Shown one piece after another: positions 1 to 43,999 of a DNA stretch of 43,999 bases. Position numbers and translations under genes: made by a program. Within the stretch, counting starts at the first letter, position 1, and the number at the start of each line of letters is the position of its first letter. Under the pieces are notes generated by a model. It was given only the letters and a program-made list of their open reading frames with translations, was not told the origin of the DNA and ran no database searches. The stretch is taken from the IMG/VR virus record IMGVR_UViG_3300037049_000072, positions 1 through 43,999 of that record; one strand, written 5' to 3'. The DNA comes from a virus.

Positions 1-127
1 CGTCGCCGCGCTGCTGGAGCATGATGTCCACGTAACCAATGGCCGCGCCTGGAGATTCCGGTGTCAGCGGAGTTCCGTCGGTCGTGTACTGGCCGGTGGT
101 CATAGATCCAGCCGACAGACGGCGCGG
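1..127. repeat. Terminal direct repeat, left copy
   Basis: These 127 bases are identical to the last 127 bases of the window (43873-43999). The capsid reading frame continues without a break from one copy into the other, so the sequence closes into a circle of 43,872 bp. A length of exactly 127 is also a common assembler k-mer size, so the repeat is most simply an overlap left by circular assembly, not a packaged terminal repeat. The physical ends of the virion DNA cannot be read from the sequence. Confidence 0.95.
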
Positions 128-334
128 GCCGGTTGTGGCCGTTCCCTTCTTTGCCCGGCGCGGTCGGAAGAAGCGGATGGTGTTGGCCGCGCTGTTCGCA
201 GGCAGTTCCTTCGCCGTGCCGAACGCTCCCAGGCGCAGGTTGTAAATCGCTGCCAGAAGCAACTGACGCGAGAAGTATTTCTGTAACCGATTCGTGAAAT
301 CGGTCGGTGCTAAAGTGGTAATTGTTGCTGCCAT
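1..334 (-). CDS. Major capsid protein, N4-gp56-like (N-terminal part)
   Basis: This is the 5' part of the major capsid gene. The rest lies at the other end of the window (43028-43999), and together they encode 392 residues. The ATG at 332-334 begins MAATITTLAPTDF, followed by 'TIRFFRPRRAKKG', which corresponds to the basic-aromatic stretch ('KFRRY') near the N-terminus of the N4-gp56 family of major capsid proteins. The protein would form the icosahedral shell. It follows the scaffold gene by 30 bases, the normal head-gene order. No clear Shine-Dalgarno sequence precedes the start, and the start codon lies in a perfect hairpin (327-349). The methionine at 103 (=43975) is in frame but too late to be the true start, because the N-terminal arm would be lost. 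Confidence 0.85.
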   Translation of the reverse strand, partial: MAATITTLAPTDFTNRLQKYFSRQLLLAAIYNLRLGAFGTAKELPANSAANTIRFFRPRRAKKGTATTGPRRLSAGSMTTGQYTTDGTPLTPESPGAAIGYVDIMLQQRGD

Positions 335-349
335 AAAAACGATGGCAGC
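327..349 (-). promoter_or_regulatory. Hairpin enclosing the capsid start codon
   Basis: On the minus strand GCTGCCAT and ATGGCAGC form a perfect 8-bp stem around a 7-base loop, CGTTTTT. The ATG of the capsid gene is the first triplet of the 3' arm. This could limit initiation until a ribosome finishing the scaffold gene 30 bases upstream opens the stem, which would tie capsid to scaffold synthesis. The structure is seen; the regulatory role is inferred. Confidence 0.4.
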
Positions 350-364
350 GAAGGCGTTCCAAAA

Positions 365-1447
365 CTAGCTTCTTTGATTGGCCTCGTGGCGCAACTCGGC
401 TTCTTCCTGCTCATCCGTCTTGGCGCCCGCTTCGGGCTGACGTTGAGCGGAGCCTTGTCCGCCGCCGGGGGTGGTCAGAAGTTCCAGTTCCTTAACCTTC
501 GCTCGTAACTCACCCAGTTCCTTGTCCATCGCCGGCACACGAGCCGCCGCTGTTTCTGCCGCCGTCAACCGCGCCGCGTGATAGAAGATCGAGGGAAACT
601 CGTTGGGGTCAATGCCCAGGTCGGCCGCCGCCTTCAAGTGTCCCGCCATTTGCTTTTGAAACTCGCTCCCGTCCTTCGCCAAATCCGGCCATTGCTTGGC
701 CGCTTCAACCAGGTAATACTTTTTTTGCCCTTCCATCGCCGCCTTGTGCTGCTCAATGGTCGGGTCAGGATTCTTGCGAAGGTTTTCCGCCATTTCCTTC
801 ATCTGCCGGGCGGTGTACTTTACGCCCGCCGCCTGCTCCCGCAAGTCTTGCGCCTGCTTTTTGGCCAGTTCCGCTTCGCCGTATTTTCCGTCGGCTTCGA
901 GCTGTTCGGCGCGGCGATCAAGTCCGTCGGCCTGAAGCGTCAGCGTCTCGGCGGATTTTAACTTGCCGCTGGCCGCCTGCTCGTATTGCTCGGGCGTGAA
1001 CTTTGATTTGGCGCGGGCATCCGCCAGTTGCGCTTTTTGCTCGCGCTGGGCGATGGTCTGCTCGCGCTGTTTTAATTGCGCTTCGCTGGCGTCAAGCTGG
1101 GTGGTTCTTTCTTGAACCGCCTTCCAGTTTTTTTCAAGGCGTTGAGCGTTCTTGGAGAAAGCAGAAGGGACATTCCCATTGGCGTCCTTCTTTGGCTTTT
1201 CCGGTGGAGTTTCAATCTTCTCTTTCGGCTCGGTCGGCGGCTTGGGTTCAGCCCCGGCTGGTGTGTCGGTGGACTTGGAATCGGGTGTTTTACCCGCTGG
1301 CTTTGATTTCTCCTCCGGCTGGTGAGGGGCATCGGGATCAGCCTGCACAAACGCTTCTTCGGGAATCGGCGGCTGGGTCGCTTCCGCGCCTTCAAGCCGT
1401 TCGATTGCCTCGGTCAGTGTTGCGTCATTGTCAAGGTCAATGGGCAT
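365..1447 (-). CDS. Scaffold-like head assembly protein
   Basis: The 360-residue product is highly charged and lacks any enzymatic motif. An acidic Pro/Lys/Glu-rich N-terminal third (about 1-95) precedes a long Gln/Glu/Lys/Ala-rich helical region (about 100-245) predicted to form coiled coil, and a polar tail follows. Composition and position immediately before the capsid gene fit a scaffolding protein that guides shell assembly and then leaves the head. The ATG follows GAAAGAGA at suitable spacing. It ends in TAG. No sequence family was firmly recognised; the call rests on composition and gene order. Confidence 0.65.
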   Translation of the reverse strand: MPIDLDNDATLTEAIERLEGAEATQPPIPEEAFVQADPDAPHQPEEKSKPAGKTPDSKSTDTPAGAEPKPPTEPKEKIETPPEKPKKDANGNVPSAFSKNAQRLEKNWKAVQERTTQLDASEAQLKQREQTIAQREQKAQLADARAKSKFTPEQYEQAASGKLKSAETLTLQADGLDRRAEQLEADGKYGEAELAKKQAQDLREQAAGVKYTARQMKEMAENLRKNPDPTIEQHKAAMEGQKKYYLVEAAKQWPDLAKDGSEFQKQMAGHLKAAADLGIDPNEFPSIFYHAARLTAAETAAARVPAMDKELGELRAKVKELELLTTPGGGQGSAQRQPEAGAKTDEQEEAELRHEANQRS

Positions 1448-1466
1448 AGATCAATCTCTTTCGAGT

Positions 1467-1844
1467 TCAGAAGGAGCGCGTAATTGCAGGGTCAACGTCG
1501 GCCTTCTGTTCGGCGTTGTCTGTCGTTGCCGCCTGATCGCCGGCGGCCCGCGAAATTCTTGCCAGTTCTTGGCTGGATGCCAGGTTGAACTGAAACCGCA
1601 GTAGATAATCCATGCCGGCCGCTTTGGGTGCAGCCGTGTCGCCGCTGGCTTCCTTCATCCCGGTCTGAAGCGTTTCGGAGCCGCAGATGGAGACGAGCTT
1701 CTGGCCGGTTGGAGTCTTTAAGAAGTGGCAGAGATTGGTTACGTCATCGCCGGTCCATTGCTCAAAGACGGGTTGCACAATTCGGAATGAGATGACAGGC
1801 CGGGCTTTGGGTTTGCGGCGAAATAGTTGTTTGAGCCAGTTCAC
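1467..1844 (-). CDS. Conserved phage head-module protein
   Basis: The 125-residue product has a basic start (MNWLKQLFRRKPKARP), a middle segment 'WTGDDVTNLCHFLKTPTGQKL' of a kind seen in small proteins coded between portal and scaffold in other podovirus-like phages, and a polar tail. Its function is unknown. The start is GTG, and the transcription start expected from the promoter just upstream lies only a few bases before it, so the mRNA may be almost leaderless. An internal GTG at the 'VQPVFEQW' segment is the alternative start. It is the first gene of the promoter-proximal scaffold-capsid unit. Confidence 0.7.
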   Translation of the reverse strand: MNWLKQLFRRKPKARPVISFRIVQPVFEQWTGDDVTNLCHFLKTPTGQKLVSICGSETLQTGMKEASGDTAAPKAAGMDYLLRFQFNLASSQELARISRAAGDQAATTDNAEQKADVDPAITRSF

Positions 1845-1852
1845 TTTTGGGA

Positions 1853-1881
1853 TTTATCGTGTGGTTGCCCAGTTTTGTCAA
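1853..1881 (-). promoter_or_regulatory. Sigma70-like promoter upstream of scaffold/capsid genes
   Basis: On the minus strand TTGACA (1876-1881) and GATAAA (1853-1858) are separated by exactly 17 bases. The -35 box matches the bacterial housekeeping consensus perfectly and the -10 box matches at four of six positions. It lies between the 49-residue gene and the GTG-started gene at 1844. Transcription would start at about 1846 and read into the scaffold and capsid genes. This is the best promoter match I found on the minus strand. Confidence 0.6.
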
Positions 1882-1894
1882 CTATTTTTTTAGA

Positions 1895-2044
1895 TCATGT
1901 ATTGCGCTTGCGGCCGGCGATTGATCGGGCCGTCATCGCAGACTGGCCGATCTTGTGGCGGCCAATGAAGGCAGCGAGTCCCTTGGGCGATGTTACATCC
2001 GGCTCTTTGGAAAGCTTCTTAGCGAGTTTGTTAAAGGCACTCAT
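1895..2044 (-). CDS. Small basic conserved phage protein (49 aa)
   Basis: A short frame starting MSAFNKLAKKLSKEPDV and containing 'GLAAFIGRHKIGQ', a segment typical of tiny basic proteins coded next to the portal gene in many phages. Its ATG overlaps the stop of the preceding 58-residue frame (ATGA), which supports real translation. No catalytic motif is present. The promoter for the scaffold/capsid unit follows its stop. The function is unknown; a minor head or DNA-binding role is only a guess. Confidence 0.65.
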   Translation of the reverse strand: MSAFNKLAKKLSKEPDVTSPKGLAAFIGRHKIGQSAMTARSIAGRKRNT

Positions 2045-2217
2045 GTGTGTGCAATTTGCGGAATGAGGTTTACCAGTTTTTTAACGCCGTGTTTTTTTAC
2101 AAACTTTACGTATAGATTTTCCGAGCATTTCGGGAGCGCGGCGAGAATCTTCGCGTTGCGCTCAATCGCAATCGCGCGCCGCTCTTCAAATGTTCCCGCC
2201 TGTTTGGCTTTTCCCAT
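2041..2217 (-). CDS. Small hypothetical protein (58 aa)
   Basis: The frame begins MGKAKQAGTFEERRAIAIER and ends NLIPQIAHT. Its ATG overlaps the portal stop codon by one base (TAATG) and its TGA overlaps the next ATG, so it is translationally linked on both sides. It is basic and mostly helical in composition. The 'TFEERRAIAIER' start resembles small phage proteins found near portal genes. The function is unknown. Confidence 0.65.
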   Translation of the reverse strand: MGKAKQAGTFEERRAIAIERNAKILAALPKCSENLYVKFVKKHGVKKLVNLIPQIAHT

Positions 2218-4253
2218 TATGGTCGTGCGGGTGGAAGTTTAACCGGTTCAGGTTTCGGCGGAAGTTTCGACGGGACAAATCCGGCCTTGGATTCCATCTG
2301 GCGTTTAATGTCCTCGGGCGCGTCTTTGTAGTTGATGGACAAACTTTCTTTCGACGCAGCATCTTCGGTTCCGGTCGCCGTTGGCGGCGCACCATTCCCG
2401 TTGACCGGCGGTTGTCCGTTTTGCTGCGGTGGCGCGCCGCCCATCGGCTGCTGTTCCATCTGCATCAACTGCTGCTCGATCTGTTTTGCCGCCGCCGGGT
2501 TCTGCTGCTTCAGAATCTGCAACCGTTGAACAAGGTTTTGATGAACACGCTGTTTGCCCAGCGGGTTGACCGGCACGCCCAGCTTGCCGGCGGCGTGCAT
2601 CCAGTCAATGATGCACTTGATGCGCGACGGCTGGTCCTGCTTCGGGTCAACGGTAACCGGGAACGGCGGCATGGCATTGAGAAGAAGAATCTCCATGGCC
2701 TGGTCCTCGTACTCGCTCGCGCCCTTCATGTTCGTTGGCGTGAAAGCCTTCAGCGCAATGCGGCCATCGTAGGCGTTGAGCGCGGCTTGCGTCAGCACCT
2801 CCATGTCCACGTTTGGATTTCCGGCGAATGCCTGAAGCGCGGCCATCGCCTTCTGAAACTTCAAAACCGGATTCCAGCCTTCAGGAGATCCGTCGGGAGT
2901 GATGAGGTACTGATCATGCAACGCCTGTTCGGGCAGCGTTCCAATCTGGCCGGCGGCGTAATACGCGAAGTCGCGCTGCTTGAACTGGACAATCAAACCC
3001 CAGCGATGCCGGTGCATCCGGGCGAGCACGCGGCGTTGAATTGAAGCCTGATAGTTACCGCCAGTTTGTTGCAGGGCGGCAATGCGGTCGTTCTCAGTCG
3101 CCGTGCGCGGCTTGCCGCCGTTGGTGTTCTGGCCCTCACTCGACGTAATACCGAAGTCGGGCGACTGCGCTTTTTCTTCGGCCATGCCGCGCGAAAGCAT
3201 CAGCATTTCAGAAAATGACATTGGCGGCGCGGACTGCTGTACACTGTGAATATTTCCCGGAATGTATTCGCCGGGCTGCCATCGGTAATTCGCCGCGTTG
3301 GTGATTTCCTTGTCACCCGAGTAAATCGGGCGGTTGGAGAACGTCATGTAATCCGCCCACTCGTTGACGATCTTGGTGGCGAATTGTTCATCGGGCGCCA
3401 ACAGTTCGCCCAGGCCGCGCACCGCATACCAACCCTTGTCTTTTTTCTCCATCGGAAAGGAGAAGAACGGAACGGATTCTTTGCCGCCGGTTTTAAACGG
3501 GTTGCCGTGCGGCTGGCGCAGTTCGATTTCCGGCGAGAGCGGCGAGTAATAACTGACCGTGTGTCCGCCCTGGGTTTTCTTCCAGTGTTCCCAAACCAAA
3601 ATCTGTTCCGTGTTGCTCGTGTAATTGATGCCCTCTTGCAATCGCTTTTGTTGGATGATGACGTTGATGTTCGCCGCCGGCTGGCCGCGAATTTTTTGAA
3701 TCGTCACGTCGTCTTTTTTCCAGCGTTGGTCAAGACGCATGTACTTAGCAACAGTGAACTGGCGAACGTGAACAAACTCGTCGGCATCCTCGAAATCGTC
3801 GGCTTCCTGCGGCATCAGAATGAAAAGCGGGTCAATGGCTTCGTCCTTGAGCGCGTAATCGTCGAGCGGGTCAACCGTGCATTTAATGACGCCCCGGCCT
3901 CGCAAGTAGCAGGTGTCGAATACACAGTCCATTTCGTCCATCAGCGTCGAGCGGTTGAACGTGAGAAAATCGTAAAAGTCGGCGGCGGCGTCGGATAGGG
4001 CTTCGACCTGCTGTTTGAGTGATACGAACTGGCACAGCCGATTGCCCGAGGTGAGTTGACCGACAAGGAACGGTTTGTTCTTGCGAATGGCGTTGTCAAT
4101 GACGGCAACGTGGCCATCGGCGGCGGACGGGAAGGGTTTGTTCGTTCGCGGCAATCCGTCATGCCGCATCGTGTAGAACGTGCGCTGTTTTTGTTCCCAA
4201 CGAAGCCGGGCCAGCAGCATTCGATTGGCGGATTCGTAAAGCGCCTTGCTCAT
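2217..4253 (-). CDS. Portal (head-tail connector) protein
   Basis: The 678-residue product has the length and layout of large podovirus portals. Features are an N-terminal helical region with 'FLTFNRSTLMDEMDCVFDTCYLRGRG', a central beta-rich part containing 'EYIPGN' and 'PDFGITSSEGQNTNGG', a long helical C-terminal domain and a Gln/Pro-rich tail (about 560-678). As a dodecamer it would form the DNA portal, docking with TerL. The start was set at the ATG overlapping the previous stop (ATGA) and not at an earlier methionine. It sits between the DHH phosphoesterase and the scaffold unit, as expected for a connector gene. Confidence 0.8.
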   Translation of the reverse strand: MSKALYESANRMLLARLRWEQKQRTFYTMRHDGLPRTNKPFPSAADGHVAVIDNAIRKNKPFLVGQLTSGNRLCQFVSLKQQVEALSDAAADFYDFLTFNRSTLMDEMDCVFDTCYLRGRGVIKCTVDPLDDYALKDEAIDPLFILMPQEADDFEDADEFVHVRQFTVAKYMRLDQRWKKDDVTIQKIRGQPAANINVIIQQKRLQEGINYTSNTEQILVWEHWKKTQGGHTVSYYSPLSPEIELRQPHGNPFKTGGKESVPFFSFPMEKKDKGWYAVRGLGELLAPDEQFATKIVNEWADYMTFSNRPIYSGDKEITNAANYRWQPGEYIPGNIHSVQQSAPPMSFSEMLMLSRGMAEEKAQSPDFGITSSEGQNTNGGKPRTATENDRIAALQQTGGNYQASIQRRVLARMHRHRWGLIVQFKQRDFAYYAAGQIGTLPEQALHDQYLITPDGSPEGWNPVLKFQKAMAALQAFAGNPNVDMEVLTQAALNAYDGRIALKAFTPTNMKGASEYEDQAMEILLLNAMPPFPVTVDPKQDQPSRIKCIIDWMHAAGKLGVPVNPLGKQRVHQNLVQRLQILKQQNPAAAKQIEQQLMQMEQQPMGGAPPQQNGQPPVNGNGAPPTATGTEDAASKESLSINYKDAPEDIKRQMESKAGFVPSKLPPKPEPVKLPPARP

Positions 4254-5317
4254 ACAAACGGAAGTACGATTGCCTGAAACCCGCACGCCCCACGATGCCC
4301 TCCGCCGCCATATTTGACAGCGATTTTAGACAGGTCAATTCCGGTGTTGTGCTTGGCGTGGTAAAGTGAAACCGACCACTTTTTTCCGCTGTAGTAAAAC
4401 CCCATCAGTGCATCATGGCCAGTTTCAGGAACGTCTTTGGCGGCAAACGTCAGCGAATTGCAACGTGCCGTAGTCAACGCGAGAAACTTCAAGCCTTCCC
4501 ATTCGACGATGAAGCTGCGTTCCATCATTCCGGCATCGTTGCGCTGTTGGTAGGTTTGAAGCATTTTTCCATCTGTGAGCAGACCCAAGACGAGTGTGTT
4601 GTATTTGTGAGGAATGGCTTGGTCTGGGCCAACATCGTCGGTCAAAAGGTGCGCCCATTTTTGGGGCGACAATTCCTGAGAGCGCAACCCAAATTGAAAC
4701 ACGTCGGCGTTGGGGTCGCGCTTGTCCCAGATGTCGTACTCGCCAGCGAGACGGACTGCGAGCGGTTCCTCGACTTTTCGATCAACGAAATCTTGCTTCG
4801 TGGCGAATGGATAATGCGTCTGAAACCATTCCCGTGACGGAGATTCACTTTGATGCCAGTACCTATTTTCGGCTGTAAAGTAAAACCACGCCAACCGGCA
4901 CGCTGCCACCCCGTCAATGCGGTAGCCGGGAATGTTTAACGGAGTCGGCGGTGGTGTGGTTCGCGTTTCGTGACCGCGCCTCCAAAACTCATTATATGGC
5001 ACATTGAAGCTGTCGCGCCCAGCCGGTTCGTGAACCCAACCTTCTTGCGGCTCGAAACTTTCTATGGAGCTTTTATGGTGGTCAATCCAGATGACGCGCT
5101 CTTTCAGTTCAGTCGGAAACGGGTCTTTGGGATATTGAAAACCAAATATCCGGTCAACCGGAAGGTCTAGGACGTATATTTTGCCATCAGGAATGGCAAG
5201 TGGTGGGTTTCCAAAATCCCACCCAATCAGTTCGGCGTCGGGAAGGAATTTGCGGGCGATTTCGCGGCAGAAAATGCCGTCGTAGTCGGCGCTGTGGTGT
5301 ATGACTGTAGTTTTCAT
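4250..5317 (-). CDS. DHH/DHHA1-family phosphoesterase
   Basis: The 355-residue protein shows the family's metal-binding motifs: 'HHSADYDG' (residues 7-14), an Asp after a hydrophobic strand in 'VLDLPVD' (51), 'IDHHKSS' (78-84), and 'GGGGHRG' near the C-terminus (337-343), the DHHA1 signature. Relatives hydrolyse short RNA or linear and cyclic dinucleotides (NrnA, GdpP types) with Mn2+. Its place between TerL and portal, one base after the TerL stop and overlapping the portal start, is unusual for a nucleotide-metabolism enzyme. It might recycle nanoRNA or remove a host signalling nucleotide. The fold assignment is firm; the substrate is unknown. Confidence 0.8.
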   Translation of the reverse strand: MKTTVIHHSADYDGIFCREIARKFLPDAELIGWDFGNPPLAIPDGKIYVLDLPVDRIFGFQYPKDPFPTELKERVIWIDHHKSSIESFEPQEGWVHEPAGRDSFNVPYNEFWRRGHETRTTPPPTPLNIPGYRIDGVAACRLAWFYFTAENRYWHQSESPSREWFQTHYPFATKQDFVDRKVEEPLAVRLAGEYDIWDKRDPNADVFQFGLRSQELSPQKWAHLLTDDVGPDQAIPHKYNTLVLGLLTDGKMLQTYQQRNDAGMMERSFIVEWEGLKFLALTTARCNSLTFAAKDVPETGHDALMGFYYSGKKWSVSLYHAKHNTGIDLSKIAVKYGGGGHRGACGFQAIVLPFV

Positions 5318-6760
5318 TTAGTTGAAGAATCTTCGTTCTGCGTTTCCATCTTCCTCGTTACTTCGCCCTTCCCAATCCGTTTGTCGAGCAATTTCTTTTG
5401 CCTGGTCAATCAGGTTGACCGACTTGGCGATTGGCGCGGGCATCATACAGCCCAGCACGGCATCAGCTTCATCAGGTGATTCCAACCCGCGCTTCACCAT
5501 GTCCTCCTTCGATTCCATCAGGAATTTGCCCGATGAATGGCGCTTGAGCACGGCCTGAAGCAACTGCATGCGCAAGTCCTCGTTGTCGGGAATAATGACG
5601 CCGCAAGCCTTGATGTTCGCGCAACCGCTGCCCCAAACCTCGGCGCGGGAATTGTAATACTCGTCATCAAAGCGCGGTGCGGACTGGCCCAGGAAGCGGT
5701 TAAAATCATAACCCATTTCACGCGCGCGGTCGGCCATTGGTTTGCCGGCGCCACTCGCGTCCAGGCTGACGTTTTCGATCTCCAATCCATCGGAGCGTTG
5801 CAATCGGCGGAAAATGGCGATGATCTCCCCGATGGCTGACATCTCGGATTTGTCGCGCCAGATTTTTTCAATGCGAACCCGGTTGCCGCGCCGGAAGGCG
5901 AAGATGTTTTTGTTGCCGCCGCCGGCCACGTCAATGAAGGCGTGCAGGTCGCCGTCGTGCAGTGGAGGCGGATTATTGATGCACGCCTGAAACTCCCGAA
6001 GTGAGAGCAACGCACCCTCGACCGACTTGGCGAACTCGCCGAACACGTTGGACAACACGAGCGGGTGTTCCGCGCCGTACTTCGCAATTTTCCGGTCAAT
6101 GGTCGCCTGGTCGCACCACCAGCCTTTGTCGGTCGAGCAATCAAACTGGTTGATATGAAAATGCGTGTAGTGCGAAGCGAGTGAAGTTTCAATGTTGTAG
6201 AACTGGCCGGACGGGTCAAGCGGCGAACCCATGACAAGCAGGTAAGTCGGGTTGCAGCGTTCCTCGATGGCGTTGAATATCGGTAGCGGTACCGCCGCGG
6301 CCTCGTCAATGATCGCCAGCAGCGGGCGGTTTGGGTCGGCGTGAAAGCCTTGGGCCGTTCCTTCGTCGCGCGTGCTGAAACCAAGGTAACGGTCCACCTC
6401 GTCAATCTTGATCGCCGTATCGAGGAAATCCCATTTGGGAAAGCGAAACGATTGAGCCTTGAGCTTTGGAATGAGTTGCTCGCTGACCTGCATCCAACTG
6501 CCGGCGGTGCTGATGGCCTGGCCACCGAGGATTTCAAGGTGATACAAGATTGCGGCAACTGCGATGTGAGATGTCTTTCCAACTTCGTTTGAGCACCGGG
6601 CCGATACCCGGGACTTTTTTTTGAATAGCGCGCGCAGCACTTCGGCCTGCTTCGGGTGCAGTTTCATCCCCAGCCGGACTTCGGCGTACCCGTCGGGTGT
6701 GGCGAGCTTCTTGGCCTGCCTCCGGGCCTCGGGATCGCGGACTATCTCGGCGACAGTCAT
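5318..6760 (-). CDS. terL: Terminase large subunit (packaging ATPase/nuclease)
   Basis: The 480-residue protein has an N-terminal ATPase with a Walker A variant 'ARCSNEVGKT' (54-63) and Walker B 'LLAIIDEAAA' (147-156). The C-terminal RNase H-like nuclease has acidic residues in 'HAFIDVAGG' (D277), 'VSLDASGAGK' (D334) and 'SPDEADAVLG' (430-433). It would pump DNA into the prohead through the portal and cut the concatemer. TerS overlaps its start (ATGA). Length and motif order are normal for TerL. The packaging type (pac, cos or terminal repeat) cannot be told from the sequence. Confidence 0.92.
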   Translation of the reverse strand: MTVAEIVRDPEARRQAKKLATPDGYAEVRLGMKLHPKQAEVLRALFKKKSRVSARCSNEVGKTSHIAVAAILYHLEILGGQAISTAGSWMQVSEQLIPKLKAQSFRFPKWDFLDTAIKIDEVDRYLGFSTRDEGTAQGFHADPNRPLLAIIDEAAAVPLPIFNAIEERCNPTYLLVMGSPLDPSGQFYNIETSLASHYTHFHINQFDCSTDKGWWCDQATIDRKIAKYGAEHPLVLSNVFGEFAKSVEGALLSLREFQACINNPPPLHDGDLHAFIDVAGGGNKNIFAFRRGNRVRIEKIWRDKSEMSAIGEIIAIFRRLQRSDGLEIENVSLDASGAGKPMADRAREMGYDFNRFLGQSAPRFDDEYYNSRAEVWGSGCANIKACGVIIPDNEDLRMQLLQAVLKRHSSGKFLMESKEDMVKRGLESPDEADAVLGCMMPAPIAKSVNLIDQAKEIARQTDWEGRSNEEDGNAERRFFN

Positions 6761-7260
6761 TTGAATTTTATTTCGGTGACTGCTTCTCTGGCGGTTGCCT
6801 GGGCCATGGCGGTCACGACTTCGCCGAACAGATTTGAGCCGTCGGGATTTGAAAGCGTCATATCAGTTTTGTCGCGCCATAGAGTAGGCTGACGATTGCG
6901 AAGCCACAATGAAGCAGCAGCAGTGTCTGGTGGATAATGTTCGATGTAGGGAACCTTCTCAACCCCACGCGATTCATTTGAGCCGAAGATTTTGACCGCA
7001 GTATGCGAGTAGCCAATTGCCCGATGATAGAGGGCGTCCGCAACGTCAGCGTCAGCCTGTTCACGTCCCCGCCGCATGGACGCAAGAAACTTGGGGTGTT
7101 TTTTCTTCCATGTGTCCAGAGTTTGCCGGGAAACGCTGAAAAATTCTGCCAACTGAGTGTCAATCGCACCCAGTAAGCAAAACTTGTAGACTAGATCGGG
7201 GTATTCAGCTTTGAAATCTGTTGGACGACCGCCAGGGTGTTTTTTTATTCTTGCAGCCAC
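6757..7260 (-). CDS. terS: Terminase small subunit
   Basis: The 167-residue product carries a helix-turn-helix (about 33-52, 'LAEFFSVSRQTLDTWKKKHP') followed by the helical 'RGREQADADVADALYHRAIGY' segment and 'PPDTAAASLWLRNRQPTLWRDK', all typical of terminase small subunits. It would bind the packaging site and recruit TerL, coded next. The start is GTG, with GAAGG seven bases upstream. It follows a 303-base stretch that holds a small membrane protein gene and two inverted repeats. Confidence 0.85.
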   Translation of the reverse strand: MAARIKKHPGGRPTDFKAEYPDLVYKFCLLGAIDTQLAEFFSVSRQTLDTWKKKHPKFLASMRRGREQADADVADALYHRAIGYSHTAVKIFGSNESRGVEKVPYIEHYPPDTAAASLWLRNRQPTLWRDKTDMTLSNPDGSNLFGEVVTAMAQATAREAVTEIKFK

Positions 7261-7305
7261 TCCAGAACCTTCGCCCTAAGGTATGTGGACTGTCAAGCGT
7301 GCTTT

Positions 7306-7336
7306 TTAATTATGCCAACCGGGTTGGTAGAATTAA
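7306..7336 (-). promoter_or_regulatory. Inverted repeat, possible promoter/operator for the packaging genes
   Basis: On the minus strand TTAATT, CCAAC, GTTGG and AATTAA form nested 6- and 5-bp stems separated by short bulges. The same bases could serve as a weak promoter, with TTAATT as -35, a 16-base palindromic spacer and CATAAT as -10, which would put a repressor site inside the promoter. No U-run follows the stem, so an intrinsic terminator is unlikely. It lies between the small membrane protein and TerS. Confidence 0.3.
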
Positions 7337-7347
7337 CTGTTCGGCTG

Positions 7348-7470
7348 CTACCACCATTTTGAGATGAAGTGCCATGCGACCCATCCGACAGCTACGATGA
7401 GCGCGACGTTGAAGATGATCGCGCCGAGATACATCAGCCCTACGATTGTGAATCCTGTTTTGAATTTCAT
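7348..7470 (-). CDS. Small single-span membrane protein (40 aa)
   Basis: The frame reads MKFKTGFTIVGLMYLGAIIF and continues hydrophobic to end in HFISKWW and TAG. Residues 7-33 form one long transmembrane segment flanked by basic and aromatic residues. It lies alone between the replication initiator and TerS. Such short membrane peptides in phages include holin-like, superinfection-exclusion and antiholin proteins; none can be chosen here. A GGAAAG element lies about a dozen bases before the ATG. Confidence 0.6.
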   Translation of the reverse strand: MKFKTGFTIVGLMYLGAIIFNVALIVAVGWVAWHFISKWW

Positions 7471-7486
7471 GGTTGTTGGTCTTTCC

Positions 7487-7530
7487 GGGCAGCAGCCGAA
7501 CAAGCTCACTGGAGCTAACCGCCGCTGCCC
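7487..7530 (-). other. Nested hairpin between replication gene and small membrane gene
   Basis: GGGCAGC and GCTGCCC (7487-7493 and 7524-7530) form an outer stem, and AGCTC/GAGCT an inner 5-bp stem with a 4-base loop. On the minus strand the element ends just before the leader of the 40-residue membrane protein, so it could affect its translation or mark an RNA-processing site. No U-tract follows on the minus strand. Confidence 0.4.
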
Positions 7531-7563
7531 TTTCAGTTTTGTTTGTCGTTGGTTGTTTGGACG

Positions 7564-8487
7564 TTAACTTTTTATCGCCTCCCTGAATTTCTTCGCCATC
7601 TCCGTAGACTGAACGAATGGTTTCAAGTTGGACGGTTGTTTTGGAGCAACTTTCTTATCGGAGGGTTTCGGACATTGAACGCGGGCTTTGTCGAGCGTTG
7701 GCCCCCAGTTGTTGAGCAGCGCTCGGACGGACTGCGGAAAAAACCGTTTGCGTTCGTCACTCGGCATCTGGCCGCGGTAATAAAAAATGTGGGACATTTC
7801 GTCGAGCACACCGCCGCGCTTTGCAATCTGGACAAGCTGCTGCTCTTCGTCGCAGTCCCAGCGCTGGGTTGGTGGCCGCTTGTAAACCTGATTCAGCCGT
7901 TCCTCGATCCGCTGCAAGGCAGTCAGGTTGATGTCGGCCTGGGCGTCTGATTGGCTGGGCTGGCCTGGTACTCTCAACTTGTCGGCTACCTTTCCGGCCG
8001 TTTTAAGAACTTCCTCAACACGCGCACAGTTTTCCGCCGGGGTCGCGCGCGTGGGCGATGGCGTGGGCGATGGCGATGGCGGGGACGAAGGCGGGGACGA
8101 GGGAGGCAGGATTCCGCAGGATTCCGCAGGATTCCGCAGCGGATTGCGGTTTTTAGGCCATTTTTCCTTTGCGTTTTCCCTCACACGTTCTTCCCATTGA
8201 AGCACTTGCAAACATTTCTTTCCATCTACTTCGTAAAAATCAACCAGCAAAGCCCGCTGCAAGGCGCAGGATTCCGCAGCGCAATCCTGCGGAGTTACAA
8301 CATCGTCGGGATGCTTCTCATTCCAGATCGTAAAAGCATCGGCGCAAAGCACTGACGGTCTCCCGTCGTAGCGTCCATAATCGTCCACGAGGGTCAGGAT
8401 GGCGATGAAAAGAGCCTGGGCAGTCCGGCTGACAGAATTGAATCGTTCGCTGGTACGGATCCCTGGTCGTAAGAATCGTTGTGGCAT
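7564..8487 (-). CDS. Phage replication initiator-like protein
   Basis: The 307-residue protein begins MPQRFLRPGIRTSERFNSVS, followed by 'LFIAILTLVDDYGRYDGRPSVL', the winged-helix segment found in phage replication initiators/organisers (residues about 5-50), and ends that region with 'LQVLQWEERVREN'. A Ser/Pro-rich linker (about 130-150) separates it from a C-terminal helical domain that may recruit the host helicase. The start was placed at this ATG because the family begins here. Ten-base direct repeats lie in the codons of the linker, as in lambda O, suggesting that the origin is inside the gene. Confidence 0.7.
   Translation of the reverse strand: MPQRFLRPGIRTSERFNSVSRTAQALFIAILTLVDDYGRYDGRPSVLCADAFTIWNEKHPDDVVTPQDCAAESCALQRALLVDFYEVDGKKCLQVLQWEERVRENAKEKWPKNRNPLRNPAESCGILPPSSPPSSPPSPSPTPSPTRATPAENCARVEEVLKTAGKVADKLRVPGQPSQSDAQADINLTALQRIEERLNQVYKRPPTQRWDCDEEQQLVQIAKRGGVLDEMSHIFYYRGQMPSDERKRFFPQSVRALLNNWGPTLDKARVQCPKPSDKKVAPKQPSNLKPFVQSTEMAKKFREAIKS
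8106..8139. repeat. Iteron-like 10-bp direct repeats inside the replication gene
   Basis: GCAGGATTCC occurs three times head to tail, followed by a partial fourth (GCAG). A further copy at 8266-8275 is followed by the inverted AATCCTGC at 8283-8290. Because the unit is 10 bp, the copies are read in different frames, so selection on protein sequence alone does not explain them. Placement within the initiator gene fits a replication origin. The repeat is seen; the origin role is inferred. Confidence 0.45.
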
Positions 8488-8492
8488 GATGA

Positions 8493-8963
8493 TTATTCGG
8501 ATTCGATTACGTTGGCTTGCGGTGCTGGAAGTGCCTTGAATTGCTTCCCTTGAAGATATTCGTAGTATGTTTTCTGACCATCCCAAATGTAAGGCAGGAA
8601 CACCTGCAGCATGGACATTTGGCGCAGCTTTATCATGGACACCTGAATCTGTACCCAGTCCTGCATAATTTTCCAGGCGGTTCGACCGGCCTGCTCCAAC
8701 ATTTCCTCCTTGGTGGCGCGCGGACGAACGTGAGAGGCGAGATATTCACTCCAAAGATATTCCTGAACTTGAACGACGTTGGCCGGAAGCTTCACAAGCC
8801 GCTTACTTCCACGCTCGTCGAGCATCTCAAAAATGATGGCCACAACCTGGCCGTCCTTAATTTCCTTCATGATGCCGGTCGCGCCGGCATCAATCAGGTA
8901 TGTTTCAATGTAGGATATGGTTGTTTGAGCAGCAATTCCGCTGGTGTAATTTTTTAAGTTCAT
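8493..8963 (-). CDS. Conserved phage protein of the 'MNLKNYTS' family
   Basis: The 156-residue product starts MNLKNYTSGIAAQTTISYIE and has 'RPRATKEEMLEQAGRTAWKI' and 'SMLQVFLPYI' further on. This arrangement is common in phage early regions upstream of replication genes. The family has no known function. It has no membrane segment or catalytic motif. Its ATG overlaps the stop of the 36-residue frame upstream (ATGA). Confidence 0.75.
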   Translation of the reverse strand: MNLKNYTSGIAAQTTISYIETYLIDAGATGIMKEIKDGQVVAIIFEMLDERGSKRLVKLPANVVQVQEYLWSEYLASHVRPRATKEEMLEQAGRTAWKIMQDWVQIQVSMIKLRQMSMLQVFLPYIWDGQKTYYEYLQGKQFKALPAPQANVIESE

Positions 8964-9070
8964 TTTGGAAAGCTCAAGGCCATCGCCGCCAATGTTGAGA
9001 CGACAGCGTTGCCTTGCGGCAATTTTGGCGAGGTCATCAACGACGATGGTCTTGAAATTTCGGTTGTCAT
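8960..9070 (-). CDS. Possible small protein (36 aa)
   Basis: The frame MTTEISRPSSLMTSPKLPQG... ends in a TGA overlapping the ATG of the next gene, the same coupling used throughout this genome. No family was recognised. A competing frame over the same bases, in register with the downstream gene but blocked by TAA at 9072, also looks protein-like ('IVVDDLAKIAARQR'), so the true coding state is uncertain. Confidence 0.35.
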   Translation of the reverse strand: MTTEISRPSSLMTSPKLPQGNAVVSTLAAMALSFPK

Positions 9071-9071
9071 T

Positions 9072-9143
9072 TTACGCTGTCTTTTCGCCGGTCTCAAATC
9101 GGCGGTTCCTGCGAACGCTCAAATCTATCACTTCAGTTTTCAT
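9072..9143 (-). CDS. Possible tiny basic protein (23 aa)
   Basis: The frame MKTEVIDLSVRRNRRFETGE ends at TAA and starts two bases after the preceding zinc-finger gene's stop. It fills a gap in an otherwise fully coding stretch and the next ATG follows one base after its stop. No family recognised; support is positional only. Confidence 0.3.
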   Translation of the reverse strand: MKTEVIDLSVRRNRRFETGEKTA

Positions 9144-9145
9144 CG

Positions 9146-9430
9146 TCAAGCCGTTTTCCTCATTCCCCATCCCAGGGCCAGCTTCGCGATCCGCGGTGGC
9201 AGCGCCTCAGCGCCGCCCTTGAACGCTCCATTGCTGTCCGTGCGGGACGTGGACCAGTAATGCCATCCACCGCACGACTGGCATTGCCAGCGCGCCAGCA
9301 CGGGCAATGGGTGCTCACCCCCATTGAATTGCATGGCGTCGGCCTCAGTCTCGAATGCCGGAAGATTGGCGACGATGCAGATTTTAGGACCGCCGGGCCA
9401 GCGGGGAGGGTCGAGAAGTTTTGAGTTCAT
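9146..9430 (-). CDS. Zinc-finger hypothetical protein (94 aa)
   Basis: The centre holds 'WQCQSCGGWHYW' (about 48-59), a CxxCGxxH half-knuckle of the type found in small phage DNA- or RNA-binding proteins. The rest is Pro/Gly-rich and lacks other motifs. It follows the Gp37/Gp68-like gene by four bases. The function is unknown. Confidence 0.6.
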   Translation of the reverse strand: MNSKLLDPPRWPGGPKICIVANLPAFETEADAMQFNGGEHPLPVLARWQCQSCGGWHYWSTSRTDSNGAFKGGAEALPPRIAKLALGWGMRKTA

Positions 9431-9434
9431 ACTT

Positions 9435-10532
9435 TCAGAATCCGCAAGGCCATTGTTGGACTCTTAAATCTGGACTCCACTCTGCCGGGTCGCCGCCTTT
9501 TTTGTCACGCAAATCAACGAGTGCGGTTTCGCCAGTGCGAGGTATCAGGTTCGTTCCAACCGGCCAACCATCGGGTGTCGCTTCATCAACTATCGGCCTT
9601 GCCCCCAACTGTTTTACGAAACAGGGACACCCACATTCATTGCAGTCTTGAACAATTGAACGAATCCAACTTACATCACACGGCCTCGCCTTTGGGCCCG
9701 ATTCTCCCCCCGCAATGCACCACTTAATTTTTTTGTCTTTGAATCCTTCCAGAGGTTCCAAAAATTGGTTGTCGAATCCAGCCTTGTCACGGTCGCTCAA
9801 AATGTAAGGCCCGACATTGACCGGCCCCAGCAGCGGCTCCAGCGACAGTCCCCGGCACGTTGCCGGTATCTTGAGCAGTTCCGGGATGCGCTTGTCGGCC
9901 TGCTCTTGGTTCTCGACGCTGGTTAGCAGGATGATGTTTGTCGGGGCAAAGCCATGAATCCACGAATGAACAAATGACGACCTTGAATGGTCAGTGATTC
10001 TTGCCGCAACAGCCTCAATCCTGGGGAAGAAATTCTCCGGCCTCTTGGTGCAGAGAATGTGAACCATCTGGTCACATTGACGAAGCGTGTCTAGGAAGTC
10101 CGCCAGCACCGCAATGGGGTCTAGTTTGTTTCCGTCTTGGTCAATTATTCCAGCGGGCATGTCGTCAAGCCAGTCAATGAGTGACGGGAACGAGCGGCGG
10201 CGATGGAACTTTGATCTGCATTTGCAGGTCGGGCCAGTGATATTCGCTGACGCATCGCCGCAATTGTCGCAAATAAATGGTCGCCTGTTCATCGCCAGCA
10301 TCTTCCCCTGGAATCCCCGCGTGAGGATTCGAGGAGCGGTCTTGCCCCATACTGGCCGCGTTTCCCAGTCCTTGAATCCCGCCGCTTTGAATGCCTTGCG
10401 CGCGATTGTTTTCAGTCGGTTTATCATCAGTTCGCGGCTATAACAATTGACACAGCCCGGACTGACCTCGGTGCAAATCAGCCACGGGCCAACCGTTGAA
10501 TCCGTCCATGCTATTTTTGTTTGTTCGCTCAT
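9435..10532 (-). CDS. Phage Gp37/Gp68-family protein (DUF5131)
   Basis: The 365-residue product begins MSEQTKIAWTDSTVGPWLIC with 'SPGCVNCYSRELM' (24-36), the IxWTDxTxxP and GCxxCY signature of the family. Two further CxxC pairs ('ICDNCGDASAN', 'GPTCKC') may bind zinc, and 'LSLEPLLGPVN' and 'IAGGESGPKARP' follow in the usual order. The family is widespread in phages and occurs in some bacteria; its Cys motif recalls metal-cluster enzymes but no reaction is established. It overlaps the winged-helix gene by ATGA. Length is typical. Confidence 0.85.
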   Translation of the reverse strand: MSEQTKIAWTDSTVGPWLICTEVSPGCVNCYSRELMINRLKTIARKAFKAAGFKDWETRPVWGKTAPRILTRGFQGKMLAMNRRPFICDNCGDASANITGPTCKCRSKFHRRRSFPSLIDWLDDMPAGIIDQDGNKLDPIAVLADFLDTLRQCDQMVHILCTKRPENFFPRIEAVAARITDHSRSSFVHSWIHGFAPTNIILLTSVENQEQADKRIPELLKIPATCRGLSLEPLLGPVNVGPYILSDRDKAGFDNQFLEPLEGFKDKKIKWCIAGGESGPKARPCDVSWIRSIVQDCNECGCPCFVKQLGARPIVDEATPDGWPVGTNLIPRTGETALVDLRDKKGGDPAEWSPDLRVQQWPCGF

Positions 10533-10774
10533 AAAATTTCCATGTGGAGAATTGATGCCAGCCGGTAACGAAACACGCGCCGGCCACCGACTGACTTCCC
10601 GACGTATTCCTTTTCGATGAGAATGCCATGCTGCCGCAACTCGCTCAAATCCGAGGAAGCGCGGGTTGACTGGCAGATCCGGTTCAACTCAATCGGAGTC
10701 AGTCCATCGCGGCCGGCCGCGCGCAGCGCCGCCAGCGGTTTCTGTAATCGGTCTGAGGTTATGGGTGATTTCAT
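10529..10774 (-). CDS. Winged-helix DNA-binding protein (81 aa)
   Basis: The protein reads MKSPITSDRLQKPLAALRAA, then 'GLTPIELNRICQSTRASSDL' and 'LRQHGILIEKEYV', followed by a basic beta-wing 'GGRRVFRYRL'. This is a compact winged helix-turn-helix. It could be a regulator of the early genes or an accessory replication factor. The start was set at the ATG overlapping the preceding stop (ATGA). Confidence 0.65.
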   Translation of the reverse strand: MKSPITSDRLQKPLAALRAAGRDGLTPIELNRICQSTRASSDLSELRQHGILIEKEYVGKSVGGRRVFRYRLASILHMEIL

Positions 10775-10974
10775 ATCGGCTTGAACTTTTTTAAAAACTC
10801 CACCCGGTTCCACCGCTCATTTATTCCGTCGGGGCACTGCACAACCACCATTCCGTTGTCTTCCAAGACCGTCACCGCGCCAAACAACTCGCCGCTATTC
10901 CACCGCCCGACAATTTTAGTCTGGCGACTGTCGTGACGAGCAATGAGTTTTTCGGCGAGCGGTGTCATAGTCAT
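10771..10974 (-). CDS. Hypothetical protein (67 aa)
   Basis: The product MTMTPLAEKLIARHDSRQTK... is small, with a beta-rich centre ('GAVTVLEDNGMVVVQC') and a basic C-terminus. Both ends share ATGA overlaps with neighbours (RusA upstream, winged helix downstream), which fixes the start. No family was recognised. Confidence 0.6.
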   Translation of the reverse strand: MTMTPLAEKLIARHDSRQTKIVGRWNSGELFGAVTVLEDNGMVVVQCPDGINERWNRVEFLKKFKPI

Positions 10975-11426
10975 TCCTCCATCGGCTCGCACAGGATGAT
11001 TTCAACGCCGGTCTGCTCGCCGGGGTTGGCGAATTTCTTTTCAGCCTGCAACACGACAACCTGGTCGTCGTCCTGCCACACTCCGATTGTTGTCAGACAA
11101 TCACAAACCGCTTTAGCCAAATTATCTGCGTCGGGCTTCTTGGAACACCAGCGCGGGGCGTCAGGCCGCAATCCCTTCTTGGTGAAGTGCGACTTTGGCC
11201 GCGGCATGAGAAACGTCAGAAATAGCGCGACGGGTCCGGTGATTATCGGCATTGCCGGTACGACGCCTTTCCACGTCTGCGCTATTTCAGACTTCCAACC
11301 TTCGGCGGTGCCGGCGTCGAACACGCGGGCCGAATAGCCGCCGCCTTTGAGCTTCATCGCAAAGGCGCGCGGTCGCGGCTGGCCCTTGGGCAGGCCGGCA
11401 ACAAACAGGGTGACGAGGGGAATCAT
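10971..11426 (-). CDS. rusA: RusA-type Holliday junction resolvase
   Basis: The 151-residue protein has the RusA pattern: 'GLPKGQPRPR' near the N-terminus, then 'KKPDADNLAKAVCDCL' (97-111) and 'WQDDDQVVVLQAEKKF' (117-132). The aspartates in PDADN and QDDDQ, plus D109, correspond to the acidic active site. It would cut four-way junctions made during phage recombination and replication, partnering the annealing protein and exonuclease coded upstream on the other side of the integron. Overlaps on both sides are ATGA. Length is normal. Confidence 0.88.
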   Translation of the reverse strand: MIPLVTLFVAGLPKGQPRPRAFAMKLKGGGYSARVFDAGTAEGWKSEIAQTWKGVVPAMPIITGPVALFLTFLMPRPKSHFTKKGLRPDAPRWCSKKPDADNLAKAVCDCLTTIGVWQDDDQVVVLQAEKKFANPGEQTGVEIILCEPMEE

Positions 11427-11839
11427 TTCGGTTTTTGCGCCGTGATTTTATCCTTCGGGCCGATGTGGCTTAATAAAAGGTTGATGCCTTTGACCTTGAT
11501 GCTTGTGCGTTTGGCTTTGCGCAGCGCCGCGATGAGTTTGCTTTCGGCTTTGCCCTTTTCTTCGGCCGCGGTGTCACACGCGACGATGCAGTCAGCCATT
11601 GCATTCGCGGCTTTGCCAACTCCGTCGAGCGGAGGAATGAGCGCGGTCGCTTCGGCTTGTTTTAGTTTTCCGCCAGATTCCCCGCCGGACTTGATGGCAA
11701 CTCGCGCACCGCTTTCGGTCGCGGCTTGCACCTCTTCTCCGGATTTGCGTTTGGGAATTGTCCCGCCGTTCATGGCCTTTTCGAGTTCCTTCAAGTCGGC
11801 TTTGGCTTTGGATGGTTGATTAACTTTTGGTTTTTTCAT
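11423..11839 (-). CDS. Lys/Ala-rich hypothetical protein (138 aa)
   Basis: The protein has a basic disordered first half (MKKPKVNQPSKAKADLKELE, about 1-60), then 'ADCIVACDTAAEEKGKAESKLIAALRKAKRTSIKVKG', a helix-strand pair seen in small phage proteins near resolvase genes. The function is unknown. It is the first phage gene read after the integron; its leader contains two strong hairpins. Confidence 0.65.
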   Translation of the reverse strand: MKKPKVNQPSKAKADLKELEKAMNGGTIPKRKSGEEVQAATESGARVAIKSGGESGGKLKQAEATALIPPLDGVGKAANAMADCIVACDTAAEEKGKAESKLIAALRKAKRTSIKVKGINLLLSHIGPKDKITAQKPK

Positions 11840-11882
11840 GGTGTCTTTCGTGGTTGTTGGTTTGTTTTTTTATCCCCTGCCG

Positions 11883-11939
11883 GCTGCCGCCGTGGTGTCC
11901 GGCGGCAGCATCTGTGAGACAACTCCGGCATGTGCCGGG
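11883..11939 (-). other. Two strong hairpins between intI remnant and phage gene
   Basis: Bases 11883-11909 form a perfect 10-bp stem (GCTGCCGCCG arms) with a 7-base loop, and 11922-11939 form a near-perfect GC-rich stem around CCGGC/GCCGG. The 11840-12018 spacer has no credible gene. On the minus strand the hairpins precede the gene starting at 11839 and lack U-tracts; on the plus strand the second is followed by TTAGTCGTTTTT, so a plus-strand terminator is possible. A structured leader or the old boundary of the insertion are other readings. Confidence 0.4.
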
Positions 11940-12018
11940 GTTAGTCGTTTTTGATTTAGAACAAAGAACGCGCTGGGCTGCGATAACGGCAGCCGGCGGG
12001 GGATGGATCGGAAAATTG

Positions 12019-12279
12019 TCATAAATCCAATGGGCTTTTGATTCGTTTCTCGACGGGAGAAATCACGTGGTTGTAAATCATGGTGGTTTCCACACGGGTA
12101 TGTCCCATCAGATGGGGATCACGCTTGCCCGACCAGATGACGAACTGGAGCACCCAAGAAATGTAACAATCCACCGTGCGCCGAGAAAAGTGGTGCAAGG
12201 TCAAAAACGCGCGGAATTCGTCCCGCAACCGCGGCGACTTTGCCTTTGCTGGTAAGAATGTTTTTAGTGCGGTGTTCAC
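12019..12279 (-). pseudogene. intI: Internally deleted integron integrase
   Basis: The 86-residue open frame joins two ends of an integron-type tyrosine recombinase. Residues about 14-53 ('LRDEFRAFLTLHHFSRRTVD' then 'SWVLQFVIWSGKRDP') are the N-terminal SAM-like domain of IntI. Residues 55-86 ('LMGHTRVETTMIYNHV' to 'SPLDL') are the IntI C-terminus with the Tyr nucleophile. Roughly 230 residues, including the catalytic Arg, Lys and HxxR motifs and the IntI-specific insertion, are missing at the PH-LMGH joint. The frame is intact, so a short protein could still be made. It starts with GTG. It cannot recombine alone; an assembly collapse is a possible alternative. Confidence 0.85.
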
Positions 12280-12293
12280 TTTGTAGAATAACT

Positions 12294-12300
12294 GTTAGAA
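12294..12300 (+). other. attI-like core site
   Basis: GTTAGAA fits the GTTRRR recombination core and lies 15 bases from the intI start, where attI is expected. On the minus strand the same bases (TTCTAAC) hold the stop codon of the first cassette gene. The flanking attI arms are not recognisable, so the site is inferred mainly from position. Confidence 0.55.
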
Positions 12301-12690
12301 CATCTGGTCATTATCTTCATCGAAGTCAGGTTCGTCCCAATCGTCCTCATAGTCGTATTGTGGACGGTTACGATGCGCCCGATCCTCGACTGCTTTGACG
12401 AGCGCCATTTCTTCGGGTGTCCGCTCGGATTCGGGTTTGCCCAGGATGTCGCGGTGGCGGTAGCGGATGCTTTCGAGAGTTGATTTGTCGCTCAACGCCC
12501 GCTCCACGTTACATTTTGCGGTCTGGTATTGTTTGACCGCTTTGTCTGCGAGTCGTGCCGCCGTTTTGCGGAGCGCGTCAACGGACTCGGCTGTTGTCGC
12601 CTCGGTCGAGGTTAAGCAGACCTCGAAGTGACAGTAGTCGTATGAGCGCATGACCTTCACGCTCCCTGATTGGATGTTTGGTGTTGTCAT
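12295..12690 (-). CDS. Cassette 1: phage-type conserved protein (131 aa)
   Basis: The product begins MTTPNIQSGSVKVMRSYDYC and continues 'HFEVCLTSTEATTAESVDAL', then 'RKTAARLADKAVKQYQTAK', a pattern I recognise from uncharacterised phage proteins; the C-terminus is acidic ('YEDDWDEPDFDEDNDQMF'). It occupies the attI-proximal slot and its TAA stop is inside the attI core. The gene may have been a phage gene caught between attI and the first attC. The ATG lies ten bases from attC A; a TTG start inside attC A is the alternative. Confidence 0.7.
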   Translation of the reverse strand: MTTPNIQSGSVKVMRSYDYCHFEVCLTSTEATTAESVDALRKTAARLADKAVKQYQTAKCNVERALSDKSTLESIRYRHRDILGKPESERTPEEMALVKAVEDRAHRNRPQYDYEDDWDEPDFDEDNDQMF

Positions 12691-12699
12691 TTGACGATG

Positions 12700-12772
12700 T
12701 TCTAACAATTCGATGCAGACCAACAGCCACTGCCCTTTGGAGTTGGCTGCATCATTTTTGAGTTTGTTCGGG
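12700..12772 (+). other. attC site A
   Basis: The left core is TTCTAAC and the right core GTTCGGG. The arms GATGCAGACCAAC (12712-12724) and GTTGGCTGCATC (12742-12753) are complementary except for one extrahelical A on the left. The AACAATTCG opening resembles well-known resistance-cassette attC sites. It is the shortest site of the array, about 73 bp. Confidence 0.75.
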
Positions 12773-12783
12773 CAGTTTGCATT

Positions 12784-13086
12784 TCAAAGTTTCGCACGGT
12801 GGCTGTGGCTGATCTCACCGTTGGGCAGCTTTGAGAGAGCGTGTTTTGCTTCGTTGGATGCCCATTCGAGCGCCTTTTCCACGCCGACAGTGTGCCCGTA
12901 GTCTGCGCCATCGTAGCGGTCGCGGCAGTCTCGGTCTTCGACTCCACAGTGGAGTCCTTTTTGCCAGTCGCCGGTTGCGTCTATATCGGGCGCGTCGGTG
13001 CAGTTTGCTATTCGCGTGAGTGCCCCGACAAGCTGCCCAACAAGGCGCTGGAGACAATCGGCGTTGGACGTTTCATTTTTATTCAT
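12784..13086 (-). CDS. Cassette 2: hypothetical protein with attC-encoded N-terminus (100 aa)
   Basis: The gene starts at an ATG in the loop of attC B, so its first 17 or so residues (MNKNETSNADCLQRLVG) are the minus-strand reading of the attC left arm. The body contains 'GDWQKGLHCGVEDRDCRDRY' and 'YGHTVGVEKALEWASNEAKH', with paired Cys and acidic residues but no known motif. It ends 12 bases before the right core of attC A, so it fills its cassette in reverse orientation. The function is unknown. Confidence 0.6.
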   Translation of the reverse strand: MNKNETSNADCLQRLVGQLVGALTRIANCTDAPDIDATGDWQKGLHCGVEDRDCRDRYDGADYGHTVGVEKALEWASNEAKHALSKLPNGEISHSHRAKL

Positions 13087-13146
13087 AAAAGGTTTCTGGT
13101 TGCTGGACATCGCAGGTCGCCGATGTCTCAGCTTGGTATGTTAGGA
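13035..13146 (+). other. attC site B
   Basis: The cores are GCCCAAC and GTTAGGA. The left arm GCTGGAGACAATCGGCG (13047-13063) pairs with CGCCGATGTCTCAGC (13118-13132) once one G and one A on the left arm are left unpaired, the two-extrahelical-base pattern that sets attC polarity. The 54-base loop carries a minus-strand start codon and closely resembles the loop of attC C. Confidence 0.92.
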
Positions 13147-13158
13147 GGCTTTTGCATT

Positions 13159-13362
13159 TTATAGGTTGTAATCTTCGGCGCGGACTTCTGCCTCCCAAAA
13201 GTCGTTGTCGGATGGGAACTGGTTTCGCACATAAGCGTCTGCATTTTCTCGGTAGAGATATGTGGTGTTCGTGCGCTCAAAGTCATAGGGCGTGTTTTTG
13301 CGTCTCAACCACACCCGATATTTGGTCGTCGGTTGGCCGGCGAACATCTCCACGTCATTCAT
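13159..13362 (-). CDS. Cassette 3: hypothetical protein (67 aa)
   Basis: The product MNDVEMFAGQPTTKYRVWLR... is rich in aromatic and charged residues and ends 'WEAEVRAEDYNL'. Its ATG overlaps the TGA of a 20-residue leader coded inside attC C, so translation is probably coupled to it. No family recognised. It lies wholly between attC B and attC C, antiparallel to attC polarity. Confidence 0.6.
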   Translation of the reverse strand: MNDVEMFAGQPTTKYRVWLRRKNTPYDFERTNTTYLYRENADAYVRNQFPSDNDFWEAEVRAEDYNL

Positions 13363-13421
13363 CGAAGCCTCCCAACAACGCGCTTCAGGCAACGTCGGTT
13401 GGCCGTCTCAGTTTTGCTCAT
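13359..13421 (-). CDS. attC C leader peptide (20 aa)
   Basis: The frame MSKTETANRRCLKRVVGRLR is the minus-strand reading of the attC C loop, left arm and left core. Its ATG overlaps the TGA of the cassette 4 gene, and its own TGA overlaps the ATG of the cassette 3 gene, so ribosomes could pass from one cassette to the next. It resembles the N-terminus of the cassette 2 protein (MNKNETSNADCLQRLVG), showing that both leaders come from related attC sites. Confidence 0.5.
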   Translation of the reverse strand: MSKTETANRRCLKRVVGRLR

Positions 13422-13478
13422 AAGGTTTCTGGTTTGCTCAAGCCGTCATTCCGACGTGCCTGAGCTTGATCGTTCAGC
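13370..13478 (+). other. attC site C
   Basis: The cores are TCCCAAC and GTTCAGC. The left arm GCTTCAGGCAACGTCGG (13382-13398) pairs with CCGACGTGCCTGAGC (13451-13465), with one T and one A of the left arm unpaired. Length is 109 bp. The loop carries the start codon of the minus-strand leader and is similar to that of site B. Confidence 0.92.
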
Positions 13479-13768
13479 ATACCGGCGAGAGCCTTGAGTT
13501 CTTCGGCCCATGCAAGCAGTTGTTCCCGCGTCAGGTATCCACAGAAGTAGTTATCACAGCCTTCTTCGACGCAGAATGTTCCGTCATCTTCTTTGGACAC
13601 GCTCACGATTCGATTGTCTGCCAGCGCTTTCGATATTGTTTTGTATTCGAGCGGTTCTTTTCCATAGGCGTTGCAGTCCACGAGGTATGCCGAACAAGCC
13701 GTCGCAGCCAACGTGCCTTGCGCCTCCGGTTTGGTCACGGCATCTGGTTTTTCAGAGTCAGATTTCAT
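13418..13768 (-). CDS. Cassette 4: acidic hypothetical protein (116 aa)
   Basis: The start lies in the loop of attC D (MKSDSEKPDAVTKPEAQGTL), so the first ~25 residues are attC-derived. The body has 'YKTISKALADNRIVSVSKED', 'CVEEGCDNYFCGYLTREQLL' and a helical end. Three Cys in the middle could bind metal. The C-terminus reads through attC C and its TGA overlaps the leader start there. Function unknown. Confidence 0.6.
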   Translation of the reverse strand: MKSDSEKPDAVTKPEAQGTLAATACSAYLVDCNAYGKEPLEYKTISKALADNRIVSVSKEDDGTFCVEEGCDNYFCGYLTREQLLAWAEELKALAGMLNDQAQARRNDGLSKPETL

Positions 13769-13818
13769 ATTTTTAGATTCAGGTTTTCGGCGGCACGTTG
13801 CTGGACTTTTCGTTCGGC
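13689..13818 (+). other. attC site D
   Basis: The cores GCCGAAC and GTTCGGC are perfectly complementary. The left arm GTCGCAGCCAACGTGCC (13701-13717) pairs with GGCACGTTGCTGGAC (13792-13806), leaving one G and one C of the left arm unpaired. Length is 130 bp. The long loop carries the start of the cassette 4 gene on the minus strand. Confidence 0.92.
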
Positions 13819-13819
13819 A

Positions 13820-14110
13820 TCATTTGTAGAAGCTGATGGTGTTGGTTGTTAGTTTGGCGGCGTAGTGGTTCGTGATGGTTTTCCACTGCGCATCCGTCAC
13901 GCGAACGATTACGCTTCCTTCCATTTGCACATACACCAGATTTGTGATGGTCAGGAAGTTCGTTCCCGGATTCCATTTTATCGTGTAGGCATCGAGATTG
14001 GTTAGATACAGGCTTGCCGGATTGGCTTTCCAGTCTTTAGCCTTGATGCCGAACAACGCGCTGCAAGAAACAGCCACTACGACTACCAGTTTTCGGATGG
14101 TCATTTTCAT
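13820..14110 (-). CDS. Cassette 5: predicted secreted protein (96 aa)
   Basis: The product starts MKMTIRKLVVVVAVSCSALF and continues GIKAKDW, a Sec signal peptide with a probable cut after IKA. The signal peptide is coded by the loop and left arm of attC E read on the minus strand. The mature part is Thr/Asn-rich ('LTNLDAYTIKWNPGTNFLTI'), like many secreted verrucomicrobial proteins. The stop lies two bases from the right core of attC D. GTG at 14119 and ATG at 14104 are alternative starts. Confidence 0.65.
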   Translation of the reverse strand: MKMTIRKLVVVVAVSCSALFGIKAKDWKANPASLYLTNLDAYTIKWNPGTNFLTITNLVYVQMEGSVIVRVTDAQWKTITNHYAAKLTTNTISFYK

Positions 14111-14182
14111 TTTAATCACTTTCGGTTTTGCCCAAGTCCAGCCGCGTTCGTCGTGGCTGTTCCTGAGCTTGATTCGTTAGGG
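14048..14182 (+). other. attC site E
   Basis: The cores are GCCGAAC and GTTAGGG. The left arm GCTGCAAGAAACAGCCAC (14060-14077) pairs with GTGGCTGTTCCTGAGC (14153-14168) with two unpaired left-arm bases and one mismatch. Length is 135 bp. On the minus strand the left arm encodes 'VAVSCSALFG', part of a signal peptide. Confidence 0.88.
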
Positions 14183-14215
14183 AGCTTGAGCTTTTGAGAC
14201 TCAAGCCCCCGTTGG

Positions 14216-14464
14216 TCATGTTGTTTTCGTGGCGGCTTTGGCACGTTCGATTTCGTTGACACAATCCGTCACGTCGTCGGCTCGCATACATTCCTTGAGG
14301 TCTGGACACGGATCGTTTGCGGTTGTGATTGCGATTTTGCCGTTGCAGTCGTTATTGCCGGCCACAGCATCATAGAGGATGCCCGCCACTGGCGGACGCC
14401 ACTGGTTGCCGAGCAGCACCACCTTATCGCCGTTCTTTGCTTCTCTGCCGTTTTTATAGTGCAT
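14216..14464 (-). CDS. Cassette 6: conserved hypothetical protein (82 aa)
   Basis: The product begins MHYKNGREAKNGDKVVLLGN and has 'GILYDAVAGNNDCNGKIAIT' and 'PDLKECMRADDVTDCV'. This small beta-barrel-like pattern (MxYxNGREAKNGD...G.LYD...GN) is one I recognise from short hypothetical proteins in environmental bacteria; no function is known. The ATG overlaps a possible leader frame from attC F (ATGCACTATAA). It ends 34 bases from the right core of attC E. Confidence 0.7.
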   Translation of the reverse strand: MHYKNGREAKNGDKVVLLGNQWRPPVAGILYDAVAGNNDCNGKIAITTANDPCPDLKECMRADDVTDCVNEIERAKAATKTT

Positions 14465-14477
14465 GGTATTTGACGCT

Positions 14478-14588
14478 CCCTAACCAGTTGCTGAAAACAA
14501 CGGCGGGAGTCCCCGCAGTTTCCAGATTCGATTTGCAGTCGAAAGTCATTTCTTAATCGCCGCTGTGGCTTAGCGCCCATCGTTCGTC
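14478..14588 (+). other. attC site F
   Basis: The cores are CCCTAAC and GTTCGTC. The arms GCTGAAAACAACGGCG (14490-14505) and CGCCGCTGTGGCTTAGC (14558-14574) pair only in part, so this is the least regular site after A and G. Spacing from its neighbours and position after a gene start support it. Length is 111 bp. Confidence 0.7.
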
Positions 14589-15034
14589 GGAAACGCTCGC
14601 TCGCCCGCCGCGGGACGAGCGCCGGGCTGCAAGGCGGCATCAAGATCGCGGGCGCATTGAGAAAAAACCGATGCGTATGCCGGAGCCACTTCCGCAAGAA
14701 TTGATTCGGGGTAAAGTCTTGCGTGTTCCTCCCATATTTGTTGTTCGGATTTCCAGATTTCTACCAGCGCCCGGGCCGCTTTTTCCGACGAATGAGCCAA
14801 GCTATCAGCGGGTTGGTTCACCTTGGCTTCGGTGCTTACCTGTGGCTCACCACGCTCGACCGCGAGCGTTCCCGACGAACCGCCCGCTGAAGGCAGACAC
14901 CGCTGCGCGGCTGCGCTCCGCTTGCTTTTACGAAAGACAAGCAGCATGGTCATCAATAGGAGAAATCCACTTGCAATCATTGTTTGAGTATTCATAGCTT
15001 GTCTTTCGTAAAAGTGCTGCTTAGCTTGGCTCAT
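14570..15034 (-). CDS. Cassette 7: membrane-anchored hypothetical protein (154 aa)
   Basis: The frame begins in attC G (MSQAKQHFYERQAMNTQTMI). Residues about 19-34 ('MIASGFLLLMTMLLVF') form a transmembrane helix followed by a basic 'RKSKR' stop-transfer segment; a polar helical domain lies beyond, probably with a type III-like topology. An alternative ATG at 14995 gives a cleaner membrane anchor and sits in the loop of a perfect 18-bp inverted repeat. The end reads through the right arm of attC F (PTNDGR). Function unknown. Confidence 0.55.
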   Translation of the reverse strand: MSQAKQHFYERQAMNTQTMIASGFLLLMTMLLVFRKSKRSAAAQRCLPSAGGSSGTLAVERGEPQVSTEAKVNQPADSLAHSSEKAARALVEIWKSEQQIWEEHARLYPESILAEVAPAYASVFSQCARDLDAALQPGARPAAGERAFPTNDGR

Positions 15035-15039
15035 TCGGC
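14874..15039 (+). other. attC site G, long and degenerate
   Basis: The left core is GACGAAC; the right core is ATTCGGC where GTT is expected. GCTGAAGGCAGACAC (14886-14900) pairs with GTGCTGCTTAGC (15014-15025) if three left-arm bases bulge out. At 166 bp it is the longest site, and a perfect 18-bp inverted repeat (14925-14942 and 14997-15014) makes a second stem inside its loop. The G-to-A change at the cleavage triplet may make this site inactive. Confidence 0.65.
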
Positions 15040-15356
15040 ACTATATGCGTGCGCTCGTAGTAGAGTTCGGTTTCGCGCCACGAGCCGTGCGGATACAGAT
15101 CGCCATGCCGCGCCAAGAAATCGTTCCACGCCTTGTCTGCTTCTTCTGCGGTGATGTTGTGTTCCTTGCTCATCGCTTCCCAATAGAGCCAGTTAAGATA
15201 GTGGCTATCGCTTCCGGCGCGTGGTCGCCAGTTGCGACGACATCCAGCCTCCATGACAAGCCGATACCTGCGAAGTGCCGAACAAGGCGCTGCACCCGCA
15301 ATGACTACCGCGTTTACGGTTTCAGGCGAGGTGGACGGTTTGGGCGCGGTAGTCAT
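15021..15356 (-). CDS. Cassette 8: hypothetical protein (111 aa)
   Basis: The gene starts with an ATG in the right arm of attC H, so the first ~28 residues (MTTAPKPSTSPETVNAVVIA...) are attC-derived. The body contains 'SHYLNWLYWEAMSKEHNITA' and 'EEADKAWNDFLARHGDLYPH', a compact helical and aromatic-rich segment without a recognised motif. It ends with TAA in the right arm of attC G and overlaps the cassette 7 start by 14 bases. Function unknown. Confidence 0.55.
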   Translation of the reverse strand: MTTAPKPSTSPETVNAVVIAGAAPCSALRRYRLVMEAGCRRNWRPRAGSDSHYLNWLYWEAMSKEHNITAEEADKAWNDFLARHGDLYPHGSWRETELYYERTHIVPNEPS

Positions 15357-15377
15357 GGGGTGAGCTTTTCGTTAGGC
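15277..15377 (+). other. attC site H
   Basis: The cores are GCCGAAC and GTTAGGC (perfect GTTRRRY). The left arm GCTGCACCCGCAATGACTAC (from 15289) pairs with GTAGTCATGGGGTGAGC (ending 15365), with a G, a G and an A unpaired on the left. The 'AACAAGGCGCTGCA' opening is typical of environmental integron cassettes. Length is 101 bp. Confidence 0.93.
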
Positions 15378-15380
15378 CAC

Positions 15381-15638
15381 TTATGCACGCTGCCAGAGCC
15401 ATTTCAGTTTTCCGTGTTCTCGCTCCACGAGAATTTGGCCGCATTTGCATACTCCAATCCGGCGATTTTCAACCGGCCAGAAAAGAGACCGGTCAGCGTA
15501 GTGCAGTGTCGCAAGGCATTCGATTTCAGAGCCGCAGCTTTTGCAGTGGTAGTGTCCGCGTGCCCACGATGGTTTTGGCGGGTCACGATAGATGATTTGT
15601 GGTTCAGGTGTTTTTTGTTTCATGTTTTTTGCTTTCAT
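15381..15638 (-). CDS. Cassette 9: zinc-ribbon protein (85 aa)
   Basis: The product MKAKNMKQKTPEPQIIYRDP... has 'YHCKSCGSEIEC' (about 30-41) and 'GVCKCG' (about 62-67), two Cys pairs that would form a zinc ribbon. Such small proteins may bind nucleic acid, but nothing more specific can be said. It lies between attC H and attC I and ends four bases from the right core of H. A leader frame from attC I overlaps its start. The second Met (residue 6) is an alternative start. Confidence 0.6.
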   Translation of the reverse strand: MKAKNMKQKTPEPQIIYRDPPKPSWARGHYHCKSCGSEIECLATLHYADRSLFWPVENRRIGVCKCGQILVEREHGKLKWLWQRA

Positions 15639-15738
15639 AAATTGTTACCAGCATCCTAACAAAGCGCTGGAGCCAATCGGCATTGCCCTTTGCCGTTTCC
15701 GGCGTCGCTGGTGTCAGGATGTTTGGTTTGTCGTTCAC
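15604..15738 (-). CDS. attC I leader peptide (44 aa, GTG start)
   Basis: A frame starting with GTG in the loop of attC I reads VNDKPNILTPATPETAKGNA, then DWLQRFVRML, and ends shortly after the cassette 9 start. The 'NADWLQRFV' part matches 'NADCLQRLV' at attC B, because both are minus-strand readings of the conserved attC left arm. It could lead ribosomes into cassette 9. Translation is not proven. Confidence 0.35.
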   Translation of the reverse strand: MNDKPNILTPATPETAKGNADWLQRFVRMLVTIYESKKHETKNT

Positions 15739-15779
15739 GGTTTCTTACGATGCCGATGGCTCAGCTTTTTTCGTTAAAC
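15654..15779 (+). other. attC site I (array end)
   Basis: The cores are TCCTAAC and GTTAAAC (perfect GTTRRRY). The left arm GCTGGAGCCAATCGGCAT (15666-15683) pairs fully with ATGCCGATGGCTCAGC (15750-15765) except for one G and one A on the left. Length is 126 bp. The right core contains the stop codon (TAA on the minus strand) of the adjacent phage gene, so the array ends exactly at a phage gene boundary. Confidence 0.94.
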
Positions 15780-16655
15780 CTCAATTGCAACTTTTCCACA
15801 AGTCCTTACTCCAGAGTTCAACTTCTTGGTCGCATTGATACCCTTCAGTGTGCGGCCGCTGTTCAAGTGGATTTTGATTTGCGCCATGATGATGGGCAGT
15901 TTTTCCCAATTAACACAGTCTGGATTACAGCGGGCAAATTCGATGGGGTTGGTGACAATAATATCCCAGTCCTCAGACACGCGCTGGCCGCTGGCCCTGG
16001 TGCTCGACACCGGACGAGACTCGATGTAGCTGGCTTCGGCGGCTTTTTCTTCGACCTTTTCGGCAGCTTGGGCCGATTGCAAAGCGGCAGCGGAAGCCTC
16101 CTGCTGTAGCTTGACGGCTTCCAATCGCGCTTTCTCAGCAATGGCAGCCTCCTTCTTGTTGCGAGCCGCGTTGGCCATGCTGGCGGCTGCCTCGGCGGCT
16201 TCCCGGGCCTCTTGTTCAACGCGGGCCTGCTCGTCGGCAATGCGCTTCAATTCCGCCTGTTTATCACGCTCGATGCGGTCCAGTTCCTCTTGCTGTTTGC
16301 GCTGCTCTTCGGCCACACGGCGGCGCTCCTTAATCTGGAAATCGGACACAAGGCAGGAAATGCGGCCGTATTCCTGTTCAACTTCCAGCACGGACTTTTC
16401 CTTTAGCCGCATCAAAGAGCGGCTGTATTCCAGCGCCGGCTCGTTAAGGCGCACGCGCTCCTTTTCGATCAGCCGAGAAAATTCTTTGAGGGATTTTTGG
16501 GCCTGGACGGCGGCGTTGTTTTCCTCGGAGTTTTCCACCTTGCCGATCAAGGCGGCGGACTGAAGGGCCAGTTCGCGCAATTCAACCGCGGACTGGTTTA
16601 GCGTTGGTTCGAGGAAGTCCGGCTTCGGCGAGAGAATGAGGGAAGTTTCGCTCAT
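15774..16655 (-). CDS. Long coiled-coil phage protein (recombination-region type)
   Basis: The 293-residue product has a helical N-terminus ('LRELALQSAALIGKVENSEE'), a long Ala/Glu/Lys/Arg coiled coil (about 100-215) and a C-terminal domain 'EDWDIIVTNPIEFARCNPDC ... SGRTLKGINA' shared by phage proteins coded near annealing proteins and exonucleases. It may be an accessory to recombination; this is inferred from context. The start at the ATGA overlap with the exonuclease stop was preferred over an earlier Met. Its stop codon lies in the right core of attC I, so integron insertion left the end of the gene just intact or slightly altered. Confidence 0.7.
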   Translation of the reverse strand: MSETSLILSPKPDFLEPTLNQSAVELRELALQSAALIGKVENSEENNAAVQAQKSLKEFSRLIEKERVRLNEPALEYSRSLMRLKEKSVLEVEQEYGRISCLVSDFQIKERRRVAEEQRKQQEELDRIERDKQAELKRIADEQARVEQEAREAAEAAASMANAARNKKEAAIAEKARLEAVKLQQEASAAALQSAQAAEKVEEKAAEASYIESRPVSSTRASGQRVSEDWDIIVTNPIEFARCNPDCVNWEKLPIIMAQIKIHLNSGRTLKGINATKKLNSGVRTCGKVAIEV

Positions 16656-17227
16656 GCCTTCCTCGCTTTCAGCCAGAAGTAAATCTCCTTGCACGCGCGC
16701 AGATCCGCCATCGCGTCATGCGCTCCCACCAGCGGCTTGCCGATGTGCTGGCAGGCTTCGCTCAGATTGGGCCATTTGAATTTGCCCTCGAACTTTCCCG
16801 GCAGTCTGCAAATGTCCGTCATCTGACGCATCGTGCAAAACGTCGGCATCGCCTTCCACGCGACATCATCCTCGTCGGTGATAAGTTCAAACCGGCGCAT
16901 GGCAATGCGGGCGATGAACTTGTCGAACTGGATGTTGTGGCCGACCAGCAGTTGAGACTTGCGAATCATGGCCAGCAGGATTTCAGCGGCGTGTTTTTCG
17001 GCGATGCCGATGGCGGCGATTTCGTCCGTGATTTTATGAACGTCGCTGGCTTCCTTTGGAATCTTCCAGCCATCGGGTTTGATGAGCACGTTATGCTCTT
17101 CGAGCGCGCCGCCCAGGTCGTCAGTGAGAATCGCGGCCATCTGCACCATGTGCGGCTGTGACGGGTCGCGGGCGCGCTTGTTGAAGTCGGCAAGGCCGGT
17201 GGTTTCACAATCAAGAAACAGAAGCAT
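16652..17227 (-). CDS. DnaQ-like 3'-5' exonuclease (DEDDh)
   Basis: The 191-residue protein has all three exonuclease motifs: 'LDCETTG' (Asp6, Glu8), 'VGHNIQFDKF' (Asp102) and 'GAHDAMADLRAC' (His170, Asp175). It would remove nucleotides from 3' ends in proofreading, repair or recombination with the annealing protein upstream. A strong AAAGGAAAAA Shine-Dalgarno precedes the ATG. The HNH frame overlaps its start by 17 bases. Length is normal for a free-standing epsilon-like domain. Confidence 0.88.
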   Translation of the reverse strand: MLLFLDCETTGLADFNKRARDPSQPHMVQMAAILTDDLGGALEEHNVLIKPDGWKIPKEASDVHKITDEIAAIGIAEKHAAEILLAMIRKSQLLVGHNIQFDKFIARIAMRRFELITDEDDVAWKAMPTFCTMRQMTDICRLPGKFEGKFKWPNLSEACQHIGKPLVGAHDAMADLRACKEIYFWLKARKA

Positions 17228-17510
17228 GATTTTTTCCTTTCAGGTGTAGTTTAACGTGTTCGGATTGGGACATTACTTGTAAATTTTCGGGCAGGTCGTT
17301 TGCGGGATTGCCGTCAATATGGTGGACGACTTCATGTGGGAGTAGGGTGCGTTTTATTCTGTCCTCGATGACAATTCTATATCGGTAAACGTAACCCCAT
17401 TGATTTGCAAAGGCGTGGTTGGGGCGATAAAGCATGATGCGCCCGCGGCCATCGTGTGTTTGTCCGCCGTTCCATTTTGGGTTTTTGGATCCTCGTTTAT
17501 CGCGCAACAA
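17211..17510 (-). CDS. HNH endonuclease domain (3' part of a split gene)
   Basis: The 99-residue frame shows 'GSKNPKWNGGQTHDGRG', 'NQWGYVYRYRIVIEDRI' and the HNH centre 'LLPHEVVHHIDGNPANDLPE' with 'NLQVMSQSEHVKLH' after it, the layout of phage homing-type HNH nucleases. It would nick DNA at a recognition site. As an independent gene it must start at TTG (17510). The same frame continues upstream, past a TAG at 17523-17525, into a Cys-rich segment that belongs to this family's N-terminus, so the gene looks split by a nonsense codon. Confidence 0.75.
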   Translation of the reverse strand: MLRDKRGSKNPKWNGGQTHDGRGRIMLYRPNHAFANQWGYVYRYRIVIEDRIKRTLLPHEVVHHIDGNPANDLPENLQVMSQSEHVKLHLKGKNHASVS

Positions 17511-17522
17511 GGAAACGCCGGC

Positions 17523-17642
17523 CTAAACATCTCCAAAGTTTCGCTTACGTTGATAGTGTGCGGCGCACAGTCCCTTTGCTGTCGCTGTTCGTGTACACCC
17601 TACTACGTTACATGCGGTTTTAATGTGTCCATCCCATCTCAT
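17523..17642 (-). CDS. Zinc-knuckle N-terminal part of the split HNH gene (39 aa)
   Basis: The frame MRWDGHIKTACNVVGCTRTA, then 'TAKGLCAAHYQRKRNFGDV', matches the C-x4-C...C-x2-H element (CxxxGCxRxxxxxGLCxxHYxRxRxxGD) that often precedes the HNH domain in phage nucleases. It ends in TAG and the HNH part follows in the same frame only five codons later. Read-through would give one protein of about 142 residues; without it the nuclease has lost its targeting knuckle. Confidence 0.6.
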   Translation of the reverse strand: MRWDGHIKTACNVVGCTRTATAKGLCAAHYQRKRNFGDV

Positions 17643-17653
17643 AGGTTGAATTT

Positions 17654-17675
17654 GCCGCCATTTTCGGCTGGCGGC
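17654..17675 (-). other. Hairpin downstream of the annealing-protein gene
   Basis: GCCGCCA (17654-17660) and TGGCGGC (17669-17675) form a perfect 7-bp stem with an 8-base loop, between the recombination protein's stop and the HNH frame. No U-run follows on either strand. It may be an RNA-processing or weak attenuation element. The rest of the 17643-17719 spacer shows nothing. Confidence 0.3.
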
Positions 17676-17719
17676 TGCCTCTCTCCGGTATTGCCCTTAA
17701 ACGGGCGTTGGGAATTGTT

Positions 17720-18808
17720 TTACTGTCCGCTGATTTGTTTCAGCCCCGCCAGCAATCCAGTCTTTGCCCGCAGCAGCCGTTTGCAGACATCGCTCGGAAT
17801 CTCCGCGTAGCTGGCAATGGAACTGCCGTCAGGAATGTTGCCGCTTGTGTCGCCCCACTTGAGCAGCGTGTCCAGCTTGTGGCCGTTATCGGTGACCAGC
17901 TTTTCGAGTTCAGCTTGCGGGCCGGTTGCGGCGCCGGGCTTGACGACTTCGGCGGGCGCGAGGCCGGAGGCTGATTCGGCTTGGGCGTCATCTGCTTTTT
18001 TCCCGCTCGTTTCTTCTTTCGCGCCCTTCATTCCGGCAGTCTGGAAAAAGTCCTTCGAGTCACCAACGCCGTCCTTCAGTGATTTGTAAACCCGCCGCAA
18101 TCCGGCCAACTGGTTTTCACTGATGGCGTTCAGTTTGTTGCCAAGTCTGTCCTCGATCATGCCGGGAGTGACGCCGAATTCAGCGAAGGCAGAAACCATT
18201 TTGCGGGCGCGGTCAACCAGCGGTTCGGTGTTTTGTCCCTTCAAAGTGCGCCGGCATTCGTCCACGGCGGTTTGAACCACGTCACCATCAACAACCGCTT
18301 CAAGGCAGGCCCGCACCCGGCGGCTTGCGAAATTGGCCGTTGCTTCATAAATGTCGCGTTCGTCCTTCAAGGCGTAACCGCCCTGTTTGGTATCGCGCCA
18401 GTGGCGAACGGTGAACACCATTTCGTTGCGCGCGTTTGTTTCCATGTCCCAAGCGTAGGCCCGAATGATGCTTTCGCCAGTCTTGCGCTCCAACTCCTGC
18501 CAGCCGTATTCGATATTGCCCCATCGTTTGGCGATGGCCTTGAGCAGGTCAATGGTCGGGCCGACAATCTTGGTGCCACCGCGCTCGTATTCGTATTCGG
18601 CAATTTCAGCCAGTTCGTACCGCTTGCAAGCAGTTTTAATTTTTTCGATGGCGGCGAACTCATCGCGGGGGAACTTTTTTGCCACGACCAAAGCGGCTTG
18701 AACTTCCTGAATCGCCCGGTGCGAGGATGATTCGGACATAACGTCACGCGCAGCGACCTGAGAGGACATTTCGACGGGAGAGTTTGTTTTCGCAATTGCA
18801 GTTGTCAT
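17720..18808 (-). CDS. Putative phage recombination (single-strand annealing-type) protein
   Basis: The 362-residue protein contains 'VQAALVVAKKFPRDEFAAIE', 'EIAEYEYERGGTKIVGPTID', 'WGNIEYGWQEL', 'DIYEATANFASRRVRACLEA' and 'PGMIEDRLGNKLNAISENQL', the order found in a widespread phage family that sits beside exonucleases and is thought to act in recombination. The C-terminal ~100 residues are a polar linker and a small helical end. Gene context (DnaQ-like exonuclease, RusA) supports the role; I have not seen biochemical proof for the family. It is preceded by a short A/T-rich spacer. Confidence 0.65.
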   Translation of the reverse strand: MTTAIAKTNSPVEMSSQVAARDVMSESSSHRAIQEVQAALVVAKKFPRDEFAAIEKIKTACKRYELAEIAEYEYERGGTKIVGPTIDLLKAIAKRWGNIEYGWQELERKTGESIIRAYAWDMETNARNEMVFTVRHWRDTKQGGYALKDERDIYEATANFASRRVRACLEAVVDGDVVQTAVDECRRTLKGQNTEPLVDRARKMVSAFAEFGVTPGMIEDRLGNKLNAISENQLAGLRRVYKSLKDGVGDSKDFFQTAGMKGAKEETSGKKADDAQAESASGLAPAEVVKPGAATGPQAELEKLVTDNGHKLDTLLKWGDTSGNIPDGSSIASYAEIPSDVCKRLLRAKTGLLAGLKQISGQ

Positions 18809-18827
18809 TTTGTTTGTTTGGTTGTGG

Positions 18828-19004
18828 TTAATTTGTTGAAAAGCAAAACGTCCTTATATCCGGCTTGCCATCCGGCGTGTTTCCGGGCCAGAGCAATTGG
18901 ACGGCATATTTGGGGTGCGATTGCTGCTCGGTCCCGGCCTCGAACGTGGAGATATAGCAGTCGGGAAAGACTTGTTTACGGCCAATGATCGTTGGGATTT
19001 TCAT
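18828..19004 (-). CDS. Hypothetical protein (58 aa)
   Basis: The product MKIPTIIGRKQVFPDCYIST... ends 'DGKPDIRTFCFSTN'. It is beta-rich with no recognised motif. The start is fixed by an ATGA overlap with the upstream gene. Function unknown. Confidence 0.6.
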   Translation of the reverse strand: MKIPTIIGRKQVFPDCYISTFEAGTEQQSHPKYAVQLLWPGNTPDGKPDIRTFCFSTN

Positions 19005-19198
19005 TTTATCCTCGTGACTTGAAAGCGCTCGCGTTCCAACGGCAGACGTTGGATGCAAAGCACAATTCCCAGGGCGCGCGCGGCGTCATACGCGGCTTGT
19101 CGGGTTTCAAGATTTACGGAATGCGAAAGTGAGTCGCCAATTTTAAGCGGTTCCAGCTCGCGTTTGGACTTGTCTAGTTTTGTGGATAGTTTTTTCAT
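19001..19198 (-). CDS. Hypothetical protein (65 aa)
   Basis: A basic N-terminus (MKKLSTKLDKSKRELEPLKI) is followed by a helical 'LETRQAAYDAARALGI' and a basic end. Both ends are coupled to neighbours by ATGA overlaps. No family recognised. Confidence 0.6.
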   Translation of the reverse strand: MKKLSTKLDKSKRELEPLKIGDSLSHSVNLETRQAAYDAARALGIVLCIQRLPLERERFQVTRIK

Positions 19199-19992
19199 AG
19201 TGAAAAATTTTCAGCCTCAATTCGTGTGATTAAAAAGTGAATCCCAGTTGAGCATTCATTGGTGTAATCCTCGTCAAATTTCTCTGTCGGTTTTACGGTT
19301 TCACCGGCTTTATATGTGAAGTTTGAATCTCTAAGGCTGGCACCAGCCTTTGCGCCGAAAACTTCAAGCACGTTCGCAAATTCGGCACGGCACTTTCTGC
19401 CAAATGCGTGGCAGCGTTTTGCCTTGGCTGGAATCAACAGTTTGACAATCACATTGTCTCGGCATTTCTTCCAGCCGATTAAATCCCCTTCGGGCAAGAT
19501 TCGAGTTGAGGCGATTGCGTATTCTGCATCTTTTGCGCCTGACAGGTCTGCGCCTGACAGGTCTGCGCGTGACAGGTCTGCGCCTGACAGGTATGCGCCT
19601 GACAGGTTTGCGCCTGACAGGTCTGCGCGTGACAGGTATGCGCCTGACAGGTCTGCGCCTGACAGGTATGCGCCTGACAGGTATGCGCCTGACAGGTTTG
19701 CGCCTGACAGGTTTGCGCGTGACAGGTATGCGCCTGACAGGTTTGCGCGTGACAGGTATGCGCCTGACAGGTATGCGCCTGACAGGTATGCGCCTGACAG
19801 GTCTGCGCCTGACAGGTCTGCGCCTGACAGGTATGCGCCTGACAGGTTTGCGTCTGACAGGTCTGCGCGTGACAGGTATGCGCGTGACAGGCATGCGCGT
19901 GACTTAACCGCAGCTTTTACAGCTTCGGCCAGCGATGAAAAATCGCCTTCAAACAGGATAAAACCGCCTAAAGAAAGAATTTGTATTTTCAT
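19195..19992 (-). CDS. Pentapeptide-repeat protein with DUF5758-like C-terminus
   Basis: After a short N-terminal strand (MKIQILSLGGFILFEGDFSS), residues about 30-151 are an uninterrupted run of A(D/N/Y)LS(G/R/D) pentapeptides, which fold into a four-sided beta-helix. The C-terminal ~110 residues ('LIGWKKCRDNVIVKLLIPAK' to 'CSTGIHFLITRIEAENF') match the domain that often follows pentapeptide repeats in phage and bacterial proteins. Some pentapeptide proteins mimic DNA and bind gyrase; no such role is shown here. It is the first gene of the early block, downstream of an operator-like palindrome. Confidence 0.85.
   Translation of the reverse strand: MKIQILSLGGFILFEGDFSSLAEAVKAAVKSRACLSRAYLSRADLSDANLSGAYLSGADLSGADLSGAYLSGAYLSGAYLSRANLSGAYLSRANLSGANLSGAYLSGAYLSGADLSGAYLSRADLSGANLSGAYLSGADLSRADLSGADLSGAKDAEYAIASTRILPEGDLIGWKKCRDNVIVKLLIPAKAKRCHAFGRKCRAEFANVLEVFGAKAGASLRDSNFTYKAGETVKPTEKFDEDYTNECSTGIHFLITRIEAENFSL
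19541..19900. repeat. 15-bp tandem repeat, 24 copies, coding the pentapeptides
   Basis: The unit GACAGGTMTGCGCST (plus strand, M = a or c or t in practice) is repeated 24 times over 360 bp with substitutions at only a few positions, mainly in the second codon. Such near-identity at the DNA level suggests recent expansion by slippage or unequal exchange, with length likely to vary among relatives. It has no spacers and is not a CRISPR. Confidence 0.9.
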
Positions 19993-20027
19993 TTGCGCCC
20001 CAAACTTAACAGATAGAAAAGTCTTGT

Positions 20028-20043
20028 CACCAATTAATTGGTG
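20028..20043. promoter_or_regulatory. 16-bp perfect palindrome, operator-like
   Basis: CACCAATTAATTGGTG is a perfect palindrome 36 bases upstream of the pentapeptide gene, in the only long spacer between the late and early blocks. Its form suits a dimeric repressor or activator. The flanks are A/T-rich, as expected for an early promoter, but no clear -35/-10 pair stands out. Confidence 0.45.
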
Positions 20044-20063
20044 AATATTGAAGATTTAAGAGC

Positions 20064-20113
20064 CGCTAACTTAGTCTAGTTGGACATTCTTATGTCCATG
20101 CGCTTTGTTGGCT
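20064..20113 (-). terminator. Hairpin at the end of the late block (possible terminator or lone attC-like site)
   Basis: TGGACAT and ATGTCCA (20081-20098) form a perfect 7-bp stem with a TCTT loop, just after the stop of the 2274-residue gene. No U-run follows on the minus strand, so it is a weak terminator candidate. On the minus strand the flanks read GCCAAC-AAAGCGC and GTTAGCG, recalling a very short attC; arm pairing beyond the stem is poor. Confidence 0.3.
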
Positions 20114-23100
20114 ATTTCGGCATCCGGCTGAAAGCCGCTCCCAACGCCTGCCGATCTCGCATCGCTTCCTGATACGTCGTCCGTAGTTCAGGTTGCGCGG
20201 CGAGCATTTGCTGGTCGCGGGCCTGGCTTCCGGTGAATGGCCGGGCAGCAACACCGTTCTGGTTGGTGGATTTGTAGCGGCTGGCAATCGCGGCCGGCCT
20301 GCGGCCTTCTTGAATGAGCGCCTGATATTCCTTTTGAGCGGCGTCCATCTTGCCGGCCAGCAAGAGATTGTCCAATCCACGGTAAGCACTTTCAGTTTTC
20401 GCCTCGGCATCCCGCTCCTTCTGGTAAAGGTTGGCTTTCGGGTCCGGACTGTTTCGATTGAACTTGCTGGCGGCATCCCACATTTGAGTTTGCGCGGTGT
20501 ATTGCCGGCTGCTCAATCCAACCTGTGCGGACGCCAGCGAGCCAAGCGGCGTTTCTCCCCGTTTGGCCGCGCCAGGCAGCAATCCAGTTGTTCCGATGGG
20601 GGCCAGCCAGCCAGCGGCATCTCGAAGCGCAATCTCCGTTGCTCGTGCCGGCGCAAACTTCGTCCAGGTGTTGATGTTCGCGCCTGTCCGCATGTCCCGG
20701 CCGGTCATGGACTCAATGCCGATTTTCGGGAGCGGCCCGAGCCGGCCGGCCGCAAAGCCGGGGAAGTTGGAAACCAATCCAAACAGGTCGGCAACTACGG
20801 ACCGGATTGAATACCGCCTGCCGTTATAAATCACCGACAGGGCGTTTTCCGGTTCCCAATGCGAATTACCATTGTTGAGCGCGGCGTTGATGACGCGTGC
20901 CGCCGAATACATGACGGCGGTCTGGATGATGATTGCCCGGCGCTGGGCGCCGCCGTATTTCGTCAAAGCCTGACCACCCATTTTCAACTCGCTCGAAAGG
21001 AAGTCCGGCGCGAGACAGGCCAGCCGGTTCAAGTCCATCAAAACCTTGTTGCTGCCCAGGAGCCGGTAATTCTGTAAACCAAAGGCGGCGTTGGCCTGAT
21101 GCGCGGACAGCTCGGAAATCTGGTCGGGCGTCAGTTGCTTGCCGTATCTCGCCTCGTTGCCATCACGCAGCGCAAGGTAATTTTTCATCTTCATGGCCGG
21201 GATTGCCTGCTTGAAAATGAAGTCGGTCATCGCGTTTGAAAGCTGGCCCAGGCCGGGAACATGAGACCACAAGCCGCCGTGTGCCCCTGATTGCCCCTCC
21301 TGAAACTCGACTTGATGGCTTCCAAATCCCAGTTCCAGCCCGTTGCGCACACCGTCCGCCTGCTTAGGATCGAGCAGGTCAAGTCTGAATCCGCTGGTGA
21401 TGGGATTGACGCCGTTCCAAACCGAGTGCGTCCCGACGTTGACCAGGTGAAACATCCCCATCGCCATTTTCGAGTTTTTTAGGAAGGACGACACTTTCAA
21501 GGCAGTGTTTCCAATCGCTCCGACTGTCGTCCTGTGCATCTCGACGGTGGATTGTCCGTTGCGCATGACAACGGTGGGTTTCGCCTGCCGCCACTGCGCG
21601 CCGTTGAGTTCATTGTTGAGTTTGTCGTAAATTTCCGGGTGAACCCAGAAGTCGCCTTTGACGAGAATGGGCGAACCGGCTTCCGTGCTGCCCTGATACG
21701 TCCAGCCCTTGAGCGCCCAATGGTCAAGATATTTGTACGGCACGCCTTGCGCCGTCACAGCGCCCGGAGGCCGCGAGTGCGAGTCCACCAGCAGTTGCCG
21801 CTTGCCGCTTTCGAGCGGCAGGAATTGAGCGCCGCCGCCGATCTTGACGCATGGCATCTTGTCGCTGGCTTCGGCGTCCTTCAAATTCCAGATCACCGCC
21901 CGGCTGGTGATGTTCTTGTGGAACGCCTGGTTGTAGGCGTCCACCAGCGGCATGACATCGAGCGTTCGAGGCTCGCCACCGTGCATGATGCCCTCAAAGT
22001 AGCTGGGCACGGTGCGTTGCAGCGCGAAGAACGGGTCGCGCGGGTCGAGCTTGGCGCGCCAGTTGGCCGCCGACTTTCCGCCGCCCATGCCGGTTGTTTC
22101 ATCAGGGGGCATCGTCGGGTATTTGTTCCAGAGCTGGGGTACACCGTAATTTTTCCGGCCCTTGTCGAGAATCCCGACGTTCTTTGAATCTTCCAACTTG
22201 GTTTCAAACTCGCTGCGAATGGAGTTGGCAATCTGCTTTTCCGTGTCGGTCAGCTTCAAGGCCGCGTCCCACACCTTCAAATGCTGCCGGGCCGACGGCA
22301 CGCCCTGCAGATCGGCCCGCTGGGCGCGAATCTCATCCTCGTCGCCATTGGCGTCCAGCCAGACCGACAAGGCCGCGCGCCGGGTTGGGTCGGGCATTTT
22401 CTCCTTCATGCGCTGCGTCCAGTCGTAACCCTCCTGTCCGGTGAAATTGTCGGCATAACCCCATTCTTTGATAATCCGGCGGTAATCGTCGTCAATCGGC
22501 GGCTTGATCATCGAGTCGCGGAGCGTTTCCCAGCCAGCAGCCGCAACGCGGCCCGTGGCGGAAACGGCGTCTTTTGCGCCCCGCACAAGTTGCGCCGCAC
22601 GGTCGCTCAACCGCAATCTGTCCATGAGTGGCACCTTGGGGCTGTCAATCTTCGCCGTGCGGAGCCAGTCAGTGAGATTGGAGAGTGAGCGGCCCGGCGG
22701 CAGTTCAACCGACTTGGGCAACTTGCCTTCCTCCTGCATCCGGTTCCAGACTTGGGTGAAGGTTCGGCTGGGCATCTGGGCAAACTCGTCGTGGAAAGAT
22801 TCAGCATGAGCGCGGGCCTGTGCCAGCTTCTCAGGGTCGCCGACGGCTTTGGCGGCTTCAAGTTGTTTCAGCGCATCGGAGTAGCGATTGATTGTGTCCT
22901 CGATGTAAGCCGGGTGCCGACGCAACGCTTCCCCGGCTTCGCGCGCCTGCATATCAGCGGCGCGACGCTCGGCCTGCATTTCGGGCGTCACGTTCTTGCT
23001 GGTGACGGACTTGGCCGCGTTGAGGGCTTCGTAAGCCTTCTGGCGTCGTTCGTTGGCGGCGTCGGCATCGGATTTAAGGGAGGTGAAGGGTTTTTCTTCG

Positions 23101-26100
23101 TCACCGGCGGCAAAATTGGTGTTGACAGATTCGCTGGGATTTGGTTCACTCTCATTGCCGACCATCTTGAAAGACGCCTTATCAGGCGATTCAGGATTCG
23201 GTATTGAGGCTTTGCCTTGATTCCCTGTTGACTCCGGTTTTTCCGGTGCCTTCAGTAAGCTTGAACCGCCCTGACCACTGCCTAGCACGTCAGGGCGGTT
23301 CTGTTTTTGAGATTTAACCGCATCGTCAAACCGATAGGACGCGGATAGAAAACTTCCCTTCTCATTGGCGATTTCAAAACCCCGCGTGTCCAATCCCTTT
23401 CGGAACGTGCTGCCATCAGGCCGCGTGATTGTCACCATTTTTTGCCCCGGCTTCCTTTCGATGGTGACATTGTGCTCGATTTGCTCCGTAGCCACAGGAT
23501 GATTACGAGTGCCGCCCCATTCCAGATATTTGATGGACAATCCCCGCGCCACATCCGAGCCGGATTCTTTCATGGCCTTCTGGCGCATTTTCCATTCGGC
23601 AAGCTGGTCGTTTCCAGTTGGCTCTTTGCCTTCGGGTTTGTAGTCGCCTTCACCTTCCATCCAGTCCTTTACCTGCTGCAAATCGTAATAATCCGTTGCG
23701 TTGTAAAACTTCGATGTGTGATGCCACTCGCCTGATTTCGGCGCACTGTCACGGATGAATCCAGCCGGAACACCCAAACGCCGAGCAACTTCCGTAGCTG
23801 GGAATTTACCCGAAGCCTCGGCGTCCAGCGCATTGTTGGATTTTGAAAAGTCATCAGCGTAACCGGCCATGAAATGCGTAGCAGCCTCCTGCGTCCCCCC
23901 AATCTGCTTGACCGCCCTTCTCAAAATCTCCTGCACGTCGCCCTCGGTCACGCCCAGCTTGACGCCCGCCGCGCGCAGCGTCGCCCGCACTTTGGCAACA
24001 ACCGCCTGCCACAACGTCCGGTCACTGGCGGGATTCTCAGCCAAGTGCGCCAGGACTTCGCGGGCCAGCGTGCGGTTGTCGGCATTGGCATAGCGCCGCC
24101 GCAAATCGTCCATGAGCGGCTTGTCCTTGTACGAATCATAAACACCATCCAGAAACTCGTTGGCCTTGTCGCCCAGCACGGCCTCGACGCCTTGATGCCC
24201 CGCCGCTTCGTGCAGCCACTTCTTGGCCGCTTCCGCCGGGCTGTCGAGATTGGACGCCACCAGATGAACCTTGCCGTCGTGATAAACCGCCTTGACGTTG
24301 TCGAGGTTGACGCCCTGCGCTTTGGCGGCGCGCTTGACGGCGTCGGGGAGCGTGTCGGGTGTGTTGTGAATCACTGTTTCAGGCGCATTGCGGAAATTGG
24401 CCGACATCGAGTCAGAAACGCGCTTGGTCTGGTCAGGGGTGATGCCGCGACCGGGCTTTTCGTCTTTGGCGAAGAAGGATTGCTGGCCGGATTTGTCGGC
24501 CATGACTTGCCGCCCAAACATTTCCTTGGTCGTGTCCACGTCCGCACCCGTCAGCGGAGCGGCAGCCTTGTCCAGCATCGCGCCCTTGGCGGCTTTGCCG
24601 GCGGCTTGGGATTTTTCACGGGCGAGACGGGCGGCTTGGTCGGATACGGATTCGGGAGCGCCGAAAATAGGCTTATCGCCTAAAGGCATACTTTCCTGTC
24701 CCGCGGAAAACTTTGTCCCCGCAACTGGCGCCGACTTCTTCTGCACCCAAATCTCGCTCCCCTGTGGAACATCCTGCCGCCCAAAACTGGTTCCATCCTT
24801 GACGCTGACAACGCCTGTTTTTGGGTCGCGTCCAACGACCGTCAGTTCATCATGCGACACTCCCGGCGCGCGCACGCGGAACGTGTCTCCCACCTTCAAA
24901 TCATCCACTGAAATCTTGATGAGTCCCGACTTGCTGTTCGGACTGGTGGTCGCGCTCCAAAATCGTTCGGTCTGGGCCTCATATCCGCCGCCGCCAGCTT
25001 TGAGGGCATCGCGGGAGGTCGAAGCCGCCTTGATCGCATCCCAGACATCGTCGGCATTTTGGATTCGATGATAACCGCGCTCCTGCAAATCTCCGATGAG
25101 CCGGTCAACCGGCTGGCCGGTGTTCTTGCGGAGCATCTTGGCCGGCCCGACCATGGCTTCACTGTAACCATCGTACTCGCCGCCAGCACCTGGCCCGGGC
25201 GGTTTGATTCCGCCAAGTTCCTGAATGTCGTCGAGGATGTCGGGAACTCCATCGGAACGCGGGCGAACGTAGAAAGCAGATTTGACTTTTCGGCCTGGCG
25301 TGGGCACGCTGGCCTCTCGCGGTTGCGACGCGCTTGGTTCCTCCGACGCGGGCGCAGCCATGACGCCAGCGTTGCTCGATGCATTGCTGGCGTTTTTCTT
25401 TTGCAACTCAACCAGCCGCGCCTGCTGCTGGACAGGTTCAGGAGGTTCCACGGTGGCGGGAATAGCGGGCTGCGGCACTGAAGGGGGTTGTTCGCCGGGC
25501 CTGACTTCCGGTTGAGCAATACGGTTGGCCTCAACCTTGGCCCTCAATTCATCAATAAACCGCTGCGTTATGGTCGTCGGACGCTCTGGCATGCCCGTAG
25601 GCGCTTCGGGGGGTGTCACCGTAGCGGGTGGGGGTGCTGCGGCTTGACCTGCCTCAACTGGCGCACGGTGCTGGGCGGTTAAATCGAAGGTGGACGGTAC
25701 GGCGCGTTGCTGCATGAAGTCGGCAACATCGCTCGTGTCTGGCGTTGGTGTAGCGGGCGGTTCCGGCAAAAGCGGATTTCCGGCCAGCATTCGGGCGGTC
25801 TGTTCTCCGCCATACGCTGCCTTTTCGGCTTGGGACATGCCTCGGAAGTCGGGTCCGGCGGCGCGTTCACCGCCCATCAATCCCAAAACGCCCATTCCAG
25901 TCACATTTCCAACCGCATCTACCCATGCCTTTTCACGCTGTTCAGGTGGAAGCTTCATTATTTCAGCCACTTGATCCATGCCAATCAGTCCAGCCGATGA
26001 GCTGGCAGCTCCCAGTTTGTCCACCACGGCCAATGCTTGGGTGGATGAAATACCCATCCGCTTTGCGATAGCCTCAGAAATTACGCCGCCGTATTTCCCG

Positions 26101-26936
26101 GCAAACGGCAACGCTGCGCCAAGAGCGGCTTGTTTGGGGTCAAACCCTTGCGGTGTAAGTCCAAACAAAACTCCGGCTGAAATTGGAGCCGGAATACCAA
26201 CAGCCTGAGCCGCCGCTACACCCGCCAGTTGCGGGGCGCTTTTGACCAATCCGTAAGCACCACTCTCCGCAGCCCGCAATGACTTTGGAAGAAACTTGCT
26301 TTCAAGTTCGTAATCAGGAGTCTCGCCAGCTAAAACTTGTTTTACATTGCCGCTTAATTCATCATCACTGAACGGCCCCTTGCTCAGTTCGATGGATGTA
26401 TCCGCGACTGCTGCCGCCAAAACCCGACCGGCAAGATCGAGTTTTTGACCAGCCTTTGTCGCGCCAACTTGCATGGCGTGGCCGGCGGCATCCACACCGA
26501 ATTTGTTCATCGTTCGGCTTGCCGCTGACGGCGCCGGATAACCATTGACGACAAGGGGGCCAACCGGCGGCTGTTGCGGCGTTGGTTGTGGAGTTGCTTG
26601 GGCAAGTATGCGCTGTGCATCCGGCGGCAACTGCGACAAATCCCCCGGCTGGCTGGGTGGCATTGTCGGGCCGGCCAGCTTCTTCAAAAAATCCTTTGAT
26701 GGGGCGACTACGCTTCCCTTGCCGCCAGGAAATGTAACGGCGGTTGTGTCGGGCTGTTCTTCGGGTTGCAGGATCCGGATCCGGCCGGATTTGACATCAT
26801 CAGCCAGCAATGGCGATTGGTCGTCGTGGATCAGGTCAAAAACATTCGACGGGACCGAATCGAATACGTTGGCCTTTGGTTTTTCGGCCACCGCCGGACC
26901 CGCATCTGACGGAATCGTGTCGAAAATGTTTGCCAC
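20112..26936 (-). CDS. Giant multidomain (large polyvalent) virion protein, 2274 aa
   Basis: Order of regions: N-terminal 'NIFDTIPSD/NVFDSVPSN' repeats (1-40), Pro-rich linkers, an Ala/Gly-rich hydrophobic segment (about 230-320), a small domain with 'PVDRLIGDLQERGYHRI' (about 610-640), a beta-domain ('VGDTFRVRAPGVSHDELTVV'), a zinc-peptidase-like region with HEAAGH at 909-914, long helical parts, and a C-terminal domain resembling those at the ends of other large polyvalent phage proteins. Such proteins are packaged in the head and ejected with DNA; the peptidase motif might cut cell-wall or host proteins. Its place after the internal proteins fits an ejected virion protein. It is not a virion RNA polymerase: I see no polymerase motifs. 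Confidence 0.8.
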   Translation of the reverse strand: MANIFDTIPSDAGPAVAEKPKANVFDSVPSNVFDLIHDDQSPLLADDVKSGRIRILQPEEQPDTTAVTFPGGKGSVVAPSKDFLKKLAGPTMPPSQPGDLSQLPPDAQRILAQATPQPTPQQPPVGPLVVNGYPAPSAASRTMNKFGVDAAGHAMQVGATKAGQKLDLAGRVLAAAVADTSIELSKGPFSDDELSGNVKQVLAGETPDYELESKFLPKSLRAAESGAYGLVKSAPQLAGVAAAQAVGIPAPISAGVLFGLTPQGFDPKQAALGAALPFAGKYGGVISEAIAKRMGISSTQALAVVDKLGAASSSAGLIGMDQVAEIMKLPPEQREKAWVDAVGNVTGMGVLGLMGGERAAGPDFRGMSQAEKAAYGGEQTARMLAGNPLLPEPPATPTPDTSDVADFMQQRAVPSTFDLTAQHRAPVEAGQAAAPPPATVTPPEAPTGMPERPTTITQRFIDELRAKVEANRIAQPEVRPGEQPPSVPQPAIPATVEPPEPVQQQARLVELQKKNASNASSNAGVMAAPASEEPSASQPREASVPTPGRKVKSAFYVRPRSDGVPDILDDIQELGGIKPPGPGAGGEYDGYSEAMVGPAKMLRKNTGQPVDRLIGDLQERGYHRIQNADDVWDAIKAASTSRDALKAGGGGYEAQTERFWSATTSPNSKSGLIKISVDDLKVGDTFRVRAPGVSHDELTVVGRDPKTGVVSVKDGTSFGRQDVPQGSEIWVQKKSAPVAGTKFSAGQESMPLGDKPIFGAPESVSDQAARLAREKSQAAGKAAKGAMLDKAAAPLTGADVDTTKEMFGRQVMADKSGQQSFFAKDEKPGRGITPDQTKRVSDSMSANFRNAPETVIHNTPDTLPDAVKRAAKAQGVNLDNVKAVYHDGKVHLVASNLDSPAEAAKKWLHEAAGHQGVEAVLGDKANEFLDGVYDSYKDKPLMDDLRRRYANADNRTLAREVLAHLAENPASDRTLWQAVVAKVRATLRAAGVKLGVTEGDVQEILRRAVKQIGGTQEAATHFMAGYADDFSKSNNALDAEASGKFPATEVARRLGVPAGFIRDSAPKSGEWHHTSKFYNATDYYDLQQVKDWMEGEGDYKPEGKEPTGNDQLAEWKMRQKAMKESGSDVARGLSIKYLEWGGTRNHPVATEQIEHNVTIERKPGQKMVTITRPDGSTFRKGLDTRGFEIANEKGSFLSASYRFDDAVKSQKQNRPDVLGSGQGGSSLLKAPEKPESTGNQGKASIPNPESPDKASFKMVGNESEPNPSESVNTNFAAGDEEKPFTSLKSDADAANERRQKAYEALNAAKSVTSKNVTPEMQAERRAADMQAREAGEALRRHPAYIEDTINRYSDALKQLEAAKAVGDPEKLAQARAHAESFHDEFAQMPSRTFTQVWNRMQEEGKLPKSVELPPGRSLSNLTDWLRTAKIDSPKVPLMDRLRLSDRAAQLVRGAKDAVSATGRVAAAGWETLRDSMIKPPIDDDYRRIIKEWGYADNFTGQEGYDWTQRMKEKMPDPTRRAALSVWLDANGDEDEIRAQRADLQGVPSARQHLKVWDAALKLTDTEKQIANSIRSEFETKLEDSKNVGILDKGRKNYGVPQLWNKYPTMPPDETTGMGGGKSAANWRAKLDPRDPFFALQRTVPSYFEGIMHGGEPRTLDVMPLVDAYNQAFHKNITSRAVIWNLKDAEASDKMPCVKIGGGAQFLPLESGKRQLLVDSHSRPPGAVTAQGVPYKYLDHWALKGWTYQGSTEAGSPILVKGDFWVHPEIYDKLNNELNGAQWRQAKPTVVMRNGQSTVEMHRTTVGAIGNTALKVSSFLKNSKMAMGMFHLVNVGTHSVWNGVNPITSGFRLDLLDPKQADGVRNGLELGFGSHQVEFQEGQSGAHGGLWSHVPGLGQLSNAMTDFIFKQAIPAMKMKNYLALRDGNEARYGKQLTPDQISELSAHQANAAFGLQNYRLLGSNKVLMDLNRLACLAPDFLSSELKMGGQALTKYGGAQRRAIIIQTAVMYSAARVINAALNNGNSHWEPENALSVIYNGRRYSIRSVVADLFGLVSNFPGFAAGRLGPLPKIGIESMTGRDMRTGANINTWTKFAPARATEIALRDAAGWLAPIGTTGLLPGAAKRGETPLGSLASAQVGLSSRQYTAQTQMWDAASKFNRNSPDPKANLYQKERDAEAKTESAYRGLDNLLLAGKMDAAQKEYQALIQEGRRPAAIASRYKSTNQNGVAARPFTGSQARDQQMLAAQPELRTTYQEAMRDRQALGAAFSRMPK

Positions 26937-26939
26937 AGG

Positions 26940-27848
26940 TCATTTCAGGTATTGCGCCGATGCCCCGGCTCCATATTTGGCATCAAAGTCGGGAGCGGCC
27001 TCCGGGTGAGCCTGCAAATAGGCGATGTGGGCGGCAGGCGGCGTTATTGCGCCCGGCTGTGAGGGAGCAGCGAGAGTCGCGGCGGCTGGCGCTGCCGGCG
27101 CCGGATACCCCGCCGGCACCTGACCCGGTAAAGCAGTCCCGCTTGGAACGTGGCGCGTCGTCGTGGTTTTTGTTCCCGGCACGGGTGGAACTTCAGGTAT
27201 ATCGGCAGTTGAGCCGATTCCCAAAAAACCTTTTCTGCCGGGCACCGCGGGTGTTCCAGGTGTGCCGGGCGTCGTTTCGTCGGTCGTAACCGTGTCCATT
27301 TGAGGCTTTAATGATGTTGGTTCCTTGCCGGCCAGTTCCGCCGCTGACGGCACGGTCGAAAAGTCAATCTTCCCGGATGCCAGACCCGAATACATCGGCG
27401 ATTGCAGCATCTGGTTGTGAACGGATTCGGGAAGATTTGCCACCGCGTCGTTGAAATTCTGGGTTGCGTCATCCTGGGACAGCCCTTGGGACGGATCTTT
27501 TATGTTGGCGATCCTGTTGACTCTCAGTGTCTGGACAAAATCCTTCATCGAACCCACGGCGTCGGCGTAATCTTTCGCCGCCACCTTCCCCTGCTCGGCG
27601 ATTTTGTTCCGGTCGGACTCAGTTTGGGCAAGGATGGTGTTTCGCCCCTGGCCGATGTCCTCCATGCTCTGGAAGTGGGCAGATTGGGCGTCGTAGCGCG
27701 ACTGTTGAATGTCGCGCAGCTGGGACTCAATCGCCATGCGGGACATCTCCGCTTCGTGCTGCTGCTGCATGGAGCGGCGTTTCAAGAAGCCTTCGCCCGC
27801 GCCTTCGATTGAATTGTTGAGGTTTTGAACGTCAAAATGTGTAAGCAT
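26940..27848 (-). CDS. Internal virion-type protein (302 aa)
   Basis: The N-terminal half is helical and Gln/Arg-rich ('MQQQHEAEMSRMAIESQLRD'), followed by a Thr/Pro/Gly-rich linker and a C-terminal 'YLQAHPEAAPDFDAKYGAGA' segment that recurs at the ends of internal virion proteins in other phages. The start at MLTHFDVQ has an excellent AAGGA Shine-Dalgarno; an upstream ATG was rejected. It ends three bases before the giant protein. Probably part of the ejectosome. Confidence 0.65.
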   Translation of the reverse strand: MLTHFDVQNLNNSIEGAGEGFLKRRSMQQQHEAEMSRMAIESQLRDIQQSRYDAQSAHFQSMEDIGQGRNTILAQTESDRNKIAEQGKVAAKDYADAVGSMKDFVQTLRVNRIANIKDPSQGLSQDDATQNFNDAVANLPESVHNQMLQSPMYSGLASGKIDFSTVPSAAELAGKEPTSLKPQMDTVTTDETTPGTPGTPAVPGRKGFLGIGSTADIPEVPPVPGTKTTTTRHVPSGTALPGQVPAGYPAPAAPAAATLAAPSQPGAITPPAAHIAYLQAHPEAAPDFDAKYGAGASAQYLK

Positions 27849-27858
27849 GTTTTTCCTT

Positions 27859-29145
27859 TCAACTTCCAAACGGTTTATATCCGGCGCTTCCCGCCGCGCC
27901 GCCTGCCGAAATCAAGGACGACAATCCAGCCATCCAGGGATTTGCCTGCTGCGTGGCCAGTCCGATTTGTGTTTGAGTCGTGTTCAGCGCCGCGCCGCCT
28001 GCCGCTTGTTCCGCGCCGCCCGGCATCGTTGGCAACGCCGATCCGGTGACCGTCGGCGTCGGGCCGTTCTGTGCCGCCGACAGGCTTTTGAACTCGCTGG
28101 TTGGCGTCTGGCCGCTGATTTCCGCCGAAAGGTTGGCAAGGTTCTGCTGTTCCCGGCGGTAGGCAACATCCTCCGGTGTCGTGCCGCTGGACAGTTCGCC
28201 GGTCGCCAGGCCGATGCCTTGAAGCTGCCTTTGGGCCCCCGCCGCGCCGGTTGTCAGCGGACTGGTGAAGTCGCCGGGCGTTCCGCTGCCGCCGCGCGCG
28301 CCCAATGCTCCCGCGACGGAATTATTCAAGACGCCGGTGTCAAATTCGTCCAGCCCTTTGCCGGCCTTCAGTTGTTCCTCGACCTGTGCCTGCAGTGTGT
28401 CCGCAACGGGCTGGTTCGCCGGCTGGTTGATTTGCTGCTGAATCAGGTCACTCTCTCGCTGGCGCGCGGCCACGCCTTGCGGGTCGGCCTCCTGCTCCTG
28501 TGCTTTCGCCGCCGCGATGAATTGCGGGTCGTATTTTTGCGACAGGGCAAGATTGGTTTTGGCGTTGGCTTCAGCCAGTTTTGCCTGCACGTCCGCCGCG
28601 CCCAGCCCGGTGAAATCAAACGTGTGCGCCCCAGCCGGGACTTTGGTTTGCTTGGTGACGAGTTTTCCGGGCAGCGTTTTCCCCTGCCAATCCGCCGCGT
28701 TGTAGGGAATGAGTTTGTATTGGTCACCGCCGCCAAAAATACTGCTCAACATTCCGCCGATGGGAGTTTTCGAACCCGCCTTGAAAAATGACTCCGAACC
28801 CGGCGCGCCATCAAGCGGCGTGCCGCTGCTGTATCCCTCCGGCACTTTGATGAACTGCTGGTTTTCGTAATGCTCCGGCAGGTCAACGGACACGGACTGC
28901 CCGAGCTGGGCCGCCGCCGCCAGTTGCCTTTGAATGGGAAGAATCTCGGCTTCAAGGTTGGACAGTTGGGCGGTCGAGGCGGCAAGGTTGGGTTCTTGAA
29001 CCTGACCGACGCCAGCCAGAGACATCCCCATTCCCGCCCCGGTCAACCCCAGCCCCACGATGCCGATGGCCGCCATTGTGTGGCAGCGCGGTTCCTCGAA
29101 GAGCCGGTTTCGGACAACCAAACATTCTGAATAAAACAGGTTCAT
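27859..29145 (-). CDS. Internal virion-type protein, paralogue A (428 aa)
   Basis: It starts MNLFYSECLVVRNRLFEEPR, has a Gly-rich hydrophobic segment ('MAAIGIVGLGLTGAGMGMSL', about 24-43) that could insert into a membrane, then helical Gln/Ala-rich regions. From 'DFTGLGAADVQAKL' to 'NPWMAGLSSL' it can be aligned with the 339-residue protein two genes upstream. The first ATG overlaps the cupin stop (ATGA); Met24 is an alternative start. An ejected pore or internal-core role is inferred. Confidence 0.65.
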   Translation of the reverse strand: MNLFYSECLVVRNRLFEEPRCHTMAAIGIVGLGLTGAGMGMSLAGVGQVQEPNLAASTAQLSNLEAEILPIQRQLAAAAQLGQSVSVDLPEHYENQQFIKVPEGYSSGTPLDGAPGSESFFKAGSKTPIGGMLSSIFGGGDQYKLIPYNAADWQGKTLPGKLVTKQTKVPAGAHTFDFTGLGAADVQAKLAEANAKTNLALSQKYDPQFIAAAKAQEQEADPQGVAARQRESDLIQQQINQPANQPVADTLQAQVEEQLKAGKGLDEFDTGVLNNSVAGALGARGGSGTPGDFTSPLTTGAAGAQRQLQGIGLATGELSSGTTPEDVAYRREQQNLANLSAEISGQTPTSEFKSLSAAQNGPTPTVTGSALPTMPGGAEQAAGGAALNTTQTQIGLATQQANPWMAGLSSLISAGGAAGSAGYKPFGS

Positions 29146-29612
29146 CGGTTCAAAAGTTTTGCTGCTTCCTCGTGTTTCAAAAACGCCCCGCTTTTGACGC
29201 GCAACGCATCTTCCAGTTTTTCAATGTCCTGCCCGCAATCTTCCAGCCCGGCGGTCGGGTGAATCGTGACCCAGCGCATATCCTCGATGATGTAAAGCAT
29301 CTTGCGCACGCCGGCCTTGGAAACGAACGTACTGGGCGCGGTGATTTCTTGCAACTGGCCGTCCATCAAAACGGTCGCCTTGCCCGCAAGGACGATGTTC
29401 AAATGTTCCGTCTTGTGCTGATGGCCGATTACAAATGTTCCCTTGGGCATGAAGATTTCGCGGTAATAAACACCAGGCGAAAACAGGTGAATCAATGGCA
29501 TTGTCACTTGAGGCAGATCGAGCAGCTTGACTTCGACGGCTTCAATCTTTTCCAAAGTGGCGTGGATTGGAAACGTCGGCACGATTTCAGTTATGGCAAC
29601 CTCATTTTTCAT
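29142..29612 (-). CDS. Cupin-fold phage protein (156 aa)
   Basis: The core 'YYREIFMPKGTFVIGHQHKT', 'EHLNIVLAGKATVLMDGQLQ' and 'TAPSTFVSKAGVRKMLYIIE' is a single cupin barrel with possible metal ligands in GHQHKTEH. Similar cupin proteins occur in the structural regions of other short-tailed phages; their task is unknown. It lies between the two paralogous internal proteins, with ATGA overlaps on both sides. Confidence 0.75.
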   Translation of the reverse strand: MKNEVAITEIVPTFPIHATLEKIEAVEVKLLDLPQVTMPLIHLFSPGVYYREIFMPKGTFVIGHQHKTEHLNIVLAGKATVLMDGQLQEITAPSTFVSKAGVRKMLYIIEDMRWVTIHPTAGLEDCGQDIEKLEDALRVKSGAFLKHEEAAKLLNR

Positions 29613-30628
29613 GATGCTGCTGATGGATAGGACGACGGGCTTGACCAGTCGCCACCAACCGGCGAATAGCCGCCTGCCGGCTGCGCCCCGGTTGCCGCGA
29701 CTGAAACCGGATTATTCGAAAATGCCGAAGTTGAAAACGCGCCCATGTTCCCCAGCGCGTTCATTCCCTGCACGCCAAATGACAAACCGGACAGGTATGG
29801 ATTGGAAGTTGCTTCCGCCTGTTGCGCCTGCTGGCCGTATTGCGCATTGGCGTAACTCTGGCCATACCGGGCCGCGCCCGTGTCCACGGTTGCCGGCGTC
29901 GTGTAGTTGACGGGATTGAACGGCGCGGCACCGCTTTGCGCGCCGCTCAACTGGCCAAACTGCGCTTCGGGCGTCTGGTTGTTTGTGAACGCCCCAAGAT
30001 TTGACAAACTCTGTTGAATGCGCCGATAGGTCACGTCCTGGGGACTGACGCCGCTTTGCAAATAGTTTTGCGCCGCCGACTGCTGTTGCGCCCGCAACTG
30101 ATCGGATGCGGATACGACCGCCCCGGCTTCCTGTGCGGCCGGCGCGTTGCCCAGATAAATCCCGCGTTCGACCTGGCCGCTCCGAACACTGCCCTGAACT
30201 TGCTGCAATCCCTGCTCGTCGAGTTGTCCCGCAGTCCCGAGCATGGTGTTGACCTGATTTTGCAAGTCCTCGGCCATGGGCCGGTCGGGATTGGCTTTTG
30301 AATCGGACAGAATCTTGTCGAACAACTGCTGGCGCGCGGCATAGCCGGTCGGGTCAGACTGTTTAAGATCCGCCAGCCGCTGTTGAATGTAATCCGCCCC
30401 GTAATTGTTTTGGATGTCCAGCAATGCCTGAGCCATCTTGTCGGACATTTGCGCCGATTGGTCGGCGTTCCCCACCCCGCTAAAATCGTAGCTCGTGTTC
30501 CCGATGGTCTGTTTGCCGCCCTCTTGCGCCAGGGCGTTGACCATGTAATTCAGGGGATAATTTGCGAGGTCGGCGGTCACGCCGGCCATCGCCGCCTTGT
30601 TGCTGTCTGGTGCTTTGGGGCTATTCAC
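29609..30628 (-). CDS. Internal virion-type protein, paralogue B (339 aa)
   Basis: Shared features with paralogue A are 'YDFSGVG', 'DPTGYAARQQ', 'PMAEDLQNQVNTMLGTAGQL', 'GVSPQDVTYRRIQQSLSNLG', 'NNQTPEAQFGQLSGAQSG' and 'NPYLSGLSF', in the same order. It lacks the hydrophobic N-terminus of paralogue A. The end is Ser/Gly/Tyr-rich. Probably a virion protein of the inner core or tail. Confidence 0.65.
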   Translation of the reverse strand: MNSPKAPDSNKAAMAGVTADLANYPLNYMVNALAQEGGKQTIGNTSYDFSGVGNADQSAQMSDKMAQALLDIQNNYGADYIQQRLADLKQSDPTGYAARQQLFDKILSDSKANPDRPMAEDLQNQVNTMLGTAGQLDEQGLQQVQGSVRSGQVERGIYLGNAPAAQEAGAVVSASDQLRAQQQSAAQNYLQSGVSPQDVTYRRIQQSLSNLGAFTNNQTPEAQFGQLSGAQSGAAPFNPVNYTTPATVDTGAARYGQSYANAQYGQQAQQAEATSNPYLSGLSFGVQGMNALGNMGAFSTSAFSNNPVSVAATGAQPAGGYSPVGGDWSSPSSYPSAAS

Positions 30629-30998
30629 AAAATCTCCTCAATGCCAAAGGATTGAACTCGACCAGCTTCAGGTTGTCGGTCCCCTTCAAGCGGTAGGCAA
30701 AAAATCTCCGGACGCGCGGCCAGCGGGCCATGACGCGCCGAAACAGCACGCGGCAGGTTTCCCGGCTGCCAATGACTTCCCCGATGAACATGCGGCGTCG
30801 GCTGGTCGGCTGGGCGATCCCGATGGCCTTTACGATACCATGGTCGCGGACGACAAATAGAGTCCCGGCCAGCGCGTTGCTTCCGATGTGAAGAAAAACC
30901 CTCTCTTTGCTCCATCCCTTGAAGCATTTCCCTCCGCGCGCCAGGCAAAATTGTGTCACCTCGTGGCAGGCCTCCATAAATTGTTGTTTTTTGGTCAC
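30621..30998 (-). CDS. Hypothetical virion-module protein, possibly acyltransferase-like (125 aa)
   Basis: The product MTKKQQFMEACHEVTQFCLA... is basic and has 'GTLFVVRDHGIVKAIGIAQP' and 'MFIGEVIGSRETCRVLFRRV', a strand-helix order reminiscent of GNAT folds and of small proteins coded beside nozzle genes in podoviruses. The match is too weak to assign a reaction. Overlaps: ATGA with the nozzle gene, 8 bases with the next. Confidence 0.55.
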   Translation of the reverse strand: MTKKQQFMEACHEVTQFCLARGGKCFKGWSKERVFLHIGSNALAGTLFVVRDHGIVKAIGIAQPTSRRRMFIGEVIGSRETCRVLFRRVMARWPRVRRFFAYRLKGTDNLKLVEFNPLALRRFCE

Positions 30999-32683
30999 AA
31001 AGTTTCCTTGAGCGGATTGATGAACGCGCCGGCCACGATGTTCCTTAACCAGAACCAGCCCGAATTGCTTTCGATGCGTAGAAACGCTTCATTGAATGCC
31101 GGAAGCCCGCGAATGCCCTTGGAGACTTTCGAGGGTGATCCTGAAGCGAGCAAAAACGGAAGAGTGCCGATGCCCAGGATGTCCCCGGTCTGGCCAAAGG
31201 TCCCATTCCACGTTTTAAGCAATTCAAGGTCGGCCATCCATGACAGCGTGAGCGCGGCGTTTCCGGCGCTGAATCGCATCACGGTATTGTAAGCGGTTTT
31301 GTTTCCTACGGTCTCGCCAAATTGCATGCTTCGCGTCCAGACTTGGGTTGCGTAACCGTTCCCATTGTCGTTGTAGGTAGAATCTTCCTTAACAGCGGAA
31401 AGGTCTTTCCATTGGTTCACATGGCCCGCCTGGTCGCCAAACACAAGCCGTTGTGTCCCGGAAAACCGGGTCACTTCAACGCAATTCACATTCCAGGTCA
31501 AATTATTTGCGGCGTAACCCGGCTGACCCAGTTGTGGCGTCTGCCACATGCCCATCCATTTTTGAAGCCGTCCGTTCCAAACCAAAACGGCGTTGTTGGT
31601 TGTCGAGTTATCCAACGGCACAAAGAACAAGGCAAATTCCTGGTACTTGACGGCGCACACCTTGTCCCAGGCCGATTGGTTGATACGGGCGATGATCGGC
31701 TGAATCGGCTGGCTCAATGGAGCCGACATCTGCCATTGGCCTGCCGCCGCCTGCATCCGCTGCACGGAACGCACCCCATCTTGGGCCATAAACAGAATAT
31801 CGTTGCCGTACGAGCACCAGGCGTCACGTCCGACGCAGCCGATGCCGTACCCGATGTTGCCTGTCACCGCTGACGCCGAAAATCCTCCTGTTCCGCCGAA
31901 GGCATCTGACGTCGGGTCGGTGTTGGACAGCCAGAGTGAATTACGTTTCAAAACGCAAAGGGTAAACCCCTGCATCGAGGCCACGGCGACAATTGGATCA
32001 CCATCACCAACGCCAATTCGGAAACTTCGAGTGGTCAGGTTCCAATGGCCGGTCGTGTAATCCAAGAGAGCACTGACGTAGATGGTGTCGGGCGCGGTTG
32101 ACACCCCGGAAGCGAACATGCGCCCGGTGTGCCAGCAAAGGATCGTCGCGCCGGTCGGGAAGTTTGTGTTCGCTGCCGTTCCCGCGCTGGTGAAAGCCGT
32201 GCCATCCCAAATCTGAGCCGCGCCAACGCCGTCACTGACGAGCAACGTGTTGATCCCTTGCGCCATGGCAACCCGGATGTCCGACGAGGCCGGTTTCCAA
32301 AGGGCCGACAGGTCCGTCCATGCATTGCCTTCAAACTTCAAAAAGTTCGCGCTGTTGCCGGCCGCAACACTGGCCAGCAACTGATGGATTGAAGAAACGC
32401 CCAGCGTGTCGAAATAACGCAACGCGAAAACCGAAGTCGCCCCGGCAATCGGGAGCGCCTTGGCCGCTGGAATGGCATCCGCGCCGGGCCGCGTCCGCGC
32501 CTCGTAATTGTCCCGCACGATGATATTCAACAAATGCTGGCACTGGTTGGGGTCAATCAACGTCGAGCGCCGGAACGAATCTTCGCCGCCGGAAAAGTCC
32601 TGAATCGTTTCAAATACCAGCGGATCGTCCAGTTCGACGTTGCCGAACGAAGTTGACTCATATTGTTGGGTGATGTCTGACAT
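30995..32683 (-). CDS. Tail nozzle/stabilisation-like protein (562 aa)
   Basis: The N-terminus 'IQDFSGGEDSFRRSTLIDPN' and 'NIIVRDNYEARTRPGADAI' resembles the opening of podoviral tail nozzle and P22 gp10-like hub proteins. The body is beta-rich with repeated strands ('VAMAQGINTLLVSDGVGAAQ', 'LCVLKRNSLWLSNTDPT', 'DILFMAQDGVRSVQRM') as in a beta-propeller. It would close the tail below the portal and adaptors. It follows two other virion genes, supporting a tail role. Confidence 0.7.
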   Translation of the reverse strand: MSDITQQYESTSFGNVELDDPLVFETIQDFSGGEDSFRRSTLIDPNQCQHLLNIIVRDNYEARTRPGADAIPAAKALPIAGATSVFALRYFDTLGVSSIHQLLASVAAGNSANFLKFEGNAWTDLSALWKPASSDIRVAMAQGINTLLVSDGVGAAQIWDGTAFTSAGTAANTNFPTGATILCWHTGRMFASGVSTAPDTIYVSALLDYTTGHWNLTTRSFRIGVGDGDPIVAVASMQGFTLCVLKRNSLWLSNTDPTSDAFGGTGGFSASAVTGNIGYGIGCVGRDAWCSYGNDILFMAQDGVRSVQRMQAAAGQWQMSAPLSQPIQPIIARINQSAWDKVCAVKYQEFALFFVPLDNSTTNNAVLVWNGRLQKWMGMWQTPQLGQPGYAANNLTWNVNCVEVTRFSGTQRLVFGDQAGHVNQWKDLSAVKEDSTYNDNGNGYATQVWTRSMQFGETVGNKTAYNTVMRFSAGNAALTLSWMADLELLKTWNGTFGQTGDILGIGTLPFLLASGSPSKVSKGIRGLPAFNEAFLRIESNSGWFWLRNIVAGAFINPLKETL

Positions 32684-32686
32684 CTT

Positions 32687-33841
32687 CTAAAATCCTTCGC
32701 CGAAACTTCCACCCCGTGGATTGAAATACCCATCGCCATAACCGCTTTCCGGGATGAACTGGGTGTTGCTGGCGGCCTGCATGGCTTCGAGCAACGCCAG
32801 TTCATGTAAGAGGCTGACCGCTTCGGTCATCTGTGACTGCGCCTTGCCAAACTGGCGCTGGCGGGTCAGCATGTCGGCGGTCGCAAAGGCAATCAGCACG
32901 TTGTCCAGGTTGCGCAGGGCCGGCACTTCACTCCCAAAATCCAGCGGAACGAACGGCTTTTTACCCAGCACGTTCAGGCTTCCCGGTTTTAGCGGAATGG
33001 GGAAAATCCTGACCCGCTGAAACGAGGGCGAGCGCAGATCAGACGGCCCGAGCGTTCCCAAAATCTTGGTGAAAGCAACTCCCAGCACGGTGCAGGTCAA
33101 AATCGCCTGAATTGATCCAGCCGTGACCGGCTTGAACACCGATTCGATTTCAACAAAGCCAGACCCGTCGGTTGGGTTCAAAACAATCGGCAGATTGCCG
33201 GTGATGACGTAGCGATCCACCGGGTCGCGCCACGTCACTTTGAGTTGAATCTTTTGGTCGCCAAGAATGTCAGCCCCGGTCGTTGAGGTAATGGTGACGT
33301 AAGACCCGGCGTTGGCCTGGTTGGTTTTCAAGCCGCCGATGAGTTGAAGTTTTCCGGTCCAAGGCATTCCTTCAACCCCCAAAAATTGCAGCGCGGTTTC
33401 AGCGGCTGGAACCTGGAAAATAACCGGCATCCCGGCCACGTTTTCGGCAAGCACCGCTTGAGAATTGAGGGCCAGCACGCTTGCCTCGTTCGCTCCCGGC
33501 GTCCACAAATAATAATCACCGCCGGTTAATCCCGTAAGAAAAATGACTTGTTTGACAGAGGCCGTAACGGAAGTGTCGGGCAGGATTGCAGCGAGCACAA
33601 CCGAAACTCCTTGGGCTGTGAATGTCCCTGATGCCAATAGGGTTTGTGCTCCATTTCTTAAGGCTTGGTCGGCCGCCCCCAAGGTGAGGGAATAGGTTGC
33701 TCCAACAGTCAAGCCGGTCAAAGTGTAACTGTTAAAATCATCATAAACCGCGCCCGCCGGTATCAGGTTAGAGCCATAAATTTGCCCATTGAGTGAGGCA
33801 ACCGGGTCGGCTAAAATCAATGGTGCGGTTGGGTCAATCAT
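32687..33841 (-). CDS. Virion structural protein (384 aa)
   Basis: The N-terminal two thirds are Ig-like beta-rich ('DFNSYTLTGLTVGATYSLTL', 'VTITSTTGADILGDQKIQLK'). The C-terminal part 'LRNLDNVLIAFATADMLTRQ' followed by 'RQFGKAQSQMTEAVSLLHEL' is helical and recalls connector/adaptor proteins. It lies between the LamG-like protein and the nozzle gene, with an ATGA overlap. A tail or adaptor role is likely but not specific. Confidence 0.6.
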   Translation of the reverse strand: MIDPTAPLILADPVASLNGQIYGSNLIPAGAVYDDFNSYTLTGLTVGATYSLTLGAADQALRNGAQTLLASGTFTAQGVSVVLAAILPDTSVTASVKQVIFLTGLTGGDYYLWTPGANEASVLALNSQAVLAENVAGMPVIFQVPAAETALQFLGVEGMPWTGKLQLIGGLKTNQANAGSYVTITSTTGADILGDQKIQLKVTWRDPVDRYVITGNLPIVLNPTDGSGFVEIESVFKPVTAGSIQAILTCTVLGVAFTKILGTLGPSDLRSPSFQRVRIFPIPLKPGSLNVLGKKPFVPLDFGSEVPALRNLDNVLIAFATADMLTRQRQFGKAQSQMTEAVSLLHELALLEAMQAASNTQFIPESGYGDGYFNPRGGSFGEGF

Positions 33842-35007
33842 AAGCCATATTTTCCAGTCAGATAAGCTTTTGTCGAACTCATCTGTCCCAGGTCAGTGTC
33901 AATGATCAGTTCCAACACGTCAGTATCCGACGTAAAGGACGGGTCAATTGTAAAGCCCAACAGATTGCCACCGCACAAAGGGTTTAGGCCGGCCGGGGGA
34001 CCGCCCAGGCCGCAGCCCACTTCCACCCCGTTTTGAAAAAGGTCGGAATTTGTGCCGTTATACACTCCCACGACCACATTGAATCGATTGGTCGGAAATG
34101 GCACGTAACTGTAATTCGCCTTGATGCACGACGGATAGGTTGAGCCGCCCTGCTGCTCCAAAAGTGCTCCCGACATTTGCATATCCAGCAGGCCGTTGGT
34201 CGTATTACTGAAGAACAAATCGTTGTTTGGACTGGGATAGACATTTGTGCATTGCGCCACCAGGTAAATTATCAGCGGCTGGCCACCGAAGATGTTGGTG
34301 TTGCTCAACACTCCCTGCACGCCTCCGGAGAAACGGACAGAGGCATGTCCAGCAAGGACGTTCGTCTCGTAAAGAATTGATTTTACGGATGACGGTTGGG
34401 TGACGTTGTAGCCGTGTCCGCTGATGTCATTCCACTGCATCACTGTCTGTCCGCCCACGGCCAGCGTTGTGCCAAAATCCGTGTAAGCATTTGTGTCGGC
34501 CACCAGCCAAAGCAGATGGCTGGGACTGTTAGTGCAGGTGCTAAACTCGGAAATGTAGGTAATATTTGTGGCCGTCCATCTATAAACCGAGTGGCCGCCT
34601 ATTCCGCCGCCGCCGAAAGTTGGCCCGTCAGCAGCCGACACATAGACACGGGGATCATTGTTCGTAACCAATCCACCGGTCGCACAGAGCAAATTTGTCG
34701 GGCTGATTACCAATGCCGCCAGCACTACCGTTACATTCGTGGTGATGACAACGGTTGTGTTCGTCGTCACTACCACTGTCGTGTTTGTGCCCGGGGGCCC
34801 TTGCGGCCCCGCTGTCCCAGTGCCGGCGTAATCAATGGTGATGGTATTGCTAGGCCCGCTGTTTTGGGTCGTCACATTGATATTTGTGCCGCCAACAACG
34901 CGGACTTCGTTGGTGGTTACAAAACCATGATGCAGCGGAGGATTTTGAACCTGTGCCCCGGCGCGCAGCACCAGCGCCAGGCCAACAAAAAATAAAAGCT
35001 TTTTCAT
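33838..35007 (-). CDS. Signal-peptide-bearing LamG-like adhesin (389 aa)
   Basis: The start MKKLLFFVGLALVLRAGAQV is a clear Sec signal peptide (cut after AGA). Then come a Thr/Asn-rich stretch, a short collagen-like 'GPQGPPGTN' piece, a valine/threonine beta region, and a LamG/ConA-like domain: 'LWLVADTNAYTDFG', 'VMQWNDISGHGYNVTQP', 'LELIIDTDLGQMSSTKAYLT' and final 'GKYGL'. LamG domains bind sugars, so this may be a receptor-binding or surface protein. The start was set at the ATGA overlap. A signal peptide on a tail-region protein is unusual. Confidence 0.75.
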   Translation of the reverse strand: MKKLLFFVGLALVLRAGAQVQNPPLHHGFVTTNEVRVVGGTNINVTTQNSGPSNTITIDYAGTGTAGPQGPPGTNTTVVVTTNTTVVITTNVTVVLAALVISPTNLLCATGGLVTNNDPRVYVSAADGPTFGGGGIGGHSVYRWTATNITYISEFSTCTNSPSHLLWLVADTNAYTDFGTTLAVGGQTVMQWNDISGHGYNVTQPSSVKSILYETNVLAGHASVRFSGGVQGVLSNTNIFGGQPLIIYLVAQCTNVYPSPNNDLFFSNTTNGLLDMQMSGALLEQQGGSTYPSCIKANYSYVPFPTNRFNVVVGVYNGTNSDLFQNGVEVGCGLGGPPAGLNPLCGGNLLGFTIDPSFTSDTDVLELIIDTDLGQMSSTKAYLTGKYGL

Positions 35008-35591
35008 GCCGACATCTGCCTCCATCCGGTTTTTTGAAATCCTTCCGCCTTGATCCACATGTTGTTTGTGTCGAGGTCAAGATACAGCTTTCCCGGATTG
35101 GCGGTCACAACGCCTTCCGGCGATCCGCGCCCGGGAGGAACATCTTCGTTGGGCGTGACCACGGTTGAAACCGTCGAGGCCGCGGCAGGTTGATTGGTGT
35201 TCGCCGCCGGCCTGACCGTCAGCCAGACCGGATTGAGAATGGACATTTCGGAAGGGCAATAGCCCCAGGTTCCGACGCCTGACTGGGAGAAGGAATCCCA
35301 GTCAATCCGGTAAAAGTGTTCCAGCCCGCGAATGCGAACGCTGCTGTCCTTGGTTCGGATGGCCACCAGCCGGTCAACCTGCGCGGGCAGCATCACTATC
35401 CCCGCCAGATTGTCCATGTTGTTGGCCGCATCCACCGGCACGTCAACCATCGCCAGCGAATCCTTCCACAGATAAGAGTTGTAGATCAGCTCGTAGCGTT
35501 TGGAAACAAATTGCTGGCACGCAGCCCGGTCGTCGTCCTCAAGGTTCTGCGTCTTGGTGCAGACAAAATCAACGTATTCGTCGAGCGTCAT
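35004..35591 (-). CDS. Virion adaptor-like protein (195 aa)
   Basis: The N-terminus 'MTLDEYVDFVCTKTQNLEDD' and 'FVSKRYELIYNSYLWKDSLA' is typical of a small virion protein family coded near tail genes in podoviruses. The C-terminus 'SPEGVVTANPGKLYLDLDTN' and 'NMWIKAEGFQKTGWRQM' is a motif widely used in phage fibre and attachment proteins. It may connect fibres to the tail. ATGA overlaps on both sides. Confidence 0.6.
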   Translation of the reverse strand: MTLDEYVDFVCTKTQNLEDDDRAACQQFVSKRYELIYNSYLWKDSLAMVDVPVDAANNMDNLAGIVMLPAQVDRLVAIRTKDSSVRIRGLEHFYRIDWDSFSQSGVGTWGYCPSEMSILNPVWLTVRPAANTNQPAAASTVSTVVTPNEDVPPGRGSPEGVVTANPGKLYLDLDTNNMWIKAEGFQKTGWRQMSA

Positions 35592-36916
35592 GGTGTTACA
35601 TCAATGTAAATTGTCGTGGCAGCGGTTAGGGCCGAAGCCACCACTCTAAACCCGCTGATCGTAGGAACACTTGACACGGCAAAACCGGAGCCAAAAACAT
35701 AATAATTGTTGGTCGCGCTGTTCGTCCTGAAATAAACCTGGTATCCGGACGCGGTTGGCACCACTTCCGCATTAAACGCCCTCAGTGGTTTGACGTAAGA
35801 CATGGTGGCCGTTCCCGATCCGTTGGTTGTAACAACGACTGGATTGTTCGTTGTCAGCGCGTCAGAAAGGTTTGTGAAAATTTGGAACATCCTGAAAGTG
35901 GAATTCGGCCTGACATAGTAAAGCGCACCGGCAGAGATAACCGGTACGGTATTACTCAAAGCGCCGCTGAAGCTGACGGCGGCGAGATTGGTTATTATAG
36001 TCTGGCCTTGGGGGATGTTCGTCGCCATGATGTAATTTAGCGCCGTGTCGGCAAACTTGTTGCTTACTGTAAAATCATAACTGGCGTCTGCAAATTGAAT
36101 CCGCGTGTGTGGTGCGTAGGCTTGCGCATACTGCGCCACCGCCGCCGCCTTCGCCGCCGTGTTGGTGTTTTGTTGGGTCGAAAACAGCGGAAAATCGTCC
36201 GAATCTGAAATTGTAGGAGTGGCATTGGGGACGCCGTTGGTATAGACAAAAAGGTTCGTAATCTCAAACGGGTTTGAAAACCCCCAAAGGTTCGTCACGC
36301 CCGCGTTCGTTCCGTAAAATGTCCACGGCAGGAAAAACTGCTGGCTTGCAAATGGCACCATCGCAGAAAGCGGGCTTCGATAAGGCGCTCCGTTTGTGCC
36401 CCAAACGAGAATGAACGCCGGGTCATTGGTTGGAGTGACCGGATCATACCGGAATGAATTGGTCGTCAAGGGATAGATTGAAAGACTGTTGCTGAAATCG
36501 AAGGATGCCACAGGCAAAAACGGCGCAAGTCCGATGGCCAGATTGGTTGCGTTTATCTTTTCGAGTTCCTGATTGGTTGCGTTGTATTGCAGATAATAAG
36601 TGTTCGTTTCGACCGTTGTTCGCTCGACCTGTCCGTTGACGATGGCGTAGTTGCCAAAGACGGCCAGCGCGCCGGACACTTGATGGAATGTCCCCGAGGC
36701 CGGGGAATAAACGAGCAGAATATCGGTCGGGGCCAGGTTGGTTTGCGAAACCTTCGCCGTGTAGAAAGCCGGGTTGATGACTGCCTGATTTACCAGGGCC
36801 ATTAGTTGCGCGGCCGCCAAATGCTGTCCGTCCTGAAAGGTTTGGCCGGCGGTGATGTCTTGCGCGCGGATGTGGAATGCCACAATCGCAACCAGAATCA
36901 AAATCAGTTTTTTCAT
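35588..36916 (-). CDS. Signal-peptide-bearing tail/adhesion protein (442 aa)
   Basis: MKKLILILVAIVAFHIRAQD is a Sec signal peptide. It is followed by 'ITAGQTFQDGQHLAAAQLMA' and 'LVNQAVINPAFYTAK', the opening module of many phage fibre-type proteins. The long remainder is Thr/Asn/Phe-rich and beta-rich without a recognised domain. A strong AAAGGGAAAAGC leader precedes the ATG and a 13-bp hairpin lies just upstream. Probably a host-contact protein; why it carries an export signal is unexplained. Confidence 0.65.
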   Translation of the reverse strand: MKKLILILVAIVAFHIRAQDITAGQTFQDGQHLAAAQLMALVNQAVINPAFYTAKVSQTNLAPTDILLVYSPASGTFHQVSGALAVFGNYAIVNGQVERTTVETNTYYLQYNATNQELEKINATNLAIGLAPFLPVASFDFSNSLSIYPLTTNSFRYDPVTPTNDPAFILVWGTNGAPYRSPLSAMVPFASQQFFLPWTFYGTNAGVTNLWGFSNPFEITNLFVYTNGVPNATPTISDSDDFPLFSTQQNTNTAAKAAAVAQYAQAYAPHTRIQFADASYDFTVSNKFADTALNYIMATNIPQGQTIITNLAAVSFSGALSNTVPVISAGALYYVRPNSTFRMFQIFTNLSDALTTNNPVVVTTNGSGTATMSYVKPLRAFNAEVVPTASGYQVYFRTNSATNNYYVFGSGFAVSSVPTISGFRVVASALTAATTIYIDVTP

Positions 36917-36936
36917 GCTTTTCCCTTTGCTTGTCC

Positions 36937-36965
36937 GGGGCGCGAGCGCCGCGCGCTCACGCCCC
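36937..36965 (-). other. 13-bp hairpin between two late genes
   Basis: GGGGCGCGAGCGC (36937-36949) and GCGCTCACGCCCC (36953-36965) form a 13-bp stem with one G-T wobble and a 3-base loop. On the minus strand it follows the 81-residue gene and precedes the Shine-Dalgarno of the next gene, without a U-run. It may protect or process the mRNA, or weaken read-through. Confidence 0.5.
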
Positions 36966-36981
36966 AGGTGATACTGCCCGC

Positions 36982-37227
36982 CTACGCTGCCGGCGCCGAG
37001 GGCGTGTTGGCCAAAATGGCCGCGTTGAGCGCCGCCGCCTTGGTCGTCATCAACGCCGCCAGGTCAGTCACCGGCTGGATCTGCGCGGCCGTCGCGCCAT
37101 TGGCCAGAGCTTGCTGCACGGCCGTGTTGATGAGTCCGGGCACTCCGTTAACAAACACCGTGGCGCCGTCAATAATCGTGTCGGCGCTGGTTATCTCGTC
37201 AATGAGGTCCTGTATCGTTTTGTTCAT
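36982..37227 (-). CDS. Small hypothetical virion-region protein (81 aa)
   Basis: The product MNKTIQDLIDEITSADTIID... is Ala/Thr-rich and helical with a hydrophobic centre ('DGATVFVNGVPGLINTAVQQ'). Similar short helical proteins are coded near lysis and fibre genes in many phages without known function. It ends in TAG, followed by the 13-bp hairpin. Confidence 0.6.
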   Translation of the reverse strand: MNKTIQDLIDEITSADTIIDGATVFVNGVPGLINTAVQQALANGATAAQIQPVTDLAALMTTKAAALNAAILANTPSAPAA

Positions 37228-37244
37228 GATTTTGTTTTCTTTCT

Positions 37245-37454
37245 TCAGGCCTTGGTTTCCGGCCCGCGGCTTGGCCTGACTTGCCGCCGGTCGTCAGATT
37301 GATTGTTCTTCACCGCCCGGTCCAGGGCTTCGGCCTTGGTCCGCAGTTGTTCCTCCAGCGCCCGCAGTTGGCGCTGCACCGTCCATTCGCACGCCTTCCA
37401 GCCCAGCACAAACGCCGCGCCGGCCACAATTAAAATTGCAATCACTACGTTCAT
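37245..37454 (-). CDS. Spanin-like membrane protein with coiled coil (69 aa)
   Basis: MNVVIAILIVAGAAFVLGWK is a single N-terminal transmembrane helix, followed by 'ACEWTVQRQLRALEEQLRTK', a charged coiled coil, and a basic tail. This is the layout of inner-membrane spanins, which bridge the envelope in the last step of lysis. The ATGA overlap with the peptidase gene sets the start. No outer-membrane lipoprotein partner was found nearby. Confidence 0.5.
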   Translation of the reverse strand: MNVVIAILIVAGAAFVLGWKACEWTVQRQLRALEEQLRTKAEALDRAVKNNQSDDRRQVRPSRGPETKA

Positions 37455-37909
37455 AATGGTTCCTCCAGCAGCCTCGGACTCCGGAACAAATCCCACGGCG
37501 TTGCCTGGTCCTGCGTGCAACGCACCAGCGGCAACGGACACTGGCACAGCGCCAGGCAATGCATGACATAGCGCGAGCAATAGGAAGCCTGGTCGCCGTC
37601 CATCGCAATATTGAACTCATAGCGGAGCAAGTCGAAGTAGCTGTATTTGATGCCCGCCGCGAGGTTCAGATCAAACAGCCGTTCCAGTTGGCTTTGCATT
37701 TGGGGGGTGATGCCGTCCAGTCGGAACGCGCGCACGGCTGTCCGTTCCGCGTCCGTCAAATCACGGTCATGCACCCCCGGCGGTGAAAGCTCATGCACCC
37801 GGCCATTAGCCCGCTCAAACCCGGCGTGAGTGACGTCGCCGTGCGATAGATACGCAACCGCCACGCCGCCCACTTGGCCAGGTTGATTGATCCAAAGCAG
37901 AACGCGCAC
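37451..37909 (-). CDS. Permuted papain-fold (NlpC/P60-like) peptidase or amidase, candidate lysin
   Basis: The 152-residue protein has His first and Cys later: 'LSHGDVTHAGFERANGRVHE' (His28, Glu40) and 'ASYCSRYVMHCL' (Cys111), the order of the circularly permuted papain-like YiiX/NlpC group. 'KYSYFDLLRYEFN' before the Cys also fits. These enzymes cut peptide or amide bonds, some in peptidoglycan. Its place beside spanin-like and holin-like genes suggests lysis, and no other lysin is present. It has no signal peptide, so a holin would be needed. Confidence 0.6.
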   Translation of the reverse strand: MRVLLWINQPGQVGGVAVAYLSHGDVTHAGFERANGRVHELSPPGVHDRDLTDAERTAVRAFRLDGITPQMQSQLERLFDLNLAAGIKYSYFDLLRYEFNIAMDGDQASYCSRYVMHCLALCQCPLPLVRCTQDQATPWDLFRSPRLLEEPL

Positions 37910-37913
37910 GCAA

Positions 37914-38540
37914 TTAAAACAGGCCGAGAAATCCCGTGCCGTTGCCGAAGCTCACGTTGAGGTTGGCTCCGATGATTGGCTGCTTGGCTCCCGTCTGTAA
38001 CGAGATGAACATGCCCAGCGCACTCGACTTCGACAGCATCTTTTCGGCGAACAAGCCGCCTTCTCCCTGGATGTGTCCAGACCGGCCAACGGCTCCCGGG
38101 TGATCGAGATAAACCAGATCAGAGAATAGGCCGGCGCGGAAGTCGTACTTCATCCAGCCAAACTCCAAACCGCCCGCTTCACTAAGTCGGTCACCCGCGA
38201 TGCTGGCCTGCCGCAACCGGGCTTCAACCGCCCCAAACATCTGGCCGCCCAGCTTGTTAGCTACGCTGGCAATGCTGGTGTTGTTGGTGCTGATTTTCTG
38301 CCGCCACACATCGTAACTGCCGCCGAGTTCGTTCCCGATATTGATCTGATTCTGGTAAATCGGGCCATCCCAGATAATCACGTCATCAAACGTCAGGTTG
38401 GTGTCGTAACTTCCAACCCATTTCCCAAACGTGCTGATGAGTCCCGGCACGGTGGGTTGAGTATTGGTGTCGGTTTGAGCCTGTGAATAACCCGCGCCGC
38501 AGAGCAGCGCAGCCAGCATGATTACTATTTTGTTTTTCAT
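37914..38540 (-). CDS. Signal-peptide-bearing hypothetical protein (208 aa)
   Basis: MKNKIVIMLAALLCGAGYSQ is a Sec signal peptide (cut near SQA). The mature part alternates polar and hydrophobic residues and ends 'GANLNVSFGNGTGFLGLF', with a terminal Phe, as in outer-membrane beta-barrels. It could change the host outer membrane (for example block re-infection) or aid lysis. No family recognised. It lies within the lysis group. Confidence 0.55.
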   Translation of the reverse strand: MKNKIVIMLAALLCGAGYSQAQTDTNTQPTVPGLISTFGKWVGSYDTNLTFDDVIIWDGPIYQNQINIGNELGGSYDVWRQKISTNNTSIASVANKLGGQMFGAVEARLRQASIAGDRLSEAGGLEFGWMKYDFRAGLFSDLVYLDHPGAVGRSGHIQGEGGLFAEKMLSKSSALGMFISLQTGAKQPIIGANLNVSFGNGTGFLGLF

Positions 38541-38569
38541 AAATTGTTGAATGTTTAATTTTCCGTCCT

Positions 38570-38632
38570 TTAGATGATGTCGCCGCCGCCACTGCCGCCG
38601 GCCACGACGATAGTTGATAGTATTTTGTTCAT
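38570..38632 (-). CDS. Possible micropeptide (20 aa) in the lysis group
   Basis: MNKILSTIVVAGGSGGGDII is a complete short frame whose ATG overlaps the holin-like gene's TGA (ATGA). It is hydrophobic and Gly-rich. It fills the only gap in this stretch and an AAGGACGG Shine-Dalgarno for nothing else obvious lies between it and the next gene. Translation is plausible, not proven. Confidence 0.35.
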   Translation of the reverse strand: MNKILSTIVVAGGSGGGDII

Positions 38633-38967
38633 GGATTTGTTGGTTGTGCCGGAACTTCCGGCGGTGTTGACCTTGTCTCTGCCGGAGGCTCCAAAGGCTT
38701 GGGAGTCACCGACAGAACTTCAGCGCCGGGGTCTGAACCACGGGCGTTTATGCGGTCAATGGCGACGGCATTTTTATCCGAAGCCACTGCGCTGACATTC
38801 GCATCCCCGGCAAAGAGCAGGCCAAGCCCGCCGATTATAGCCGTTACCCCCATCATCAGCATTGGCTCAGTAAGCGGGCGGTTGAAGTATAAATGAACTA
38901 TCGCCCCGACAATCATTATGATTCCAGCCGAGGTGGTTTTCCAATTGGCAATGAGTCTTTGAATCAT
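38629..38967 (-). CDS. Holin-like membrane protein (112 aa)
   Basis: MIQRLIANWKTTSAGIIMIV begins a first transmembrane helix (about 12-29) and 'MLMMGVTAIIGGLGLLFAGD' a second (about 36-54); a polar Pro-rich tail follows. The 'NWKTTxAGI...GLGLLFAxDA' layout is common in phage holins, which open the inner membrane at lysis. Neighbours (spanin-like and peptidase genes) agree. ATGA overlaps on both sides. Confidence 0.65.
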   Translation of the reverse strand: MIQRLIANWKTTSAGIIMIVGAIVHLYFNRPLTEPMLMMGVTAIIGGLGLLFAGDANVSAVASDKNAVAIDRINARGSDPGAEVLSVTPKPLEPPAETRSTPPEVPAQPTNP

Positions 38968-39203
38968 GGGATAACTGGTGGGTTTTTCTTATCAATGGTA
39001 TTAACCTGTACCGCAATTCCGGCAAGGCTGGCGGAAAGCCTAGCCTCATTGTCGCTTAACTTTTCGATATGCTGACGACTTAACTCAGCCCCTGCCCCAA
39101 GCGCGTTTACTTTGGCATCCAAATTACCAAGCCAAATAGCAGCACTTACGGCCACAGTTAAAACCGCTATGCCATCAACGCTAATTTTATTTTCAAATTT
39201 CAT
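38964..39203 (-). CDS. Small membrane protein with periplasmic helix (79 aa)
   Basis: MKFENKISVDGIAVLTVAVS leads into a transmembrane helix (about 9-25) and a predicted coiled coil ('AELSRQHIEKLSDNEARLSA'). A longer in-frame reading upstream was rejected because the ATGA overlap with the previous gene sets the start. It may be a second spanin-like or holin-regulating protein. Confidence 0.55.
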   Translation of the reverse strand: MKFENKISVDGIAVLTVAVSAAIWLGNLDAKVNALGAGAELSRQHIEKLSDNEARLSASLAGIAVQVNTIDKKNPPVIP

Positions 39204-39754
39204 GGTAATACCACTATCCAGTTCGTCACATAATCCTTGCCCTTCAGCCACAGCGTCCCCGTCGTCAGGCCGTTGGTGATCGTCAGGGCATAGTTCGTTC
39301 TCCGCGTCCACGGCCCCAGCAGTGACGTGGCCGTAAAACAAACCCCCGTGGCGGCCAGCCTGGTTGCCCAGGCGAATCCGGAGAAAGTAATCGCCGCGCT
39401 ATCCGTCTTGTTCGTCCCCAGTTGCGCTTCGGCTATGAACTGAAGATGCGAACCGACCGGCAGGTTTGTATATGTCCCTTGGGGATTGGCCAGATTCGTC
39501 GTTGTCAGGCTGTTCGTATAAGTGCCGCTGCCCACTATCCCCTGCTTGAACACAATCCGATCCGCCACCCCCGTTTGCGGATTGCACAAAATGCCCAATC
39601 GAAACGGCTTTACCGTTCGGGCCGTCAGCGCCGAAACCATCAACGAATAAGATTGCTTCGCGTTGAGCGGCTTCTTGACCGCTGGCGATGATGGTATTGG
39701 CGGCATCGTCGCCCCCAGGCACGCGAGACACAAGATGGTGAGTGGGCGGGTCAT
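39200..39754 (-). CDS. Hypothetical protein, possibly secreted (184 aa)
   Basis: The N-terminus MTRPLTILCLACLGATMPPI is a weak signal-peptide or lipoprotein-like stretch with two Cys. The body is beta-rich: 'GSGTYTNSLTTTNLANPQGT', 'ITFSGFAWATRLAATGVCFT', with Thr/Asn repeats seen in secreted verrucomicrobial proteins. The function is unknown. It overlaps both neighbours by ATGA and follows the beta-helix gene, so it may be a spike partner. Confidence 0.5.
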   Translation of the reverse strand: MTRPLTILCLACLGATMPPIPSSPAVKKPLNAKQSYSLMVSALTARTVKPFRLGILCNPQTGVADRIVFKQGIVGSGTYTNSLTTTNLANPQGTYTNLPVGSHLQFIAEAQLGTNKTDSAAITFSGFAWATRLAATGVCFTATSLLGPWTRRTNYALTITNGLTTGTLWLKGKDYVTNWIVVLP

Positions 39755-41364
39755 GGCGTTGAGTTAGTCGAGATACAAATACCATTTTTGAAGTGAGCAT
39801 AGCCACTAGCCACGCCAATCACAAATGAACCAGTAAAGTTTGTCGTTGCCAGCGCAGCCGGTGAGACGTTAGCCAATCCGGGAATACTGACCACACCTGC
39901 ATCTGACCAATATATCAGGCCGGGAGTATCTCGATTGTTGTCCAAAATTGCCCCGCCACCACTTCCACCTTTGATGTAGATAGTGCTGCCATAGTTGTAA
40001 AACCCCACATCACCGGGGGAAATTGTCGCCCCCATTTGGCTGTTTCCGTAGGTGGGCGCACCCTTAATTTGGATGTTTCCACCCCCACTCCCACCTACGA
40101 TTACCACCTGATTTGAAACTAACCCCACCGAATTGGTGTCTCGAATTTGTTGAAACGCTATGGGAAGTCCTTCCGGCGCAAATGGGCCACTGGTGAAAAA
40201 AGATTTCCCGTTGACCTGAAGATTGGCAAAAGTAAGTCCGCTTACCGATGGTAATGAGAATGCTTGCGTAGTGACCAACGAACAGTTGGACACAAATACA
40301 TTGGAAACCAGATTGCCCGCCGGCACCGCCGGATACAGAAACTGTGATATTGCATTGCCTTTGCAAGTCACGTTGTTAAATCGGATGTTGCTGGCGACTG
40401 AGTTTGTGCCGGCAAACCCAATAGAAATTACTGGAAGCTGTAATGTGTCATCGCCGTCAATTTGCACGTCGTCAAACTCGATGTTGTCACCCACAGAATT
40501 GTCACCGAAATCAATGAAGATGGGGATAGCGTTGTTGCCGCCGTTGTGAATACGCACATGCCGGAAACGCATGTTGGTGTTGTTACCGTTGCCGCTGGTG
40601 GGACTGTTATTAGGCTCAATCATGATTGACTCCGCCCCTGCATCGCCGCAGTGGTCGAGGAACAACCCATCCACATCCAAATCGTCACACCCCTTGAAAA
40701 CCGGGCCGTGACCGCCCATATTATTAAGAGAAACGTTCAGGATATTGATGTGCTTTCCGACCAAAAAGAAAGTTTCCCAAGTGGGAGTCCTCACCACTTG
40801 TCCCATCGAGACATTCTCCAGCAAAAGTTTGGCATTGTTAGAATAGTTGCCCGACCCAATAAATGCCCCGTTCGTCCCGAGGATGTTCAGATTTGCAACG
40901 CAGATATTAGAGCAAGTGCCATCACTAGCGTAGCGCAACGGGCCAATGGTTGTTCCGCCGGGCAGAAACGTAAGTAAATTGGTGTCCCAAGGAGTCTGAC
41001 CGGAACCGCGAACTGTCACTCCCGAATGAAGGAGAAAACCGGGTTGCTCAAGCCCATTTGTGTACCAACCAACTCCAACTCGAACCGTATCGCCAGACAC
41101 CGAAGCTTGCAAAGCGTTGGTGAATGCCGACCCGGCGAATCCAAAGTATTGAGTCGTTGAATTTCCGCGAATGAGAATGACACCAAGAGTTTCAGCCGTC
41201 GTCGCATAGTTCGCCGTGGCCGCGTTATTGGTGGCCATCACGCCAATCACAAACGCCGCGCTGTTCGTCGTGCTGCCGCTCCCGCTACTTGTGCTGGGCG
41301 CAAAGATTCCGGCCCAGGCCGTCGTTGATAAAAAAATTGCCAGTGTCGCAATGAGGATTTTCAT
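39751..41364 (-). CDS. Signal-peptide-bearing beta-helix tailspike-like protein (537 aa)
   Basis: MKILIATLAIFLSTTAWAGI is a Sec signal peptide (cut after AWA). From about 110 to 380 the sequence is a right-handed parallel beta-helix: repeated 'NICVANLNILGTNGAFIGSG', 'NILNVSLNNMGGHGPVFKGC', 'DLDVDGLFLDHCGDAGAESI', 'MRFRHVRIHNGGNNAIPIFI', 'NIRFNNVTCKGNAISQFLYP'. Such folds are found in tailspikes and polysaccharide lyases. It could recognise or cut a host surface glycan. The export signal is unexpected for a virion spike. Confidence 0.75.
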   Translation of the reverse strand: MKILIATLAIFLSTTAWAGIFAPSTSSGSGSTTNSAAFVIGVMATNNAATANYATTAETLGVILIRGNSTTQYFGFAGSAFTNALQASVSGDTVRVGVGWYTNGLEQPGFLLHSGVTVRGSGQTPWDTNLLTFLPGGTTIGPLRYASDGTCSNICVANLNILGTNGAFIGSGNYSNNAKLLLENVSMGQVVRTPTWETFFLVGKHINILNVSLNNMGGHGPVFKGCDDLDVDGLFLDHCGDAGAESIMIEPNNSPTSGNGNNTNMRFRHVRIHNGGNNAIPIFIDFGDNSVGDNIEFDDVQIDGDDTLQLPVISIGFAGTNSVASNIRFNNVTCKGNAISQFLYPAVPAGNLVSNVFVSNCSLVTTQAFSLPSVSGLTFANLQVNGKSFFTSGPFAPEGLPIAFQQIRDTNSVGLVSNQVVIVGGSGGGNIQIKGAPTYGNSQMGATISPGDVGFYNYGSTIYIKGGSGGGAILDNNRDTPGLIYWSDAGVVSIPGLANVSPAALATTNFTGSFVIGVASGYAHFKNGICISTNSTP

Positions 41365-41365
41365 G

Positions 41366-41758
41366 TTATCGGGATGGTTTGAACACCGCCTGGATTCCGC
41401 AGTTGGCCGTTGCCAGGGTCAGCGAGTTCGCCGTCGTGCTGATGGCAACCACGCATCCGGGGTAAACGTCCGCGCCGTAGTAGCTGAAGTCGTAGGACAG
41501 GAACTGGGTCGCGGCCACGGGATAACTCCACGTTGGGATGCTCCCGTTGATCGGGTTGGTCGCCATCTGGAAGATTTGGACGTATTCGGTTGATGCACTC
41601 GAATTGTACGCGGAAATTGCGTAGAGCTTGCACGGCGCGGCACAGACCGGCATCAAGTTGGTGTAGGCCGCACTGCCGGCCACGGTGGTCATTGGCTGCT
41701 GCGCGCCGGCACAAAAGGCCAGCCCACAGACTGCAATAAGGAGAAAAATTCGTTTCAT
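41366..41758 (-). CDS. Small secreted hypothetical protein (130 aa)
   Basis: MKRIFLLIAVCGLAFCAGAQ is a signal peptide (cut after AGA). The mature part 'AAYTNLMPVCAAPCKLYAIS ... VQIFQMATNPINGSIPTW' is beta-rich with four Cys and looks like a small virion decoration or adhesin module. The start at 41758 is chosen because of the ATGA overlap and a GGA Shine-Dalgarno; an ATG four codons upstream is less likely. Confidence 0.6.
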   Translation of the reverse strand: MKRIFLLIAVCGLAFCAGAQQPMTTVAGSAAYTNLMPVCAAPCKLYAISAYNSSASTEYVQIFQMATNPINGSIPTWSYPVAATQFLSYDFSYYGADVYPGCVVAISTTANSLTLATANCGIQAVFKPSR

Positions 41759-41979
41759 AAGTTTTTCCATGTATTTTTCAAAGTTCTGTCGTCGTAACCG
41801 ATGGCCCGATAAACTTCTTCCGTGCGGATTGGCCGCTGTCCGCGCTGATGGCGGTAAGTCGTGTCAAACACGGCGCGGATCGCCTTGGGCACGGCGACGT
41901 CAACCGATTGAGGGTCGGGAGCGCCGAGGATCACCCCCGGCGCTTTGCCCGATTTGATTATTTCGGCGAGGCCGCTCAT
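41755..41979 (-). CDS. Small hypothetical protein (74 aa)
   Basis: The product MSGLAEIIKSGKAPGVILGA... ends 'EVYRAIGYDDRTLKNTWKNL'. The C-terminal half looks like a short helix-turn-helix ('RTEEVYRAIGYDDRTLKNTW'). ATGA overlaps fix both ends. Function unknown. Confidence 0.6.
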   Translation of the reverse strand: MSGLAEIIKSGKAPGVILGAPDPQSVDVAVPKAIRAVFDTTYRHQRGQRPIRTEEVYRAIGYDDRTLKNTWKNL

Positions 41980-42311
41980 TGCTGCAATGCCATTGACCGC
42001 AAATCGCTGCCTTCCTGTTCGTCGGCGTCGTCCGGGCTTTCGCCGGCTTCTTCGGCCGCCAGATCGTTTCCGTTGACGGCGTTCGGCGTGACAATGGCCT
42101 GGTCGCCTTGAACGTCGGTGATGGTGTAGTCAACCTGCATCGTGCCGGAGTCGCCCTTGGCCGGCGTCTGCATCTGGTCCTGATTGTCCGGCTGGGCCAG
42201 GAATGACAGCGGAATCGTCAGGGGCACTACCGGCGGCGTCTGTGGCGCGGCTGGCTGCCCTGCGTCGGGCGGCATTGGAGCACCGCCTGGAATGGGTGAT
42301 GGTGGTAACAT
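41976..42311 (-). CDS. Pro-rich/acidic hypothetical protein (111 aa)
   Basis: A Pro-rich first third (MLPPSPIPGGAPMPPDAGQP) is followed by 'TMQVDYTITDVQGDQAIVTP', a small beta element, and an acidic disordered end. No motif recognised. It lies two genes after the capsid, where head-stabilising or minor virion proteins are common. A palindrome centred near 42367 lies between it and the upstream gene. Confidence 0.55.
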   Translation of the reverse strand: MLPPSPIPGGAPMPPDAGQPAAPQTPPVVPLTIPLSFLAQPDNQDQMQTPAKGDSGTMQVDYTITDVQGDQAIVTPNAVNGNDLAAEEAGESPDDADEQEGSDLRSMALQQ

Positions 42312-42365
42312 ATTTTTAAGGCGCGGAGGGCGGGAAACAAACGAAACCCACCCCCCGCTTTTCGG

Positions 42366-42980
42366 TTACCGAAACGTCGCGGACACTGCGTTGATCTGGC
42401 ACGAACTTGTGCCGTCCACTTCCAACAGCAGCGGTTTGCCCGGTTGTCCGGAATAAATTCCGTTGCCAACGAGTGACAGCGTTGTAGCCGCCCCGCACGG
42501 GATGAATCCGGCCGTCGTCATCGGCCAGATTTCATCGCCGGATGCGATGGCGGTTGTCGGTGCGGATGTGACCACCAGAACGGTTTCGACAGCGGAACTT
42601 GAGGTCAACACCCTCCGTTCATACGTGTCGGTGGCGTTGTGTTTGATGATGATGACGCCTCCGTTCGTGGTAAACAACGTGCTGGCATTCGTAGCTGAAA
42701 GCAGCGCGATGGTGACGGTCGAGTTGGATATTGCAGTTACCGGCGCTCCTGCCGAATAGAACTGCACCACGCTTGCCGCCTTGTCACTGGTGGCGTTGAG
42801 GAATGTGACGACCGGCGCCGCCCCGTTGTAGCTATTGGCCGTGATGACCGAATAGCACAAGGTGGTTGAAACGTCAGTGCCGCCCGTTGAATAGTTCTGC
42901 CAGGGCGTGATTGCCGCGGGCAACATTGCCGCCGTTGCCAGCAACAGCATCGCCGCGAGTAATGATTTCGTGAATTTCAT
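42366..42980 (-). CDS. Signal-peptide-bearing hypothetical protein after the capsid gene (204 aa)
   Basis: MKFTKSLLAAMLLLATAAML followed by PAAITPW is a Sec signal peptide. The mature part is Thr/Ser/Ala-rich with beta-strand periodicity ('VVTFLNATSDKAASVVQFYS', 'GGVIIIKHNATDTYERRVLT') and fits a compact beta-sandwich. It directly follows the capsid gene, where decoration proteins are common, but export would keep it from the assembling head. An AAAGGAAAAA Shine-Dalgarno precedes the ATG. The TAA stop sits in a 15-base palindrome. Confidence 0.6.
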   Translation of the reverse strand: MKFTKSLLAAMLLLATAAMLPAAITPWQNYSTGGTDVSTTLCYSVITANSYNGAAPVVTFLNATSDKAASVVQFYSAGAPVTAISNSTVTIALLSATNASTLFTTNGGVIIIKHNATDTYERRVLTSSSAVETVLVVTSAPTTAIASGDEIWPMTTAGFIPCGAATTLSLVGNGIYSGQPGKPLLLEVDGTSSCQINAVSATFR

Positions 42981-43000
42981 GGTAATTTTTCCTTTCAGTT

Positions 43001-43021
43001 CAATGGTTCACAATGGTTCAC
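43001..43021. repeat. Short direct repeat between capsid and next gene
   Basis: On the minus strand GTGAACCATT occurs twice in tandem, followed by GAAC, just after the capsid stop codon. It is a small repeat in the leader of the signal-peptide gene; no function is evident. Confidence 0.4.
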
Positions 43022-43027
43022 GATGGG

Positions 43028-43999
43028 TTATACGAACGAGCTTTTCGAGCGCAGGACAACCACATGCGGGAAGTCCGTCGTTTCGTTCGTCCACAACAGG
43101 CCGGCCTGATAGAAGGCTTTCCAGGCGAACATCGTCTTTTGGTTCGCCGGGTCGGACTTGTCGGGCTTGTCCAGTACGATGAGCGACGGGGCGCGCGGAT
43201 CGGAACCGGCGCGCATACCGCTCAACTTCGGCACTCCAAACGCCTCGGCCCCGAGGTAGATATTGGAGTAGATGTTGGTCGAACAATCATCCGTCAACGA
43301 TGGCGAGTAACTGCCGTAAGTTCCGGCCTGCTCGATGAACGGCGATTGCGCTTCGATGAAGTCGCAGCCGTCCAGCGTGAACTCAACCCACTGGTCAATG
43401 CCGATCTTGGGCGTGTTGTTGAACACCGCTGTGTTGACCCAGGTCTGGTCCTGCCGCAAATCGCCCATGACTTCGGGGGCGATGATGGCCTTGAACTTCC
43501 CGTTGATCATCGGGATGCCGGGTTTGCCGTTGATGCCGCGCATGCGGGTCATCGCGCCTAGATGCACCGGGCGGGTGAGGCGCGCCGCCGCATTGCCGAG
43601 GGCCGCCAATGCGGCAAAGTCGGCTGCACTGTTCAGCGTGTTGGGCACGCCGGCAAAACGTTCGTAAGACGTGTTGCTGCCATACATGGTGGTCTGGCCG
43701 GCCGGGATGGGATTCGGAGTGCCATCCGCATCGGCGGCCCCGGCCTGGGAACAAATCGCGTGCGAACACACGAAATCGAAGTCCAGTGCTGCATCCGAGC
43801 CCATCGTCTTGCTGTTGACCGCCAGCGTGTCGAACAGGTCAATCGCCCGGACAATATCCGATACGCTCGACACGTCGCCGCGCTGCTGGAGCATGATGTC
43901 CACGTAACCAATGGCCGCGCCTGGAGATTCCGGTGTCAGCGGAGTTCCGTCGGTCGTGTACTGGCCGGTGGTCATAGATCCAGCCGACAGACGGCGCGG
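43028..43999 (-). CDS. Major capsid protein, N4-gp56-like (C-terminal part)
   Basis: This part codes residues 70-392 of the capsid protein whose start lies at 334 near the left end. 'GYVDIMLQQRGDVSSVSDIV' and 'FKAIIAPEVMGDLRQDQTWV' correspond to the conserved '..V.QYGD.V.ISDV' and '..HP.V..DLR.D..W' segments of the N4-gp56 family, and 'YLGAEAFGVPKLSG' and 'FAWKAFYQAGLLW' follow in the usual places near the C-terminus. The length (392) is normal. The gene is followed by a signal-peptide gene after 47 bases. Confidence 0.85.
   Translation of the reverse strand, partial: PRRLSAGSMTTGQYTTDGTPLTPESPGAAIGYVDIMLQQRGDVSSVSDIVRAIDLFDTLAVNSKTMGSDAALDFDFVCSHAICSQAGAADADGTPNPIPAGQTTMYGSNTSYERFAGVPNTLNSAADFAALAALGNAAARLTRPVHLGAMTRMRGINGKPGIPMINGKFKAIIAPEVMGDLRQDQTWVNTAVFNNTPKIGIDQWVEFTLDGCDFIEAQSPFIEQAGTYGSYSPSLTDDCSTNIYSNIYLGAEAFGVPKLSGMRAGSDPRAPSLIVLDKPDKSDPANQKTMFAWKAFYQAGLLWTNETTDFPHVVVLRSKSSFV
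43873..43999. repeat. Terminal direct repeat, right copy
   Basis: Exact copy of bases 1-127. Together with the continuous capsid frame across the join, it shows that the map is circular. Confidence 0.95.

Follow-up and report, generated by a model that had tools for sequence, protein, structure and literature searches.

Integrons are seen as platforms by which bacteria capture genes, with cassettes built for reading from the integron promoter. Inverted-integrase integrons (represented here by Spartobacteria L116), in which intI and the cassette genes run in one direction, and Virus Rctr41k (KX853513), a phage in which three attC matches accompany an IntI-like gene annotated as xerD, are among the systems closest to the locus described here. 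Moreover, as integrons and CALINs in phage genomes have been published (Qi et al. 2023, PMC9892861), a phage-borne integron as such is not new; the sections of that work considered here describe tailed-phage attC arrays with or without intI, methyltransferase cassettes, and phage attC sites that recombine with attI1 in E. coli. The initial annotation of our locus had held such elements to be very rare, which is only partly right in view of this publication and of the 62 IMG/VR loci in which we found an IntI-like gene.

The window (i.e. the whole stretch of DNA analysed, 43,999 nt, IMG/VR record IMGVR_UViG_3300037049_000072) was searched with R1, a covariance model derived from 20 bacterial attCs (full-length alignment A3 and a hand-written structure, window sequence excluded) that stands in for the attC model of IntegronFinder; a model made from trimmed 50-nt attCs was dropped, its L' columns being misaligned. 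The nine attC sites of the initial annotation, the coordinates of which proved right, were all recovered on the plus strand, spaced by approximately 320-450 bp; seven are strong (26-48 bits; E from 5e-5 to 1e-10 for a search of all 44 kb), one is weak and one degenerate. The strong sites are attC1 (12700..12826, 33.8 bits, E 6e-7), attC2 (13035..13146, 38.4 bits, E 4e-8), attC3 (13370 to about 13479, 35.8 bits, E 2e-7), attC4 (13689..13818, 48.1 bits, E 1e-10), attC5 (14048..14182, 26.4 bits, E 5e-5), attC8 (15277..15377, 35.2 bits, E 3e-7) and attC9 (15654..15779, 38.1 bits, E 5e-8). The weak attC6 (14478..14588) reached 12.2 bits (E 0.2 in the 44-kb search and 0.024 in one restricted to 5 kb), and the degenerate attC7 (about 14874..15039) 5.4 bits over 14885-15030, its R' core reading directly as ATTCGGC in place of GTT. 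The plus orientation follows from the extra bases in the left arm and from minus-strand model scores of at most 6.2 bits. R1 found no further site in the rest of the window, and 26 other phage loci, 412,803 bases in total, gave no match at E <= 1. An independent arm-and-core scan returned six sites scoring at least 45 within the array; 40 shuffled versions of the region yielded no site of at least 44, and the remaining 40 kb yielded none either. A gathering-threshold search of the window against Rfam (which we take to hold no usable attC model) gave no match. With at least two attC sites and no functional intI, the array is a CALIN, i.e. an intI-deleted integron.

The array lies within a tailed-phage genome, as the initial annotation had proposed: the terminase/packaging module is present (TerL, phrog_2, E 2e-14; TerS, phrog_309, E 2e-46), and a perfect 127-bp direct terminal repeat (1..127, identical to 43873..43999) closes the record on itself, so that the array is part of a complete phage genome. 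While TerL was matched, the portal, scaffold and capsid named alongside it gave no Pfam or PHROG match in the window, and their naming relies on homologues found in relatives and on a conserved gene order. In a search for the host, which ran without a positive control, 388 Verrucomicrobiota genomes yielded nothing related to the capsid-like protein. On one side the array is bordered by a minus-strand gene of 138 aa (11423..11839), followed by RusA (10971-11426, PF05866, E 2e-21), and on the other by a gene of 306 aa on the same, phage strand (15774..16694, weak PHROG match only), the stop codon of which is overlapped by the R' of attC9. A chimeric joining of integron and phage sequence is disfavoured by the circular closure and by a relative whose packaging module has intI beside it.

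The intI remnant that the initial annotation had placed beside the array is an 86-aa ORF (12019..12279, minus strand), in which an N-terminal SAM-like domain (PF13495) is fused in frame to the C-terminal Tyr box; TIGR02249 matches both IntI ends, and alignment to intact phage IntIs agrees that around 240 central residues are deleted. The window IntI cannot be active. Its C-terminus is 90% identical to an IntI fragment in L002, a contig of the same phage family (TerL 48%, portal-like 55%, capsid-like 70% identity) which begins inside this fragment, just upstream of its own packaging genes. Directly before the start of intI lies an attI-like motif (12280..12300, minus-strand reading (Y)AACAGTTATTCYACAANRTGAA) with the core G/TTAGAA and the crossover after 12294. 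The window shares this motif, conserved in the same position, with L151 and L070, and its pattern occurs in only three other viral contigs; we report as new this putative attI abutting the intI start codon.

All nine cassettes of the window score as coding on the minus strand, opposite to attC: cassettes 1 (12295..12690, coding score 21.7 on the minus versus 3.1 on the plus strand), 2 (12784..13110, 10.2 versus -0.5), 3 (13159..13392, 17.0 versus -11.0), 4 (13418..13768, 16.0 versus -3.8), 5 (13820..14119, 21.7 versus -2.3), 6 (C6, 14216..14464, 17.2 versus -7.1), 9 (15381..15638, a Cys-rich protein of 85 aa, 4.6 versus -9.8), and the probable genes of cassettes 7 (14570..15034, 7.6 versus -1.1) and 8 (15021..15356, 6.0 versus -4.5; its true start may lie downstream). 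The cassette genes, being antiparallel to attC, are thus read in the same direction as intI and the phage genes. This arrangement, the main anomaly of the locus, was missed when a full integron layout was initially described, a description that holds for the array and the intI remnant. The stop codon of cassette 1 falls exactly at the G/TTA crossover, and an ATG (first or internal) of the cassette 2 gene lies within attC2. None of the cassette proteins scored above the Pfam cut-off, and C6 is the only one with a traceable family, a common free-standing phage protein family with relatives in 142 viral loci (up to 86% identity); no oriented attC adjoined any of 79 homologues checked, and no match to C6 was found in phage and plasmid collections.

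Intact IntI genes, including the extra domain of IntI, were found in L066, L069 and L070 (TIGR02249 318-356 bits, cut-off 265), and that of L151 also exceeds this cut-off. In a tree with 138 other viral and bacterial IntIs these four formed a single clade (support 0.999-1.0), which held after the addition of 20 Verrucomicrobiota IntIs; its members are 53-76% identical to the L066 IntI, the best bacterial matches reaching about 50%. The window remnant is too short for the tree, and its N-terminus is 47-52% identical to clade members. In these four other tailed-phage contigs the intact gene is located upstream of head or packaging genes. We report as new this well-supported phage IntI clade and its placement, together with L002 as a fifth contig that starts within such a gene.

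As the strands assigned by self-trained single-locus codon models proved unreliable for some loci of high GC, the comparison of cassette orientation was redone with a model-free ORF-length test. By this test, viral arrays upstream of intI contained 8 parallel and 24 antiparallel cassettes (3 and 10 loci), and bacterial upstream arrays 20 and 5 (10 and 0 loci), a difference with Fisher p = 5e-5 for cassettes and 4e-4 for loci; a Verrucomicrobiota control gave 12 parallel and 3 antiparallel cassettes. The antiparallel arrangement extends to other phage integrons and not to bacterial ones, and we report it as new. Furthermore, methyltransferase matches in Pfam and PHROG show the genes of L066 and L069 to be antiparallel to attC (in L066 against the self-trained codon score, which lent no support to the plus strand in two of three intervals), and antiparallel-strand matches in L049, L222, L229 and L059 include methyltransferase, MT-A70, DUF5131, PAPS-reductase and RNA-ligase; DNA methyltransferases are thus encoded by other phage cassettes. 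A 601-bp exact repeat within the L203 array suggests a recent cassette duplication. The two measures disagree for those viral arrays that lie downstream of intI (18/0 parallel by the self-trained codon score, 4/6 by the ORF-length test). In the isolated phage TJE1 the single attC runs parallel to the genes, which shows that the antiparallel orientation does not hold for every phage.

Given that intergenic hairpins are common, and that attC sites are thought to be weak terminators (in the parts of PMC9892861 considered), the sites could be terminators, or hairpins of another kind, lying between small genes of the phage. This is refuted for seven of the nine sites and negligible overall, since RYYYAAC and GTTRRRY cores are both present, the extra bases sit mostly in one arm only, the model E-values descend to 1e-10 with no match in the phage control set (413 kb), and the intI remnant adjoins the array. 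It is also very improbable that the coding strand was miscalled and the true cassette genes are parallel to attC: overlapping plus-strand ORFs in some cassettes and the low coding scores of cassettes 7-9 would be in favour, whereas the minus strand scores higher in every cassette, the C6 homologues settle the strand of C6, and homology does the same in other phage arrays.

Programs that call viral contigs make use of strand consistency. IMG/VR selection may thus account in part for the uniform strand seen in viral contigs, and the antiparallel pattern could be one of ascertainment, with some viral loci being misclassified bacterial integrons, all the more as several of the contigs that carry IntI are short, with no match to a terminase. 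We consider this unlikely, as the window represents a phage genome in full, terminase matches occur in L066, L069, L203, L207, L164 and others that yet count as antiparallel, and the clade members have attI and position in common. Somewhat less probable still is a one-time capture of a bacterial chromosomal integron fragment that involved no phage-specific adaptation, although such captures are documented in Vibrio anguillarum phages (PMC9892861, in the sections considered) and the window intI is broken. It is already disfavoured by the separate clade and sequence distance of the phage IntIs, by the recurrence of attI and intI placement in independent phage contigs, by cassette genes oriented unlike those of bacterial arrays, and by the membership of C6 in a phage gene family.

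Taken together, these observations make it likely that the window carries a phage-resident integron that has partly decayed. Relatives with intact copies have an IntI gene of their own that runs along phage transcription, with a putative attI immediately before its start codon, and IntI would insert circular cassettes at attI via folded single-stranded attC, the array growing upstream of intI. As attC opposes phage transcription, the cassettes retained would be those with the gene antiparallel to attC, and upstream phage promoters could read through every cassette gene, rendering a Pc unnecessary; a bacterial-type Pc would face the antisense strand of the window cassette genes. The cargo would consist of accessory genes of the phage, which in relatives include DNA methyltransferases along with further probable anti-restriction functions, and the array would function as an exchangeable store. 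In the window phage, an in-frame loss of around 240 codons has taken most of the IntI catalytic domain, leaving the array presumably frozen or dependent on IntI in trans. Carriage of host cassettes from one host to another by phage particles, as initially proposed, finds no support in cassette genes that face the wrong way for a bacterial integron promoter, in C6 being a common phage gene or in the broken intI. More broadly, we lean towards the view that tailed phages keep their own integron lineages, with an antiparallel cassette pool that suits phage transcription, holds accessory and anti-restriction genes and is largely partitioned by orientation from the bacterial pool. If so, attC-based gene capture would itself be a phage adaptation strategy, probably for swapping counter-defence genes, and the flipped orientation would be a simple sequence signature that separates phage from bacterial cassettes and limits their exchange.

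In comparison with known systems, the locus shares with sedentary chromosomal integrons the attC structure, the array upstream of intI and the orientation of attC relative to intI, but bacterial cassette genes are parallel to attC and those of the window antiparallel. The Spartobacteria integron differs in that its array is downstream of intI with genes parallel to attC, whereas in the window the array is upstream and the genes are flipped within the cassettes; in Virus Rctr41k too, the array is downstream of intI and attC parallel to the genes. Within the sections of Qi et al. (PMC9892861) considered here, the complete cases are bacterial-type integrons in temperate phages, the TJE1 and PH101 cassettes are described with the direction typical of bacteria, and a dedicated phage IntI clade, an attI at the intI start and antiparallel cassettes are not reported.

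An attC covariance model (R1), trained on 20 sites from bacterial integrons only and given a hand-written structure with strong covariation (14 of 20 pairs changed on both sides; as high in none of 500 shuffles), returned eight matches over the whole window, all on the + strand and all within the region (12019-15779) for which the initial annotation had claimed a nine-attC integron inside a tailed-phage genome. Seven of the claimed sites are well sustained (E ≤ 5e-5), the eighth is weak (E 0.2), and the ninth, in which the right core is altered (ATTCGGC, not GTT), reached a 5.4-bit partial match (filters off, 5 kb searched). A separate arm-and-core scan agreed with R1, and 26 other phage loci (412,803 bases) gave no R1 match at E ≤ 1. 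As bacterial attC sites carry their extra bases in the left arm, the same left-arm asymmetry in the window, together with the strand of the model matches, sets the orientation of the sites as +. In the region of cassette 7 (14582-15037) there are several long inverted repeats (16-19 nt), among them part of attC7 copied in reverse, and a rearrangement there is possible.

The record (43,999 bases, the entire IMG/VR entry) begins and ends with a perfect 127-bp direct repeat (1-127 identical to 43873-43999), which indicates a complete circular assembly with a genome of ~43.9 kb; closure is further supported by the scaffold-like and capsid-like genes at opposite ends of the window, since these are neighbours in the related contig L002. 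Nearly all long genes lie on the - strand, with matches to TerS and TerL (PHROG) and to RusA and an exonuclease (Pfam), while the names portal, scaffold and capsid are putative, resting on gene order and homologues. A DHH phosphoesterase-like gene (4250-5317) sits between the terminase and portal-like genes, and a tRNA-Thr called by ARAGORN (22996-23069, opposite strand to a 2274-aa ORF) is probably false.

In standard bacterial arrays a cassette gene and its attC read in the same direction. Here, all nine cassettes scored as coding on the - strand (codon model trained on the phage's other genes), i.e. the strand that is shared with intI and the phage genes and opposes that of attC. Clear DNA methyltransferase genes are likewise antiparallel to attC in viral contigs L066 and L069, the model sites reported near intI in 18 viral loci occupy the strand opposite to intI or phage genes, and three antiparallel arrays (L037, L051 and L059) have no detected full intI. 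For arrays upstream of intI, a model-free ORF-length test gave 20 parallel and 5 antiparallel cassettes in bacteria against 8 and 24 for the viral contigs (Fisher p = 5e-5), or, by locus, 10 and 0 against 3 and 10 (p = 4e-4); two Verrucomicrobiota arrays fetched later held 12 parallel and 3 antiparallel cassettes. Two exceptions were observed: phage TJE1 has one attC parallel to genes, and the array of Virus Rctr41k is downstream of intI with genes parallel to attC, so that intI and cassette genes are again co-directional. In the latter record (KX853513, 4680-9434), the annotated xerD is an IntI relative followed downstream by three attC matches, and the locus is apparently an unrecognised phage integron.

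The intI remnant (12019-12279, -) fuses the first ~60 residues of IntI to the last 29, both ends matching TIGR02249 or related integron integrase families; the deletion is in frame and removed most catalytic residues, sparing the tyrosine box, and no full tyrosine integrase domain was found in the window. Directly 5' of its start codon lies AACAGTTATTCYACAANRTGAA, which includes a correctly oriented G|TTA-type core, has close counterparts at the intact intI genes of phages L151 and L070 and is read as a putative attI. In another viral locus (L284, 3380-3520), a pair of attI-like motifs is accompanied by a start codon but intI is absent; the gene has probably been wholly deleted.

Intact IntI genes are present in L066, L069, L070 and L151, upstream of terminase in all except L070 (upstream of a major head protein gene), and form a single clade (support 0.999-1.0 among 142 sequences) that holds after the addition of 20 Verrucomicrobiota IntIs. 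Within the window's own phage family, contig L002 starts within the C-terminal part of an IntI that immediately precedes the packaging genes, and L001 lacks IntI at the corresponding place. As this arrangement is seen in these four contigs and L002, intI upstream of packaging or head genes is a recurrent phage trait and not a single accident.

Relatives of cassette 6 occur in 142 viral loci, none of the 79 checked having an oriented attC beside them, and hence cassette 6 is a phage gene turned cassette in the window. Other phage cassettes match N6/N4, MT-A70 and D12 methyltransferases, DUF5131, PAPS reductase and RNA ligase; a DUF5131 gene is found in the window's phage backbone (9435-10532) and as a cassette gene in two phage loci (L222 and L175). 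A 601-bp exact repeat inside another phage array (L203, 640-2266) suggests recent cassette duplication. The stop codons of the cassette 1 gene and of the flanking gene at 15774 both coincide exactly with the crossover triplet, which is what genes terminating at the cassette border would show.

We propose a phage-resident integron in which intI would be co-directional with phage transcription and preceded by attI, and the array would extend upstream with attC pointing away, so that phage read-through would express only cassettes with flipped genes. Because intI is dead in the window phage, its array would be either frozen or moved by IntI in trans; its recombination, expression and benefit are inferred.

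A literature search, mostly outside subscription journals and preprints, found no paper on cassettes antiparallel to attC or on a clade of phage IntIs, and their novelty is considered provisional. In IMG/VR, 62 viral loci (e.g. L161, L203, L207, L222 and L235) carry a gene whose similarity to IntI spans at least 240 residues, many in contigs with terminase. Integron integrases look far commoner in IMG/VR than among deposited phage genomes: of 50,697 such records, only nine match IntI at E ≤ 1e-20, and several of the nine are cases of Qi et al. 2023. In phages, that study (PMC9892861) reports three complete integrons along with one In0 and 17 CALINs, and it demonstrates recombination between phage attC sites and attI1.
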